In this document: in pieces, positions 1-61,917 of the stretch
Numbering within the stretch: position 1 is the stretch's first letter
How the letters are laid out: each line of letters starts with the position of its first letter
Assembly (NCBI GenBank): GCA_002899765.1
Contig: PPDH01000022.1
Coordinates: 65,688 to 127,604, forward strand
DNA from: Sulfurimonas sp.
GTDB taxonomy: Bacteria > Campylobacterota > Campylobacteria > Campylobacterales > Sulfurimonadaceae
Reading direction: 5' to 3'
DNA length: 61,917 nucleotides
The notes under the pieces: generated by a model
Database searches by the model: none
What the model was told of the DNA's origin: nothing
The model's input: only the letters and a program-made list of their open reading frames with translations
Translations under genes and position numbers: made by a program

Positions 1-28
1 GTGTCAAGTACCATGGAGTATTTTATTA

Positions 29-640
29 CTATGCCCTACTTACAGTTGTTTTAGAAAGCATATCGATTAAAATTAGGTGCGAAAGCTCAGTTAGATACTT
101 TATATCTACACCGAATTCAAATGCGCCTATATGGACTCCCTCTTTAAATACAGGAAACATAATCCTGTAATAGACTCCGTATTTTCCTGACTCTATGCCA
201 TACTGCGCTTCTTTTGTTTCATTGGTTTTTACTATCATTTTACGGAAGTCTTTAAGATTATCGCCAAACTTTTCAGGTTTGTTCATGCGTAAAAAAGCAT
301 CTGTATCTGCGGTATAAAAGTTCATGATATTAAGATATTTATCGCTTCTTTTTAAGCTTTTATAAATCGGTTCACTCAGCCTGTATAGCTCTTGGCGGTC
401 TGCGTTTGCAAATGCTTCTAAAATCTTTGGGTTTATAAGCAGCTCTTTTGCATACTTGCTATATTTTTCTTTTAGCTCGTTAAAAACATTCTCTACAATA
501 TAATTAATATCATATTTTTTTTTCTCGATAGTTGTCTTTAGTACCGTAGAGTATTGATAATGGTTCAAATAGCTGTGAACCAAAGAACTCAGTATCTGAA
601 TCAGCAAAATACCTATTACTATTTTTTTGCTAAATTTCAT
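29..640 (-). CDS. Truncated dCache-type membrane sensor, N-terminal part
   Basis: The 203-residue product starts with a membrane segment (residues about 5-24) and continues as an extracytoplasmic region resembling a double-Cache ligand-binding domain: a long helix, then a segment containing YYRIMFPVFKEGVHIGAFEFG, typical of the domain's end. Such domains normally lead through a second membrane helix to a HAMP, kinase, GGDEF or methyl-accepting output domain. None is present: the frame ends at TAG (29-31), with a second stop right behind, and neither other frame continues the protein. The last 15 or so residues do not look like the usual continuation. It is therefore probably a remnant of a chemoreceptor or sensor kinase, disrupted near the left edge of the window. 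The sensor identification is moderately sure; the output domain is unknown. Confidence 0.55.
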   Translation of the reverse strand: MKFSKKIVIGILLIQILSSLVHSYLNHYQYSTVLKTTIEKKKYDINYIVENVFNELKEKYSKYAKELLINPKILEAFANADRQELYRLSEPIYKSLKRSDKYLNIMNFYTADTDAFLRMNKPEKFGDNLKDFRKMIVKTNETKEAQYGIESGKYGVYYRIMFPVFKEGVHIGAFEFGVDIKYLTELSHLILIDMLSKTTVSRA

Positions 641-761
641 GTATTGTCTGCTTTAAATGAATATTACTGTCATTATATTAATTAAATTTAATAATCACCT
701 TAATGGTACTTGTTATAAGTATCTGTTTGTTGTTTTAGAGAAAAAAATAGTACAATTTGGC

Positions 762-1961
762 ATGGATGTACATAACTTTTTTTTAACACTGTTCCTTATC
801 TTGATAGTTGCAAGAATTTTGGGCGAACTTTTTGCAAGAGCCGGCATACCGTCCGTTCTTGGCGAACTTTCTGCGGGAATTCTTCTTGGCTCATCTATTT
901 TAGGTATCGTAGAGCCAAATGAAGTACTAAAAATATTGGCAGAAATCGGTATCATTTTACTTCTTTTTGAAGTCGGTTTAGAGACTGATTTTACGCGCCT
1001 GAAAAATGCAGGAATGAAATCTCTCGTAGTCGCACTCCTAGGAGTGATTCTGCCTTTTACTTTTGGATTATTCACGGCATATTACCTCTTTGGACTCGCT
1101 TTTGATATCTCTCTTTTTATAGGCGGAACGCTTACGGCTACAAGCATAGGCATAACCCTTAGAGTCCTCAAAGATATCCACATGGAAAACACCAACATTG
1201 CTCAAATCGTAATATGTGCGGCAGTTATTGATGATATCATAGGGATTATACTTCTTGTTTTTATCTATGACTTTTCCATCTCTCATGAAGCAAACTTTGA
1301 ACATACCCTCTCGGTCGCAGGAATGGTTGTTACGTTTTTACTGTTGGCTCCGATTTTTGCCAAAGTTATTTCATATATGATACACAAGTTTCACGGAAAC
1401 GATTTGGTTCCCGGATATATTCCTACAATTATCATCTCGCTTATTCTTCTTTTTTCATATATTTCACATCTTGTCGGTGCGCCGAGTATACTAGGCTCTT
1501 TTGCAGCCGGAATAGCGCTCTCAAGAAGATTCTTTTTGCCTTTTGGAACATTTTTAAGTGCAAATGAACCTCTTCTTAGAGTCGTACAAACTAACATGAC
1601 GCCTATTATTCAGATATTTACGCCTATCTTTTTCGTTATGGTTGGGCTCTCCATGGATTTAAGCATTATAGATTTTTCATCATCCTCTTTTTGGATAATG
1701 GGGCTCTCTTTTATATTTATAGCCTTCTTTAGCAAATTTATCGGAGCATTTTTTATCATACAAAAATGTATCAGAAACAATGCACTTATAGGAATATCGA
1801 TGGTTCCACGCGGAGAAGTCGGTCTTATATTTGCAGAGATGGGAAGAGTCAACGCCATTTTGCCAAACGAGATATACGCAATGCTTATCTTTGTCATCAT
1901 CATCACAACAGTTGTGCCGCCGTTTTTGCTTAAAAAATATTTTAAAGGAGAGTGTGTTTAG
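762..1961 (+). CDS. CPA2-family Na+(K+)/H+ antiporter (NapA/KefB-like)
   Basis: A 399-residue integral membrane protein with about 12 hydrophobic segments from end to end. The early segment with GELSAGILLGSSILG and the paired aspartates in VIDDIIG (about residue 155) are the signature of electrogenic CPA2 sodium/proton exchangers such as NapA and GerN. It has no C-terminal RCK/TrkA-N domain, so it is not a full KefB/KefC glutathione-gated channel. The likely role is pH and cation homeostasis in the inner membrane. An upstream in-frame ATG at 657 would add 35 residues unlike the family, so I chose the ATG at 762, which places the first helix at the N-terminus. A TATAAG-like -10 lies near 714. 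The gene stands alone. Confidence 0.85.
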   Translation: MDVHNFFLTLFLILIVARILGELFARAGIPSVLGELSAGILLGSSILGIVEPNEVLKILAEIGIILLLFEVGLETDFTRLKNAGMKSLVVALLGVILPFTFGLFTAYYLFGLAFDISLFIGGTLTATSIGITLRVLKDIHMENTNIAQIVICAAVIDDIIGIILLVFIYDFSISHEANFEHTLSVAGMVVTFLLLAPIFAKVISYMIHKFHGNDLVPGYIPTIIISLILLFSYISHLVGAPSILGSFAAGIALSRRFFLPFGTFLSANEPLLRVVQTNMTPIIQIFTPIFFVMVGLSMDLSIIDFSSSSFWIMGLSFIFIAFFSKFIGAFFIIQKCIRNNALIGISMVPRGEVGLIFAEMGRVNAILPNEIYAMLIFVIIITTVVPPFLLKKYFKGECV

Positions 1962-2040
1962 AACTTTAGGACAATTTTTTTAAGCGCAAAATTAGTAATA
2001 TTTCTCTACTCTACAAAAAATTATTTATAAAGAAACTAAC

Positions 2041-3966
2041 ATGTCAAACAGATTAAAAACAGAAGATTCTCCTTACCTGCAGCAGCATTGTGACAATCCC
2101 GTAGATTGGTATCCATGGTGTGATGAAGCTTTTGAGCGGGCAGAGAGGGAGAACAAAGCCATTTTCATCTCCATCGGTTACAGCTCATGCCACTGGTGTC
2201 ATGTTATGGAGGAGAAGGTATTTGAGAGCCAGACATGTGCGGATATTTTAAATGAGAGTTTTATCTGCATAAAAGTAGACCGCGAAGAGCGCCCCGACAT
2301 CTACAAACACTATCAAGAGGTCTACATGTTGCTAAACCGCCGCGCAGGAGGCTGGCCAACTTCCATATTCTGCACCCCGCAAAACAAACCTTTTTTTGCA
2401 GGAACATACATACCGCCCGAATCAAGAGGGGGAAGCATTGATGGTATAGGATTTATTGAGCTTACAAAGCTCATAGCCCAAAAGGTTTCTCAAAGAGATG
2501 AGCAGCTGCTTAAAAATGCCGATGAAGTAGAGAGTTTTTTAAACCACAAAGAGCACCCAAAGGAAGCAACGGTTTTAAAAGAGGATTTTGTAAAAAACTT
2601 TATGCTTCAAGTAAAAAACAACTACGACACACTTTACGGCGGTTTTTCGGTCGCTCCGAAATTTCCGCATGCAAGCACTCTTGGAACACTTCTTATTATC
2701 GATAAACTCTACGGTGACAAATCAGCAAAAGCAATGATTTTAAACACGTTGCAAAATATGAAAAAAGGGGGCATGTATGATTTGGTTGATGGCGGATTTT
2801 GCCGCTACAGCGTTGATGAAAAATGGATAGTTCCGCATTTTGAAAAGATGCTCTACGACAATGCCCTGCTCTGCGAGTTGTACACAAATGCTTATCTGAC
2901 ATACGATGATGAAAGTTTCTTACATGTAGCAAAAGAGATTGCCGACTTTTGGCATAACCGCATGAGCGAAGACGCGCTCTTTTACAGTGCCAGTGATGCG
3001 GACAGCGAGGGCGAAGAGGGAACCTATTTTGTTTATAGTTACGATGAAGTGTATAAACTTTTAGAAGATAACGGATATGAAAATATAGATACGATTTTCA
3101 AAGCACTCAGCATTAGCGAAGAGGGAAATTTCGAGGGTAAAAACATTCTTAGATTAAAAGATGAAGAAGTACCAAAAGATTTTGAAAATATAAAATTTTT
3201 GCTAAGAGGATTAAGAGCCAAAAGAGAGTATCCCTTTATTGATAAAAAAATACAGACTTCATGGTCTGCCATGATGATAAAGGCTCTCTTTACTCTTGGC
3301 AAAATCGATGAGTCGTACACGCAAAAAGCTATAAAAAGTCTAGATGCGCTGCTCAACATGATGTATATTGAGGGTAAACTTTATCATACCGCTTTGATTC
3401 ATAAAACACCAAAAGTAGAAGCATTTTTAGAAGATTACGCATTTTTATCTCAAGCACTCCTTGAAGCATTTAACGCTACGCAGGATGAGCTATATCTCAT
3501 CCGCGCACAGCACTTTGCAAACTCGGCTTTAGAGAAGTTTTACGACAAAGGGATGTGGAAATTCAGCATAGGAGAGTTTGAGACAAAAGCAGAAGTCTCC
3601 GACAACACCTATACTAGCCCCGTAAGCATCATGGTTGATGTCTTGCTATCGCTTAGCTCACTTCTAGAAGATGAAAAATACAGTCACTTTGCGTTTAAAA
3701 CAATTGAGTACAACTCTTACGAGCTAGGAAGACGTCCCGTAATCTACCCATACATGCTGCGTCAAATGTTAAGATATTTAAAAGGTGATAGAGTTATAAA
3801 ATCAAACCAAACAAAATTACAATCAAGTGCTTTAAAACTCGCTCTTCTTGAGTATCCCTTTATCCAGAAAAAAGCTTCCGAGGATGAAAATTTTATGGTT
3901 TGTTCAGATAAGAGCTGCTTTGCAAATACAGATGATGTTAACAAAATCAATGATATAATCCAATAA
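2041..3966 (+). CDS. DUF255/YyaL-type thioredoxin-domain protein
   Basis: A 641-residue soluble protein of the YyaL (DUF255) family. The N-terminus carries the family signature NPVDWYPW followed by a thioredoxin-like domain with the motif SSCHWCHVM (residues about 48-56). The rest has the alternating helices of an alpha/alpha six-barrel as in N-acyl-glucosamine 2-epimerase-like enzymes. The family is widespread and close to spermatogenesis-associated protein 20; its reaction is not established, though a link to redox or sugar metabolism is often suggested. Length is near the family norm (about 650-700). The start ATG follows a short AT-rich gap with AAAGAAAC as a modest ribosome site. Family assignment is sure, function is not. 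Confidence 0.85.
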
Positions 3967-3982
3967 AGTTTTTAAAGGATTG

Positions 3983-4087
3983 ATGATGAAAAAAATTGTT
4001 TTAACGGCTATTTTAGCACTTGGAGTTATGAGTACTTTTAGCGCATGCGAGAGAAATGATTATCAGCATCCTATGCACAGAAAGTAG
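3983..4087 (+). CDS. Small secreted lipoprotein-like peptide (34 aa)
   Basis: This is a short reading frame of 34 codons between the YyaL-type gene and pdxJ. AAAGGA (3974-3979) sits just before two consecutive ATGs (3983 and 3986), a convincing ribosome site. The peptide begins with lysines and a hydrophobic core, then TFSAC, which resembles a lipobox with Cys at about residue 21, followed by a short polar tail rich in His, Asn and Arg that ends at TAG. If processed at the Cys, the mature lipopeptide would have about 14 residues. It could be a real micro-lipoprotein or a decayed start of a longer secreted protein. I do not recognise it. It may be co-transcribed with pdxJ, 17 nt downstream. 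Confidence 0.45.
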   Translation: MMKKIVLTAILALGVMSTFSACERNDYQHPMHRK

Positions 4088-4104
4088 AAAAAGATTTGAA
4101 TAAT

Positions 4105-4887
4105 ATGAAACTAGGCGTAAACATCGACCATGTAGCGGTTTTAAGAGAAGCCAGACGTGTAAATGACCCTGACATTTTAAATGCTCTTTATGTTGCATGT
4201 CAAAATGGCGCGGATCAGATAACTATCCACTTAAGAGAAGACAGACGTCATATACAAGACATTGATGCCTACAATATCATGATGCACTCTGCCCTTCCCG
4301 TGAACTTAGAGTGCTCCATCAACAGAGATATCTTAAATATCGTAACAGATTTAAAACCCCACCGCGCAACTTTGGTTCCTGAAAAAAGAGAAGAAGTCAC
4401 AACGGAAGGCGGACTTGACGTCTTTGGTTATGAGGATGAGATTGCTTATGCGATAGAGCTTCTACATGACTATATCATTCCCGTTTCACTCTTTATCGAT
4501 CCAAATATTGAAGCAGTCGAGAAATCAAAAAAACTCGGCGCCGAAATGGTAGAGCTTCATACGGGAACTTTTGCAAATATATATGCCATGTTAAACGGCT
4601 CGCTTGCACACTCAAACCATTCGCTAAAAGAGCTTGAACTTCCTAGAAATGAACTCTCTATAAAACTTGAAAAATCTATCGCAGAGATTACGGCAGCTGC
4701 AAAACATGCCAAAAAGATAGGATTAGAAGTTGCCGCAGGACACGGACTAAACTACCACAATGTTCATGAGATGATGAAGATTGCGGAAATAACAGAGTTA
4801 AATATCGGTCAGAGCATCGTTGCAAGAAGCGTCTTTAGCGGCTTGGCTGATGCCGTAAAAGAGATGAAAAGACTCACTACAAGATGA
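4105..4887 (+). CDS. pdxJ: Pyridoxine 5'-phosphate synthase
   Basis: PdxJ condenses 3-amino-2-oxopropyl phosphate (made by PdxA and spontaneous decarboxylation) with 1-deoxyxylulose 5-phosphate to give pyridoxine 5'-phosphate, in the DXP-dependent vitamin B6 pathway. The 260-residue TIM-barrel protein shows the family landmarks: N-terminal LGVNIDHVAVLREAR, HLREDRRHIQD in the active-site region, the Glu of VNLECS, and AAGHGLNYHN near the C-terminus. An in-frame TTG at 4096 exists, but the ATG at 4105 gives the usual MKLGVN start. It overlaps pdxA by 4 nt, so the two pathway steps are translationally coupled. Confidence 0.95.
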   Translation: MKLGVNIDHVAVLREARRVNDPDILNALYVACQNGADQITIHLREDRRHIQDIDAYNIMMHSALPVNLECSINRDILNIVTDLKPHRATLVPEKREEVTTEGGLDVFGYEDEIAYAIELLHDYIIPVSLFIDPNIEAVEKSKKLGAEMVELHTGTFANIYAMLNGSLAHSNHSLKELELPRNELSIKLEKSIAEITAAAKHAKKIGLEVAAGHGLNYHNVHEMMKIAEITELNIGQSIVARSVFSGLADAVKEMKRLTTR

Positions 4888-5810
4888 ACAAACCCCGCAT
4901 TGCTATCAGCATAGGCGATTTAAACGGTGTTGGGATTGAGATAGCTCTCAAAGCCCACAAAGAGGTCTCCGCACTCTGCGCTCCCATCTACTGCATAAAT
5001 TCCTACATGTTAAATCAAGCATGCGAGCTTTTGGACGTTGATACTCCCTCTGACTTTGTACTACATGAGGTTAAGGGAAGCTTTAACATAAAAGAGGGAT
5101 GCGTTGATAAAAATGCAGGAAGATACTCTTACGACTCATTTCTAAGCGCCATAAAACTTTGTGAAGCAAAAAAAGCAGATGCTGTTGTAACAATGCCTAT
5201 TCACAAAGAAGCGTGGATGTTAGCAGGCTTGCATTATAAAGGGCACACAGATATGCTCCGCGATTACTTCAAACAAGATGCCATCATGATGCTTGGGTGC
5301 GAAAAGATGTTTGTGGCACTTTACACAGAACATATTCCTCTAAAAGATGTAGCTTCTAGCGTAAAGTACAAAAGAGTAAAACAGTTCTTTTTAGATTTGC
5401 ATAAATCAATCCCAAAAGAAAATATAGCAGTTTTAGGTCTGAATCCCCATGCAGGTGACAACGGTGTTCTTGGAGACGAGGAGACTAGAATTACAAAGGC
5501 TATCAAGAGTGCAAACAAAAAGATAGGTTTTGAGCAGTTCATAGGTCCATTAGTTCCTGACACCGCTTTTACGCCGCACTCCAGAGAGAAGTTTAAGTAC
5601 TTTGTAGCGATGTATCACGATCAGGGTCTCTCCCCTCTAAAAGCGCTCTATTTTGATGAGAGTATAAACGTATCGCTTAACCTGCCGATAGTCAGAACAT
5701 CTGTGGATCACGGAACCGCTTTTGACATTGCCTACATGGGCAAGGCGAACACTCTTAGCTACATAAATGCGATAAAAAGTGCCATAACCCTTACCATCCC
5801 GCTTTCATAA
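4884..5810 (+). CDS. pdxA: 4-hydroxythreonine-4-phosphate dehydrogenase
   Basis: PdxA oxidises 4-phosphohydroxy-L-threonine with NAD(P)+, the step that supplies the PdxJ substrate. The 308-residue protein has the N-terminal ISIGDLNGVGIEIALK segment of this family, the substrate/metal region with HKEAW and YKGHTDMLRD, and metal-ligand histidines including the one in AMYHDQGLSPLKAL near residue 245. NVSLNLPIVRTSVDHGTAFD close to the C-terminus is a strong family signature. The ATG overlaps the pdxJ stop. A large hairpin downstream (5835-5880) probably terminates the unit against the convergent YceI gene. Confidence 0.95.
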   Translation: MNKPRIAISIGDLNGVGIEIALKAHKEVSALCAPIYCINSYMLNQACELLDVDTPSDFVLHEVKGSFNIKEGCVDKNAGRYSYDSFLSAIKLCEAKKADAVVTMPIHKEAWMLAGLHYKGHTDMLRDYFKQDAIMMLGCEKMFVALYTEHIPLKDVASSVKYKRVKQFFLDLHKSIPKENIAVLGLNPHAGDNGVLGDEETRITKAIKSANKKIGFEQFIGPLVPDTAFTPHSREKFKYFVAMYHDQGLSPLKALYFDESINVSLNLPIVRTSVDHGTAFDIAYMGKANTLSYINAIKSAITLTIPLS

Positions 5811-5834
5811 AACATACGAACGAATGGTTCTGCA

Positions 5835-5880
5835 ACGGATGGGTCAAATCTATCATTGCTAGATTTGGGGCACCCACCGT
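5835..5880. terminator. Long hairpin between convergent pdxA and the YceI gene
   Basis: The inner stem CAAATCTA (5845-5852) pairs perfectly with TAGATTTG (5860-5867) around a 7-nt loop. The outer stem ACGGATGGGT (5835-5844) pairs with ACCCACCGT (5872-5880) with one bulged A. There is no clear T-tract on either strand, so it could be a bidirectional terminator or a small palindromic repeat element. Confidence 0.45.
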
Positions 5881-5908
5881 AAAGCCTAAATGAGTGAGTA
5901 TAGTTTTA

Positions 5909-6541
5909 CTACTCTTTTAACGGTTCTACACTGCAAAGAATAGCTTCTATCTTAGTTTTAAATGCTATCCCTGCTTCGCTCCATGTTTTTCCCTCATGAA
6001 GGTCAAAACATGCTTTGTTTATTGATGAGAGAGCATCACCTGCGCTAAAATCTAAGATATCGATACTCCCTTTTGCTTCAAAAATATTATCACTAAAGCT
6101 GTATTTCATAGGAACAACTTTTTTAACGCCGTTCATCTCAATCTCTACATCAACCTTGCCCGTTCTCGGTGCATTTTTCACTCTTTTGTCTGCTTTGATA
6201 TCTACGATTTTTGCTTTGATGTTTTTCTCACTCATCATGCCAAAGAAAAATTTTGCAAGCTTCCCGTCACGCTCTTCGTGTTTTGAGTTTACGCTTGAAG
6301 TATCAATGAGAACCGAAGAGCCGACTAAAATAGAGCGGAAATTCTCTCCGCTTTTTGCAACAGGAGTGTAGATTACACTCTCAAAAACTCCACTAACAGC
6401 TGCTTTTTTAGGAGTTTTATAACCCGTCCAACTAACTTCAACAGCGCCGACTTGAGAGAGTTCACAACCTGCTTTTTGGCTTGCATTTGCACTTGATACT
6501 AAAACAAGCACCATAAGTGCTGAGATAATCGTGTTTTTCAT
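5909..6541 (-). CDS. YceI-family periplasmic protein
   Basis: A 210-residue protein with a clear signal peptide (charged start, hydrophobic stretch, cleavage near ANA-SQ at about residue 20). The mature part fits the YceI lipocalin-like beta-barrel: an early VEVSWTGYKTPKKAAVSGVF strand pair, a GSSVLIDTSSVNS region, SEKNIKAKIVDIKADK and a C-terminal segment with DILDFSAGDA. YceI proteins bind isoprenoid or other amphiphilic molecules in the periplasm; the ligand here is unknown. The gene stands alone, convergent with pdxA, with the divergent methyltransferase-side gene 39 nt upstream. The family call is sure, its role unclear. Confidence 0.85.
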   Translation of the reverse strand: MKNTIISALMVLVLVSSANASQKAGCELSQVGAVEVSWTGYKTPKKAAVSGVFESVIYTPVAKSGENFRSILVGSSVLIDTSSVNSKHEERDGKLAKFFFGMMSEKNIKAKIVDIKADKRVKNAPRTGKVDVEIEMNGVKKVVPMKYSFSDNIFEAKGSIDILDFSAGDALSSINKACFDLHEGKTWSEAGIAFKTKIEAILCSVEPLKE

Positions 6542-6580
6542 TTTTCAATCCTTGACATCATTTTGACATATTATATCATC

Positions 6581-7231
6581 TTAAACTTCTCTCTTTTGAA
6601 AAAGAATAATATTTTTAGAGTTATGTTTAATTACTGTAAGACCAAGCTTGTCTGCAAGATACTCAAATGTCTGCAGATTGAAAAACCCGATATGCGTTAT
6701 GTCACGAATGTACCACCACTTTAAAAATGCGTCATCGTTATTTGGATGAAAGGCGCTCATAAGCAAAAGATAGCCGTTTTTTTCTACATGTAAGAGCAGT
6801 TTATTTAAAACTTCAAGAGGATTTTGCAGATGTTCAAATACTTCGGTAGAGAGAATGAGATCATATTTTTTGCCCTCGTAAACTTTTTTGGGAAAGTAAA
6901 AGAGATCATACCTCTCACATGTCATGCCGTTTTTCTCTAATAAAATGGGCAAAACCTCACCCTCTCCGCACCCAAAATCAAGCGTACATTTGATATCTTT
7001 TTTGTAAGGAAGAACAAACTCCTCTATGAGATTTTCAAACATCTTTACATAACCTAAAGATTCAAAGGTGTTATGATGTTTATCGTAATGCTTTTTTTCT
7101 CTCTGCATATCGACATAAAAAACTTCATCCAAAAAAATATAATCACATGTCAGGCACTTATGGTATATTTTTTGAGTTTTTGTGTCAGTTATGGCAGTTG
7201 TATAACTGTTGCAAATTTTACATTTTTTCAT
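6581..7231 (-). CDS. Class I SAM-dependent methyltransferase with N-terminal zinc-ribbon-like Cys cluster
   Basis: A 216-residue protein. Residues 1-35 contain CKIC and CLTC spaced about 27 apart, a small zinc-ribbon-like knuckle. The remainder is a Methyltransf_23-like Rossmann domain with the SAM motif LDFGCGEGEVLP, STEVFEHLQNP as the second motif and GYLLLMSAFH afterwards. This architecture often modifies sugars or lipids in surface polysaccharide pathways, but no such neighbours are present and the substrate is unknown. A much longer upstream reading is possible, but ATG at 7231 starts exactly before the Cys knuckle and leaves a 45-nt divergent gap to the phosphoesterase gene. Confidence 0.75.
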   Translation of the reverse strand: MKKCKICNSYTTAITDTKTQKIYHKCLTCDYIFLDEVFYVDMQREKKHYDKHHNTFESLGYVKMFENLIEEFVLPYKKDIKCTLDFGCGEGEVLPILLEKNGMTCERYDLFYFPKKVYEGKKYDLILSTEVFEHLQNPLEVLNKLLLHVEKNGYLLLMSAFHPNNDDAFLKWWYIRDITHIGFFNLQTFEYLADKLGLTVIKHNSKNIILFQKREV

Positions 7232-7276
7232 GGGACAAATGATAACATTTTTTTCAATTTTGATATACTTTCTCCC

Positions 7277-8392
7277 ATGAACTATATACTCTTTTTTACA
7301 GCCTTTATTGGTGTTTTTATTCTGCTCAACATGTATATAAGCAAAAGGCTTGTAGACAAGCTTGACATAAACCAAAAGACAAAACGCTATTTTCGCATAT
7401 TTCTTATAATCAATCTTGTGGGAATATTGTGCTACATGATGGCTAGATACTACATCGATACGCCAAGCTGGCTCTATTTTCTCTTCTCGCTTCCTATCGG
7501 TATTCTCTTTTTGCTCTTTTGGAGTGCGGTTGTTTATGACATCTCAAGAGCACTTCTCTCGTTTGCTCCAATCTCAGATTCAAGAAGAGCCTTTTTTAAA
7601 AAATCACTAGACGTCTCATCAATGGCTGCTACTGCAACACTGAGTTTAAAATCCATTCACAATGCCAAATTTATAGAGGTGCAAAAAATAGATATAGAGA
7701 TTAAAAACCTAAAGAAACCATATAAAATTGTTCAGCTTAGCGACATTCATATTGGAGGACTGATTGAGAAAAGCTTTATAGAGAATATTGTGCAAAAAGC
7801 AAATGCCCTTAATCCAGATATCGTCGTAATAACTGGCGATTTGATAGATATTGATGTATCAAAAGCAAGCAAAACACTAGCAGAACTTTCTAAGTTAAAT
7901 TCAAGACTGGGAACATACTATACTGTTGGCAATCATGAGTATTTTCACTCTATAGAAAAAATCATAAGTGCCGTAAAATCGCTGGGTATTAAGGTTTTGG
8001 AAAATGAAAACGTTTACATAGGGGAAGAGGGAGAAGGCTTTAACCTTGCGGGTGTTTATGATATTTTTGGCTACAGAGCAAAAAAATATGTACCGGATTT
8101 ACAAAAAGCACTCAAAGGCAAAAAAGATTCCCCTACCATTCTTTTAGCTCATCAACCAAGATTTATTTATGAAGTTACAAGCGGGGTTGATTTGATGCTA
8201 AGCGGACATACACATGGCGGACAGCTCTACCCTTTTAAATATCTCGTCAAACTGCAGCAGCCCTATACAAGCGGTCTACATAAACACAATGAAGAGCTGC
8301 AGATTTACGTAAACAAAGGAACAGGTTTTTGGGGACCACCCATGAGACTTGGAGCAAGCAGTGAAATAACGGAGATAGTTATCACTCCTTGA
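7277..8392 (+). CDS. Membrane-anchored metallophosphoesterase
   Basis: The 371-residue protein has three or four N-terminal membrane helices (about residues 1-105) and then a calcineurin-like phosphoesterase domain. All metal-binding motifs are seen: SDIHIGG, TGDLID, VGNHEYF, LLAHQPR and SGHTHGGQ, in the standard order. It resembles the YkuE/YaeI group, whose members act on phospholipid or UDP-sugar pyrophosphates at the membrane; the actual substrate cannot be read from the sequence. Reading from an earlier ATG (7073) would run through the opposite-strand gene and add unlikely sequence, so ATG 7277 is preferred. It is convergent with the GGDEF gene, with no gap. Confidence 0.85.
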   Translation: MNYILFFTAFIGVFILLNMYISKRLVDKLDINQKTKRYFRIFLIINLVGILCYMMARYYIDTPSWLYFLFSLPIGILFLLFWSAVVYDISRALLSFAPISDSRRAFFKKSLDVSSMAATATLSLKSIHNAKFIEVQKIDIEIKNLKKPYKIVQLSDIHIGGLIEKSFIENIVQKANALNPDIVVITGDLIDIDVSKASKTLAELSKLNSRLGTYYTVGNHEYFHSIEKIISAVKSLGIKVLENENVYIGEEGEGFNLAGVYDIFGYRAKKYVPDLQKALKGKKDSPTILLAHQPRFIYEVTSGVDLMLSGHTHGGQLYPFKYLVKLQQPYTSGLHKHNEELQIYVNKGTGFWGPPMRLGASSEITEIVITP

Positions 8393-9277
8393 TTATTTAA
8401 AAACAACCCTGTTTCTACCTAAATGTTTTGCTTCATAAAGTCCTACATCAGCTATTTTAAGCAGTTCATCTAAGTTTTTAGTCTCTTGTGTTCTCTTTGA
8501 AATGCCTTGGCTGATAGTAAATTTTATACTCTTGCCATCATCAGAGGTTACCTCTAGATCTTCTACCGCTTCTCTAATCTTTTCCATACTTTGCGCTGCA
8601 ACCTCATGAGAGGGATAACTGCACAAAATTGCAAACTCTTCGCCGCCTATCCTTGCAAAAATCGCGTCATCGAGAAGAAGCTTAGAGACTGTTTTAGCCA
8701 TAAGGCGTATTACTTTATCTCCTGCGGGATGTCCGAAAGTATCATTGATATTTTTAAATTTATCTATATCAATCATTACGGCATACATATTTTCTGAATT
8801 TTCCTCAAATCTTTTTTCGCCGAGTTCAAAAAATTTTCTTCTGTTATAAATCTTTGTCATCTCATCATGAGAAGATATATAATTCAAGTGTTCTATAAGC
8901 TCTTTTAACTTTAGCTGGGTATTTATTCTGGCTAAAAGTTCAAGCGGTTTGAAGGGCTTGGAAATATAGTCGTCTCCGCCTGCTTCATATGCTATTTCTA
9001 TACTTTTTTCATCACTCATTGCAGTTATAAATATTATCGGTATATTTAAAGTACTCTCATCTGATTTTAATCTGCGGCATACTTCATAGCCGTCCATTTT
9101 TGGCATCATAATGTCAAGCAGTATTAAATCTACCCTGTTTTCTTTTACTATTTCTAAAGCGGTATAACCCTCAAGCGCAACTATTACGTCATATTTCTCA
9201 CCTAAGAGTTCAAGCATGATATCTATGTTTGTTTCAGTATCATCCACTGCCAAAATCGTTTTTTTTGTTTTTTCCAT
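8393..9277 (-). CDS. Response regulator with GGDEF diguanylate cyclase output
   Basis: A 294-residue PleD-like protein without membrane segments. The receiver domain (1-125) carries the acidic pair D12-D13, the phospho-acceptor D55 in LLLDIMMP and Lys in SKPF. The GGDEF domain (about 130-294) has the intact catalytic motif RIGGEEF, with DIDKFKNINDTFGHPAGD before it, so it should make cyclic-di-GMP from two GTP. The inhibitory RxxD site five residues before GGEEF is absent (the sequence there is LLDD), so product inhibition by the usual route is unlikely. It is divergent from the sensor kinase gene at 9330, which is a likely partner. Confidence 0.88.
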   Translation of the reverse strand: MEKTKKTILAVDDTETNIDIMLELLGEKYDVIVALEGYTALEIVKENRVDLILLDIMMPKMDGYEVCRRLKSDESTLNIPIIFITAMSDEKSIEIAYEAGGDDYISKPFKPLELLARINTQLKLKELIEHLNYISSHDEMTKIYNRRKFFELGEKRFEENSENMYAVMIDIDKFKNINDTFGHPAGDKVIRLMAKTVSKLLLDDAIFARIGGEEFAILCSYPSHEVAAQSMEKIREAVEDLEVTSDDGKSIKFTISQGISKRTQETKNLDELLKIADVGLYEAKHLGRNRVVFK

Positions 9278-9329
9278 ACGTTTATTATAACACTTGTATG
9301 ATAAAATATTATTTCACAAAGGATTTATT

Positions 9330-12131
9330 TTGCTAAAACTACTATTTATACTCTTTTATTCAACTCTGCTTTTGGCTTCTTCGCAAAAAATTTCCGTACA
9401 GCTTGAATGGAAACATCAGTTTGAATTTGCAGGATTTTATGCCGCTATCGAAAAAGGATACTACAAAGATATAGGTCTTGAAGTTGAGCTTAGAGAGTAT
9501 ACACAGGGCATAGATATAAGTGATGAAGTTATAAGCAAAAGAGCCACATTCGGTGTCTCCTCTTCCTCTTTAATTTTAGATAAACTTCAAAATAAACCCG
9601 TCGTACTGATAGCCTCTTACTTTAAACAAAATGCGTTGGCTTTGGCGGTAAAACCTGAAATAACCAATGTTGAGCAGCTAAGAGGCAAAAAAATCATGGC
9701 GCTTTCTTATGAGATAGACCATACCAGCATAGGAGTTCTTTTAAAAGAGGGCGGTTTAAAAGACGAGGACTACACTTTTATAGATCACGACTTTAGCATT
9801 GATGCCTTTAAAGCGGGCGATGTAGATGCCATGTCCATTTTTATATCTAATCAGCCCTATTTTTTGGATAAAGAAGGTGTCAAATACAATATCTTAAACC
9901 CTGCGGATTTTGGTATCTACTCTTATGATTTAGAACTCTTTACATCTGAAGAGTTTGCAAGAAAAAATTCCGACATGATTGAGAAGTTTGCAAAGGCGAC
10001 AAATAGAGGATGGGAGTACGCATTTAAACATAAAAAAGAGATTATTGACCTTATTTATGACAAATATACAAAAACAAAATCCAAAGAGTCGCTACTTTAT
10101 GAAGCTGAAGTAACACAAAAACTCTTTAAAACAAATATATTTAAAATCGGCGCAACAGTACCTGAGCTTATAAAATTAAATGCGCAGATGTACACAAGTC
10201 TGGGCTTAGTCCAAGATGGTTTTGAGTTCTCAAAACTGCTCTCAAGCTATATTTTTGAGAACTTGAAATATAGCGAAAATAGAGATTTTCAAGATAAAAA
10301 TATCATCCAAAACAATATTGCGGATCTAACATATGAAGAAAAGGATTATCTTAAAGAGAAAAAAATAATTACCGCATGTATAGATCCCGACTGGATGCCC
10401 TTTGAAAGCCTTCAAGAGGGCAAACACATTGGACTTAGCGCAGATTATCTTGATATTTTTCAAAAAAACCTATCCGTTGCCATAAAAGTAGTTAAAACCG
10501 ATAGCTGGATGGATTCTTTAGAGTTCGCAAAAATGCGAAAATGCGACATCTTACCCCTAGTAATGGAAACAAATGAGAGAAAAGAGTATCTTGATTTTAC
10601 ATCGCCTTATCTCAAAATACCCGTTGTTCTCGCAACGAGACCCAATGTAGCCTTTATTGCGGATTTCGATAATCTGGACAACAAAAAAATAGGCATACCA
10701 GAAGGCTAGTCTTATAATGAGATTTTAAAAAAAAGATATCCGCACTTAAATATTGTTGATGTTAAAAATGTAAAAGACGGTTTGGAAAAGGTAAGAAGAG
10801 GAGAGCTTTTTGGCTACATCGGAACACTGGCAAGCGTTGGTTATTTTTTACAAAAAGAGTTTTTTGGTGAACTTAAAATTACAGGTAAATTCGATGAGAT
10901 GTGGGAACTGGGAATCGGAGTAAGAAATAATGACCCAGTGCTATTGAGAATTCTTGAAAAAGCAATATTTTCGATCAGTGAAGATGAGAAGCAAAATATT
11001 TTAAACAAATGGGTCTCCATTAAGTATGAAAACGGTATCGATTACTCTCTTATATGGAAGATTTTAGCCCTCGCAATTTTCATAGCCCTAGGAGCAACTT
11101 ACTGGATTAGAAAACTCTCTATTTTAAACAAAGAGCTTAAAAATGCCAGAGAAAAAGCCGAAGAAGCAACAAAAATAAAATCAAACTTTTTAGCAAATAT
11201 GTCTCATGAGATTAGAACTCCGATGAACTCTATAGTCAGCATGACTTATCTTATTAAGAAAAATGTAACAACACAACCGCTGATTCATTATGTCCAAATG
11301 ATAGAGAGTGCCTCAAACAATCTGCTTCTGCTTCTCAATGATATTTTGGATTTATCAAAAATCGAAGCAAAAAAAATGCAAATAAACAAAAAAGAGTTTT
11401 ATCTTATAGAAGTACTTGACAGTATTAACAACTTAACAAAGATAAAAGCTCAGGAGAAAGGATTGGCATTTGAAATTATTTATGATAAATCTGATGCTAT
11501 ATATGTACTAGGAGACAGTCTAAGACTTATGCAAATCCTCTCAAATCTCTCACTAAATGCGGTTAAATTCACACAAGACGGATATGTCAAAATCTATGTA
11601 GATAAAATCGCTCAGAGCAGATTTAGATTTACCATCAGCGACACCGGAATCGGTTTAACACAAGATCAAATAGAGAAACTTTTTGACTCATTTACGCAAG
11701 CCGATGAGAGTATTACCAGAAAGTACGGCGGAACGGGACTCGGACTTGCAATCTGCAAAGAACTGGTTGCGCTAATGCAGGGTAAAATATGGGTTGAGAG
11801 CACTTTTGGTCAAGGAAGCAGATTTATATTTGAAGTTACACTCCAAGAAGTTGCGCCTATATTAGAAAATAAGATAAAAAGCGATACGCAGAGTCTCACT
11901 CAAAAGAAGATAAAAAACACTCTTCACATAGACAAAGAACATAGAGACGCGCTCTTTTTAAAACTAAAAAACGCAGTAACTTCAAGAAGACCTAAGACAT
12001 GTGAACCTATAATCAGTGAAATAGAAAAATACGTCCTAGAAGATGAAGATGAAGTAGTGTTTGAAAAAGTAAAAAGATTAGTTCAAAAATATCAATTTAA
12101 TGAAGCAATGGAGATTCTTAATGCGCAGTAA
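9330..12131 (+). pseudogene. Sensor histidine kinase with NMT1 and SBP_3 periplasmic domains, broken by an in-frame TAG
   Basis: Read through one TAG (10707-10709, codon 460), this is a 933-codon gene. A signal peptide (1-20) is followed by an NMT1/THI5-like binding domain (about 25-245; begins VQLEWKHQFEFAGFYAAIEK), a family-3 solute-binding domain (about 355-570), a membrane helix (573-591), a HisKA domain with catalytic His626 in MSHEIRTPMNS, and a HATPase with ISDTGIG and GGTGLGLAI. The TAG lies inside the second binding domain, between IGIPEG and SYNEILKKRYP; frame and similarity continue unchanged. If real, it would separate sensor from kinase. TTG at 9330 is chosen because AAAGGA (9318-9323) precedes it and the signal peptide begins there. 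It overlaps the next gene by 11 nt. Confidence 0.8.
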
Positions 12132-13239
12132 ACAAACTATACTTATCGTAGATGACATAAAAGAGAACATAGATGTTTTAATGCAACTCCTTATACAACA
12201 CGATTTAATACCGGCATTAAACGGTCAAACCGCCATTGATATAGCGACAAATGAAGATAACATAGACTTAATACTTCTTGATATAATGATGCCTGAGATG
12301 GATGGCTTTGAAGTTTGTAAACACTTAAAAAGCAATCCAAAGACAATGCATATTCCTGTTATATTTTTAAGCGCTAAAAACAAACAAGCAGACATGCAAA
12401 AAGCTTTTGATGTTGGTGGCATAGACTACATAATAAAACCCTTTAACCCCAAAGAACTTCTCTCCCGCGTAAATACGCACTTAAAATTAAGAGCTTACGA
12501 AAAAGATCTTGAAACCAGAGTTCAAGAGGAGATTCAAAAAAACAGAATAAATGAGCAGATGATTTTTCAGCAGTCAAAACAGGCTGCTTTAGGCGAACTT
12601 TTGATGCACATCGCACACCAATGGAAACAGCCATTAGCATCCCTTGGTTCAATCAACAATCTTATGAAAACAAAATTTGAATCTGATGCAAATATTAATA
12701 AAGATGAGTATATCAAATCAATTAAACGCTCTGAAGACATTATCATGTTTATGGCAGAAACTATAGAAACTTTTAAAAAATTCTATAGTCCATCAACAGA
12801 CAATAAAGAGTTCTTTCTTACGGATGCAATTATCGATATATTGACAATAATAGAGGGAACATTCTATTTTGAGGATATAAAAATATATATACTCTCACAT
12901 GAAAAAGAGCCGGTATTTGGCAATATAAACGAATTTTCGCAAGTAATTTTTTCCATACTAAACAACTCAAGAGAGATATTTAATCTAAGAAATTGTTTTA
13001 ATCCAGAGATACATATAGAGATTGATAATAAAAAAATAACCATTAAGGATAATGGCGGCGGTATACAGAATAAATCGTTTGATGATATTTTTCTTCCCTC
13101 TATCAGCACAGAAAACAGTTCGGGTGTCGGTCTTTATTTAGCCAAAGTTATTATTGAAAAAAATAGCGGGGTTATAACTGCAGCAAATTCACAAGACGGT
13201 GCAGTTTTTACCATAGAGTTTCTTACATGGATAGATTAA
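12121..13239 (+). CDS. Cytoplasmic receiver-histidine kinase hybrid
   Basis: A 372-residue soluble protein: a receiver domain (1-122; acidic pair D11-D12, acceptor D54, Lys in IKPFNP), a coiled linker (125-155), then a kinase core with the His box ALGELLMHIAHQWKQPL (catalytic His166) typical of Campylobacterota kinases, and a HATPase ending in SSGVGLYLAKVIIE. The N box is weak but KDNGGGI is visible. It overlaps the end of the upstream membrane kinase, so a relay from that kinase to this receiver and on to another regulator, perhaps the GGDEF protein at 8393, is a reasonable inference. A start at 12100 is possible; 12121 (MRSKQTILIVDD) fits receivers best. Confidence 0.85.
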   Translation: MRSKQTILIVDDIKENIDVLMQLLIQHDLIPALNGQTAIDIATNEDNIDLILLDIMMPEMDGFEVCKHLKSNPKTMHIPVIFLSAKNKQADMQKAFDVGGIDYIIKPFNPKELLSRVNTHLKLRAYEKDLETRVQEEIQKNRINEQMIFQQSKQAALGELLMHIAHQWKQPLASLGSINNLMKTKFESDANINKDEYIKSIKRSEDIIMFMAETIETFKKFYSPSTDNKEFFLTDAIIDILTIIEGTFYFEDIKIYILSHEKEPVFGNINEFSQVIFSILNNSREIFNLRNCFNPEIHIEIDNKKITIKDNGGGIQNKSFDDIFLPSISTENSSGVGLYLAKVIIEKNSGVITAANSQDGAVFTIEFLTWID

Positions 13240-13242
13240 ATT

Positions 13243-13941
13243 CTATCTCTTCTTAAAAATAAGAAGCGTTTTATCCTTTGTATCATAAAGAGAGAAGGTC
13301 TGTTTTTCTACTAACTTTAAAGAAGAGAGTTTCTCAAAAATTCTGATTTTATGAAAATACTGAACTATAGTATCTTGATATTTTGTATATCTTGAATCCT
13401 CGTTTTTTTCTTCATTCTCTTTCTTAAAAAGAGTAAATTTTGTGTAGAGTTTTTCATCTTCAAAAACAGCATCAACTACTAAAAACTCTTTCTCGTTTTC
13501 ACTACTCATAGTACCTTCGGCTACATCGCTAAAACCGTAAAGAGTATTGATATCGGCTATAAAAACACCATCATCATTCAGTCTTGAGGCAACTGCATCT
13601 AAAAAGTTTAAAAGTTCCTCTTGATTTAAAAAGTTTAACACGTCAAATATAGCGACAACCGCATCATATTTTCCATCTTCATCGGCTATATCTATACACT
13701 CTGCATCTAAACCTTTGGCTATGCACTCATCAACCATAACTTGGCTTAAGTCAACTCCTCTACATGTTACTCCATCACTCATCAAACGCTGCATAAATCC
13801 GCCGCGTCCACATCCTACATCAAGAAGCGTTTTTATTTTATACTCATCAAGTTCTGAGCGGTAGAGGTCATAAAGAGCTTCTGTTGCCTCTTCAATTCCT
13901 AGCAGGTGTTCAGCTTTTGCATATAAATCAAGATTTGTCAT
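13243..13941 (-). CDS. Class I SAM-dependent methyltransferase
   Basis: A 232-residue Rossmann methyltransferase. Motif I is LLDVGCGRGGFMQRL (about residue 36), motif II is VAIFDVLNFLN, and GVFIADINTLYG follows. The protein has no membrane segment. The substrate is unknown. It follows hisG (stop at 13943) with a one-base gap and probably belongs to the coaX-hisG unit. ATG 13941 is preferred to an upstream in-frame ATG within hisG because it gives the clean junction and a normal N-terminus. Confidence 0.8.
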   Translation of the reverse strand: MTNLDLYAKAEHLLGIEEATEALYDLYRSELDEYKIKTLLDVGCGRGGFMQRLMSDGVTCRGVDLSQVMVDECIAKGLDAECIDIADEDGKYDAVVAIFDVLNFLNQEELLNFLDAVASRLNDDGVFIADINTLYGFSDVAEGTMSSENEKEFLVVDAVFEDEKLYTKFTLFKKENEEKNEDSRYTKYQDTIVQYFHKIRIFEKLSSLKLVEKQTFSLYDTKDKTLLIFKKR

Positions 13942-13942
13942 G

Positions 13943-14569
13943 TTATTGTTTTTGCTCCGATTGCACGACTCTGTTAATCTTCTCATATATCTCTAAAACT
14001 TCATCTTTTTTTGCAATGTAGCTATTTTTATTTGCAATCAAGTAGGTCGAAGAGGTCATAATATCCTCTACAACCTCTAAACCGTTTTGCTTCATTGTAG
14101 TACCCGTTTCTACAACATCGACTATCATGTCGGCAAGTCCTATAAGCGGTGCCAACTCTATAGAGCCGTAGAGTTTTATGATGTCAACAGAGACTGCGCG
14201 CTCCTCAAAATAACGCTTTGTAATATTGACCATCTTTGAAGCAACTTTTATCTCAGGTTTATTCAAATCAAACTTCTCGCCCTTTTTCATCCCTATAGAG
14301 ACCTTACAAATGCCGCGCTTTAAATCAAGCAGACGGACAACATCTAAGCCCTGCTCCTCTAGCGTATCAAGTCCGACAACACCTATGTCAGCTGCTTGAT
14401 GAAACACGTATGTTGCAACATCCTGATTTCTTACAAGTAAAAAACGAAATTTCGGAGTCTCCAAAATTAATTTTCTGTCATCAAAAGCAAAATCCTCGCC
14501 GAATATTGTCTCAAAAATCTCTAATGTCTCTTGCGCAATGCGTCCTTTTGGAAGTGCAACCGTTAGCAT
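13943..14569 (-). CDS. hisG: ATP phosphoribosyltransferase, short form
   Basis: HisG joins ATP and PRPP to form phosphoribosyl-ATP, the first and committed step of histidine synthesis. At 208 residues it is the short type (HisGs), lacking the C-terminal regulatory domain of the about 300-residue long form; such enzymes work and are feedback-controlled in complex with HisZ, which must lie outside this window. Landmarks are the N-terminal VALPKGRIAQETLEIF, DIGVVGLDTLEE and the PRPP loop DVVETGTTMKQNGL. It overlaps coaX by 7 nt upstream. Confidence 0.95.
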   Translation of the reverse strand: MLTVALPKGRIAQETLEIFETIFGEDFAFDDRKLILETPKFRFLLVRNQDVATYVFHQAADIGVVGLDTLEEQGLDVVRLLDLKRGICKVSIGMKKGEKFDLNKPEIKVASKMVNITKRYFEERAVSVDIIKLYGSIELAPLIGLADMIVDVVETGTTMKQNGLEVVEDIMTSSTYLIANKNSYIAKKDEVLEIYEKINRVVQSEQKQ

Positions 14570-15180
14570 ATATCTGCCTTTTTCATAATATTTTTCATTC
14601 CTTTAAATAACAGCATCTCATCTACATGTGAAGCAGGGAACAGCTTTTCAAACTCAAATGCATCCCCGCCTGTGAGATATATCTCCATCTTATATGATTT
14701 TACTTCGCTTTGAAGCAGTTTTATATATCCGTAGCTAATAGCATCACGTGAATTTTTCGGCATTTTATCCAAATCAAGCTCAAAGTTAAATGAGTAGCCA
14801 AGCGCGCTAGATATATTTTTATAGCACTCCCCCATCGCTCTGACTCCCGGATAGATAAAACCGCCCTCAAATTTTCCATTCTTTACAATATCAACTGTAA
14901 CGGCACTTCCGGCATCGACTATAACGCCCTCTTCTATCGCCTCACATGCCATGATTCTGTCAATTCCCATCGTATCGTAATAATTTTTTCTATCTACGTA
15001 GCCTGAGAGATCAATCCAGTTTTTAAGAGGTTTCAGAAGTTCTTTTACCTGCTCATTTACGCAGATATAAAAGACTTCCTCTGCAACGGATGAAGGGATA
15101 AAAAACTTTGTGTCTTTTTTGTAACTCTTATATTCATCAAAGAAGTGGTAAGTCGTATTTCCTATATCGCAAAGAAGCAT
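14563..15180 (-). CDS. coaX: Type III pantothenate kinase
   Basis: CoaX phosphorylates pantothenate, the first step of coenzyme A synthesis. The 205-residue protein shows the ASKHA-fold motifs of the type III enzyme: LLCDIGNTTYHFF at the N-terminus (phosphate-1 loop, metal Asp), GIDRIMACEA, VDAGSAVTVDIV and GGFIYPGVRAM, then LTGGDA. It is shorter than most CoaX proteins (about 250), as is common in Campylobacterota. ATG 15180 overlaps the stop of the upstream ORF by one base (TAATG), so translation is coupled. It overlaps hisG by 7 nt. Confidence 0.9.
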   Translation of the reverse strand: MLLCDIGNTTYHFFDEYKSYKKDTKFFIPSSVAEEVFYICVNEQVKELLKPLKNWIDLSGYVDRKNYYDTMGIDRIMACEAIEEGVIVDAGSAVTVDIVKNGKFEGGFIYPGVRAMGECYKNISSALGYSFNFELDLDKMPKNSRDAISYGYIKLLQSEVKSYKMEIYLTGGDAFEFEKLFPASHVDEMLLFKGMKNIMKKADIC

Positions 15181-15500
15181 TATTGAATTTTCCAGCCTTG
15201 AGCGACTAATGCTTCTTTGGCTTTTGAACACATAGGCGCATCGATAAAAATAATTTTATGTTTAAAATTATGCCCATAAAAAACAATCAGTTTTGCGTAT
15301 ATCTCCTCAAATTTATGCACATCTTTCATAAGGAGTTTGCTCTTTTGACTTATAGCAAAAATAGCCCAAAAATAGCCGGTAATATCAGTGGCTTTAAATA
15401 TTTTTATTCTGTTTCTAACGCCCAAATCTCTCGGTGCAATCTCTTGCATTTTCTTATAAATCTTCCCTTTTTTTCTAAGAGAATCAACTACACTCTGCAT
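15180..15500 (-). CDS. Conserved-looking hypothetical protein upstream of coaX
   Basis: A 106-residue protein that I do not recognise. It is basic (many Lys and Arg in residues 8-35), has no signal peptide or membrane helix, and ends in a region with FIDAPMCSKAKEALVAQGWKI that looks like an alpha/beta fold. A one-base TAATG overlap with coaX and good codon use support it as a real gene at the head of the coaX-hisG-methyltransferase unit. It is divergent from the HD-GYP gene. Confidence 0.6.
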   Translation of the reverse strand: MQSVVDSLRKKGKIYKKMQEIAPRDLGVRNRIKIFKATDITGYFWAIFAISQKSKLLMKDVHKFEEIYAKLIVFYGHNFKHKIIFIDAPMCSKAKEALVAQGWKIQ

Positions 15501-15567
15501 AACTTTGCCTTTTTATCGAAAAATGCCATTTTATCTAAATATAACTTTAGCTCTAAATAATATTTGG

Positions 15568-15573
15568 TATAAT
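15568..15573 (+). promoter_or_regulatory. -10 element giving a likely leaderless HD-GYP transcript
   Basis: A perfect TATAAT lies only 6 nt before the ATG at 15580, so transcription would begin at or next to the start codon. No Shine-Dalgarno sequence is present. Confidence 0.45.
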
Positions 15574-15579
15574 TCGAAA

Positions 15580-16536
15580 ATGAAAATCGTAAAAACTAAA
15601 CTCAACTATCTAAATTCTTATGTCAAACTTGATATCTGCACCTTAAGTGTCGGTGATGTTACGCTCTTTGACATTTATATAAAAAAAGAAAAAGATTATA
15701 TAATTATTATCGAAGCAGGAACTCTCCTCACGCAAAATCTTTATGAGAAACTTGAAAAACAGGAAAATATATATATAAACAAAAGAGATGAAACCATGCA
15801 AATACTCTCTTGTGAAACTCTAAAATCCTACATAAAACACAACAAAGACAATGTACGCAAAAGACTTCAGCTTCTTTACGAAGTAAATACACAGTTATTT
15901 AGTATTTTCTTAGCAAACAAAGACAATACGATAAATTTAGAGTGCGTTGAACTAATAGTAGAGTCCATTATCTACCTTATAGAAACTGATAAGATTTTTA
16001 CAAAAAACACCATGCCTCATCTAAAAAATGACCACATGTTAGAGAGTCACTCTTTACATGTTGCCATCTATGCGCTTTCTCTGGGCAATGCACTCAACCT
16101 TAGCAACGAGATGTTATTGAAAATCGGTGTAGCTGCTTTACTACATGATGTAGGTATAAAAAAAATAGATAAAAACATCATAAATAAAGAGAGTGAATTA
16201 TCGGCTCAGGAGATTCTCTTAATCCAAAAGCATCCTCAATACGGTGTCGATATTTTAAAACAAAACAAAATTTCCGATCCCTATATCTTAGATGCAGTTT
16301 TTCACCATCATGAGCGTTACGACGGCAGCGGCTATCCAAACAGACTGGTAGAAGACGATATAAGTGAATTTGCTTCTATTTTGGCGATATGCGATGTCTT
16401 TGACGCACTTACAAACAACAGACCCCACAGAAAACACTACTCATCTTTTAATGCGCTTAAGATGATGATGCAAGACAAAGAAATGATAAATAAATTTAAT
16501 AAAAAATATCTTCTTGCAACTCTTAAACTATTATAA
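15580..16536 (+). CDS. HD-GYP domain protein (putative cyclic-di-GMP phosphodiesterase)
   Basis: A 318-residue soluble protein. The C-terminal half has the HD-GYP features: HSLHVAIYAL, LLHDVGIKK (the HD pair), HPQYGVDILK, FHHHERYDGSGYP (the GYP motif) and ICDVFDALTNNRPHR. The first 120 residues form an unassigned N-terminal domain seen in other HD-GYP proteins. It is predicted to hydrolyse cyclic-di-GMP, opposing the GGDEF protein encoded at 8393. The ATG at 15580 is preferred over upstream in-frame starts because it lies directly after the promoter -10 and gives a natural N-terminus. Confidence 0.85.
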   Translation: MKIVKTKLNYLNSYVKLDICTLSVGDVTLFDIYIKKEKDYIIIIEAGTLLTQNLYEKLEKQENIYINKRDETMQILSCETLKSYIKHNKDNVRKRLQLLYEVNTQLFSIFLANKDNTINLECVELIVESIIYLIETDKIFTKNTMPHLKNDHMLESHSLHVAIYALSLGNALNLSNEMLLKIGVAALLHDVGIKKIDKNIINKESELSAQEILLIQKHPQYGVDILKQNKISDPYILDAVFHHHERYDGSGYPNRLVEDDISEFASILAICDVFDALTNNRPHRKHYSSFNALKMMMQDKEMINKFNKKYLLATLKLL

Positions 16537-16580
16537 TCAAGTTGATACGTCCGTATTAATAGCGGAAAAAAAATATATGT

Positions 16581-16586
16581 TATAAT
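16581..16586 (+). promoter_or_regulatory. -10 element of the RND efflux operon
   Basis: TATAAT 33 nt before the ATG of the TolC-like gene; no obvious -35, as is usual in Campylobacterota. AAGGA (16610-16614) serves as ribosome site for the ATG at 16620. Confidence 0.5.
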
Positions 16587-16619
16587 TCGCGCTTACTTCA
16601 AACAAAATCAAGGATGACT

Positions 16620-18014
16620 ATGAAAAAACTATTCGCTTTTGTATTTGCAACACTATATATAAGCGCTTCTTTGTCGCATGCTTCCGAACCCATTAGCTTG
16701 AGCGGTGCTATTGAAATATTAAAATCACAAAACTTAGAGATAAAAGGCGCTCAAATAGATATAGAGGCTGCCATGCAAGATGCAAAAATTGCTTCTGAAA
16801 ACCATTACGGAAAACTTGATTTTATACAAGATTTTGCAAGAAGCGATGATGCCGGAAATGTTTTTGGGTTTAAATTAAGCTCACGAGAAGCTACTTTTGG
16901 AGATTTTGGCACACAAGAATTTATGGATACAGCAGCTCCTTCTATGGCATCCATGCAGCCTATTCCTCAAAGTGCCTATACAACTCCACCTCATGACTTG
17001 AACTACCCAGATGAGAGAAACTACTTTCAAAGCAAATTAAAATATGAGATTCCTCTTTTTACGGGTTTTAAAATAACAAGCTATCAAGAAATTATGAACT
17101 CCGTTACAAAAATCAAAAAACTTGAAAAATCTCAAGTAGTAAATGAAAAAATATATGAAACCAGAAAGAGTTTTTATGACATGGCACTGCTTGAGGAGTC
17201 CATCTCAAATCTGGGCGTAATCTTAACAAATATACAAATACTTGAAGCTATGACATACGAGATGATTGAAGTCGGATATGCAAAAAAAGTAGACCTTCTT
17301 GAAGTAAAAGCAAAAAAAGGAAATGTTGAGAGACTTATATCACAGATGGAATCAAACAAAGAGCTTTTATATCATTATATAAGTTTTTTGTTAAACCAAA
17401 GAGTAACATCCATTCAAACACCCTCTTTAGAGATAAAAACTCCCTCTATATCAAACAGCGATATTATAAATAACAACCTAGATATTCAAAAAGCAAATAC
17501 GGGTCTAGTCATAAAAGAGAGTATGATTGACGCATCAAAATCATCTTACTATCCTATGATAGGCGCTTTTGCAGAAATTGCAACTGCCGATGATAAATTT
17601 TTAGGCGATGCAAGCGATCATCAATCATATACAGTCGGAGCAAGACTTACATGGAATATATTTAACGGCGGCGCCGACAGCGCAAATGTCGAAAAATCAA
17701 GACTTGACTTTCTAAAAACAAAAACACAGGTAGCCCTCGCAAACAGCGGGATTGAACTTCAAATCCAAAAGATTAGAACTGAAATAGAGAGCTTTAACAA
17801 AGATATAGAGTCGCTCAAAAAAGAGCTCGCACTTGCTGATGAAATCTATAAAAACTATGAAGCAAGATATAGAGAAAAACTCTCTTCCATGAGTGACGTA
17901 ATCATTAAACAATCAGAGCAAATTCAAAAAATACTGCAGCTGCAACAAACTATAAACAAGCGAAATGAGAGAGTTTTCGCTCTAGAAAAATTAGCAAACG
18001 GAGAACAAAGATGA
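16620..18014 (+). CDS. TolC-family outer membrane efflux protein
   Basis: A 464-residue exported protein with a signal peptide (cleavage near SHA-SE at about residue 22) and two repeats of long heptad-rich helices separated by strand segments, as in TolC and OprM. The PAQ-like second repeat contains GARLTWNIFNGGADSANVEKS, a hallmark of the family. It forms the outer-membrane channel of the tripartite pump encoded downstream. The ATG at 16614 is inside the ribosome site; the ATG at 16620 is better placed. The stop overlaps the next start by 4 nt (ATGA). Confidence 0.88.
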   Translation: MKKLFAFVFATLYISASLSHASEPISLSGAIEILKSQNLEIKGAQIDIEAAMQDAKIASENHYGKLDFIQDFARSDDAGNVFGFKLSSREATFGDFGTQEFMDTAAPSMASMQPIPQSAYTTPPHDLNYPDERNYFQSKLKYEIPLFTGFKITSYQEIMNSVTKIKKLEKSQVVNEKIYETRKSFYDMALLEESISNLGVILTNIQILEAMTYEMIEVGYAKKVDLLEVKAKKGNVERLISQMESNKELLYHYISFLLNQRVTSIQTPSLEIKTPSISNSDIINNNLDIQKANTGLVIKESMIDASKSSYYPMIGAFAEIATADDKFLGDASDHQSYTVGARLTWNIFNGGADSANVEKSRLDFLKTKTQVALANSGIELQIQKIRTEIESFNKDIESLKKELALADEIYKNYEARYREKLSSMSDVIIKQSEQIQKILQLQQTINKRNERVFALEKLANGEQR

Positions 18015-18799
18015 AAAAACTACTACTACTTTTAGGTTTAGCGGCTTGGCTTAGTGCAGAGGGAATAACACTCTCAGGAACAGTGATAAGCGATAACAAA
18101 AAAATGATTACAAGCCGTTTTATGGGTTTTGTGACCGACGTAAAGGTTTCTGAGGGTGATGAAGTAAAAAAGGGCGACCTGCTTTATACTATCGACTCTA
18201 AAGAGATAGATTCTGCTATTATTCAGGTAGAACTTGGGATATCTCAAGCACAGCTCTCACTTCAAATGTATCAAAATCAATACACAAACGTAAAACTCAA
18301 TCTTGAGAGACACAAAAGACTACTAGAAAAAGATATGGTCTCAAAATTTGAGGTTGAAAATCTCTCCCTTGCTGAAGAAAATCTTGCAAATATGATTATC
18401 ATCGCAAAAAAACAGGTTGCTCAGGCAAAAGCGCAGCTTGAAGAGGTGAAAAACCAATACCGCTATTTAAATATTACTGCACCGAATAATGGTGTAATTG
18501 TCAGCAAAAATATTGAAGTAGGAGAGATGGCAATGCCCGGAATGCCGGCACTTGAACTCTCTGATTTGACAAACCTAAAAATATCTGCAGAGATATCTGA
18601 AGATAACTTAAGCCGCATACAAGAGGGCAAAAAAGTTGTAGTAAACATTCCCTCACAAAATATAAAAACCATTGGCACTATAAGCGCAATCATTCCTAGT
18701 TCAAACCCCATGACACACTCTTTTAAGATAAAAATATCTTTTAAAAATGTCTATAAATCAATCTATCCGGGCATGTATGCTACCGTAGTTGTAGAGTAG
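18011..18799 (+). CDS. RND efflux periplasmic adaptor (membrane fusion protein)
   Basis: A 262-residue adaptor with a signal peptide of about 17 residues. It has a split lipoyl (barrel-sandwich) domain, first half GFVTDVKVSEGDEVKKGDLLYTI and second half ITAPNNGVIVSKNIEVGEM, around a helical hairpin of about 85 residues, followed by a beta-barrel. It is short compared with AcrA (about 400) and lacks most of the membrane-proximal domain. It should link the TolC-like protein to the inner-membrane pump. It overlaps its upstream gene by 4 nt. Confidence 0.88.
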   Translation: MKKLLLLLGLAAWLSAEGITLSGTVISDNKKMITSRFMGFVTDVKVSEGDEVKKGDLLYTIDSKEIDSAIIQVELGISQAQLSLQMYQNQYTNVKLNLERHKRLLEKDMVSKFEVENLSLAEENLANMIIIAKKQVAQAKAQLEEVKNQYRYLNITAPNNGVIVSKNIEVGEMAMPGMPALELSDLTNLKISAEISEDNLSRIQEGKKVVVNIPSQNIKTIGTISAIIPSSNPMTHSFKIKISFKNVYKSIYPGMYATVVVE

Positions 18800-18809
18800 G
18801 AATTTGGTT

Positions 18810-20399
18810 ATGAATAGTTATAAACCCACAGATATAGCAGGACGCTTAGCCGCCAGTTTTTTGAGAAATCCGCTTACTATTGTCCTTGGTATTTTTTTAC
18901 TAGCTATTGGATATTTGGCACTCAATATTATGCCTCGTGAAGAGAACCCGCAGATGGTAGTAAGCGGCTCTACAGTTATTGTAGCACTTCCGGGAGCGAG
19001 TGCGGCTGAGATACAAAAAGTTATCATTAAGCCCTTAGAGAGAAAACTCAAAGAGGTTAAAGGCGTTGAGAATATATCTTCCATGGCTATGGACAATGTA
19101 GGTATAGTAAATGCCGCATTTTTTATAGGGGAAGAGAAAGAGGATTCTAACCTCAAAATCTATTACAAAATTATGCAAAACGCAGATATTTTTCCTCATG
19201 GAGCCATGAACCCTATTATTAAACCGCTTGATATTGATGTTGATATTCCTATTGTATCTATCGCTTTTTACGCAAAAGATGAGAAGATGAGTAAAACAGA
19301 ACTCTATGACAGGGTAAGAGAGATTCAGCACCATATAAACGGGCTTGAAAATGTCGCAGTTACAGAGATAAAAGGCGGAAATAAACATCAGTTCAACATC
19401 GAAGTGGACTTAAACAAACTCTCAGGGTATAACATCTCAATGGGGCAGATTGTTCAAGGTGTGCAATCCCTTTCATATAGCGTTCCTGCCGTAAAAAACA
19501 GAACTAAAGATAATGAAATAGTTATGCTTAGCGTTAAAAATGCTATTGAGAGTGCTGAGGATATAGGCAATATTATAATTGCAAAATATATGAATTCACC
19601 TGTTTATCTTAAGCAAATTGCAAAAGTCACATCCTTTTATGATATACAAAATTTCAAATCTGTAACGATAAGCAAAAAAGATGAAAATGGAAATTTCTCG
19701 CCTTTGCAAAATCAGGTTACGCTTAGTGTCTCAAAACTTCAAGGTACAAATGCAGTTGTTATCGCAAATGCGCTCAAGAGTGAACTTGAAAATTCTAAAG
19801 AGTTTTTTCATAAAAACAATATTGGTTATGTCATTACCAGAAATGACGGGCAAAGAGCAAATGAAGCAGTTAACGAACTTGTTTATCATCTTCTCTTATC
19901 TATCGTAATCATTGCGATTTTGCTTATCTTAGTACTTGGATGGAGAGAGTCTCTTATCGTTACCTTTACCGTTCCTGCGATACTTGCCATTACACTCTTT
20001 GTTGCCTATCTAACGGGACAAACTATAAACCGAATTACCCTCTTTGCTTTCTTGCTCTCTCTTGGACTTTTAGTTGATGCCGCGATTATCGTTATAGAAA
20101 ATATACATAGACACTACCATTCAAAAGATTCTGCAAATAAAAGCGTTGATGACATAATGGTTGAAGCAACAGATGAGATAGGACCGCCGACAAATATTGC
20201 AACCCTAGCGATTATCATGACAATGGTACCAATGGCGTTTGTCGGGCAAATGATGGGGCAGTTTATGAAGCCGATTCCAGCAAATGTTCCTGTTGCCCTC
20301 ATAGCATCTCTATTTGTTGCTTACATCTTTACACCATATTTAGCGGCAAGGATGTTAAAAAAACCGAAGTTTCACTCTGAGGAGAACAAGCATGTTTAA
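18810..20399 (+). CDS. RND efflux transporter, N-terminal half
   Basis: The 529-residue protein corresponds to the first half of an AcrB-type pump: TM1 (about 20-40), the porter region with MPREENPQMVVSGSTVIVAL, and TM2-TM6 ending IASLFVAYIFTPYLAARMLK. In TM4 the usual proton-relay Asp pair is reduced to one (LLVDAAIIVIEN, where AcrB has VDDA). The frame stops at TAA 20397-20399 just after TM6, in the cytoplasmic loop. The ATG at 18810 has TAGGA (18797-18801) 8 nt upstream; an in-frame TTG at 18804 is less likely. It works together with the next gene, so substrates cannot be predicted. Confidence 0.88.
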   Translation: MNSYKPTDIAGRLAASFLRNPLTIVLGIFLLAIGYLALNIMPREENPQMVVSGSTVIVALPGASAAEIQKVIIKPLERKLKEVKGVENISSMAMDNVGIVNAAFFIGEEKEDSNLKIYYKIMQNADIFPHGAMNPIIKPLDIDVDIPIVSIAFYAKDEKMSKTELYDRVREIQHHINGLENVAVTEIKGGNKHQFNIEVDLNKLSGYNISMGQIVQGVQSLSYSVPAVKNRTKDNEIVMLSVKNAIESAEDIGNIIIAKYMNSPVYLKQIAKVTSFYDIQNFKSVTISKKDENGNFSPLQNQVTLSVSKLQGTNAVVIANALKSELENSKEFFHKNNIGYVITRNDGQRANEAVNELVYHLLLSIVIIAILLILVLGWRESLIVTFTVPAILAITLFVAYLTGQTINRITLFAFLLSLGLLVDAAIIVIENIHRHYHSKDSANKSVDDIMVEATDEIGPPTNIATLAIIMTMVPMAFVGQMMGQFMKPIPANVPVALIASLFVAYIFTPYLAARMLKKPKFHSEENKHV

Positions 20400-22083
20400 A
20401 AAATTTCAAGATGCAGTATTTAACGGAATTCAAAGCCCCTTTAAAAGAAATCTAATCTTAATGGCAACACTTGGGGCTTTTGTTCTCTCTGTACTTATGA
20501 TAGCGCCTAGCAAAATGGTTTTGGCGAAAATGCTTCCGGGAAAAAACAATGATACTTTCACTATCTACACCACTTTAGCGGAAGGAAGCTCAATAGAGCA
20601 GACTAGACATGTAACGGAGTGTGTTGCAGATTTTATAAAAAAAGAGAAAGAAGTTGAAGATTTTGAAATATTTTTGGGTATGGGAGCTCCACTTGATTTT
20701 GCAGGTCTTATCAAAGGTTCACATTTTAAAAATTCCGAAAATGTAGCAGAGATTGTAGTAAATATATCACCAAAACATCACAGAGAAGAGCCTTCATACT
20801 TTATGGTTCAAAGAATGAGACCGGATATTCAAAAAAATTGCGCTTCCTTGTATGATAAAACAACAATATCTTTTGTAGAACCGCCCGCAGGTCCTCCTGT
20901 TTTAGCAGCTATTGTTGCAGAGATATACGGAGATAATTCCGAGGGCATAAGAGAGCTCTCCAACAGAGTCTCAGAAGTCTTTAAAAATACCGACGGTCTT
21001 GTTGATATAGAAGTTATGCAAGATGAGATTTATGATACGTTTGAAGCAGAAGTTGAGAGCACAAAGGTTGCTCTCTCAGGCGTAAATGTAAAACAACTAA
21101 ACGATATACTCTATCTTGCATTTGAAGGTATGCAGATAGCCGTTAAAAACTCTGATGTAGTAAATGATCAGATTCCTATCTATCTCTCGCTTAGTCTTGA
21201 ATCTAAAAAGTTTTCATCCAAAGATATTAATGCCATAAAAGCAAAACTATCCTCTCTAAAACTTATGAATAAAATGGGGATGATGACTCCTATTACCGAA
21301 CTCGTAACCATTGTACCTAAAAAATCAAATCCGATGATTATGAGTAAAAATCTCCACCAGATGACAAATGTTATGGCTGAGACGGATATGGTTTCGCAAG
21401 TTTACCCGCTCATGGAAGCAAGAGATACTATTTTAGACACATTTAGCGACAGATATGAGATTGAAAAAATCGGACTCTTTAATCTTAAACTTACAGACAA
21501 AAACTCTAAAAATGTATACAAACTAATCTGGGACGGAGAGATGGAGGTAACACTAGATACTTTTGTCGAGCTAGGTGCCGCATTTATCGCTGCATTAGTT
21601 CTTATATTTCTGCTTATGGTTATCTACTACAAAAGTTACGCACTTAGCGGTATTATTCTCTTAGGCTCATTTTTATCAATTATCGGAGTAATTGTTGGTC
21701 ACTGGATTATGGATCTCTTTACGACAGACACGTTCTTTCTTACGGCAACTTCTCTTATAGGTTTTATAGCGCTTATCGGGATAAGTTCAAGGAATTCCCT
21801 GCTTCTTATAGACTTTACCGCCTCTTTAATGAGAGACGGCGGTATGCAAAAAGCAGAAGCAATTGCTTATGCAACAGCAACGCGCGCAAAACCTATTTTT
21901 CTTACAGCTGCAGCCATTATACTTGCTTCAACTCTTTTAGCGGGAGACGCTGTGTTTGGCGGACTCGGCGTAGCTCTTATATTTGGAACGGTTGCAGCAG
22001 TAATAGCATCGCTGATGGTTGTACCGATACTTTTATACAAAGCCGATTTAAAGAAACATTTTGATTTGGATAAAGAGAATTGA
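20392..22083 (+). CDS. RND efflux transporter, C-terminal half
   Basis: The 563-residue second half of the pump: TM7 (about 21-40), the second porter and docking region with EPPAGPPVLAAI, then TM8-TM12, including LIGFIALIGISSRNSLLLID in the TM10 region, where AcrB has a conserved Lys and this protein has Arg-Asn. It overlaps the first half by 8 nt in another frame and has its own AGGAG ribosome site about 10 nt before the ATG. The break falls in the cytoplasmic loop between TM6 and TM7, leaving both halves complete, so I take it as a genuine split rather than a sequencing frameshift. Confidence 0.88.
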   Translation: MFKKFQDAVFNGIQSPFKRNLILMATLGAFVLSVLMIAPSKMVLAKMLPGKNNDTFTIYTTLAEGSSIEQTRHVTECVADFIKKEKEVEDFEIFLGMGAPLDFAGLIKGSHFKNSENVAEIVVNISPKHHREEPSYFMVQRMRPDIQKNCASLYDKTTISFVEPPAGPPVLAAIVAEIYGDNSEGIRELSNRVSEVFKNTDGLVDIEVMQDEIYDTFEAEVESTKVALSGVNVKQLNDILYLAFEGMQIAVKNSDVVNDQIPIYLSLSLESKKFSSKDINAIKAKLSSLKLMNKMGMMTPITELVTIVPKKSNPMIMSKNLHQMTNVMAETDMVSQVYPLMEARDTILDTFSDRYEIEKIGLFNLKLTDKNSKNVYKLIWDGEMEVTLDTFVELGAAFIAALVLIFLLMVIYYKSYALSGIILLGSFLSIIGVIVGHWIMDLFTTDTFFLTATSLIGFIALIGISSRNSLLLIDFTASLMRDGGMQKAEAIAYATATRAKPIFLTAAAIILASTLLAGDAVFGGLGVALIFGTVAAVIASLMVVPILLYKADLKKHFDLDKEN

Positions 22084-22104
22084 TTTCTAACACATGAAGG
22101 TTGC

Positions 22105-22122
22105 GGGGACTTTTTTGTCCCC
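22105..22122. terminator. Hairpin between convergent RND pump and serA
   Basis: GGGGAC (22105-22110) and GTCCCC (22117-22122) form a 6-bp GC-rich stem with a T6 loop, placed between two convergent stops. It is probably a bidirectional terminator, though the following T-tract is weak. Confidence 0.5.
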
Positions 22123-22141
22123 CTATAATAGTTTAAATACT

Positions 22142-23731
22142 CTACATTCTTGCATATTGAACGCTTAGACAAGCATCAATATCCAACAACTCTTTAAGCG
22201 TAATATCGTTTATAACGTTGTCCACCAAAATTACCGCAAGAGCCTCTTTTTTATCATTTCTAGCAAGTGAGAAGTCTGCAATATTTACACTGTGTTTTGC
22301 CAGAGTCGAACCGATATTTCCTATAACACCCGGAACGTCTCTATTTTTTAGAACTATCATATCGCCCTTAAGTGCGACTTCAATATCAAAGCCGTCAATT
22401 GAGACGATTCTAAAAACGTTATCGTCAAAAATTGTAGCACTGATAGTTGTAGTCCCGCCTTCTGCAGTAGTCAACTTAATGGTGATAAGGTTTTTATATA
22501 CGGATGAGTCATGAAGCGCTTCTGATTCTATTTTTATGCCTTTTTCTTTAGCAATAAAATCCGCATTAACATAGTTAATAGTATCATCGCTGATTTGACT
22601 CATGGCACCTACGGCAACAAAAGTAGCAAGTGAATCTACATATTTTGAGATTTCACCCTGCCCGCTTACTTTTATGGAGATAATCTGAGATTTGTTAAGC
22701 TGAGACTCTAAAAAACCAATCTTTTGCCCCATCTCTAAAAATGGTTTTACAAATGAAGGAATTTTACTCTCATCAATAGGTAAATTCATTGCATGCGGAT
22801 ATGAGATACCCTTTGCAGCAGCGATTGCGTTTGCAGCAGCCTGAACCCCGATGTTATATTGAGATTCATAAGTGTTCGCACCTAGATGCGGAGATACCGT
22901 AATATTATCAAGCTCTAAAAGAGGATGGTCAGTTGCTGGCTCTTTCATAAATACATCAATACCGGCAAAACGAATTTTACCGCTTTTAAGACCTGCATAA
23001 AGTGCCTCTTCATTGTAAAGACCGCCTCTTGCACAGTTGATTAAAACCACGCCGTCTTTCATCTTTGCAATCTCAGCACTGCTTATCATGTTGAGAGTCT
23101 CTTTGTTTTTAGGCGTATGAATAGTAATGATATCACATGTTAAAATATCTTCAAAGTTTTTTGTATAAGTCATATCAAAGTCGGTAACTTTAGACGGGTT
23201 AATATATGGGTCATAAGCAACAATATCCATCTCAAAAGCCTGCGCTCTCTTTGCTACGCGGCTACCAATATTTCCAAATCCGATAACACCGAGTTTTTTG
23301 CCCTTAAGCTCGTATCCGTACCACTTTTCTCTTTTCCACACTCTCTCTTGTTTTAAGTGATTATGTGAATATGGAAACATTCTCATACATGAGAGCATAT
23401 GCGCCATAGTAAGTTCAACTGCTGCAATAGTGTTTGCAGTAGGAACATTCATGACTATAATTCCCTCTTTTGAACATCCAGGGATATCAACATTATCAAC
23501 ACCTACGCCTGCACGCACGATTGCTTTCATATTTTTAGCATGCGCAATAAATTTATCGTCAACATCAGTTGAACTTCTTGTAATAGCAACATCAGCTTGT
23601 TCAATAATATCTAAAAGTTTTACCTTGTCTTCGTCGGCTGCCATGATGAAGTTTATATTTTCATCACTCTTAAGCATCTCCAAACCGGCTTCATGAATAT
23701 GGTCACAAACGACTATTGTATGTTTTTGCAT
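22142..23731 (-). CDS. serA: D-3-phosphoglycerate dehydrogenase, long form
   Basis: SerA oxidises 3-phosphoglycerate to 3-phosphohydroxypyruvate with NAD+, opening the serine pathway. The 529-residue protein has the long (type 1) layout: a catalytic and NAD-binding region with GKKLGVIGFGNIGSRVAKRA, the catalytic Arg in INCARGGLYNEEAL and His in SPHLGANTYESQ, then an intervening allosteric domain, and a C-terminal ACT domain (about 455-529; VLKNRDVPGVIGNIG), which usually mediates serine feedback. It follows the small membrane-protein gene directly, with start and stop sharing a base, at the end of the minus-strand pheS-to-serA run. Confidence 0.95.
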   Translation of the reverse strand: MQKHTIVVCDHIHEAGLEMLKSDENINFIMAADEDKVKLLDIIEQADVAITRSSTDVDDKFIAHAKNMKAIVRAGVGVDNVDIPGCSKEGIIVMNVPTANTIAAVELTMAHMLSCMRMFPYSHNHLKQERVWKREKWYGYELKGKKLGVIGFGNIGSRVAKRAQAFEMDIVAYDPYINPSKVTDFDMTYTKNFEDILTCDIITIHTPKNKETLNMISSAEIAKMKDGVVLINCARGGLYNEEALYAGLKSGKIRFAGIDVFMKEPATDHPLLELDNITVSPHLGANTYESQYNIGVQAAANAIAAAKGISYPHAMNLPIDESKIPSFVKPFLEMGQKIGFLESQLNKSQIISIKVSGQGEISKYVDSLATFVAVGAMSQISDDTINYVNADFIAKEKGIKIESEALHDSSVYKNLITIKLTTAEGGTTTISATIFDDNVFRIVSIDGFDIEVALKGDMIVLKNRDVPGVIGNIGSTLAKHSVNIADFSLARNDKKEALAVILVDNVINDITLKELLDIDACLSVQYARM

Positions 23732-24210
23732 TATGTATCCTCTTTGTATAGCCCAACGCTGGCTGAAATTTGGTAATTTTTTAAAACTTCTACGAGAGAG
23801 TCCAACTTGTCTCTCTCTTTTGAGTAAATTAGCAACTCCGCACCATTCTTATCTTTTTTTAGATAATACTTTAGTTGATGCTGTCTCAACTCCTCTTTTA
23901 AGCAGAAGAGTTGATAAGGGTCAGCTATCGATGCAGAGAGTTTATATATGGTTCTACTTGCTACTTTCTCATTAAAATCAACTTGAATAAGTACTTCATT
24001 TACCGGATAAAAGTATCCCAATCTCTCTGTTTTAGAAAAACTGTTTAACCAAATATTTTTCGGCTCTTTTACAACAACTTCACTTTTATGTTAGAGTGGA
24101 GTCAAGTTAACGGGAGTTTCATTAGAGTTAATTGAAATAAGAAAAAAAACAACAAAAACAGCTACCCCTACTGCGATAAGCAGGGTTAGCCATTTTAAAT
24201 TTTTTTGCAC
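23731..24210 (-). pseudogene. Small membrane-anchored hypothetical protein, broken by an in-frame TAA
   Basis: From GTG at 24210 the frame gives a lysine-containing start and a strong membrane helix (about residues 8-26), then meets TAA at 24091-24093 (codon 40) and continues open for another 119 codons to the serA junction. The whole would be 159 residues with a soluble C-terminal domain (about 60-159; KVASRTIYKLSASIADPYQL). I do not recognise the family. The reading between the rpsA stop and serA start is otherwise tight (5 nt and 1 nt), as expected for a true gene with one damaged codon. GAA in place of TAA would restore it. Confidence 0.6.
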
Positions 24211-24215
24211 GATAT

Positions 24216-25871
24216 TTACTTAAATTTGTCTTTTATTAAATCACCTAGCGAGTGTGATTCGTCATCATTAATCTCATCAAGCATTGCCTGATTTTTTATG
24301 TAATCAAGTTTTTTAACAGAGAGACGGATACGGTCACGACGAGTGTCGATAGCCGCTATAGCCGCTTCTAATTGTTGACCTATCTCTAATTCACTCTTCT
24401 CTAATGGAGCAAGATCTTCATCACGGATAAGTGCATCAACGCCATCCTCTAAAGATACGAAAACCCCAAAATCTTTAATGTCGCGAACAGTTCCTGTTAC
24501 AACACTGTTTACCTTGTGAGTTTTAGCAAAGGTATCTATAGGACTCTCAAGAAGCGCTTTTCTATTGAGTGATATTTTTTGGTCTTCAGGACTGATTTTA
24601 GCGATTTTCACTTCAACTTCATCTCCTGCTTTTAAAACATCTTTGCATTTAACGCTTTTATCCCATGATATATCTTGGTTATGAAGTAAACCCTCAACAC
24701 CGTCAATACGTACAAATGCACCAAAATCAGTCAGTGATGTAACAACTCCCGTTACAACATCTCCCTCTTTGTGATTTTTTAAAAACTCATCAAATGGTTT
24801 TGGAAGAAGTTTTTTAAGTGAAACACGAAGTTTATGAGTTTTAGGATTAATTTCAATAACCTCTACATCTATCTCTTGTCCAACTTTTAAGTAATCGTTA
24901 GGATTCTTGACATTTTTGTCCCATGAGATTTCTGATATATGTAAGAAACCTTCAATATCATTTCCCAAATCAACAAATACACCGTATGCTTCAATATTTG
25001 AAACTGTTACGGTAATTGTATCACCTTCATCTAGTTCGCTCTCAACTTCTTCCCATGGATCAGACTGAACCGCCTTGATAGATAGAGAAAGATGTCTTTT
25101 GTCTTTATCGTAAGAGATTGCTTTAACTCCTACCGTATCGCCCTCTTTATAAAGTTTTGACGGATTAACAGGTCCTTTGTAGCTGATTTCGTTGTAATGA
25201 ACTAATCCATCTACACCGCCAACGTCTACAAACATGCCGTAACTTGTAATTTTCTTGATAGTGCATTCTATTACACTGTCATCTTCCATCAACTTGTCAA
25301 TAATCTCTTTTTTCTTTTTACGTTCATCGTTAAAAAGTTTGCGGCGAGACACAACAATCGAGTTTTGTTCTTCATCAATTTTTACAACTTGAGCTTTTAT
25401 CTTACGACCAACAACTTCATCTGTCTCTTTAAAAGCAGCTAATGAACGAGGCATAAAGAAAGATACGCCGTCTGCTTCTACAACATAACCACCACGATTT
25501 TTCTTAGTAATAACACCGTCAACAATTAAATCTTCAAAGTTTTCTTTGTATTTGTCGATAAAGTCTATCGTTTTTTGTTGCTCAAGCACCTTTTTGTAAG
25601 ATATCTTAGGACGCTCATTGTAGTATCCCGTTACCATTACTTTAATTTTATCGCCAACATCAAACTTTAGTTTGCCATTTTCGCTAATTTCGTCTAAACT
25701 AAGAATACCCTCTAGTTTATCGCCAACACCTACTAATGCTCTATTTTCATCCGCTTGGATTTCAACAATCTCACCCTCTACAATGCGACTTGTCTCTTGC
25801 TGCTTCTCACTTGCAGCAAACATCTCCGCAAAATTCTCTTCTTCTTCAAATGATTCGTTATCGAACGCCAT
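24216..25871 (-). CDS. rpsA: 30S ribosomal protein S1
   Basis: The 551-residue protein contains six S1 (OB-fold) RNA-binding repeats. The later ones are easily aligned by repeated segments such as GMFVDVGGVDGLVHYNEIS, GVFVDLGNDIEGFLHISEIS and GAFVRIDGVEGLLHNQDIS. S1 binds mRNA leaders and helps recruit them to the 30S subunit. Length agrees with other Campylobacterota S1 proteins. A promoter and palindrome lie just upstream (25903-25945), so it has its own transcription start despite following ispH. Confidence 0.96.
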   Translation of the reverse strand: MAFDNESFEEEENFAEMFAASEKQQETSRIVEGEIVEIQADENRALVGVGDKLEGILSLDEISENGKLKFDVGDKIKVMVTGYYNERPKISYKKVLEQQKTIDFIDKYKENFEDLIVDGVITKKNRGGYVVEADGVSFFMPRSLAAFKETDEVVGRKIKAQVVKIDEEQNSIVVSRRKLFNDERKKKKEIIDKLMEDDSVIECTIKKITSYGMFVDVGGVDGLVHYNEISYKGPVNPSKLYKEGDTVGVKAISYDKDKRHLSLSIKAVQSDPWEEVESELDEGDTITVTVSNIEAYGVFVDLGNDIEGFLHISEISWDKNVKNPNDYLKVGQEIDVEVIEINPKTHKLRVSLKKLLPKPFDEFLKNHKEGDVVTGVVTSLTDFGAFVRIDGVEGLLHNQDISWDKSVKCKDVLKAGDEVEVKIAKISPEDQKISLNRKALLESPIDTFAKTHKVNSVVTGTVRDIKDFGVFVSLEDGVDALIRDEDLAPLEKSELEIGQQLEAAIAAIDTRRDRIRLSVKKLDYIKNQAMLDEINDDESHSLGDLIKDKFK

Positions 25872-25902
25872 TACCTATCCTCTGTTACATAAAAATTTCG
25901 TG

Positions 25903-25945
25903 ATTATACCCAATTATTGATAATATATGCATTAATTGGGTATAA
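25903..25945 (-). promoter_or_regulatory. rpsA promoter -10 within a 13-bp palindrome
   Basis: On the minus strand TATAAT (plus 25903-25908) lies about 25 nt ahead of a start site suited to rpsA. It overlaps one arm of a perfect inverted repeat, 25904-25916 with 25933-25945 (core TACCCAATTA / TAATTGGGTA), separated by 16 nt. The spacing, about one and a half to three helix turns between arm centres, suits a dimeric regulator binding over the promoter. It could alternatively form a weak terminator for ispH. Confidence 0.45.
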
Positions 25946-25961
25946 AAAGAGGTCGTTGTGG

Positions 25962-26801
25962 TTAATTATTTGATTGTTGATTCTTCTGTATAGCGTTGAC
26001 GACATTTTGTATAATCCAATCAGGCGTTGACGCTCCTGCACTTATCCCGCAAAACTCTTTACCCTCAAACCATGAAAAATCTAAATCATTTTCATCTTCT
26101 ATGTGATAACTATCTATGCAGTTGTCATGAGAAATACTAAATAGCTGTTTTGTATTTGATGAATTTTTCCCGCCTATAATTATCATAACATCAGCTTTTT
26201 TTGAGATTTTTCTTACCGCTTCTTGATTTTCAAATGTTGCATTGCAGATAGTGTTAAAAACCCTGACTTCTTTATGACGCGGAATCAGATAGTTGGCTAC
26301 CTCCATGTAGTCTTCGACTTTTCTGGTTGTTTGAGCTACCAAAGCTATCTTCTCTTTTAACTTTAAGCCCTCCAACTCTTTTGGAGATGTCACTACTCTG
26401 GCACCGTATGTTGCATAGCTTTTAACGCCTTTTATCTCAGGATGCGACTCATCTCCAAAAATAATTATGTCATATCCCTGTTCACTCATCTCTTGGCAAA
26501 TCTGCTGCGGTTTTGTTACATAAGGACATGTTGCATCTACAACATCTACATTGTTTTCTTTTAGCTCAGCAAGCTCATTTTTAGGTATTCCATGTGTACG
26601 GATGACTGCCTTGTCTCCGGAAGAGAAACTTTTATGATTATCGGTTAAACCTACTTTGTAATCTTTCTCAAGCCTCTCAATCTCCTTAGAGTTGTGAATA
26701 AGCGGTCCATAAGTAGAAGAGTTTTTATTCTCTTCGGCAATTTTTATAGCACGTTTCACACCAAAACAAAAGCCGTAACTCTCAGCCAACTCTATCTTCA
26801 T
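25962..26801 (-). CDS. ispH: 4-hydroxy-3-methylbut-2-enyl diphosphate reductase
   Basis: IspH makes IPP and DMAPP from HMBPP in the last step of the MEP isoprenoid pathway, using a [4Fe-4S] cluster. The 279-residue protein has the three expected cluster Cys: GFCFGVKRA near residue 12, VDATCPYVTKPQ near 95 and FNTICNATFENQ near 190. The catalytic Glu is in NATFENQEAV, and IIIGGKNSSNTKQL and GISAGASTPDWII complete the signature. It begins directly after the aroA stop, with no gap. Confidence 0.95.
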   Translation of the reverse strand: MKIELAESYGFCFGVKRAIKIAEENKNSSTYGPLIHNSKEIERLEKDYKVGLTDNHKSFSSGDKAVIRTHGIPKNELAELKENNVDVVDATCPYVTKPQQICQEMSEQGYDIIIFGDESHPEIKGVKSYATYGARVVTSPKELEGLKLKEKIALVAQTTRKVEDYMEVANYLIPRHKEVRVFNTICNATFENQEAVRKISKKADVMIIIGGKNSSNTKQLFSISHDNCIDSYHIEDENDLDFSWFEGKEFCGISAGASTPDWIIQNVVNAIQKNQQSNN

Positions 26802-28082
26802 CTATGAAAACTCTACTTTTGTAATCTTTTGCAAAAGTTCAAAAAAGTTTGGAAAAGAGGTGTTTATACAATCTAAATCCGTTACATTCATCCCGCATCT
26901 AAGTCCTGCAATAATAAAGCTCATAGCAATCCTATGGTCTCCATGACTATCGATAACAGAGGCTTTAAGCTCGCCGCCTTTTACGCTGTATCCGTCATGA
27001 ACTTCATCTACTTCAATGCCGCAAGCTCTAAGTCCATTCACTACGGTAGAGATTCTATCGCTCTCTTTTACTCTAAGCTCCTCAGCATTTTTTACGACAC
27101 TTACTCCGTCTGCACATGCAAAAGCTATAGAGAGTGCCGGAAGTTCATCTATAAGCCAAGAGATATTATCTTCAACCGTTATCGCTTTTAGGGGAGCATA
27201 TTTTACATGTATATTGCCGATTGGCTCGTACTTGTTATCGGTAGTTTCATAAGTTATATCTGCACCCATTTTCTCTAATGCTCTAAAAGCTTCAATGCGT
27301 GTCGGATTTAAAGTAACACCTTCTAACAGCACATCGGAATCGGGTGTGATAGCAGCTGCGACTGCAAAGAAAAATGCGCTTGATGGGTCAGAGGGAACTC
27401 TTATCTTCAGCGGAGAGAGAAGCTTTTTCATAGGCTTTATTCTCGTTGTCAAACCATCAACTTCTATCTCTGCACCCATTCCTTTTAACATTCTTTCCGT
27501 ATGGTCGCGGCTAAGTTCAGGTTCACTGTAACTGCATTCACCGTCTGCTCTAAGAGCCGCTAAAATCATTGCGCTCTTAACTTGTGCCGAAGCTATTTTA
27601 CTCTCATAATCAAATGCTCTAAGTGATGCACCGCGTATACTCAAAGGAGCTAAATCACCGTTGTTTCTTCCGTCTAGTTTTGCACCGATATCACGCAAAG
27701 GTGCAGTCACTCTCTTCATCGGACGACGTCTTAAATACTCATCCCCACTTAAAACAAAATGCCCCTCAGCCGAACTTAAAAGTCCGCAAAAAAGCCTCAT
27801 TCCTGTTCCTGAGTTACCACAATCAAGAATTTCACTGCTCTCTTTTATGCCCTCAGAACTTATTTTTATAGTTACACCGTCATCGACGATATAAGCACCA
27901 AGATTTTTTACTATATTTAGAGTATTTAGCGTATCTTCGGCTCTTAAAAAATTCTCTATCTCGCTTGTTCCATCTGCAAGCATCGCGAACATGGCTGATC
28001 TGTGAGATATAGATTTATCAGGTGCAATCTCTGCTATAGCAAGTGAAAATGGTGATGCTTTTATAACTTTTACACTGCTCAT
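26802..28082 (-). CDS. aroA: 3-phosphoshikimate 1-carboxyvinyltransferase (EPSP synthase)
   Basis: AroA transfers the enolpyruvyl group of PEP to shikimate 3-phosphate in the pathway to chorismate. The 426-residue two-domain protein shows [19 protein letters not shown] (residues about 19-37), the PEP-loop [51 protein letters not shown] and [11 protein letters not shown]. The ATG overlaps the pheT stop by 4 nt (ATGA). Confidence 0.96.
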
Positions 28083-30418
28083 CTAATAGTAATCCCCAAT
28101 TTATCTTTCAGTGCATCTAGTATACTCTGCATTGATTTTGTCATGTCTTCTTCTTCAAGTGTTTTTTCCATTGATTGCAAAATAAACCTGATAGTCAAAC
28201 TTATATTTTCACCTAAAGATTAATCACTGTATTTATCTACAGGATAGAAGCGGACAAGATGCTCTACAGAAGACTCCTCTATAACACTCTTAACTTTTTC
28301 ATAATGCATCTCTTTTGGCATAACCAAACTCAAATCCCTGTATGATGCCTGATATTTTGAGCTGTTTTTTGCAGTTTTTAATCCGCTTGGAAGCTTTGAG
28401 AAATCTAACTCACACATATATGTAATATCCAAATCATAACTATCTTCTACATCGGGATGAACACGAAACAGCTCGCCTACAACTTCGTTCTCAATAACTA
28501 TTTGAGCGGACTGGAAAGGATGTGAGAGCGAGTGTGCGGTTTTAAACTCTCTAAGTTCAAACTCACCTATTATGTTTGAAATCTTCTGAACAAAAAATCC
28601 AAAATCTACCTTTGAAGGCTTGCCCGCATTTGACAAACTTTGAGACTCTCTGTCTCCCGAAAAAAGCATCGCCATCTTCATGGACTCTTCTCTTTGAGGA
28701 TTAAATACAGAACCCACTTCAAAAAGTTTTACCGACAAATATCCGTTTTTAGAGTTATTTGATGCAGCTCTAAGAAGACCTGTAAGAAGGGTAGACCTTA
28801 AAGTATCAAGTGTATTTACAATCGGATTAAGAAGCTCTTTGGCATCTTCAACTGTTTCAAATCCATACTGTTATAAAACTCTCTTCTCGTCAAAAACAAA
28901 GTGAACAGACTCAAAAAAGCCGCTATACGCTGCTTTGTGTCTATATTGGCTCTTCTTTTTATAAGTAAAATAATCATCTTTTAGCTTGTTTTCTTCCGTA
29001 AAGCTAAAGGGCTTTGATGGAATATTGTCAATACCTACAAGACGAACAATTTCCTCAACTATATCTTGCTTATTTGATATATCATGTCTAAATTTAGCAA
29101 CTGAGACAACAAAGTTGTTAGCTGAGGATTTTGTAGTATCAAAACCGAGATTTTTAAGTATCTTTGTTATTTTAAGCTTATCAATATTTGCGCCGATTAT
29201 CTCATCTATCTCTTTTTTACTTACACTTATAATTTTATCTTCATGCAAATCACCGAGTTCAATTGTTCCACCGAAAAAAGATGAAGCTTAATTTGACTCC
29301 AATGCAGCGATACAGTAAGAGAGTCCGATGTTTAACTCAGGTTCACTTCCTCTTGATGTTCTGTAGTACATAGGACCTGAAACCATTTTTACTTCTTGCA
29401 TTTTTTTAGAGATTATATCAGGCGGAATATAGCTGGCTTCTATAAGGACAACACCATTCTCAAGACTTACCTTGGAGGCATCTTCTTGAATAATTCCTAC
29501 CGTAGATGCTTTTTTGTTATCTTTAGTCATTATGGACGCATATCCATTTTCATCCTGGCAAAGCGATACTTTTGCCAAAACTTCATCTTTAGCACAGAAA
29601 AATTTATGGTCATACGCTCTTAAAATAACGCCGCTGCTATGTGTTGCATAGTGCATAAGAGATTCAATATCACTCTCTTTTGTATTTTCTATTTGCGCTA
29701 GTCTTAACTTTACTATAAAAGGGAGTTTTAAATCTTTTAAATCAACTGCTTTATAGAGAAGATTTACATTCAAATTATTTTCATGCGAAAGAGATAAAAT
29801 TCTTCCTATCCCAATCCTTTTGTCATCATTCTCTTCTGTTTTTTCTTCTTTTAGAGATTTATCATAAGCCGCGCACAAATCTCTTGCTATTCCACGAATA
29901 CTTAAACAATCCCCGCGATTAGCCGTAAGCTCTATCTCTATTAAATCATCACTAAATATCGGGTTTTCACAAACTTCTTCGCCTAAAGCGTAAGAACCGA
30001 TGCTGCTGTCTAACTCAATTATTCCGGCATTCATCTCTTCTAAGCCGATTTCTTTAGCCGAACAAATCATCCCCTCTGATTCGACTCCGCGAAGTTTTAC
30101 AGGCTTTATTGTTATCCCGTTTGGCATAACTGCACCGATTGTTGCAACGACAACATCTAGTCCTGCTCTTACATTTGAAGCCCCGCATACTATTTGACGC
30201 GTACTTGTACCGATATCAACAAGACAAATATTTAATTTATCTGCATCAGGATGTTTTTTACACTCCAAAACTCTGCCAAATACTATCTTTTTTGGAACTT
30301 CATACGTTGATATACTGTCTACTTCCAAACCTATGGAGTTAAATTTTTTTACCAGTTCATCCGTAGATATATTACTTAAATCTACCCATTCATTCAACCA
30401 ACTTCTAGTAACTATCAT
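28079..30418 (-). pseudogene. pheT: Phenylalanine-tRNA ligase beta subunit with three in-frame TAA codons
   Basis: The full frame from ATG 30418 to TGA 28079-28081 is 779 codons, the normal length of PheT, with no frameshift, but TAA interrupts it at codon 377 (29288-29290), codon 516 (28871-28873) and codon 733 (28220-28222). The EMAP/OB tRNA-binding region (about 40-150; KHPDADKLNICLVDIG), B3/4 editing domain, B5 domain and the FDX-ACB anticodon-binding domain at the C-terminus are all recognisable on either side of the stops. Truncation at 376 would remove the dimer core, so the cell could not charge tRNA-Phe. GAA to TAA at each place is the simplest reading; the last site reads YSD-stop-SLGENISLTIRF. 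Its partner pheS is immediately upstream. Confidence 0.85.
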
Positions 30419-31416
30419 TGAAACTGCTCCAGCAACTTAATATCTCCTTCAAAGAGTGAACGAAGATCCCCTATATGATGAATAAGCATCGCAAATCTTT
30501 CGACTCCAAGACCAAAAGCATATCCACTGACATTTTCATATTTTACTGCTTCAAAGACATTAGGATCTACGATTCCGCACCCCAGTACTTCCAGCCAGCC
30601 TGTTTTTGAACATACCCTGCACCCTTTGCCTTTGCAAAATACACAGGAGATATCAACCTCTGCCGAAGGTTCCGTAAAAGGGAAGAAACTAGGACGAAAA
30701 CGAACATCAACATCACCAAACATGTACTTTAAAAAATCCTCTAGGATAAATTTTAAGTTTGCAAAAGAGACTTTGCCTTGTGCATCAACCAGCAATCCTT
30801 CAACTTGATGAAACATCGGCGTATGCGTAATGTCATAATCTCTTCTAAAAACCGCCCCAGGAGCTATCATGCGAATTGGCGGCTTTGTACTCATCATAGT
30901 TCTTATTTGAACCGGTGACGTATGCGTTCGAAGCAACATCTCGTCTTTAAAATAGAAAGTATCTTGCATGTCGCGGGCAGGATGATATTTTGGAAGGTTT
31001 AGAGCCTCAAAGTTGTTAAAATCATCCTCTACCATCGTTCCTGTTTTTACCGCAAAATTCATAGATGAAAAATACTCAACAATTCTGTCCATGGTCTCCA
31101 TAACAGGATGAAGCGCGCCGGATTCCGATTTTGAACTATACATAGAAACGTCGATTGATTCTGCTCTCATGTGTGCTTCTAACTCTAATGTTTGAAGAAC
31201 CGTCTTTCTATGCGTGAGTTCGTTCATCAGCGCACTTTTATGCGTGTTTAACTCTTGTGCTATTTTTGATTTTTCTTCATCGGATGCAGTTTTCATTTTG
31301 GCAAATTCTGCCGTTAAAACACCCTTTTTTCCGAACACTGCTATACGAATCTCTTCGATTCTATCAACACTCTGTGCTTCTTTTATTGCGTCATACCATT
31401 CTTTCAATAGACTCAC
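30415..31416 (-). CDS. pheS: Phenylalanine-tRNA ligase alpha subunit
   Basis: PheS is the catalytic subunit of the alpha2-beta2 synthetase. The 333-residue protein has an N-terminal coiled-coil arm (1-85) and the class II core: motif 2 [20 protein letters not shown], the Cys-rich [12 protein letters not shown] knuckle, and motif 3 [14 protein letters not shown]. It starts with GTG at 31416; a leader hairpin lies close upstream. It overlaps pheT by 4 nt, as is usual for this pair. Confidence 0.95.
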
Positions 31417-31424
31417 CCATACTG

Positions 31425-31461
31425 GAGGGAAACACCCTCTTAAATTTTGAGCTAGATTATA
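31425..31461 (-). promoter_or_regulatory. pheS promoter -10 and leader hairpin
   Basis: On the minus strand TATAAT (plus 31456-31461) is followed by a leader of about 33 nt holding a 5-bp GC hairpin, GAGGG with CCCTC (plus 31425-31439), directly before the GTG region. The hairpin may affect translation or leader stability. I see no leader peptide or T-box. Confidence 0.35.
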
Positions 31462-31531
31462 GTCAAATATAATTTATATATAGCTTCATTTGCTCTTTTA
31501 TATGTTACAATAAATAAAAAAAGGAGAGCAA

Positions 31532-31888
31532 ATGTGCATATTTTGCAAGATTATAAACAATGAAATTCCATCAAATGTTATACTGGAAAACGAGGATTTT
31601 ATGGCATTTCACGACATAAATCCAAAAGCTCCCGTCCATGTACTGGCAATCCCAAAAATACATGTAGAGAGTTTTAATGAAGTAAGCCCGCAGACTATGA
31701 AAAATATGACGAAATTCATGCAAGATGTTGCAAAAGAAGTTGGCATAGATAAAAGCGGTTATAGAGTAATAACCAATGTCGGCGAAAACGGCGGACAGGA
31801 AGTAAAACATCTGCATTTTCATATAGTCGGCGGTGCAAAACTCGCATGGTCACACCTAAGCGATGCGGATCCAATGGGGAAGTTTTAA
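31532..31888 (+). CDS. HIT-family nucleotide hydrolase (HINT-like)
   Basis: A 118-residue histidine-triad protein: N-terminal CIFCKIINNEIPS with a possible zinc pair, and the triad HLHFHIVGG near residues 96-104. Such proteins hydrolyse adenosine phosphoramidates and acyl-adenylates in the cytoplasm. AGGAGA precedes the ATG by 5 nt, and TACAAT (31506-31511) is a plausible -10. It is divergent from pheS and 6 nt before the transglycosylase gene. Confidence 0.92.
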   Translation: MCIFCKIINNEIPSNVILENEDFMAFHDINPKAPVHVLAIPKIHVESFNEVSPQTMKNMTKFMQDVAKEVGIDKSGYRVITNVGENGGQEVKHLHFHIVGGAKLAWSHLSDADPMGKF

Positions 31889-31894
31889 AATAAT

Positions 31895-33079
31895 ATGCTC
31901 ACAAAAACCCTAATTTCTCTATTTTTATCTTCGCTGCTTTTAGCGCAAAGTGCGGATGACTTTAAAAACAGACAAATGGAAGCTTTTGAGGCTCAAAAAA
32001 ATGAGTTTGACTCTTATAAAAGAACTCTTGAAGATAAGTTTAACACTTATCAAGAGTCACTGCAAAAAGAGTATGAAGAGTACAAAAAAGAGCTAAGTAT
32101 CCTCTGGGAAGAGCCTGCCATGTCTACTAAAAAAAGATGGGTTGCTTATAGTGAAGATAAAAAAACAAGGACAAACGTTGACTTTAAAAATGAGACAATT
32201 GTTGTCCAGACAATAGCCTCATCAGAAGAAGAAGCTAAAGAAAAACTTAAAAAGGCTCTTGCCACTGTAGTTACGGTAGATACAAAAAAAGCACATGAAA
32301 GCGATCCTCTTGAACAGAGATTGGCAAAGATTAAAAAACCGGCTTTTGTCGTAGATGCACAAATAGAACCTGAACCTATTTTATCAACAGTTATCTTTGA
32401 TAAAGAACCATCAAAAGATACTCTAATAACTTATGTAGAGAAAAATGTTCAAAATAAAAATATCCAAAGTATAGAGTCAAAAAAAGTAAAAAACACAAAG
32501 ATATACACACTTAATATACCTATGCCGCCTGATGCGATGCTTAAGAGATCCAAAATATACAAAGATGAGATACAAAAGCAAGCCTCAAGACAAAAAGTGC
32601 CTGACTCGCTTGTTTTTGCCATAATGCATTCAGAGAGCAGTTTCAATCCAATGGCGAAATCTCATGTTACTGCATACGGCTTAATGCAGATAGTCCCTAA
32701 AACTGCAGGTGTTGACAGTTATCTATTTTTATACAAAGAGAAAAAACTTCTCTCAAGCAGCTATCTCTACGACAGCAAAAACAATATAACAATAGGAAGC
32801 GCTTATCTGCATATACTCTATTATAAATATCTAAGTAAAATAACAAATCCATTAAGCCGCTTATACTGCACCATAGCCGCATATAACACGGGAGCAGGCA
32901 ATGTCGCATGGGCATTTACCAAAACAAATAACATGCATAAAGCTGCTCCGCTTATTAATGCCTTGACGCCTGATGAAGTTTACGACGCACTCCTTAGGGA
33001 TTTGAAATATAGTGAGCCCAAAGAGTATCTTAAAAAAGTGTCAAAAAGAATGCTCTCTTATAGTAAAGTTTATCAATAA
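31895..33079 (+). CDS. Lytic transglycosylase, MltC-like
   Basis: A 394-residue exported protein with a signal peptide (about 1-17). A long charged coiled-coil (20-70) is followed by a DUF3393-like N-terminal region and a C-terminal GEWL/SLT domain (about 235-390). Catalytic Glu is in MHSESSFNP, followed by AYGLMQIVPKTAG and YNTGAGNVAWAF. It would cleave peptidoglycan between MurNAc and GlcNAc, forming anhydro ends, in the periplasm. The Cys of a lipobox is not seen, so it may be soluble or held by its N-terminus. Confidence 0.88.
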   Translation: MLTKTLISLFLSSLLLAQSADDFKNRQMEAFEAQKNEFDSYKRTLEDKFNTYQESLQKEYEEYKKELSILWEEPAMSTKKRWVAYSEDKKTRTNVDFKNETIVVQTIASSEEEAKEKLKKALATVVTVDTKKAHESDPLEQRLAKIKKPAFVVDAQIEPEPILSTVIFDKEPSKDTLITYVEKNVQNKNIQSIESKKVKNTKIYTLNIPMPPDAMLKRSKIYKDEIQKQASRQKVPDSLVFAIMHSESSFNPMAKSHVTAYGLMQIVPKTAGVDSYLFLYKEKKLLSSSYLYDSKNNITIGSAYLHILYYKYLSKITNPLSRLYCTIAAYNTGAGNVAWAFTKTNNMHKAAPLINALTPDEVYDALLRDLKYSEPKEYLKKVSKRMLSYSKVYQ

Positions 33080-33128
33080 TATTATAGTTCTCGAAAAACT
33101 TGTTTTTTGTAGCTTTTAGGTATGCTAA

Positions 33129-33198
33129 CCAATGGCATACTCCATGCCATTGGGGTTGTAGGGACTTCAGTCCCTGCCAACAAAACGAAGTTTTGTTG
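33129..33198. terminator. Three tandem hairpins between the convergent transglycosylase and OsmC genes
   Basis: CCAATGGCAT/ATGCCATTGG (33129-33138 and 33144-33153), GGGAC/GTCCC (33161-33165 and 33170-33174) and CAACAAAAC/GTTTTGTTG (33178-33186 and 33190-33198) follow one another with short loops. They lie between convergent stops; the last has no T-tract of its own, so the cluster is best called a terminator region or palindromic repeat. Confidence 0.45.
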
Positions 33199-33207
33199 CG
33201 TAAATTC

Positions 33208-33672
33208 CTATGAAGGACAACTCTCTATTTCACCCATGTCTATCTTGCTTCCTCCGCCCGATATCATCTTTTCGTTCTCTCTAATTTTCACACCGTTGTG
33301 AGTTATGGAATATGAGATAACAACAGAATCCCTGATGGTATTGATAGTAGAACAGTATGTCTGCAAAGATGCCATAACCCAGCGAGCTGCCATAGTATCA
33401 TCGCCATCAGAGTTAAAACTGTAATCAAGATGCAGAGTGTTGAACTTTCTTGGATGATCGTCATTTCTTAGAGCATCGCCCTCTATAACTAAATCAGTAA
33501 CTGTTTTGTTTTGATTTTTTGGCAATAAAACAATATCTGTAGCGCTGCATGTAATAATTCCTGCCAAAAAATACTCAACAGGCGTTATCTGCGGGCAGTC
33601 GATTATAAAACTGCTCTTGTCAGTTTTGGCCTCAAATTTCATCTCGTTTAGATGTGATACTTTCACTTTCAT
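33208..33672 (-). CDS. OsmC-family protein
   Basis: A 154-residue OsmC/Ohr superfamily protein. Two Cys are positioned as in the peroxidase site, in IITCSATDIVLL and LQTYCSTINTI. OsmC/Ohr enzymes reduce organic hydroperoxides with thiols, so an antioxidant role is likely but not shown, and other superfamily members have different roles. It starts 2 nt after argH ends and is probably in its unit. Confidence 0.8.
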   Translation of the reverse strand: MKVKVSHLNEMKFEAKTDKSSFIIDCPQITPVEYFLAGIITCSATDIVLLPKNQNKTVTDLVIEGDALRNDDHPRKFNTLHLDYSFNSDGDDTMAARWVMASLQTYCSTINTIRDSVVISYSITHNGVKIRENEKMISGGGSKIDMGEIESCPS

Positions 33673-33674
33673 GA

Positions 33675-35054
33675 TTATTTCTCCAAAAAGTTTCTAAAAA
33701 ATGCCAGCTGTTCCTCAGTTCTTTTTGTAGAAGTTCCGCCTGCAGAAGTTCTCGCATTCATAGAGTTTGTAATCGATAAAAATTCCAAAACATCCTCACC
33801 GATTCTGCTGTCTATCTCTTGAATATAGCGAAGCTCTATATCACTTAAATCAATCTTCAACTCTTCGCTTTTTGCAACAGCTTTTCCAGTAATAAAATGT
33901 GCTTCTCTAAAGGGAATATTGCACTTTTGAACAAGATAATCCGCCAAATCAGTTGCACTTAAATGTCCGATTTTGCAAGCATTCTTCATGTACTCAGACT
34001 TTACCTGCATAGTTTTAATCGCCTCTTTTAGTATCTCCAAAGAGATTTGCGCAGTTTCTACTGCATCAAAGACACCCTCTTTATCCTCTTGTGTATCTTT
34101 GTTGTAAGCAAGAGGAAGAGCTTTCATAACAGTTAAAAGACCCATCAAAGAGCCGTAAACCCGTCCTGTTTTACCACGAAGAAGTTCCGGTACATCAGGA
34201 TTTTTCTTTTGCGGCATGATTGAAGAGCCCGTAGAGTATTCATCACTGAGTTCAACAAATCTAAACTCATAGCTTGACCACATGACAAGCTCTTCGCTAA
34301 GGCGTGAGATATGCATCATCATGGTAGAGATATTGAACAGAATCTCTAAAGCAAAGTCTCTGTCGCTTACCGTATCTAGACAGTTTATACTCACGCCCTT
34401 AAAGCCTAAAAGCTCTGCCGTCATATCTCTGTCAATATTATGCGGTGTTCCCGCCAGTGCCGCACAGCCAAGAGGAGAGACGCTGTTTCTTTCATGAGAG
34501 CTCTCAAATCTCTCTATATCTCTTTTAAACATTGAGAGATATGCGCTTAGATGAAAAGCAAAATTGATAGGCTGCGCATGCTGAAGATGCGTCATACCGG
34601 GTACTAGAGTTTGCGTATGTTTAGAAGCAACAACCAACACTTCATTCATCAAAAGCTTTAGCCCCTCTACTATCTCTAAGTTTTTACGAAGAACATAACG
34701 GCGAAAATCTACGGCAATCTGGTCGTTTCTACTTCTTGCAGTATGAAGTTTTTTTCCCGCATCGCCGATAATAGCCGTTAAACGCTTTTCAATTCCCATA
34801 TGAAGGTCTTCATCCGAAATTTTCCACTCAAATGCTCCCGACTCTATCTCCTCTTTAACTTGATTGAGTCCTTCTCTGATTTGAGAGAGTTCATCATCAC
34901 TTAAAATACCATGTTTTGCTAACATGGCAGCATGTGCTAAAGAGCCTTCAATATCTTCACGATAGAGTTTTCTATCAAACATGATGGAGGCGTTGAACTG
35001 ATCTAAAAGATTTGATGCGCCTGCAGAAAAACGACCTGACCACATTTTTTCCAT
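33675..35054 (-). CDS. argH: Argininosuccinate lyase
   Basis: ArgH splits argininosuccinate into arginine and fumarate, the last step of arginine synthesis. The 459-residue helical protein has the fumarase-superfamily signature [20 protein letters not shown] (residues about 275-294), the N-terminal [35 protein letters not shown], and [15 protein letters not shown]. argB, another step of the pathway, is encoded elsewhere in this window. Confidence 0.95.
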
Positions 35055-35082
35055 AATAACTATTTCCTTTATTTTTAAAAAT

Positions 35083-35099
35083 TTTAGTTAAGAACTAAA
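35083..35099 (-). terminator. Weak AT-rich hairpin after ubiD
   Basis: TTTAGTT (35083-35089) pairs with AACTAAA (35093-35099) around a 3-nt loop; on the minus strand it is followed by ATTTTTAAAAAT. Downstream of the ubiD stop it may end the long hem run. Confidence 0.3.
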
Positions 35100-35140
35100 C
35101 TGCATGAATTCTGATATTTTATCTAAAAGAGATGCGATAA

Positions 35141-36955
35141 CTAAAGCTGAAACTTTCTTTGTAACTCATCGCTTAAATCCCACAACCCTTTTTTCTTTAA
35201 ACCTTCAACGACACTCGGTGTGCAATCTACATCATCTGGCCACTCTCTGCTAAATCCGTCAAGCAGATTCTTGTTGGTTCCGTCCAAGCCGACCATCAAT
35301 CCCGAGATAAAAACATCTCTCATGGCATCTATGTTGTTTGTAACTCTCCAAATAAGCATATATGGGTTAAATATATCATTTTTTGCTTCATCCACAAACA
35401 CTACCACTCTTATGTGCATACTAAGCGCGATAAGAGCATCAAAATAGTTTTTTGCATTTTTTGTTTTATTTATAGAGATTACTGTTATAGGATTTTTTGT
35501 TCTTCTCATAAATTGATGCAAAGCGACCGCATCAGGAACAATCTCCTTGACTCTAGCTAACAACTCTTCATCGCCTAATAACTGAGGCGCTTCTACTTTA
35601 TTTGCCAATGTAGCGTCTATACCAAGTTTTCCGCCGACAAGAGTCTCGGGAGAGGAGTGATCCAGGGCATCTAAAATTCCCTCTGTAATAAAGAGAGATT
35701 TTGGTGTAAATCTGTCAAGTATATAAGTAACTACAGATTCATAACTCTCAAGTTTTGGCGCATTATCATCTAGAAATATAGCATGTTTTACAAAACTCAT
35801 CTGTCCTGCACCCCAAAAAGCGTGCATAAACTGCTTTGCGTGCCCTTTGTAGAGCGGCTTCATTTTTGCTAGTATAAGGTTATGAAATCCTGCATTCTCC
35901 GGCATATGATAGTCAACCAAATCAGGTGCGGTAGTTTTTAAAAGAGGAAAAAATATCTTGCCCGTAGCCCAGCCCATATACTTATCTTCAAGCGGCGGCT
36001 TTCCTACAACAGTGGCCAAAAAAGTAGGTTCTTTTTTAGTAGTGATTGCACTTACTTCCATAACGGGATATGGTTCTTTGAGCGTATAGTAACCAGTGTG
36101 ATCGCCAAAAGGACCCTCTATTTTCATATCATGAGTATCCACCCACCCCTCAATAACATAATCAACATCTTGTGGAATATATAGGGGCGTGGTTATTGAT
36201 TTCACAAGCTTTGCAGGCTCTTTTTTTATAAGCCCATACATCAGCAACTCGTTTACGCCGTAGGGAAGCGGAGCCGTAGCACACCAAGTATAGAGCGGGT
36301 CTCCGCCGATTGCAACAGATACCGGCATTTTTTTGCCGGCTTTTTGGTACTGATCAAAAAAGTGAGATGAGTCTTTGTGAATCTGCCAATGCATTCCAAG
36401 ATGGTTTTTGTCATAAACTTGAAGTCTGTACATGCCCAGATTTACCATTTCACCGTCTAAACTCTGCGTGTAAACCTGACCCATAGTAATAAACGGTCCG
36501 CCGTCTTGCTCCCATGTAGTAAGTACTGGAAGGTTATAGAGGTCTATATCTTTTTCTAAATATTTTACCTGCTGACATGCGCCGCTGCCTTTTAATTTCT
36601 TTGGAAAAATATTTTTAAGTGCAAAAAGTTCGCCTGCCATTGAAAGTTTGTTAAAAAAACCTTCAGGCGGCTTCATGTGAAGTAGTTTTGTAATCTCGTC
36701 TGCAACCGATTCTATGCTTCTTCCAAAAAGAAGCTCACAGCGTCTGTATGAACCAAAAACATTCATAGCAACACTCTCTTGAAACTTTTTTCCGCTTTTT
36801 TTATCGACTACATTTGTAAAGAGCAGCGCCTTGCCGCCGTCCTTTTTCTTTACCTCTGCATAAGCCAGATGAGGTATTTCAAGATATATATCAAGCTCTT
36901 CTTCTATTACTTTTAACTCATCATTTTTTCTAAGAAGATCGATGGTTCTCTTCAT
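35141..36955 (-). CDS. ubiD: UbiD-family decarboxylase
   Basis: UbiD-type enzymes decarboxylate aromatic or alpha,beta-unsaturated acids using prenylated FMN made by UbiX. The 604-residue length agrees with long-form UbiD/menaquinone-pathway homologues in this phylum. The conserved segments PFITMGQVYTQ, MHWQIHKDS, PVSVAIGGDP, EGPFGDHTGYYTL (with the catalytic Glu/Arg area) and LAKMKPLYKG are seen. In Campylobacterota the enzyme is thought to act in the futalosine route to menaquinone or in a related decarboxylation. ATG 36955 lies directly after the hemC stop. Confidence 0.88.
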   Translation of the reverse strand: MKRTIDLLRKNDELKVIEEELDIYLEIPHLAYAEVKKKDGGKALLFTNVVDKKSGKKFQESVAMNVFGSYRRCELLFGRSIESVADEITKLLHMKPPEGFFNKLSMAGELFALKNIFPKKLKGSGACQQVKYLEKDIDLYNLPVLTTWEQDGGPFITMGQVYTQSLDGEMVNLGMYRLQVYDKNHLGMHWQIHKDSSHFFDQYQKAGKKMPVSVAIGGDPLYTWCATAPLPYGVNELLMYGLIKKEPAKLVKSITTPLYIPQDVDYVIEGWVDTHDMKIEGPFGDHTGYYTLKEPYPVMEVSAITTKKEPTFLATVVGKPPLEDKYMGWATGKIFFPLLKTTAPDLVDYHMPENAGFHNLILAKMKPLYKGHAKQFMHAFWGAGQMSFVKHAIFLDDNAPKLESYESVVTYILDRFTPKSLFITEGILDALDHSSPETLVGGKLGIDATLANKVEAPQLLGDEELLARVKEIVPDAVALHQFMRRTKNPITVISINKTKNAKNYFDALIALSMHIRVVVFVDEAKNDIFNPYMLIWRVTNNIDAMRDVFISGLMVGLDGTNKNLLDGFSREWPDDVDCTPSVVEGLKKKGLWDLSDELQRKFQL

Positions 36956-37897
36956 CTATTTGTTTTCCATCATAACTTCAGCACGCGCAAGCAGCTCTTT
37001 AGCACCTCTTGCAATAAACTCTGACGCCATCTCTCTGCCGATATTTTGATAATCTTTTTTAGAAGTTATTTTTGAGTCACTAAGTATCTCTGTTCCATCA
37101 GGAAGACCCAAAACGGCTTTAATACTTACATTTCCATCTTCTAATACAGATGCGTTTACACCGATAGGAACCTGGCAACCGCCTTCGAGTTCATCCACAA
37201 AAGATCTCTCTATAGTAGTCTCAATTCTGCTGTACTCATCTTCAAGACCCTCTATAATCTTTAAAACCTCTGCATTATTTACCGATTCGATGCCAAGTGC
37301 ACCCTGCCCCATAGACGGAACCATCTCCTCTAAAGAAATCGGGTATACATGTTGAACCGCATCAAGTAAAGAGAGTCTGTTTATCCCTGCTGCTGCTAAG
37401 ATAATTGCATCAAACTCTCCCTCTTTTAACTTTCTTATTCTTGTATCAACATTTCCTCTTAAATCTTTTATGAGTAAATCAGGGCGGATTTTCTCTATCT
37501 GCATGCGGCGGCGAAGAGAAGATGTACCTACTACCGCACCATTAGGAAGGGAGTCTATATTTGCATATTTCTCGGAGAGAAGTGCATCTCTGCAATCTTC
37601 TCTTTGTGTAATCGCTGCTAAAAGAAGTCCGTCCGGCATAACCGTTGGAACATCTTTGAGTGAGTGAACAGCAATTTGTGCTTCCCCTCTTAACATCGCT
37701 TCTTCAAGCTCTTTTAAAAAGAGACCTTTACCGCCTATTTTTGAAAGCGCTTTATCTTGAATCCTGTCTCCTGTTGTAACTATGACGTTAAGTTCAACCT
37801 CTAAACCTGGATTTAGCTCCTCTAAGATATCTTTTATATGATTTGACTGCCAAAGTGCGAGCTGTGAGCCTCTTGTTGCTATTACTAATTTTTTCAT
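36956..37897 (-). CDS. hemC: Porphobilinogen deaminase (hydroxymethylbilane synthase)
   Basis: HemC joins four porphobilinogen molecules into hydroxymethylbilane for heme and siroheme. The 313-residue protein starts MKKLVIATRGSQLALWQS, and has GGKGLFLKELEEAM, HSLKDVP, GTSSLRRRMQ, DLRGNVDTRIRKL and the cofactor-holding Cys in ELEGGCQVPIGV. The gene is at the end of the hemA-proS-hemC cluster known from H. pylori. Confidence 0.96.
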   Translation of the reverse strand: MKKLVIATRGSQLALWQSNHIKDILEELNPGLEVELNVIVTTGDRIQDKALSKIGGKGLFLKELEEAMLRGEAQIAVHSLKDVPTVMPDGLLLAAITQREDCRDALLSEKYANIDSLPNGAVVGTSSLRRRMQIEKIRPDLLIKDLRGNVDTRIRKLKEGEFDAIILAAAGINRLSLLDAVQHVYPISLEEMVPSMGQGALGIESVNNAEVLKIIEGLEDEYSRIETTIERSFVDELEGGCQVPIGVNASVLEDGNVSIKAVLGLPDGTEILSDSKITSKKDYQNIGREMASEFIARGAKELLARAEVMMENK

Positions 37898-38731
37898 CTA
37901 TTCTGCCTCTTTATATTTCATTTTTTTTTTATCTATTTTTCCGTCAAAAAACATTGTCGGAGTCCCGTTTACCATCAACATATCTGCTGTCTGCAAATCA
38001 TTTTTAAAATGTGCGGTGACCTCTTTTGAGAGTAGTTCAAACGGCTTTATATTTGAGTTCATGGTCTTGTTAAACTCTGCTAAAATCTTCTCATGAGATC
38101 TCTCTTTTGGGTCTACCTTAACTTTATACAAATCCAAAACTACATTCTTTCTCCCCTTTAGTTCAAGCGCGATAGCCGCTTTAACCAGCTCAACGGCAGC
38201 AGGATGAATCGTATCAAGCGGAAAATGATAATAATAGAGCGCATATTTGTTCGGCTCTTTTTTCATGTAATTGATGGCTTCGGGAACAAAAGTTCTGCAA
38301 AACGGGCAGAGAGGGTCTGAAAATATTGCTACTTTATGTTTTGCATTTTCATTTCCGTAAATTAAGTTTGCCTTGGAGTAATACTCGTCTTTAAACGGGA
38401 TTAAGACAAAATCACTCATGTTTTTTCCGCTTTTAAGATCAAAGAGCTCTTTTGTTATAACCTCACCGTCTGAGAACCAAATCGTTTTTTGAACTATCTG
38501 ACGTCCGTCCTTTTTTAAAATCGCATCAAGCTCTACAATATAAGCATCCCAGTTTTTATACTCTTGAATCTCACTTTTGCCTAAAACTTTAACATTTATA
38601 GATTTGATATTTGGATTGTTATCAAAACTATTTTCTATAAATGTCTCTATTTTTTCATTCATAGTATTCGCATTTGCGAAACTACTTAGTGCTACTATTA
38701 TCGCTAATAATTTCAACATCAATGACATCAT
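37898..38731 (-). CDS. DsbA/DsbC-like periplasmic thioredoxin-fold protein
   Basis: A 277-residue protein with a signal peptide (about residues 5-21). The thioredoxin-like domain (about 125-265) has active-site SDPLCPFCRTFVPE (CPFC) and a cis-Pro segment in GTPTMFFDGK. It probably makes, breaks or isomerises disulfides in the periplasm, or serves cytochrome maturation. Starts at 38731, 38728 or 38719 are all possible: AAGGA (plus 38734-38738) best suits 38728. It overlaps the end of fxsA by about 50 nt. Confidence 0.8.
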   Translation of the reverse strand: MMSLMLKLLAIIVALSSFANANTMNEKIETFIENSFDNNPNIKSINVKVLGKSEIQEYKNWDAYIVELDAILKKDGRQIVQKTIWFSDGEVITKELFDLKSGKNMSDFVLIPFKDEYYSKANLIYGNENAKHKVAIFSDPLCPFCRTFVPEAINYMKKEPNKYALYYYHFPLDTIHPAAVELVKAAIALELKGRKNVVLDLYKVKVDPKERSHEKILAEFNKTMNSNIKPFELLSKEVTAHFKNDLQTADMLMVNGTPTMFFDGKIDKKKMKYKEAE

Positions 38732-39110
38732 TATCCTTTTTTAAACTGTTATATTCATCCTCTTTTTTGCATCTGTCAGATTTTACATTATAACGATTAA
38801 CAAGCATAGTCGTAAAGACGCTAAATTGCAATAAAACCCCTATAATGTCGGTTAAAAATCCAGGAATGATAAGTAAAATCGCTCCAAAAATGGTAAAAAG
38901 ATTTAAGCTTTGAAACTGTTTTAAATCAATACAGTTGTATGATACGGCCATAAAATTTTCTCTAAGCGTTGCTTTAAAATTAGCAAGTATCATTAAACCT
39001 ACAAATGCACTCAAAAGTATCTCAAAAAATGTTGCCAGTCCGCCGATAGCCGATGATATATTGACCGAGATAAGTACCTCTAAAAATAGATAAATTATAA
39101 AATATACCAT
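38682..39110 (-). CDS. fxsA: FxsA-family membrane protein
   Basis: A 142-residue protein with four hydrophobic segments and a charged C-terminal tail. FEILLSAFVGLMILANF and LLIIPGFLTDIIGVLLQF match the FxsA family; FxsA of E. coli relieves phage T7 exclusion by F when overproduced, with unknown normal function. Its start shares one base with the proS stop, and its end overlaps the downstream DsbA-like gene. Confidence 0.8.
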   Translation of the reverse strand: MVYFIIYLFLEVLISVNISSAIGGLATFFEILLSAFVGLMILANFKATLRENFMAVSYNCIDLKQFQSLNLFTIFGAILLIIPGFLTDIIGVLLQFSVFTTMLVNRYNVKSDRCKKEDEYNSLKKDNDVIDVEIISDNSSTK

Positions 39111-40414
39111 TACTTGAGTAGTTCCACTATTTTTTCGTAAATTTCATCTCTGTTTATAGAACTGTTCTCTTTTGTTTTTCTGTCATATATCTGAACTAAG
39201 CCGTTTTGAAGCTCTTTTCCAATGATAATCGTGTATGGAAAACCGATAAGTTCCGCATCTTTCATCTTAAAGCCGAATCTCTCTTTTGTATCATCAAGCA
39301 TAACTTCTACATGTAGAGCCTTAAGTCGCTCATAAAGCTCCTCTGCTAAAGCAGACTGAGCCTCATCTTTTACATTTGAAACTAAGATATTTACCATATA
39401 AGGCGCTGTCTCTTTTGTCCATATACAGCCGTTTTCATCATGATTCTGCTCAATAACGGCTGCAATAAGCCTGCTCACACCTATACCGAATGTTGCCATT
39501 TCAAAAGGTTTTGCTCTGCCGTTTTCATCACTGAAATGTGCTTCTAATGCAGATGAGTATTTGGTGCCTAGTTGAAAAATATGCCCTACTTCTATCCCTT
39601 TTTTAAAGTGAAGTTCAGCCCCGCAAGCACAAAGCTTGGAAATTTTCGATTCTTTTAACTCTTCATAAGATTTTTCATTTAAAGCATCTACTTCTTCATT
39701 GTCGAATATTGTCTCAATATTTGCACCGTAATCACAAGCTTCACATATTACAAGAGTATCTTCACCGCTGTTTGCCAAAACATGAAACTCTTTGCTGCCC
39801 TCTCCGCCGATTGCTCCGCTATCAGCCGCAACTACTCTAAAATCAAGACCTAATCTGGTAAAGATTTTTTTATAGGTCGCTTCCATCAAGTCAAACTCTC
39901 TTATCATATCTTCTTGTGATGAGTGAAAAGAGTATCCGTCTTTCATTAAAAACTCTCTGCCGCGCAGCAGTCCGTATCTAGGTCTTGCTTCATCACGAAA
40001 CTTGGTATTTATCTGATAGAGATTAATAGGCAAATCCTTGTAACTTGTTACTCTGTTTTTTACCAGCTCCACCATAGCTTCTTCGTTTGTAGGACTAAGC
40101 ACAAACTCGTTCTCATGTCTGTCTTTTATACGAAGCATCTCTTTTCCCATAGTCTCAGAACGACCGCTTCTCTCCCACAAACCTATAGGAGTCACAAAAC
40201 TAAGCTGTACTTCATTACACCCTGCAGCGTCAAGTTCCTCTTTTACGATAGCCCTGATTTTTTCTAATACAATTTTGCCTAGAGGCATAAAATTGTAAAG
40301 TCCGGCACCTTGAGTGTTTATAAAACCGCCTCTTATTAAAAATTTATGCGATGCCAATGTCGCATCCGAGGGTGCTTCTTTTATTGTTGGAATAAACGCT
40401 CTGCTTCTTCTCAA
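39110..40414 (-). CDS. proS: Prolyl-tRNA synthetase lacking most of the editing insertion
   Basis: ProS charges tRNA-Pro. The 434-residue product has the class II core: [21 protein letters not shown] at the N-terminus, motif 2 [20 protein letters not shown], motif 3 [17 protein letters not shown], and the anticodon-binding domain. Bacterial-type ProS is usually about 570 residues because an editing (INS) domain of about 180 residues sits between motifs 2 and 3. Here [15 protein letters not shown] runs through about 30 residues to [19 protein letters not shown], so the mischarged Ala-tRNA-Pro editing domain is missing while its C-terminal edge remains. Frame and composition are smooth, so deletion rather than sequencing loss is likely. 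It lies between hemA and fxsA. Confidence 0.92.
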
Positions 40415-41713
40415 TTATTTTCCTTCTATGATGTTTAACGCATGCTCGCATTTGTATGTATCAGGCATATCATTTTTATCTTTTTTTATCAAAAACTGCA
40501 GAGCACTTGTTACCATATCTGCTTTTGACTCTTCTGAAACACTACGCATTTTTGAGGTCATCTCATGTAAAAATCTCTTTAGAACCTGCTCGCTCATCTT
40601 GCTTATTTCTGCTTCATACTCTTTTGGAATATACCCTTTTTTAAGAACTCTTTGTGTTTCCAATCTCGCAGCTTCAAAAGCTTTTTGATATATCTCTTTA
40701 ATCATAGGCTCTACATTTAGCGTATTTAACCACTCAAAGAACTCTACAGTGCTTCGTCCGATAATACCGTGCGCCTTTCTTGCGCTGTCTTCACGCGAAC
40801 TGATATTTTCATCTACGATATTTTTTAAGTCATCAATTACATAAAGATTTATACGCTCGCCTTTATGATAATTTATATCGCGTGGAAGTGCCATGTCAAA
40901 CCAATATCTGTCAAAATCACATGGCTTGATAATCTCATCTGTTATGATTGGTTCGGACGCAGAGGTAGCAGTAAATAATATCTCAAACTCATTTACCGCT
41001 TTTGGAAGTTCGCATATATCTAAAGCCTCTGCACCACACTCTTGTGCCAATGTCAAGGCTTTTTCTTTTGTTCTGTTCATAATATAAACATCGGCGCCGC
41101 CGGAAATAAGATGCTTAGCCGTTATCTCCGACATCTCCCCGACTCCAATTACTAAAGCTTTTTTGCCCTCTACGCTCTCAAGAACAGACTTTAGTTTCGC
41201 AACGGCAACACTGGCAATAGAAACAGGTTTTGAAGAAATATCCGTAGCATTTCTAACCTTTGCTGCACACTTGAAAGCGTTATGCATGGCACGTGCAAGT
41301 TTTTGACCGCAATAACCGTTATCATAAGAGAATCTAAAAGCATCTTTTAATTGACCTGCAATTTGCGTCTCGCCGACAACCATAGAATCAAGTGAAGAGG
41401 CAACAGAAAACACATGATGAATAGCACTGCTGTCATCAAATATGTCTGCTCTTCCCTCAAGCTCGTCTATAGAGATTCCTGATCTAGCTGAGAGCATCTC
41501 AAAAATATGCTTTGTAGCAGCTGCTATATCGCTGCAGCTGCAAAAGACTTCCATGCGGTTACATGTAGAGATTAAGACTGATTCATTAATGAACTCACCT
41601 GCATTTAACTTGCCCAAACAGGCCTTTGTAGAAAGATCGTCTTTATAGGAAAGTTTTTCTCTCACTTCCATTGTTGAGTTTTTATGTGAAAAGCTTATAT
41701 TTAAATAGTGCAT
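40415..41713 (-). CDS. hemA: Glutamyl-tRNA reductase
   Basis: HemA reduces Glu-tRNA to glutamate-1-semialdehyde with NADPH, the first C5-pathway step to heme. The 432-residue protein contains the catalytic Cys in VLISTCNRMEVF, HHVFSVASSLDSMVVGETQI, KALVIGVGEMSE (NADPH binding), IMNRTKEKA and the C-terminal dimerisation domain. The gene is located directly between ispB and proS as in H. pylori, with no gap on either side. Confidence 0.96.
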   Translation of the reverse strand: MHYLNISFSHKNSTMEVREKLSYKDDLSTKACLGKLNAGEFINESVLISTCNRMEVFCSCSDIAAATKHIFEMLSARSGISIDELEGRADIFDDSSAIHHVFSVASSLDSMVVGETQIAGQLKDAFRFSYDNGYCGQKLARAMHNAFKCAAKVRNATDISSKPVSIASVAVAKLKSVLESVEGKKALVIGVGEMSEITAKHLISGGADVYIMNRTKEKALTLAQECGAEALDICELPKAVNEFEILFTATSASEPIITDEIIKPCDFDRYWFDMALPRDINYHKGERINLYVIDDLKNIVDENISSREDSARKAHGIIGRSTVEFFEWLNTLNVEPMIKEIYQKAFEAARLETQRVLKKGYIPKEYEAEISKMSEQVLKRFLHEMTSKMRSVSEESKADMVTSALQFLIKKDKNDMPDTYKCEHALNIIEGK

Positions 41714-42600
41714 TAATAACTTCTTTTTATCATAGTTTGTAAAACATTTATGAGCTGCTCATCATTTTTTACGGCAGTCATTGCTTCATTCGACAACCTC
41801 TGTGCCAGCTCAAAAGATTTTTCAATCGCTTTATGCTCTTGCATCTTTTCTCGTATCCAAGCACTCTGCTTCTCATCCAAATCTTTTGCATGCATAGTGA
41901 TTAGCTTCTCTTTTTCATCATCATTTAAAGCTCTGTAAAGATAAATATAAGGAAGCGTACATTTTCCCTCTACAAAATCATTCATTGCAGGTTTTCCAAG
42001 AGTTGCCGCATCGCTTACAATGTCTAAGATATCGTCTATTATCTGAAAAGACAAACCAAGGTTTCTTCCGTATAACGCATGGGATAGAGGGTCTTTGCCT
42101 GCTAAAAGAGCTGCCGAGTGCGCAGCTGCTTCAATAAGCGTCGCAGTTTTAAGGTATAGCATCTCAAGATATTTCTCTTCATCTGTGTTAAAAGTGTGTG
42201 CCATTTTAACATCCATCATCTCGCCTTTACTTAAAGCCGTAACGCTTGAAGCAATTATTTTAGCGATATTTCTATCAAATGAAACTAACTCGCTAAAAGC
42301 CTTTGAGTATAAAATATCTCCGAGCATTACCGCCGTCTTGCTTCCCTCTGTCGCATTTACCGAAGCAGTTCCGCGTCTTAGGGTTGCCTCGTCTATAACA
42401 TCGTCATGAAGCAGACTCGCTCCATGTATTAGCTCTACAATTGCTGCTAAAAGAGGAGCTCTTTCATTTGTATCGGCTATCTTTAAAATCAATTTTGCGC
42501 GGAGTCTTTTACCGCCTGAAAGCGTACTAAAAAGACGTGTTACTTCATCATACTCTATCTCCCCAATTAATCTTGCTATTTCGCTCTCAACTCTTTGCAT
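41713..42600 (-). CDS. ispB: Polyprenyl diphosphate synthase (long chain, IspB-type)
   Basis: A 295-residue trans-prenyltransferase that extends FPP with IPP to give the side chain of menaquinone. The first Asp-rich motif is LLHDDVIDEATLRRG (about residue 69), the second IIDDILDIVSD (about 190), with GGKRLRAKL and SFQIIDD present. The small residues before the first Asp motif agree with long-chain products. It shares one base with both hemA and the next upstream gene. Confidence 0.92.
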   Translation of the reverse strand: MQRVESEIARLIGEIEYDEVTRLFSTLSGGKRLRAKLILKIADTNERAPLLAAIVELIHGASLLHDDVIDEATLRRGTASVNATEGSKTAVMLGDILYSKAFSELVSFDRNIAKIIASSVTALSKGEMMDVKMAHTFNTDEEKYLEMLYLKTATLIEAAAHSAALLAGKDPLSHALYGRNLGLSFQIIDDILDIVSDAATLGKPAMNDFVEGKCTLPYIYLYRALNDDEKEKLITMHAKDLDEKQSAWIREKMQEHKAIEKSFELAQRLSNEAMTAVKNDEQLINVLQTMIKRSY

Positions 42601-43025
42601 TATCCCTCTTTAAGCGTTTTTAAATCTTCAAGCACTATCTGTCCTTTATCATCGGATAAAAATATCTCAAATTTTGCTTCTTGTGACTTCTGATCAAACT
42701 CTTTAAATTTTACTAACATGTAAGGCACTTTATAAAAATCTCTGCCTCTTGATTTTAACTCAAATCTGAAACTTTGGTTTTTATGTCTTAAGTAAAGTAC
42801 ATTTTGAGCAACAATCCTGTCGTATGATCTAAAAACCACTAACCCTCCGTTTTTATAGAGCGTCCATCTAAATGTAAAAAGTTTATCTTTGTTGTCATAT
42901 TTTACAAGAATTTTCTTTTGCTCATCTTTTTTCAATGATATTTCTCTAACTTCTCTAAAATCATTGGCAAATATGAAACTAAAACTAAAAAGCAAAAGAG
43001 TAAATGCTTGTAAAAATGTTCTCAA
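42600..43025 (-). CDS. Exported hypothetical protein, HP0241-like by position
   Basis: A 141-residue protein with a signal peptide (about 1-21) and a small soluble beta-rich domain with many Lys, Asp and Phe (GGLVVFRSYDRIV, KSRGRDFYKVPYMLVKF). I recognise no enzyme motif. In H. pylori the gene at the same place between ispB and the DUF2018 gene is HP0241, so the position is conserved across the phylum. Periplasmic location is inferred; function unknown. Confidence 0.65.
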   Translation of the reverse strand: MRTFLQAFTLLLFSFSFIFANDFREVREISLKKDEQKKILVKYDNKDKLFTFRWTLYKNGGLVVFRSYDRIVAQNVLYLRHKNQSFRFELKSRGRDFYKVPYMLVKFKEFDQKSQEAKFEIFLSDDKGQIVLEDLKTLKEG

Positions 43026-43328
43026 TTATTCACTCTGTGAAAGTATTGCACCCATCATTTCAATATAAAGATTTTTTGAAAATGCATCTACTTCATCTCT
43101 GTTTGAAAGTATATATGACTGAATATCTTTTTCCATGTCATCACCGTTGTCACCGAATGTTTCTGCACACTTCTGCTTCATCATCATCTCCATAGCTGCA
43201 GCTCTGTCGATAAATTTTTCTAGCTCATACCTAACAACATCATTGTTCGCATTAAACAAAACATCCATCAGTTTGCTCTTAGGCGAGCCCATAAAGATAT
43301 CATCTTCATCTTCAAAAAGTCCGTACAT
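43026..43328 (-). CDS. DUF2018 family protein (HP0242-like)
   Basis: A 100-residue all-helical protein beginning MYGLFEDEDDIFMGSPKSKLM and with IDRAAAMEMMMKQKC in the middle; these features match DUF2018, found only in Campylobacterota, whose member HP0242 has an intertwined dimer fold. Role unknown. It heads the nine-gene minus-strand run, with TATAAT (plus 43358-43363) about 30 nt upstream of its start. Confidence 0.82.
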   Translation of the reverse strand: MYGLFEDEDDIFMGSPKSKLMDVLFNANNDVVRYELEKFIDRAAAMEMMMKQKCAETFGDNGDDMEKDIQSYILSNRDEVDAFSKNLYIEMMGAILSQSE

Positions 43329-43357
43329 TCTCTGTACTAAAGTTATATTTTTGCGCG

Positions 43358-43363
43358 ATTATA
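43358..43363 (-). promoter_or_regulatory. -10 element of the DUF2018-to-ubiD operon
   Basis: TATAAT on the minus strand (plus ATTATA), about 30 nt before the DUF2018 ATG and the only good promoter ahead of nine tightly packed genes. Confidence 0.5.
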
Positions 43364-43415
43364 ACATCACAAAAACAATATCTACTTGAAAATTAAGCAT
43401 TAAGCCTTTATTTTC

Positions 43416-43421
43416 TATAAT
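43416..43421 (+). promoter_or_regulatory. -10 element giving a likely leaderless FAD oxidoreductase transcript
   Basis: TATAAT ends 6 nt before the ATG at 43428, with no Shine-Dalgarno sequence between, so the mRNA probably starts at or very near its start codon. Confidence 0.45.
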
Positions 43422-43427
43422 GCCAAG

Positions 43428-44570
43428 ATGAAAATATATGACTTTTTAATAATCGGAGCCGGAAGTGCAGGATGCAATATGGCTTATTTTTTACACAAAG
43501 AGAACAAAAGTGTTGCAGTTGTTGATAGAGAAGAGATAGCAGGCGGAGCGAGCGGTGCAGCTGGAGCTTTTTTGTCTCCTCTGCCTGGCAAAACGAATCT
43601 TTACAACTCTCTAGTCAATGATGCACTTGAATACTGTTTGGATTTTTATCAAAATCTGCTGCCAAGTGCAGTAGATAAAAAAGGTGTTCTAAGAGTTGCA
43701 AACGGTAATTTCGATGAAGACAAACTCTCCCAAAACAGCATAAAATGCAAGTATTTCAGCACTAAAAAACTCCATGATATCTCAAAAAACTTTATGAATA
43801 TTGATGGTTATTTCTATGAAAATGCGGCAGTTATAGAACCCATACAAATCTGTCATGAATTAACAAAAGGGTGTGATTTTTACAAAATAGATATACAAGA
43901 ACTGCATTTTAAAGACGGCCTCTACATGATAGAAAATATAAAAGCTAAAAACATCATCTTAGCTCAAGGGGTAAGCAGCTCTTTGGTAAAGATTCCCTAC
44001 ATGCGGATAGCACCGATTTTCGGACTTAGAATCGATGTAAAAACAACAACCGAAGTTCCTTTTAACATCCACAAATCCATCTCAGTCTCTACAAACAAAC
44101 AAGACGGCACTATCTCTATAGGAGCTACGCATGAGAGACATGACACCGCAAAAATGGAGTGTATTACAACCTGTGACAAGTGCGCTTTTTATGCAAACAG
44201 TGATGAGATTCAGACACAGACTCTTTTAAAACAGGCAGAGGAGCTTATAAAACTTGAAGATTTAGAAGTTGTAAAAACGTACAAAGGTGCCAGAGCTACC
44301 ATAAAAAGCTATTTTCCCGTAATCGGCAAAGTAATCGATTATGAGAGTAGCCTCAAAAAGCACCCTTGTATCAAAAACGGAACAAAAATCCCGCCTGAGA
44401 TGTTAGAGTACTTCCCAAATATACATGTCATAAATGCACTGGGTTCAAGAGGATTTGTTTATGGCCCATATCTGGCAAAAATTCTGACTCAAAACATCGT
44501 ATATAATAAACCGATACCCAAAGAGATATCAACCGAGAAACTTTTTTATAAAATGGCTAGAAAAAACTAA
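43428..44570 (+). CDS. FAD-dependent oxidoreductase (DAO family) with internal CxxxCxxC
   Basis: A 380-residue flavoprotein with the N-terminal FAD-binding DFLIIGAGSAGCNMAYFLHK and AGGASGAAGAFLSPLPGK; it ends with GSRGFVYGPYLAKILTQ, in the style of the MnmC C-terminal oxidase domain and D-amino-acid oxidases. Near residues 244-251 it has CITTCDKC, an extra three-Cys cluster not typical of the family, which could bind zinc or an iron-sulfur cluster. Substrate unknown: a tRNA cmnm5s2U-type modification or amino-acid oxidation is possible. It is divergent from the DUF2018 operon and convergent with argB. Confidence 0.8.
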   Translation: MKIYDFLIIGAGSAGCNMAYFLHKENKSVAVVDREEIAGGASGAAGAFLSPLPGKTNLYNSLVNDALEYCLDFYQNLLPSAVDKKGVLRVANGNFDEDKLSQNSIKCKYFSTKKLHDISKNFMNIDGYFYENAAVIEPIQICHELTKGCDFYKIDIQELHFKDGLYMIENIKAKNIILAQGVSSSLVKIPYMRIAPIFGLRIDVKTTTEVPFNIHKSISVSTNKQDGTISIGATHERHDTAKMECITTCDKCAFYANSDEIQTQTLLKQAEELIKLEDLEVVKTYKGARATIKSYFPVIGKVIDYESSLKKHPCIKNGTKIPPEMLEYFPNIHVINALGSRGFVYGPYLAKILTQNIVYNKPIPKEISTEKLFYKMARKN

Positions 44571-44575
44571 GCCAT

Positions 44576-45427
44576 TTACAGAATTATCTGCGTACCGACA
44601 CCTGCGGATGTAAAAAGCTCCAAGAGCAAAGAGTGCTCTATTCTTCCGTCGATAATATGGGCTTTATGAACACCGCCCTCTACCGCCTCAAGACATGCGT
44701 CTACCTTCGGAACCATACCGCCGTGAATTGTTCCATCAGCTTTAAGAGCCTCTATTTGCTCTTTATTTAGAGTATCTAAAAGCTCTTTATCTTTGCCCAG
44801 TACTCCCGCGGTATCTGTTAAAAATATAATTTTATTCGCACCGATAGCCTTTGCAACATAAGATGCACATAAGTCTGCATTGATGTTAAAACCTGGATGT
44901 CCAATCTCTCCACCGTGTGCAATAGGTGCTATAACGGGGATAAATTTCTCTGCAATAAGATTCATAACTACATCGGCGTTTACGTTTGTTATGTTGCCTG
45001 TGAGTCCCCATTTAGCAAAATCTTTTGCGCGGGCGGTTATGAAGTGCGCGTCTTTACCGCTGATTCCTATCGCTTTTGCTCCATGAGAGTTTAGGAGTGA
45101 GACTATCTCTTTATTTATCTCTCCGCTTAACACCATCTCGACAATTCTCATCACCTCTTTTGAAGTCACACGCTGCCCGTCTATAAATTTAGGAGCAATA
45201 CTAAGCGCATCAAGCATCTCGTTTATCTGTCTTCCGCCGCCATGAACGATAACCGGTTTTATCCCCACTAGATACATAAGCAAAATATCCTGTGCAAATC
45301 TCTCTTTGAGCTGCGGAGACTCTTGCGCCGAACCGCCGTATTTTATGACCACTATCTCTTTATTAAACTCTTTTATAAACGGCAAGGCTTCAAGAAGCGT
45401 CTGAACTGTTTCAATCTTTTTTTGCAT
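44576..45427 (-). CDS. argB: Acetylglutamate kinase
   Basis: ArgB phosphorylates N-acetylglutamate in arginine synthesis. The 283-residue amino-acid-kinase protein has IVVIKYGGSAQES at the N-terminus, GIKPVIVHGGGRQINEMLD, ISGKDAHFITARA, FNINADLCASYVAKAIGANK and TDTAGVLGKD, in order. It overlaps the lpxK stop by 17 nt and ends the nadE-DegT-lpxK-argB unit. Confidence 0.94.
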   Translation of the reverse strand: MQKKIETVQTLLEALPFIKEFNKEIVVIKYGGSAQESPQLKERFAQDILLMYLVGIKPVIVHGGGRQINEMLDALSIAPKFIDGQRVTSKEVMRIVEMVLSGEINKEIVSLLNSHGAKAIGISGKDAHFITARAKDFAKWGLTGNITNVNADVVMNLIAEKFIPVIAPIAHGGEIGHPGFNINADLCASYVAKAIGANKIIFLTDTAGVLGKDKELLDTLNKEQIEALKADGTIHGGMVPKVDACLEAVEGGVHKAHIIDGRIEHSLLLELFTSAGVGTQIIL

Positions 45428-46334
45428 TTTTTAATCCCCTGTAATCATCTACTTTTTTAAAAATATTTTCATCGACTTCCACATGCATATCCAATAGCGA
45501 AAGCTTTAAATCAAACTGCTCTAATTTTACAAAATCTTTATATGTTACCAAAATCGAATCTGCTTTATCTCTTTGAAGAATATCAAAAACTTCACTTTTT
45601 GTAAACTTGTGATGATCTTCAAAGTAGTTTTTGCTAATCACTTCAGGCATATAGCTATCAAGTCGCTCAGGTCTTGCTATGGCAGTTATAAGCGACATTT
45701 TATCACTTTTATTTTTAAGTTCAACTACTCTTTTAAAATCTCTTCCTTCTTTTACGACAAGAGCCTCTTTTTGACTCCAAAGTCTCTCTCTAAAGGGCCC
45801 AGACGGCAGACATGAGGAGTTTTTACTCTCTACATCTATAACAATATCAAGCTTTTTTATCTTATGTTTTGAGTAGGCATCATCTAAAAAGACAATTCTC
45901 GCACCCATCTCCTTAGCCTTTAATATCCCTTTTTTTCTATCTTCGCTTACTATCACGATTGCTTTTGGAATTTTGTGTGCATAAATCATGGCTTCATCGC
46001 CGCTCGCAATCACGCCGCATAAAATCTCTTTGCCGCTGCTCACCGTCACAAGACCGCGGCTCTCTCGTCCATAACCTCTCAAAACCACAGCTGCATCTTC
46101 ATATCTTGATGCAAGAGCAGTTACAAGAGGAGTTTTACCGCTTCCGCCAACGTTTAAGTTTCCTACTCCGATAATATCTACACCTAAATCTTCGCTCTTT
46201 TTGCTTTTAAAGCGTAGAAACATAGCAAAACAGTAAATCCAACTCAGAGGAAGAAGTAAAACAGAGAGAAGTTTTTGAGAGGAGTTTGGGTTGTAGAAAT
46301 ACTCTTCAACCCAAAAGATTATTTTTTTTTTCAA
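45411..46334 (-). CDS. lpxK: Tetraacyldisaccharide 4'-kinase
   Basis: LpxK phosphorylates the lipid A disaccharide at the 4' position, at the inner membrane. The 307-residue protein has an N-terminal membrane-associated helix (about 20-40), a P-loop VGNLNVGGSGKTPLVTALA, VVLRGYGRESRG and FLDDAYSKHKI, matching LpxK. The DegT aminotransferase gene lies 11 nt upstream. Confidence 0.93.
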   Translation of the reverse strand: MKKKIIFWVEEYFYNPNSSQKLLSVLLLPLSWIYCFAMFLRFKSKKSEDLGVDIIGVGNLNVGGSGKTPLVTALASRYEDAAVVLRGYGRESRGLVTVSSGKEILCGVIASGDEAMIYAHKIPKAIVIVSEDRKKGILKAKEMGARIVFLDDAYSKHKIKKLDIVIDVESKNSSCLPSGPFRERLWSQKEALVVKEGRDFKRVVELKNKSDKMSLITAIARPERLDSYMPEVISKNYFEDHHKFTKSEVFDILQRDKADSILVTYKDFVKLEQFDLKLSLLDMHVEVDENIFKKVDDYRGLKNAKKD

Positions 46335-46345
46335 TTTTTTGCTTT

Positions 46346-47467
46346 TTAAACTCTTGTCGATGCTACGGATTTAACCTTATCAATAACATACTGCACCTCT
46401 TTATCCTGCATATTAGCATAAATAGGAAGCGACATAATCTGTTGATAAGTTGTAAGTGCAACCGGAAAATTATTTACCTTGAGTGCGTATTTGTTTTTAT
46501 AATATGTTAAAAAATGAAGCGGAATATAGTGAAGTCCGACCTCAACACCCTGTTTTTTAAGCTCTAGTGCAAATGAATCTCTATTTTTATCTACTTTTAT
46601 GATATATAAAGAGTACGGATGTTCATCATTTTTTGGATTAGGAATACTTACATGTTCTACTCCGCCAAGAGCTTTATTATACATCTGAGCTATCTCTTGA
46701 ACCCTTTTGAGGTTTTGATCCTGCTCTTTTATCTGCGCTCTTATATATGCAGCACTTAGCTGGCTCATAGTATAATCAAATCCGATATCTACCACATCAT
46801 AAATGTACTCCAAAGAGTCTTTATCTTTCTTCATGGCATGTAATCTTAAAAGCTCTGCTCTATCTATAATCTCCCGTGAATTTGAAACAAGCATACCGCC
46901 GTTGCAAACATCTATTTTTAAGTGAGACGAAAAATTAAAACAGGTAATATCAGCTCCCATAGAGCCTATTTTCTCGCCCTTATAAGTTGCTCCAAGTGCC
47001 TCACAGGCATCTTCTACAATTTTTACATCATATATTTTTGCCATGGCATATAGTCTCTCCAAATCAACACACTGCCCTGCTACATGTGTAACTATAACGG
47101 CCTTTAGCTTTTTAGCTTTATTATCCTCTAGGTATACCTCTAGCTTGTCAAGATTTATATTGTATGTTTGTGAATCAATATCAATAAAAATCGGTTCAGC
47201 ATCAAAATGGCGTACAACTTCAGGAACATTTGGATGTGCATTTACAGAACACACTATCTTATCGCCTCTTTTTAAGTCGAGTGCAAGCATCGCCAAATGA
47301 AGAGCGGATGTGCCATGTGATGTTGCCAGTGCATAATCTACACCTATGTATGAAGCAAACTCACTCTCAAGTTCTTTAACTTGGTCTATCTCTTCTCCAT
47401 CTAGCACGTCACTAACGTTTGAGTGTGCTTCCCTACTACTTTCATACCTACAAAATGCAACTTTCAT
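46346..47467 (-). CDS. DegT/DnrJ/EryC1/StrS-family PLP sugar aminotransferase
   Basis: A 373-residue fold-type I aminotransferase with the family features: ALATSHGTSALHLAMLALDL, VEDACEALGATYKGEKIG, the region around the PLP-binding Lys (FNFSSHLKIDVCNGGMLVS), and QLSAAYIRAQI. Such enzymes aminate nucleotide keto-sugars for surface glycans, lipopolysaccharide or flagellin. No sugar epimerase or glycosyltransferase is nearby; adjacency to lpxK hints at an LPS link but is only inference. The gap to nadE is 11 nt, so it is in the same unit. Confidence 0.82.
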   Translation of the reverse strand: MKVAFCRYESSREAHSNVSDVLDGEEIDQVKELESEFASYIGVDYALATSHGTSALHLAMLALDLKRGDKIVCSVNAHPNVPEVVRHFDAEPIFIDIDSQTYNINLDKLEVYLEDNKAKKLKAVIVTHVAGQCVDLERLYAMAKIYDVKIVEDACEALGATYKGEKIGSMGADITCFNFSSHLKIDVCNGGMLVSNSREIIDRAELLRLHAMKKDKDSLEYIYDVVDIGFDYTMSQLSAAYIRAQIKEQDQNLKRVQEIAQMYNKALGGVEHVSIPNPKNDEHPYSLYIIKVDKNRDSFALELKKQGVEVGLHYIPLHFLTYYKNKYALKVNNFPVALTTYQQIMSLPIYANMQDKEVQYVIDKVKSVASTRV

Positions 47468-47478
47468 TCTCTAATCCT

Positions 47479-48285
47479 TTATAGTGTTATATCTCTTGGG
47501 TAATTAAAATCATGGTTTATTGTTCTAGAAGTGAGCTTAGCAATAAGAGGCATTTTTCTTTTAAACTGATTACGAAAAATACGCTCTACAATCATATCGA
47601 CCATCTCTTTATTGCAGCCTTTTTGAACCAGTTCTTCTTTACTTAGTCTATCTTCAACATAATATTTTAGCGCCTTATCAAGCTCGGCATAACTATAACC
47701 TAAATCCGCCTCATCACTCTGCCCGACCCATAAATCTGCCGAGGGAGCTTTTTGTATGATGCTTTTACACACACCCAAATACTCTGCCAGTTCATAGATT
47801 TCACTCTTATATAAATCTCCTATGGGATTAAGAGCACTTGCCAAATCACCGTAGAGAGTCCCATAGCCAAGCATTAACTCACTCTTGTTGCTTGTTCCTA
47901 AGACCAAAGCTTTATGTTTTGCTGAAATATCAAAAAGAGTGCTCATCCTAAGTCTTGCCGAAAGATTGCCGCGTCTTAGATTATCCATATCAGGATTTTG
48001 TTCCTCATAAGCTTTTAACATGGTCTCAATTGAAACCGTGATAGAATTTAGTTTAAAATCACGACAAAGCTCATCCGCATCATCCAAAGAGCTCTGCGAA
48101 GAGTAGTGAGAGGGCATTTTTACACATAAAAGGTTGTCTCCGAATTCTCTCCCTGCAAGCACGGCGACAACAGCTGAGTCTATTCCGCCGCTTAGCCCTA
48201 AAACAACATTATTAATGCCTGTTTTACGAACTTCATCGTTCAAAAAATATTGCAGATACTCAGATATGAGTTCATACTTCCTCAT
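47479..48285 (-). CDS. nadE: NH3-dependent NAD+ synthetase
   Basis: NadE amidates nicotinic acid adenine dinucleotide to NAD+. The 268-residue protein is the short ammonia-dependent form without a glutaminase domain. Motifs: VLGLSGGIDSAVVAVLAGRE (PP-loop), LGTSNKSELMLGYGTLYGD, GDLYKSEIYELAEYLG, and KAPSADLWVGQSDEADLGY. An in-frame TTG lies 6 nt further upstream; the ATG at 48285 with AAAGG about 7 nt before it is better. It heads the unit; a TATAAT (plus 48317-48322) lies upstream. Confidence 0.94.
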   Translation of the reverse strand: MRKYELISEYLQYFLNDEVRKTGINNVVLGLSGGIDSAVVAVLAGREFGDNLLCVKMPSHYSSQSSLDDADELCRDFKLNSITVSIETMLKAYEEQNPDMDNLRRGNLSARLRMSTLFDISAKHKALVLGTSNKSELMLGYGTLYGDLASALNPIGDLYKSEIYELAEYLGVCKSIIQKAPSADLWVGQSDEADLGYSYAELDKALKYYVEDRLSKEELVQKGCNKEMVDMIVERIFRNQFKRKMPLIAKLTSRTINHDFNYPRDITL

Positions 48286-48370
48286 CGCCAACCTTTTATA
48301 AACTTTAACAAAAATTATTATATCAAATTTTAGTTACCAATGTTATACTTTCATAAAAAAAGAGTATGAG

Positions 48371-48964
48371 ATGAAGATAAAAGTAAAAGCTATGGGAGAC
48401 TATCAAACTAATTGCTATATAGTAACAGCTCAAGGTAAGGATTTTATTATCGACCCCGGTATCGGTGCTACAGATTGTGTTGTGCAAAATGTCACAAATC
48501 CCGTTGCTATTTTAAATACACATGGACATTTTGACCATGTATGGAGCAATGCAGAGCTGCAAAAAAAACTAAAAATTCCTCTTTATACTCCAAAAGAAGA
48601 TGTAATGCTTCTCTCTGGGAGTTCTTGGAGTCCGGATTTACCGCCATCAAAACCCGATGTGGAGGTAGAGCCAAATCAGGAATTTGATTTTAATGGAGTA
48701 AAAATAAAGTTTCGTCATTTTCCGGGGCATACACCAGGATGCTCTACGATAGAGATAGAAGACGCTATGTTTAGCGGTGATTTTATATTTGAACGCTCTA
48801 TCGGGCGAACGGATTTCCCATACTCTTCACCTCAGCAGATGAGAGAATCTCTTAAAGAATTTAAGAAAATTACCTACGACAAAACTATATATCCGGGACA
48901 CGGAGGAACTACTACTATTAGACAAGAACAGCAGTATAGCGACTACTGGATAGCAAATCTTTAA
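48371..48964 (+). CDS. MBL-fold metallohydrolase (glyoxalase II-like)
   Basis: A 197-residue metallo-beta-lactamase-fold protein with NTHGHFDHVWSNAEL (the HxHxDH metal site), FPGHTPGCSTIEI, MFSGDFIFERSIGRTDFPY and YPGHGGTTTI. This is the hydroxyacylglutathione-hydrolase-like (YcbL) group, but the organism's thiol and so the substrate are unknown. TATACT (48344-48349) is a probable -10. Its end overlaps the convergent thioesterase by 4 nt. Confidence 0.88.
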   Translation: MKIKVKAMGDYQTNCYIVTAQGKDFIIDPGIGATDCVVQNVTNPVAILNTHGHFDHVWSNAELQKKLKIPLYTPKEDVMLLSGSSWSPDLPPSKPDVEVEPNQEFDFNGVKIKFRHFPGHTPGCSTIEIEDAMFSGDFIFERSIGRTDFPYSSPQQMRESLKEFKKITYDKTIYPGHGGTTTIRQEQQYSDYWIANL

Positions 48965-49467
48965 GAAGATTTGTATTCATGCTCGTCATCCTCTTCTGTT
49001 AATCTTAACTTCAAAACATGTCTATCGGTTACTACGGTTTTAAATTCTCCGTCAAAAACTTTTATATCAAGGACATTCCCTATGACATGTACATTTCTTT
49101 TTCTACCCTCTTTATGACGGACTTTAGCCGTAAAGTTTACTATATCTCCAAATTTTACGGGAGATAGAAATTGACAATTGCTTGCCACTAAAACAACATT
49201 TTTTTCATTTACCGCAGCCATAGCAGCATAATCTGCCGCGCCAAAAATAAACCCGCCATTAATCAAGCCTTTAGAATCGGCAATCATATCGTGAGTAGTT
49301 ACAAGTTTTAGTTTTACATAACCGATATCTAGTTTTTCTATCTCTCCACATAAATCACGGTTTATATCTTCATGGGTTTTTAAGACTAACTCATCTTTAG
49401 CTCTATAATCTTCTATATCTTCATTCTCTTCATTTTCTTCAAAATCCATATCGTCTCTTTGGCTCAT
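48961..49467 (-). CDS. Hotdog-fold thioesterase family protein
   Basis: The 168-residue protein begins with an acidic low-complexity N-terminus (Glu/Asp-rich, residues 4-25) and then a hotdog domain with [24 protein letters not shown] and [20 protein letters not shown], characteristic of PaaI/YbgC-like acyl-CoA thioesterases. Catalytic residues cannot be assigned with certainty. It overlaps the cmoB stop by 4 nt, so the two are co-expressed. Confidence 0.75.
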
Positions 49468-50360
49468 TTACCGTCCTTTATTATTTTTACATATACCCTA
49501 GCAGGTGCAGGATAGCCCTCAACCGTTTTGCTTGCATCGTTTTCATCCAAAAAATCTTCTAACGACTGCCCTTCCATCCAAGAGGTCTTGCGCTGTTCAC
49601 TGCTGTCTGTTTTAGAAGTCTCTAGGACCTCAAAACCACTAAAACCTGCTCTTTTACACCAATTTTGCAAAGCTTTAATCGTAGGAACAAAATAGATATT
49701 TGGTATCTTGGAGTATGACGACTCAGGACACAGGCACATCTCATCATCTCCCTCAATATAAAAAGTATCTAAAATCACTTCGCCTTTTTTATCAAGACCT
49801 CTATAAAGAGATTTCAACATGGCTACGGGATCGCTCCTGTGATAAAGAACTCCCAAACAAAAAATGGTATCAAACTTCTCTTCGTAAAACTCTAAATGCT
49901 CTACACCCAAAAGTTCATATACAATGTCGCTTTTAACAAAATGATTTATAAAATCAAATTGTGTTTTATATAGCGGCGAAGGGTCAAAACCTACAAGAAG
50001 CTTCGGTGTATCCTCTTGCATCCTAAAAAGATAATATCCATTATTACACCCTATATCGGCAACTTTCTTATCTTTTAAATTAAAGTGCTTTCGCAATAAG
50101 TTATACTTTACATTACTTCTCCACTCAGAGTCTATATATGTGCCAAAAAGCTCAAAGGGACCCTTTCTCCAAGGCATCATCATTCGTGCTACATTATGTA
50201 TTTCGGATGGACGTGTGCAGTTACCACTGATTTTTACAACATCCCCAAGTGTCACATTCCAAGAACCGTCTTCTAAATCTTCAAGTGCCTTGCGCAAGGG
50301 AGCAATATTTTTCCACTTCATCCAAGATTGTCGCTCTTTTGTTATTAAATCTATATTCAT
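49464..50360 (-). CDS. cmoB: tRNA U34 carboxymethyltransferase
   Basis: CmoB uses carboxy-SAM to turn 5-hydroxyuridine-34 into 5-carboxymethoxyuridine in wobble positions of certain tRNAs. The 298-residue protein contains an N-terminal extension with [10 protein letters not shown] and the SAM domain: [49 protein letters not shown]. The partner CmoA is not in the window. Confidence 0.92.
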
Positions 50361-50388
50361 CTTATACTTTATCTTAAAAAATTTTAAT

Positions 50389-50394
50389 TATAAT
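50389..50394 (+). promoter_or_regulatory. -10 element of the cation-efflux gene
   Basis: TATAAT about 30 nt before the ATG at 50424, with AAGGA (50414-50418) as the ribosome site. Confidence 0.5.
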
Positions 50395-50423
50395 TGTATC
50401 AAAAGATAGCTATAAGGAATTTG

Positions 50424-51317
50424 ATGAGATTAGAAAAAAAAGCAACAGTTGTTTCTACTAGCGTAGCAGCTATGCTTGTCCTGATGAAAATGACTGTGGG
50501 AGTTTTTAGCGGTTCCATTGCTGTTTTAGCTTCGGCTATTGATTCACTTCTTGACTTGACGGTTTCTCTTTTTAACTATTTTGCTCTACATAATGCAGAG
50601 AAAGATTCAGATGACAAATTTAATTTCGGACGCAGCAAAATAGAACCTCTGGCGGCCGTTATAGAAGGATTTGTTATCTCTTTTTCAGCACTTTTTATAT
50701 TTTATGAAGCAATTGCAAAAATTGTAAATTACAAACCTATGGAGTACATGGGAACAAGCATTGCCGTTATGATTGCCTCTTTTGTAATCACCGCATTTTT
50801 AGTTGCTTTTTTAAACCATGTCGCTAAAAAAACAAAAAATATGGTTATCAAAGCGGATGCACTTCACTACAAAACAGACCTTTTCTCAAACGGTGCCATT
50901 TTGTTGGCACTGGCACTTATCTCCATTACGGGAGAGCACTTAATTGACCCTATCTTAGGGATGGGAATTGCTTTATATATGATTTATTCGGCTATTCCCA
51001 TCGTTAAAGAAGGACTTTTAATGCTCCTTGATGCGGCTTTGTCTCATGAAGACGTAACAAGGATAGAAGCAGTTTTACAAGTTCAAAATGAGATTAACGG
51101 TTATCATGACCTCAAAACAAGAGAGTCAGGTTCGCACATCTTCATCTCTGTTCATATTGTTTTCAATGTAAGCATTTCACTCTATGATGCACATCTGATT
51201 TCGGATAAACTAGAAGCAAAAATTCGTTCGCTTTTTGATGGCAAACATGTACATGTACTTATTCACATGGATCCGTATGACGATTCAGACATAAATCTCA
51301 TCGAGGATGTTTACTAA
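50424..51317 (+). CDS. Cation diffusion facilitator (FieF/CzcD-type)
   Basis: A 297-residue CDF exporter with six membrane segments. Metal-site residues are visible: SAIDSLLDLTVSLFN in TM2 (paired Asp four residues apart) and ADALHYKTDLFSN in TM5 (HxxxD), and the C-terminal cytoplasmic domain ends HVHVLIHMDPYDD. It exports divalent cations (Zn2+, Fe2+ or others) with proton exchange; the metal is not predicted. The ATG at 50424 follows a good ribosome site; an upstream in-frame ATG would add 10 residues. It overlaps the convergent porin gene by 4 nt. Confidence 0.9.
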   Translation: MRLEKKATVVSTSVAAMLVLMKMTVGVFSGSIAVLASAIDSLLDLTVSLFNYFALHNAEKDSDDKFNFGRSKIEPLAAVIEGFVISFSALFIFYEAIAKIVNYKPMEYMGTSIAVMIASFVITAFLVAFLNHVAKKTKNMVIKADALHYKTDLFSNGAILLALALISITGEHLIDPILGMGIALYMIYSAIPIVKEGLLMLLDAALSHEDVTRIEAVLQVQNEINGYHDLKTRESGSHIFISVHIVFNVSISLYDAHLISDKLEAKIRSLFDGKHVHVLIHMDPYDDSDINLIEDVY

Positions 51318-52435
51318 AAGTTATAGCGTAAGATAAGGTTTATAAAATTAGTCTTACCATTTTCTTTACTCTCAACCTCTCTCTTAGCCCAAGCATACTC
51401 TACTCCGGTTAAGATATTTTTAACAGGTGCCCAAAACAAGTTCATCTGAACACCATAACTATCTTTTGTAACTTTATCAAGCCCCGTTTGCAAAACATCC
51501 AAACTATTATCGGCACCTACATAAGAAAAAGCTACTGTGGAACGAAACTTTTCACTCCACCAGTGGCGATATCCAAGATGACCTCCATAAACAGGAGTTA
51601 AAGTAATTTTTCCTCTTGAGTCTATAACCCCTTCGCTAAAAGCACCATAGGCAATATATCGTCCGCTTCCCTCTCCGTAATGCAGATTAAAGCGAATATC
51701 ATCAAGACTAAATGTCTTAATGCGTCCGGAGAGATTGACTCCATAACCATATTTGGAATCCTTTTTCTCTAATGTTGCGTCATTATGCGTAATGATACGT
51801 GATAAAAATGCAATACCTATATCTCCCCACAAAGGATAGTATCTTGAGCGCAGGACTAAATCAAATAGCAAATCATCTTTTGTAATGATTTTTGAACCGC
51901 CTGCATCTAAAAGTATAGTTTTAGGGTCTTCTAGGGAAATATCAAATGCAAATAGTTTCTCATCAAACGTATAACGGATTAAAGAGTGTCGCAGGAAAGT
52001 GTCATCCATGGGGTAAGAGATAGTATCAATAGCGACAACGGAGTTAAAAGTAGAGTTTGTTTGTCCAAATCCAAAACTGCCAAATTCGACAAACGCATGC
52101 CTTAGGCGGGGATAATAGTCATTTTTGTCTGCCTTCCCCTCTTTTGTACCTAAAAAATCTATCTCTACCGTAGTGCGCAGCGTACCATATTGAGTATCTG
52201 TTCTTGTTTTTGCCCAGAGTCTGCTATCACGCGCATTTACATAAATGTCTTTACTTTTCTCTTTGCTATCAAGAGCTATCTTTCCAGCAAAAAAAGATGA
52301 TTGGTCAGAAGTATAAAAAGCGCTTACATGTACTCTTCCGCCTACGCTTAAAATAGTCTCGGAAATTTTATGACTCTCTCCTGCGTAAAGAACTCCTACA
52401 AAAAAAAGAAGATAAAATAATCGCAAAACAGCCAT
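51314..52435 (-). CDS. Outer-membrane porin, DcaP-like
   Basis: A 373-residue exported protein with a signal peptide (about 1-19; cleavage near YAG-ES) and a rhythm of amphipathic strands; it ends in Phe after INLILRYNF, the usual outer-membrane barrel signal. FVEFGSFGFGQTNSTF resembles the DcaP porin group. Ligand unknown. It follows the cytochrome gene by 6 nt in the rny unit. Confidence 0.78.
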   Translation of the reverse strand: MAVLRLFYLLFFVGVLYAGESHKISETILSVGGRVHVSAFYTSDQSSFFAGKIALDSKEKSKDIYVNARDSRLWAKTRTDTQYGTLRTTVEIDFLGTKEGKADKNDYYPRLRHAFVEFGSFGFGQTNSTFNSVVAIDTISYPMDDTFLRHSLIRYTFDEKLFAFDISLEDPKTILLDAGGSKIITKDDLLFDLVLRSRYYPLWGDIGIAFLSRIITHNDATLEKKDSKYGYGVNLSGRIKTFSLDDIRFNLHYGEGSGRYIAYGAFSEGVIDSRGKITLTPVYGGHLGYRHWWSEKFRSTVAFSYVGADNSLDVLQTGLDKVTKDSYGVQMNLFWAPVKNILTGVEYAWAKREVESKENGKTNFINLILRYNF

Positions 52436-52441
52436 AACGAG

Positions 52442-52909
52442 TTAGAGGTTTTGCCTAAAATGATTATGACAGGAGTCGCACGAAATTTTTACATCTTGCA
52501 TCTTCTTATCTATAAGTTCAAATTTATAATTTTGAGCTAACTCATACAACTCGTTTGCATTTTTATTAAGAAGCTTTGCATGTTTTTTGTACGCATCAAA
52601 ATCATTTGCTGCAAGATTGCTGCCCAAATCACTTTTTGACATATTTTCAACTTCTACAGAGAGTCTTTTAAGCGTATCAGCAAGAGTTAGAGCATATCTC
52701 TTTCGAATTTCATCTCTCTCTAGCTCACTTTTTTGAGGTTCATAAACCACTAAATCAAGTTCACGCATCAAAAGACGAAGCTTTTGGCTTTGTATCATAT
52801 GTTTTACCAGAGGTTTTGTATTTTGCTCTCTTGGACTACATCCGCTGAATACTACAAGTAAAAAAACAGAGATAAAACTTCCAAAACCGTAAAAAAACTT
52901 ACTTTGCAA
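52442..52909 (-). CDS. Lipoprotein with a C-terminal c-type heme motif (class II cytochrome-like)
   Basis: A 155-residue protein with a lipoprotein signal (FLLVVFSGC, Cys24) and an all-helical body. CDSCH near residue 147 is the only heme-binding motif and is at the very C-terminus, the layout of class II c-type cytochromes (cytochrome c' and c-556), which are four-helix bundles. It would sit on the periplasmic face of a membrane. Its start overlaps the rny stop by 11 nt. The partner and redox role are unknown. Confidence 0.75.
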   Translation of the reverse strand: MQSKFFYGFGSFISVFLLVVFSGCSPREQNTKPLVKHMIQSQKLRLLMRELDLVVYEPQKSELERDEIRKRYALTLADTLKRLSVEVENMSKSDLGSNLAANDFDAYKKHAKLLNKNANELYELAQNYKFELIDKKMQDVKISCDSCHNHFRQNL

Positions 52910-54467
52910 ACTCTACAGCCCTGCTCTCTCGAATAACATTTACTTTTATATCACCTGGATACTGAACCTTTTGCTCTATCTCTTTTGCTATCTCTTTTGC
53001 CATTAAAACAGACTCATCGTCATTTACCAAAGAAGCGTTTACGATTACCCTTACTTCACGTCCTGCATTGATTGCGTACGCCTGCTTTACGCCGATATGC
53101 GCAGATGCTATCTCTTCTATCTCGGTCACTCTTTTTAAGAAACTCTCAAGTACTTCTCGTCTGGCACCAGGTCTTGCAGCTGAGAGCACATCCGCAGCAC
53201 AAACTGCACCACACTCTATTGAGTTGATATCTTCATGTCAATGGTGTGCGTAAATTGCATTTATAACTACACTATCTTCATCATATCGGGTACAAATAGC
53301 TGCGCCCAAATCAACATGATTTCCGTCATGGTCGTGGGTAAGCGCTTTACCTATATCATGTAAAAGTCCTGCTCTTTTTGCGAGCTTTACATTTCCACCC
53401 ATCTCCGCTGTCATAATTCCGGCCAAATGCGCAACTTCAAGAGTATGCGCAAGCGCGTTTTGTCCATAGCTTGCACGATAACGAAGTTTTCCAATAAGCT
53501 TGACCAACTCAGGATGCATGATTCCTATATCCAAATCAGCCAATATCTCTTCGCCTTCACTTAGTATTTCAGACTCAAACTCATCACAAACTTTAGTGTA
53601 AATCTCTTCAATACGAGCCGGCTGAATACGCCCGTCTTCTATAAGTAATTCTATTGTTTTTTTTGCAATTGCGCGTCTGTAAAGATTAAAACTGCTGATG
53701 AGAATCGCATTTGGCGTATCATCAATAATAATATCAACACCCAAAAGAGTCTCAAGAGTTTTAATATTTCTTCCCTCTTTACCTATGATGCGCCCTTTGA
53801 GCTCATCGTCATTTAGGTGGATAAGGTTTGTTAATCTCTCTGCGGCAAATTCTCCTGCATATCTGCTTGTAGCCTGAGCCAAAATATAATTAGCTCTTTT
53901 TTTAGCCTCTGTTTTTGCCTCATTTTCATAACGTCTGACTACATGTGCTATATCCCCGCGTGATTTCTCTTCTACTTTTTCAAGCAAAACGGCTTTAGCT
54001 TCCTCTTTTGTCATACCTGCACAATGCTCTATTGCATTGAGCGCTTCGTCAATTTTTTGTTCATATCTTTTTTTTAGTGAGTTTAGAGATTTTTCATTTC
54101 TTTTTAAATCAACTTGTCTAGATTTTAAAACAGCCACTTCATCTTGAAGCCTTCTCTCTTCATTCTGTTTGTAACGTTTAAAATTTTGCTCTTTTTTTGC
54201 AATATCGTCTTCTCTTTGAAAGAGGTCTGCTTTAGCTTTATCTTTAGCACTCTCGTAAAGCTTTGTTGCCTCTAGCTCAATCTCTTGATATTTAATATTG
54301 GCTTTATATAAAAGCAACTGCGCTTCATTTTCTATCGCACTTGCTTGAGCTTTAGCTTTTTCGACATATATATCAAAGTTAGCATTCGTAATTTTTTTAG
54401 AGATTAAAAATCCAACAAGCCCACTAATGGAAGCAATAGAGCCTCCAATTAGTATCTCGTTTAACAT
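52899..54467 (-). pseudogene. rny: Ribonuclease Y, broken by an in-frame TGA
   Basis: Read through TGA at 53238-53240 (codon 410), the frame encodes 522 residues, the normal RNase Y length. It has an N-terminal membrane helix (1-22), a long coiled-coil (25-200), a KH domain with GRIIGKEGRNIKTLETLLG, and an HD domain with AGLLHDIGKALTHDHDG and, across the stop, IYAHH-stop-HEDINSIECGAVC then DVLSAARPGARREVLESF. Other RNase Y proteins have Gly after the HH pair (HHGD in B. subtilis), so GGA to TGA explains the stop. It would cut mRNA endonucleolytically at the membrane. It follows the 5-FTHF ligase gene by 1 nt. Confidence 0.85.
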
Positions 54468-54468
54468 T

Positions 54469-55050
54469 TTACTTCCTCTTTATAGCCATATTTTTATTTT
54501 GCACATTTATATTTGGTGTAATTATTAAATCGCATGTGATGTCGTACTCATCACAAATTAACTTTTTTGTGTGACAAAACTCTGATTGTATAAAAATTGT
54601 GTACGGTCTCTTTTTTAACTTTGCAAAGAAACGATCATACATCCCTTTTCCAAAACCAATTCTTTGTAAATTTCCATCAACACCAACTACCGGCACTATG
54701 GCTATATCTACTATTTTAATATCTCTTAAACTTTTTCCCGCTTCATAAATACCAAACTTTTTTTTCTTCAGCGGTAATCTAAATGGTACCATCTTAAAAC
54801 TTTCGCCTTGCATAAACGGAACAAAAATATGATATTTTTTTCTTAATTTTTGAATCGATTTTGCGGTATTTGCTTCAAAAGGGAGGGACGTATAAAAAAG
54901 TATTTTTAAATTTTTAAATTTTTTAAATTTTTTAAACTCTTTAAGCAATTTAGCATCTATTTTTGCATTTTTAGAAAACCTATTGTGTAAAGGAGCATTT
55001 TTAATTTTTTCTAGACAACTTCGTCTAAAAATTGCTTTTGTAAGAGGCAT
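54469..55050 (-). CDS. 5-formyltetrahydrofolate cyclo-ligase
   Basis: A 193-residue protein of the MTHFS (YgfA) family, which converts 5-formyl-THF to 5,10-methenyl-THF with ATP. The diagnostic RIGFGKGMYDRFFAKL segment near residue 130 and VDIAIVPVVGVDGNLQRIG before it identify it, and the N-terminus has the usual basic start (RRSCLEKIKNAP). It is very Lys-rich. Head of the rny-cytochrome-porin unit; divergent from the TlpA-like gene. Confidence 0.88.
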   Translation of the reverse strand: MPLTKAIFRRSCLEKIKNAPLHNRFSKNAKIDAKLLKEFKKFKKFKNLKILFYTSLPFEANTAKSIQKLRKKYHIFVPFMQGESFKMVPFRLPLKKKKFGIYEAGKSLRDIKIVDIAIVPVVGVDGNLQRIGFGKGMYDRFFAKLKKRPYTIFIQSEFCHTKKLICDEYDITCDLIITPNINVQNKNMAIKRK

Positions 55051-55066
55051 GTAAAATCTTTATGGC

Positions 55067-55072
55067 TATAAT
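55067..55072 (+). promoter_or_regulatory. -10 element of the TlpA-ftsY pair
   Basis: TATAAT about 42 nt before the ATG at 55114, with AAGGTAGG as a ribosome site. Confidence 0.45.
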
Positions 55073-55113
55073 TTCGCTAATTTTACTCAAAAAAAAGAAA
55101 ATAAGGTAGGCAA

Positions 55114-55677
55114 ATGTTCAAAAAATATATTTTATCGTTATCAATAGTTTCGGCAGTTTTGTTTCAAGGTTGTTCAAGCAACAATGAAGAGAAGAAAAAT
55201 AGTGTAAACAGTATGGTATCTGCGAAAGAGTATGTTCTAACGGGGATTGACCAAAAACAGTATGTTGTTAAAAAAGAAGGCAAAGGCTTTGTGCTTGAAG
55301 GAGCGAAAGACAAAGTAGTTATTTTTGATATATTTGCAACTTGGTGTCCTCCGTGCCGCGCAGCTGCAACGCATCTTAGTTCACTTCAAGAAAAATACAA
55401 AGATGATTTGATTATCATAGGTATAACAATTGAAGATAAGATTCAAAACTCAAAACTACAGGAGTTTGCAAAAACATATAATGCGAACTATATCTTAGTC
55501 AATTCTGATCAAAATCGCCGTTTAAGCGATGAAATCGTAAAAGAGTTAGAACTTGGAGAAAGATATCCTATCCCAACAATGGCCATGTATAAAAACGGAA
55601 CTTTAATCAACCATTACGTAGGTGCTACACAAGAAGAATTTATAGATAGTGACATTAGAAATGCTTTAGGCAACTAA
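55114..55677 (+). CDS. TlpA-like thioredoxin-fold lipoprotein
   Basis: A 187-residue lipoprotein: signal peptide with VLFQGC lipobox (Cys20), then a TlpA/ResA-type domain whose active site is [15 protein letters not shown] (CPPC) and cis-Pro segment is [12 protein letters not shown]. It is a membrane-attached thiol-disulfide protein facing the periplasm, likely reducing cytochrome apo-proteins or other substrates. It is followed by ftsY after 1 nt. Confidence 0.88.
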
Positions 55678-55678
55678 C

Positions 55679-56557
55679 ATGTTTGGATTTATAAAAAAAT
55701 CTCTCTCTAAGACTGCCGAAGCATTAAAATCAGTAGTTCCAAATAAAAAAATATCATTTTCAAAAAATGAGATTGAAGATATTTTACTCGAAGCCGATGT
55801 CGAGTACGAGCTTGTAGAGATAATACTTCGTGAAATATACCAAAGTAAAATTACGCGTGATATTCTCCGCTCAAAACTTTTAGCTACTCTTGCCCGCACA
55901 TCATACGAAGAGCCATCGTTTACTCCTCCGTTTGTTGAACTGATAGTCGGTGTAAACGGTGCTGGAAAAACAACTACAATATCTAAACTGGCGGCTCGCT
56001 ACAAAAATGAAGGCAAAAAAGTGATTCTTGGAGCGGGAGATACTTTTAGAGCAGCTGCCATAGAACAACTCACACTTTGGGCAAAGAAACTTGATATTCC
56101 AATTATCGCTTCAAAACAAGGACATGACAGCTCTGCAGTTGCGTACGACACCATAGACTCTGCAAAGTCAAAGGGATTTGACAATGTTATCATAGATACT
56201 GCAGGACGACTTCATACACAAACAAACCTATCAAACGAGCTGAAAAAAATAGCAAGAATTTGTGATAAAGCGCATAGCGGCGCACCTCACAGAACTATTT
56301 TAATCATAGACGGTACACAAGGCAACTCCGCAATCGCACAAGCAAAAGCCTTTAATGAAATGATAGGGATTGACGGAATTATCATCACAAAGCTCGACGG
56401 AACTGCAAAAGGCGGAAGCCTCTTCAGCATCGCCTATGCGCTGGAGCTGCCTATATTATACGTAGGAACAGGCGAGCAACCGGAAAACTTAACCCCTTTT
56501 GACAAGTATGAATTCGTTGACTGCTTGCTTGATGCTATTTTTACAGAAGAAGACTAA
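55679..56557 (+). CDS. ftsY: Signal recognition particle receptor FtsY
   Basis: FtsY docks the SRP-ribosome complex at the membrane and hydrolyses GTP with Ffh. The 292-residue protein lacks the long acidic A domain of E. coli and consists of the N domain (1-75) and G domain with [19 protein letters not shown] (G1), [38 protein letters not shown] and [12 protein letters not shown]. It is typical of the compact form in this phylum. Confidence 0.95.
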
Positions 56558-56648
56558 AATTACACTCTGAGAAAGCAGATTCAGCATATAAACAATCATC
56601 ACAAATATGGCAAATTGCCATATTTTTACCATCTTTGAAATCATAAGT

Positions 56649-56654
56649 GTATAA
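56649..56654 (+). promoter_or_regulatory. -10 element of radA
   Basis: TATAAT 29 nt before the radA ATG at 56684, in a 126-nt gap after ftsY that I otherwise see as empty. Confidence 0.5.
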
Positions 56655-56683
56655 TTCTTCAAATACCTCTCAAAGGCTAAAAA

Positions 56684-58030
56684 ATGTCCAAAAAAAAGAT
56701 TCTTTTTGAGTGTCAGCACTGTGGTTTAACAACTCCAAGATGGATGGAAAAATGTACAAACTGCGGAGCATGGGACTCATTTGTAGAGCTTAATGAACAT
56801 CAACAAGAAGTTGCAAAACAGACCAAATCAGCTTCTTCTTCATCTTCTAAAGCTCAAAGCATAAATGATATAAAAGAAGAAGAAGTATTTAGATTTAGTT
56901 CCGGAAACATAGAGCTAGACATGGTGCTTGGAGGAGGCGTTGTTCCCGGTTCTCTTACGCTCATAGGCGGAAGTCCCGGCGTAGGAAAATCAACTCTGCT
57001 TTTAAAAGTCGGCGGCGATATTGCCTCAAATGGACAAAATGTTCTTTATGTAACAGGTGAAGAGTCAGCAGGGCAGATAAAACTTCGCGCAAACCGCTTA
57101 AGTGCAAATCACAACTCTTTGTATCTGCTAAGTGAAATAAGGCTGGAGCAGGTTTTGGTAGAACTCGAACATCGCGATTATGATTTTATAATTATAGATT
57201 CCATTCAAACACTCTACTCCGAAAATATATCATCAGCTCCCGGTTCGGTTACTCAAGTAAGACAGATTACTTTTGAACTTATGCGTATTGCAAAAGATAA
57301 AAATATCGCCATCTTCATCATAGGGCATATTACAAAAGAGGGTTCAATAGCGGGACCTAGAGTTTTAGAGCACATGGTAGATACGGTTTTGTATTTTGAA
57401 GGTGATTCTTCGCAGGAGCTTAGAATACTCAGAGGATTTAAGAACCGTTTCGGACCGACAAGTGAAATAGGCGTTTTTGAGATGCGAGGCGATGGGCTCG
57501 TCTCTGCCACAGATGTTGCATCACGATTTTTTAACCGCAACTCAGAACAGGCCGGTTCTGCTTTGACTGTCATCATGGAAGGTTCTCGCCCCATAATATT
57601 AGAAGTTCAAGCGCTTGTATCAGAGTCTCACACAGCGAACTCAAAAAGACAAGCAACAGGCTTTGACACAAACAGGCTCAATATGCTCCTAGCACTCTTA
57701 GAGAGAAAACTTGAGATTCCGCTCTCAGGCTATGATGTCTTTATAAATATTACCGGCGGTATAAAGATAAGTGAAACTTCCGCAGATTTAGCCATCCTAG
57801 CCGCAATTATAAGCAGTTTTAGAAATCGTGCTATCTCTAAGCAGACTGTTTTTATAGGAGAAGTTTCTCTAGTTGGCGATGTTAGAGAGGTATATGCAAT
57901 GGATGCCAGACTAAAAGAAGCTAGCATGCAAAATATCTCAAAAGCATTAATTTCCAAAAAGCCTCTTGAGAAATCAAGCATTAAAACATTTATTGTCGAT
58001 GAAGTTACAAAACTTCTTGAGTGGTACTGA
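56684..58030 (+). CDS. radA: DNA repair protein RadA
   Basis: RadA is a RecA-like helicase that promotes branch migration in recombinational repair. The 448-residue protein starts with a four-Cys zinc finger (FECQHCGLTTPRWMEKCTNCG), then a RecA core with GGSPGVGKSTLLLKV (Walker A, about residue 95), the RadA-specific LRILRGFKNRFGPTSEIGVF motif, and a C-terminal Lon-like protease domain (INITGGIKISETSADLAIL) without the Lon catalytic Ser. Confidence 0.95.
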   Translation: MSKKKILFECQHCGLTTPRWMEKCTNCGAWDSFVELNEHQQEVAKQTKSASSSSSKAQSINDIKEEEVFRFSSGNIELDMVLGGGVVPGSLTLIGGSPGVGKSTLLLKVGGDIASNGQNVLYVTGEESAGQIKLRANRLSANHNSLYLLSEIRLEQVLVELEHRDYDFIIIDSIQTLYSENISSAPGSVTQVRQITFELMRIAKDKNIAIFIIGHITKEGSIAGPRVLEHMVDTVLYFEGDSSQELRILRGFKNRFGPTSEIGVFEMRGDGLVSATDVASRFFNRNSEQAGSALTVIMEGSRPIILEVQALVSESHTANSKRQATGFDTNRLNMLLALLERKLEIPLSGYDVFINITGGIKISETSADLAILAAIISSFRNRAISKQTVFIGEVSLVGDVREVYAMDARLKEASMQNISKALISKKPLEKSSIKTFIVDEVTKLLEWY

Positions 58031-58039
58031 TTTTTGACA

Positions 58040-58059
58040 CATTAAAATCTGTTTTAATG
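58040..58059 (+). terminator. AT-rich hairpin after radA
   Basis: CATTAAAA (58040-58047) pairs with TTTTAATG (58052-58059) around a TCTG loop; the TTTT on the 3' arm and its position after radA suggest a weak terminator. It also lies just before the -10 (58069-58074) of the next gene. Confidence 0.4.
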
Positions 58060-58102
58060 TATTCATTGTATAATCTTAAAAATTTTGAAGGAATTACCAA
58101 AT

Positions 58103-58360
58103 ATGGACGCACAAGTAAAAAGTGAAGAGAAATATGCCAAGCTATCGATTGCATACGAAGGAAAAAAAGAGAGTGAGTTAGTCTGTTCTACTGTGGATAA
58201 AATTATTGCAAAGTATGACATACAACCTCTAACATACACATGTAATATATCTGATACGAAAAATGTCATGGTCATAGAATATCAAGATGACGCAGATAGA
58301 GTTGTAGGCGATATTTTTGAAGAGATTATAAAAACTTTAGATATCCCAATTTGCGATTAA
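58103..58360 (+). CDS. Small hypothetical protein between radA and fliL
   Basis: An 85-residue soluble protein with Lys/Glu-rich helices and a segment KNVMVIEYQDDADRVVGDIF. TATAAT (58069-58074) and AAGGAA upstream support expression; the ATG at 58103 is the likely start, 18 nt inside a possible TTG-started frame. I do not recognise the family. No Cys cluster beyond isolated residues, no membrane helix. Confidence 0.6.
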   Translation: MDAQVKSEEKYAKLSIAYEGKKESELVCSTVDKIIAKYDIQPLTYTCNISDTKNVMVIEYQDDADRVVGDIFEEIIKTLDIPICD

Positions 58361-58425
58361 TTGCACTTATTTATATAATAATACAATTTTTGATATACTA
58401 GCAAAATTAAAATCAAGGAAGAACC

Positions 58426-58986
58426 ATGGCTGATGATATGAGTAAAGAAGAGACCAAAGAAGAGAAGAAAAAATCAAGCAAAATGTTAGTGATTATTATC
58501 ATTGTTGTATTGGTGCTCATTGTCATCGGTGGTGCCGTAGTTACTTTTCTTTTATTGAGCGATGATGATAATAGTGAAAACATACAGCAAAATGCTCCTC
58601 AGCAAGTTCAACAAACTCAGCAAAACACATCATACAGAGCCACTAGAGACTCTGAAGAAATGGTTTCGAGAAAATTAAGCGAAATAGGGATTTTATATCC
58701 GCTTGATACATTTACCGTCAACTTAAAAAGTGATGCAGGTCGTCGTTACCTAAAAGCTACTATCTCACTAGAGCTAAACGGAAAAGAACTTAGCATTGAA
58801 CTTGACAATAAATCTCCTGTTATAAGGGATAGAATTATCAGGATTTTGACATCCAAAACTTTAGAAGAAATCTCTTCAAAAAAAGGGAAACAAAAAGTCT
58901 CTGAACAAATTGTTGATACACTAAATTCGATGATAACAGACGGAAGTGTAAAAGGCATTTACTTTACAGAGTTTGTCATTCAATAA
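58426..58986 (+). CDS. fliL: Flagellar basal body protein FliL
   Basis: A 186-residue protein with a charged cytoplasmic N-terminus (1-19), one membrane helix (about 20-44), a Gln/Asn-rich linker (50-70) and a periplasmic FliL domain ending SVKGIYFTEFVIQ. FliL surrounds the stator at the flagellar motor and affects torque. It is the only flagellar gene here, so it lies away from its usual operon. TATACT (58394-58399) and AAGGAA are the probable promoter and ribosome site. acpS follows directly. Confidence 0.88.
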   Translation: MADDMSKEETKEEKKKSSKMLVIIIIVVLVLIVIGGAVVTFLLLSDDDNSENIQQNAPQQVQQTQQNTSYRATRDSEEMVSRKLSEIGILYPLDTFTVNLKSDAGRRYLKATISLELNGKELSIELDNKSPVIRDRIIRILTSKTLEEISSKKGKQKVSEQIVDTLNSMITDGSVKGIYFTEFVIQ

Positions 58987-59355
58987 ATGATTGGCATAGA
59001 CCTTATTAAAATATCTCGCATGAAGGGTTTCATGGAGCGCTTCGGAGAAAAGGCTCTCAGTCGATTTTTGTTGCCATCTGAAGTAGAACTTATAAAAAAC
59101 CATAAAACCGCTTCAGGTTTTTGGGCTGCCAAAGAAGCGTGCGCAAAAGCTCTTGGGGTAGGAATAAGTTCAGAGTGCGGTTTTTACGACATGCAGATAT
59201 ATAAAACAGAAAACGGAGCGCCAAAATTAAAAGTATCAGATAAACTTTTAAAAAAATTTGCTATTTTAGATATCAGCCTCTCCATTACACACGACGGTGA
59301 TTATGCAATAGCCGTTGTTGCAATCGAATCAGCCTCCGCCTACAAAATCAAGTAG
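58987..59355 (+). CDS. acpS: Holo-[acyl-carrier-protein] synthase
   Basis: AcpS transfers the phosphopantetheine arm of CoA to acyl carrier protein. The 122-residue protein has GIDLIKISRM with the metal Asp at the N-terminus, GFWAAKEACAKALGVGI in the middle, and SLSITHDGDYAIAVV. It begins right at the fliL stop and overlaps the convergent thiS gene by 27 nt. Confidence 0.94.
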   Translation: MIGIDLIKISRMKGFMERFGEKALSRFLLPSEVELIKNHKTASGFWAAKEACAKALGVGISSECGFYDMQIYKTENGAPKLKVSDKLLKKFAILDISLSITHDGDYAIAVVAIESASAYKIK

Positions 59356-59529
59356 TTCCAGCTTATCCATATCTTTTAAAAAATAGCTATCCCAGCTATT
59401 TTGCTTTACTATTTCCATATTTACAGCAGCTGCCATAACCTTACCGTTCAAATTCAACGCCTCGATAACCATCTTTAAAGTTATATTTTCTTTAAATTGT
59501 TTTATATCACCGTTAATTATAAGTTGCAT
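59329..59529 (-). CDS. thiS: Sulfur carrier protein ThiS
   Basis: A 66-residue ubiquitin-like protein ending in Gly-Gly-Gly after LELLDFVGG, the C-terminus that is thiocarboxylated for thiazole synthesis; N-terminal MQLIINGDIKQF and AAAVNMEIVKQNSWD fit the beta-grasp fold. Normally a GG terminus is final; here one further Gly is present, though some ThiS proteins allow this. Its last 27 nt overlap acpS on the other strand. Confidence 0.85.
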   Translation of the reverse strand: MQLIINGDIKQFKENITLKMVIEALNLNGKVMAAAVNMEIVKQNSWDSYFLKDMDKLELLDFVGGG

Positions 59530-59623
59530 ATACTCTCTTTTTTTAAAATAATATCCTACTTTTTTGAATATAAGATGAAATTAAAGATATAATTATTTTA
59601 TCAAAAAAAGAAAAGTGACTAAT

Positions 59624-60370
59624 ATGATAAATTCTAAAGAGTTATTGACACATACAAAAAAATTCTCTATCCTTTTTGCAGAAGATCATGATGAATTAAG
59701 AGAGAACACCACAGAAATACTTAAAACTTTTTTTAGTGAAGTTCATAGTGCCTCAAACGGTGAAGAAGCTATAAGAAAGTACAAAGAGTTTTACCAAAAA
59801 GATTCCAAATATTATGACATTGTTCTATCAGATATACAAATGCCGCGTATCAACGGTGTTGAACTGGTAAGTAATATCTACGCTATAAATCCTCACCAAA
59901 TCGTAATAATAGTATCGGCTTACGACGATACCAAATACCTCTTGCCCCTAATCAACTTAGGCATAGAACAATTTATTAAAAAACCTATTGACTATCAAGA
60001 TCTTTTAAAAGTTCTCTTAAATGCATCTAAAAAATTAATTTCATCAAAAAAAGAGAGTCATAATAAAAATTCGTCAATAATAAATATAAATTGCTCCTCT
60101 ACATTTAATAAAGAAACAAATATATTACAAGTAGATTCAAAAATAGTTACATTAACAAAATATGAGATTATATTTTTACAATTTCTTAGCAACAAAATAG
60201 GCATAATATATTCAAACGAAGATATCACAAATCACTTCAGTGCACTTAATGAAAATTTAGATATAGCAAACATAAGAAAACTCGTCTCAAAACTCAGAAA
60301 AAAACTACCCGAGAACTCTATTGAAAGTATTTACGGAGTTGGCTATAGAATTGTGCCCAATCTATACTAA
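59624..60370 (+). CDS. OmpR-type response regulator
   Basis: A two-domain regulator of about 248 residues. The receiver (about 10-130) has an acidic pair in FAEDHDELRENT, the acceptor Asp in VLSDIQMPRING and Lys in FIKKPIDY. The C-terminal winged-helix domain (about 160-248) ends with ESIYGVGYRIV, the typical Trans_reg_C end. It has no kinase gene beside it. A GTG at 59615 could give three more residues; the ATG at 59624 is simpler. A TATAAT lies near 59587. Confidence 0.82.
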   Translation: MINSKELLTHTKKFSILFAEDHDELRENTTEILKTFFSEVHSASNGEEAIRKYKEFYQKDSKYYDIVLSDIQMPRINGVELVSNIYAINPHQIVIIVSAYDDTKYLLPLINLGIEQFIKKPIDYQDLLKVLLNASKKLISSKKESHNKNSSIININCSSTFNKETNILQVDSKIVTLTKYEIIFLQFLSNKIGIIYSNEDITNHFSALNENLDIANIRKLVSKLRKKLPENSIESIYGVGYRIVPNLY

Positions 60371-60383
60371 ATCATAAAAATTT

Positions 60384-61160
60384 CTATTTTACTTCAATGT
60401 GTTTTAACAACGCATCATGAACGCTGCCGTTACTGCTTAAAATGATATGATTATCAAGTCTATACTCTTTACCCTCTTCGTTTGATATCTTCCCATGAGC
60501 CTCTTTAATAATCAATACTCCTGCCGCCACATCCCAAGGTTTAAGATTGCACTCATAGTACGCTTCAAACTTGCCGCATGCAACGTAGCATAGATCAATT
60601 GATGCAGAACCTGTTCGGCGGATATCTCTAGTTGCAGGAAGAAGATTTGCTATCGTAAGAAGCACCCACTCATAATCTTCTCCTTTAGTAACTTTTGTAT
60701 AAGGAAATCCCGTTGCGATTAACGACTGTTGTAAATCATGCTCTTTGGAAACAAAAATCTGCTTGCCGTTTAAAAATGCACCCTTGCCCTGCTCTGCGCT
60801 GAAACACTCATCTAAAACAGGATTGTAAACTACTCCTGCAATAGGCTTGCCATCTTCCCACATCCCCACAGATATAGCGCAAAACGGCAGTCCATGTATA
60901 AAATTTGTAGTACCGTCAATCGGGTCGATATAAATTGCTTTTTTAGGATACGTAATCTTTTTCGTGCTCTCTTCACCGATTATCTCAAAGTCAGGAAATG
61001 TTTCCTGCAAACTTTTATTTAAACGCTTCTCTATAGCCACATCATACTCGGTCACAAGATCAACCGTACATTTGTACTGCACATTTTTATCTGCGTGATA
61101 GCCTTTTAGAAAAAGTTCACGACATTCCATAACGATGTTTATAAGCTTAGTTGTAATCAT
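60384..61160 (-). CDS. Inositol monophosphatase family phosphatase (SuhB-like)
   Basis: A 258-residue metal-dependent phosphatase. The metal-site Glu-Glu in EIIGEEST, the DPIDGTTNFIHGLPFCAIS signature (residues about 84-102), and CNLKPWDVAAGVLIIKEAHG are all intact. Substrates may be inositol phosphate, PAP or sugar phosphates. It is monocistronic, facing the response regulator gene across a 13-nt gap. Confidence 0.88.
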   Translation of the reverse strand: MITTKLINIVMECRELFLKGYHADKNVQYKCTVDLVTEYDVAIEKRLNKSLQETFPDFEIIGEESTKKITYPKKAIYIDPIDGTTNFIHGLPFCAISVGMWEDGKPIAGVVYNPVLDECFSAEQGKGAFLNGKQIFVSKEHDLQQSLIATGFPYTKVTKGEDYEWVLLTIANLLPATRDIRRTGSASIDLCYVACGKFEAYYECNLKPWDVAAGVLIIKEAHGKISNEEGKEYRLDNHIILSSNGSVHDALLKHIEVK

Positions 61161-61276
61161 GATGCAATTGTAGCATTTTGTATAAAAAAACTTAAAATAA
61201 ATAGCAGTAACATTAATATCTTTTTTTAAGAGACTTGCTATATAATTAAGACAGCTTAATAAGAAGGTAAAATGTC

Positions 61277-61721
61277 ATGAAAAAAGATGAAATAATCGAA
61301 GAGGCAAAAAAACAGTTAGTTAAGTTCCAAAAAGAGATAGATGAGATTAAAGAAGCGAGCTCACACAGATGTAAACAAATATGTTGAAAATCGTAAAAAA
61401 TTCTATGAAGAGATGAGCTCAAAAACAGACAAAAAATTGGATAAAAAAGAAGAGTTGCAGAGCCACTTAGATAGTTTTTATTCTGAATTTAATAAAAGGG
61501 GTTTAACCGGGTTTATTGTTGAGACAAAACTTGATAAAACAGCAGGGTTGCTTAAAATCGCCGCTTTGAGTAATCTTGAAATTCATTTGTTAGTGTCTAC
61601 ACATAAAGAGTTTTCAGATAGTATTTATAATAATTTACATGATTTTATAAAAATAAGTCAAGCCGCCGCCAGAATCAAAGAAATTGAAAGAAAGATGCTT
61701 GAGATAAAAAATAAAAACTAA
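61277..61721 (+). pseudogene. Small coiled-coil hypothetical protein, frameshifted
   Basis: From ATG 61277 (AAGAAGG upstream, TATAAT at 61241-61246) the frame gives a Lys/Glu-rich coiled-coil, then stops at TGA 61379-61381. The downstream frame, open from 61341 to TAA 61721, continues with the same style (VNKYVENRKKFYEEMSSK) and then RGLTGFIVETKLDKTAG. The two join if one base is lost near 61358-61362 (for instance GCGAGC to GCAGC), giving about 147 residues. I do not recognise it. Confidence 0.55.
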
Positions 61722-61740
61722 GCTCTTTTTGGCGGTTGAA

Positions 61741-61875
61741 TTAATGTTTCATTTTTATCTTTATGGCTTCAATAGGATCGGGTTCAGATATAGCCCAATT
61801 TTCTTCTTCATATTTTTCAATTGAACCCTCTGAACAAAGCCATTTATATGGCTCTGTTTTAAAAGTTAGATATTT
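61741..61875 (-). other. Open stretch resembling a gene's C-terminal remnant
   Basis: On the minus strand 44 codons are open up to TAA at 61741-61743, giving a Trp- and acid-rich peptide (TEPYKWLCSEGSIEKYEEEN), but there is no start codon, and TAA (61876-61878) and TGA precede it in frame. It may be a decayed gene end or chance; the rest of 61722-61917 shows nothing else. Confidence 0.2.
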
Positions 61876-61917
61876 TTAATTGATTCTGATTTGGTTTCAT
61901 AGAAATTTTGTATTACA

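Follow-up and report, generated by a model that had tools for sequence, protein, structure and literature searches.

In-frame TAA codons in pheT of a Sulfurimonas draft genome: probable oxidation-type damage or consensus error amid a genome-wide excess of G:C>T:A changes

Introduction

In a draft genome of Sulfurimonas, the gene pheT runs on the minus strand (30418–28079) as a single frame of 779 codons, without indel, that opens with ATG, closes with TGA, and contains TAA at codons 377, 516, and 733. These positions, like those in Table 1, refer to the window, which is the whole stretch of 61,917 bases that was analyzed and corresponds to C27:65688–127604 of the draft genome (G000). The question raised by this locus is whether the three stops belong to the pheT of a living cell, be it as real mutations, as codons decoded as sense, or as marks of a pseudogene backed by a second copy, or whether they entered the sequence as damage or error. 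A preliminary description, in which the full-length frame and its three stops had been correctly reported, had pointed to wrong bases, a second pheT, or a damaged template or mixed population as possible origins, an interpretation that the present analysis partly supports.

Materials and Methods

The assembly comprises 2,390,858 bases in 45 contigs and is 98.48% complete and 3.11% contaminated. Genome-wide comparisons were based on 537,604 bases of this assembly (22% of the genome) and 685,415 bases of G005, the nearest relative found, whose pheT is 88% identical and part of whose contig C2 is collinear with contig C27 of the genome under study. G134, G113, G008, and G114 served as further relatives. 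The raw count of in-frame stops was 42, of which 34 were retained after exclusion of the eight located 12 codons or fewer from a gene end. The type of substitution was read from relatives carrying a codon one step away from the stop; five further Glu or Ser stops without such a relative were assigned by rule, and two more were left unassigned. Missense changes with a BLOSUM62 score of −2 or lower were considered radical and were counted in columns invariant across three or more relatives, with multi-step changes excluded from the Fisher test. Stop-bearing genes were named by scanning 20 of the 30 broken genes, in the form of their intact G005 copies, against NCBIfam, while pheS is named after the preliminary description and its position. 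Residues at the pheT sites were taken from 33 distinct congener sequences, three duplicate loci having been dropped. An ab initio coding-potential scan, which gave 17 candidates in 537 kb of the genome under study and, for G005, 7 in 285 kb, with many located at gene junctions, was too weak for counting stops and served only to direct attention to broken genes such as gyrA.

The pheT Locus

The pheT frame matches TIGR00472 over profile positions 1–798 with 614.5 bits (cut-off 402.65), as a full-length member of the family whose frame is interrupted by the three TAA codons; the intact pheT of G005 reaches 629.1 bits. Among the matches listed, 123 of 135 genus genomes carry a member of the pheT family above the cut-off, and the genome under study alone shows stops. 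Immediately upstream, pheS is an open frame, as had been described, and its counterpart in G005 is 94.6% identical and likewise without stops.

Table 1. Features of the window, with positions counted from its first base.
Feature	Position	Strand	Remark
pheT, phenylalanine--tRNA ligase beta subunit	28079..30418	-	TIGR00472 match; three TAA inside 779 codons
TAA at pheT codon 377	29288..29290	-	Ser in 33/33 distinct congener sequences
TAA at pheT codon 516	28871..28873	-	Glu (GAG) in two nearest relatives
TAA at pheT codon 733	28220..28222	-	Glu in 24/33 congener sequences
pheT codon 221 missense, Leu here	29756..29758	-	C27:95445; Arg in 28/33 congeners
pheS, 333 aa frame directly upstream of pheT	30415..31416	-	open reading frame
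TGA at rny (ribonuclease Y) codon 410	53238..53240	-	C27:118927; Gly in 4/4 relatives
TAA at codon 40, 159-aa protein gene	24091..24093	-	C27:89780; Glu in 3/4 relatives
TAG at codon 460, 931-aa gene	10707..10709	+	C27:76394; Tyr in one relative compared

Codon 377 is a Ser codon in all 33 congener sequences (TCT in 16, TCA in 10, TCC in 4, and TCG in 3), and its stop is a C>A change, i.e., one of the G:C>T:A type. Codon 516 is mixed (Gln 12, Asn 9, Glu 8, Lys 3, His 1), while codon 733 is mostly Glu. If the ancestral residue was Glu, as the two nearest relatives favor for codon 516 and most congeners for codon 733, both of these stops would be G>T changes; scored by the first one-step relative, codon 516 is a C>T and codon 733 an A>T change. 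The earlier proposal of a Glu codon (GAA) one base from each stop holds for codon 733 and probably for codon 516, and fails for codon 377. Codon 221 additionally shows radical missense of the G:C>T:A type, to Leu, a residue found in one of the 33 congeners. Outside the stop at codon 377, pheT deviates at 2 of the 220 columns that are invariant in the 33 congeners.

A second pheT, which had been suggested as a way out, was not found by profile search in the 45 contigs, about 1.5% of the genome possibly being missing from them; the other match to the model is weak (30.9 bits; C2:160629–160940) and lies inside metG. Nor does any genus genome possess a second full-length copy among the matches listed. 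A plasmid search with the read-through PheT retrieved 54 records with a relative, which have no bearing on the stops. The window also harbors (33152–33187) a dispersed repeat that is probably intergenic and about 36–165 bases long; it is found at L138:15766–15930 as well, is matched in 5 places in the 537 kb sample and about 20 in G005, and recurs in other congeners.

Internal Stops across the Genome

A first comparison of 70 genes already revealed stops outside pheT, and metG, on another contig, was broken too. Of the 230 genes (76,896 codons) in the full sample, 30 contain internal stops, 34 in total. The suggestion of wrong bases or a damaged template is supported, although not as a matter of pheT, the effect being genome-wide. 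The stops comprise 18 TAA, 12 TAG, and 4 TGA, and the corresponding codons of G005 specify Glu in 15 cases, Ser in 9, Gly in 4, Lys in 2, and Tyr, Trp, Thr, and Arg in one each. Among the stop-bearing genes, pheT, metG, rpoD, secA, aspS, rny, sdhA/frdA, acnB, icd, ychF, glmU, aroB, mtaB, leuB, hisB, dxr, and mltG score above the curated cut-offs, and an FtsH-like, an LptF-like, and a dehydrogenase gene score below them. Several of these genes (pheT, metG, aspS, rpoD, and secA) are usually essential. In aspS, an over-extended start probably accounts for the stop at codon 15, as a stop is present there in two relatives too, while the second stop, at codon 298, replaces a residue that is Glu in 4/4 relatives. 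The 931-aa gene of the window combines, judged by eye, a transporter-like sensor part with a histidine-kinase-like C-terminus, and its TAG is not of the G:C>T:A type. Outside the 230-gene set, gyrA (identified by eye; L151:6000–12000, minus strand) is also broken, by a TAA in the context VTLAQ-stop-EKQKRGGKGKIA.

The inner stops of the relatives (3 in G134, 2 in G113, none in G114, and 3 in G008) all lie within the first 51 codons and belong to four ORFs. In the genome under study, stops occur at no lower frequency in genes with 92% identity or more (9 per 15,602 codons) than in the whole set (33 per 71,606). There are 27 genes with one stop, two with two, and one with three, a scatter compatible with chance, as a gene with three or more stops appeared in 18% of simulations. 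The two large contigs sampled are affected at similar rates, with 16 events on C27 vs. 20.6 expected and 37 on C2 vs. 31.3 expected. The rpoB frame (1,382 codons) contains no stop, where about 0.6 would be expected. The 230 genes compared yielded no candidate for a frameshift, and long-read indel error was rejected on these grounds.

Substitution Spectrum and Missense Changes

Of the 27 stops with a one-step relative, G:C>T:A changes account for 21 (on the coding strand, 15 G>T and 6 C>A) and other steps for the remaining 6, whereas only 10,170 of the 32,114 possible stop routes (32%) are of this type (P = 1.1e-6). With the five rule-assigned stops included, the count rises to 26 of 34 (P = 1e-7), which leaves eight stops of other or unresolved type. 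Random error of all types was considered and rejected, since the routes from Lys, Tyr, Leu, and Gln codons make up 18,633 of the 32,114, yet only two Lys and one Tyr are found among the 34 stops. No context preference was seen in 57 events, including for CCG, the context linked with OxoG artefacts. Moreover, neighboring events do not cluster by strand (7 on the same and 7 on different strands), so that there is no sign of the pattern that damage to one strand of single long molecules would leave.

The same type of change is enriched among missense substitutions. Radical G:C>T:A missense changes number 29 in 29,044 invariant columns of the genome under study, compared to 5 in 33,117 in G005, 10 in 31,972 in G134, 6 in 28,899 in G113, 15 in 31,618 in G008, and 2 in 10,810 in G114, an excess with a Fisher P of 6e-8 against all five relatives. 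The other radical single steps number 15 vs. 26, 32, 27, 50, and 2, in the same order, and the multi-step changes, which were set aside, 27 vs. 41, 70, 84, 111, and 4. With the threshold lowered to a BLOSUM62 score of −3 or less, 14 changes stand against 2, 1, 1, 4, and 1 (P = 3e-6). Without any selection, the 14 stops in these columns would together predict 35 such radical missense changes, and the 10 clear G:C>T:A stops about 25. When mild changes are included, the excess of G:C>T:A missense is about 37 vs. about 67 expected from the 10 stops, a figure with a large error and a background estimated from the relatives' share. The G:C>T:A share of missense changes amounts to 0.17–0.19 in this genome and 0.10–0.13 in G005 and G134; G114 has a similar share to the former (14 of 78, i.e., few changes) and yet no stops. 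An earlier view, according to which stops occur without accompanying missense, was rejected, as its basis was a single gene, pheT, together with a noisy comparison of two genomes, and the larger polarized test found the missense.

Oxidation-Type Damage or Consensus Error

The explanation that we consider highly likely is that the pheT stops are 8-oxoguanine-type damage or consensus error in the assembly and not new biology, and the three TAA codons are very probably absent from the pheT of the living cell. Extrapolated from the 22% sample, the assembly would carry some 1,900–2,400 unselected G:C>T:A changes, equivalent to about 0.22–0.28% of its G/C positions. In the mechanism considered likely, guanines of the DNA would be oxidized in the sample or during extraction or library making, and the resulting 8-oxoguanine would be read as T, giving rise to G:C>T:A changes. 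These could be fixed in the consensus through low coverage or through consensus calling that accepts minor alleles, and they would convert codons for Glu, Gly, and Ser to stops, and those for Gly, Asp, Trp, Arg, and Ser to damaging missense, in usually essential and other genes alike. Both oxidation as the cause and the step of entry into the consensus are inferred from the pattern of changes; minor alleles accepted by the consensus caller, or amplification of both strands, would fit this pattern better than damage to one strand.

Damage of this kind, fixed in the consensus, accounts for the spectrum of changes, their indifference to gene function, their scatter, and the absence of frameshifts. 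As for known OxoG sequencing artefacts, G>T and C>A changes dominate the excess, among stops and radical missense alike, and are scattered and unselected, without frameshifts; stop rates are blind to gene function and conservation, with usually essential genes hit. On the other hand, OxoG artefacts are normally found at low fraction in reads, whereas here the changes are in the consensus and without preference for CCG. The apparently near-clean tRNA genes (see below), the whole rpoB, and the missense share of G114 speak against a simple uniform artefact, as do the low total excess of missense, the lack of strand clustering, and the eight stops of other or unresolved type. Ex vivo oxidation of guanine giving G>T changes is described in PMC12390751, and a search of the open-licence literature found, among the papers listed, none on an OxoG-like effect in an assembled genome.

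Alternative Explanations

The best biological rival is that the changes are real mutations of a lineage devoid of GO repair (mutY and fpg/mutM), the assembly having caught a mutating or dying population, which we regard as improbable. G:C>T:A dominance is the change type to be expected in such a lineage, and PMC2865507 reports a 145-fold higher mutant frequency in E. coli mutM mutY in a GC-to-TA reversion test. The 98.48% complete genome under study contains only EndoIII-like and weaker matches to the mutY model, the best hit (3e-23) being taken as EndoIII, and no match to the fpg/mutM model, which was searched in this genome alone; by model matches, both genes are absent. One of the weaker mutY hits lies in a 261-aa frame (L246:2348–3133), whose similarity to the model is low (7e-7) and which has possible counterparts in G005 and G134; it is perhaps another DNA glycosylase. 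Strong mutY matches (E < 1e-78) occur in 12 of the 19 genomes of the genus sample, all but one of them falling just below the curated cut-off, and seven genomes, including G005 and G134, lack one; with mutY thus patchy, such genomes would be suited to the study of mutation spectra.

The tRNA genes are a further point in favor of real mutations, as they look nearly clean. In the 39 of 40 compared, 29 are identical to that of a relative, and there is at most one unpaired G:C>T:A change, vs. 4.7 expected at 0.28% of G/C (P(<=1) = 0.05). This change is G21T in a divergent tRNA-Leu, while the other two seem, by eye, to form a compensatory pair. However, G005 and G134 are also without mutY and show neither comparable stops nor as high a missense share, which means that the effect is not common to the mutY-less sisters. 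Furthermore, about 2,000 unselected changes, with stops in pheT, metG, aspS, rpoD, and secA at once, would be incompatible with a dividing cell. The genome therefore resembles a MutM/MutY-deficient mutator in its G:C>T:A spectrum and in the absence of mutY and fpg, and differs from it in changes that look unselected and would be jointly lethal. A stronger version, in which a Sulfurimonas lacking MutY and MutM piles up real G:C>T:A changes so rapidly in its habitat that a population genome contains about 2,000, many of them lethal, with most of the cells sampled being genetically dead or sustained by multiple genome copies, is more doubtful still.

Decoding of TAA, TAG, and TGA as sense within genes is far less probable. 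Full-length frames without indels would suit it, and in-frame stops of bacteria under purifying selection, presumably read through, are described by Belinky et al. 2021 (PMC7918605), a system that shares with the present one intact frames with internal stops. Unlike in that system, one mutation type dominates here, radical missense accompanies the stops, and the stops are not shared with the relatives compared. All three stop codons are involved, at sites of eight residue types, with no pattern of one stop for one residue. No stop anticodon was found among the 40 tRNAs typed, a set from which tRNA-Ile and tRNA-Ala are absent, and no loss of a release factor was found, prfA and a second match, taken as prfB, both being open. 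Importantly for this alternative, a cell tolerating stops by readthrough should still purge harmful missense of the same type, and such missense remains at a near-unselected level. Finally, a true pheT pseudogene with a functional copy in the unassembled part has hardly any probability. In its favor, a little sequence may be missing from an assembly of this completeness in 45 contigs; against it, only one pheT is found there and no second full-length copy in genus genomes among the matches listed, similar stops affect 29 other genes, several of them usually essential, and pheT is otherwise conserved.

Conclusions

With damage or consensus error as the preferred reading, a completeness score of 98.5% does not by itself reveal that the draft carries about one wrong substitution per kilobase, predominantly of a single chemical type. 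Pseudogene calls, dN/dS estimates, selection scans, and claims of recoding derived from such a genome would mislead. A joint test of stops and radical missense changes of the same type, at conserved residues and in comparison with relatives, can flag such genomes without recourse to reads.
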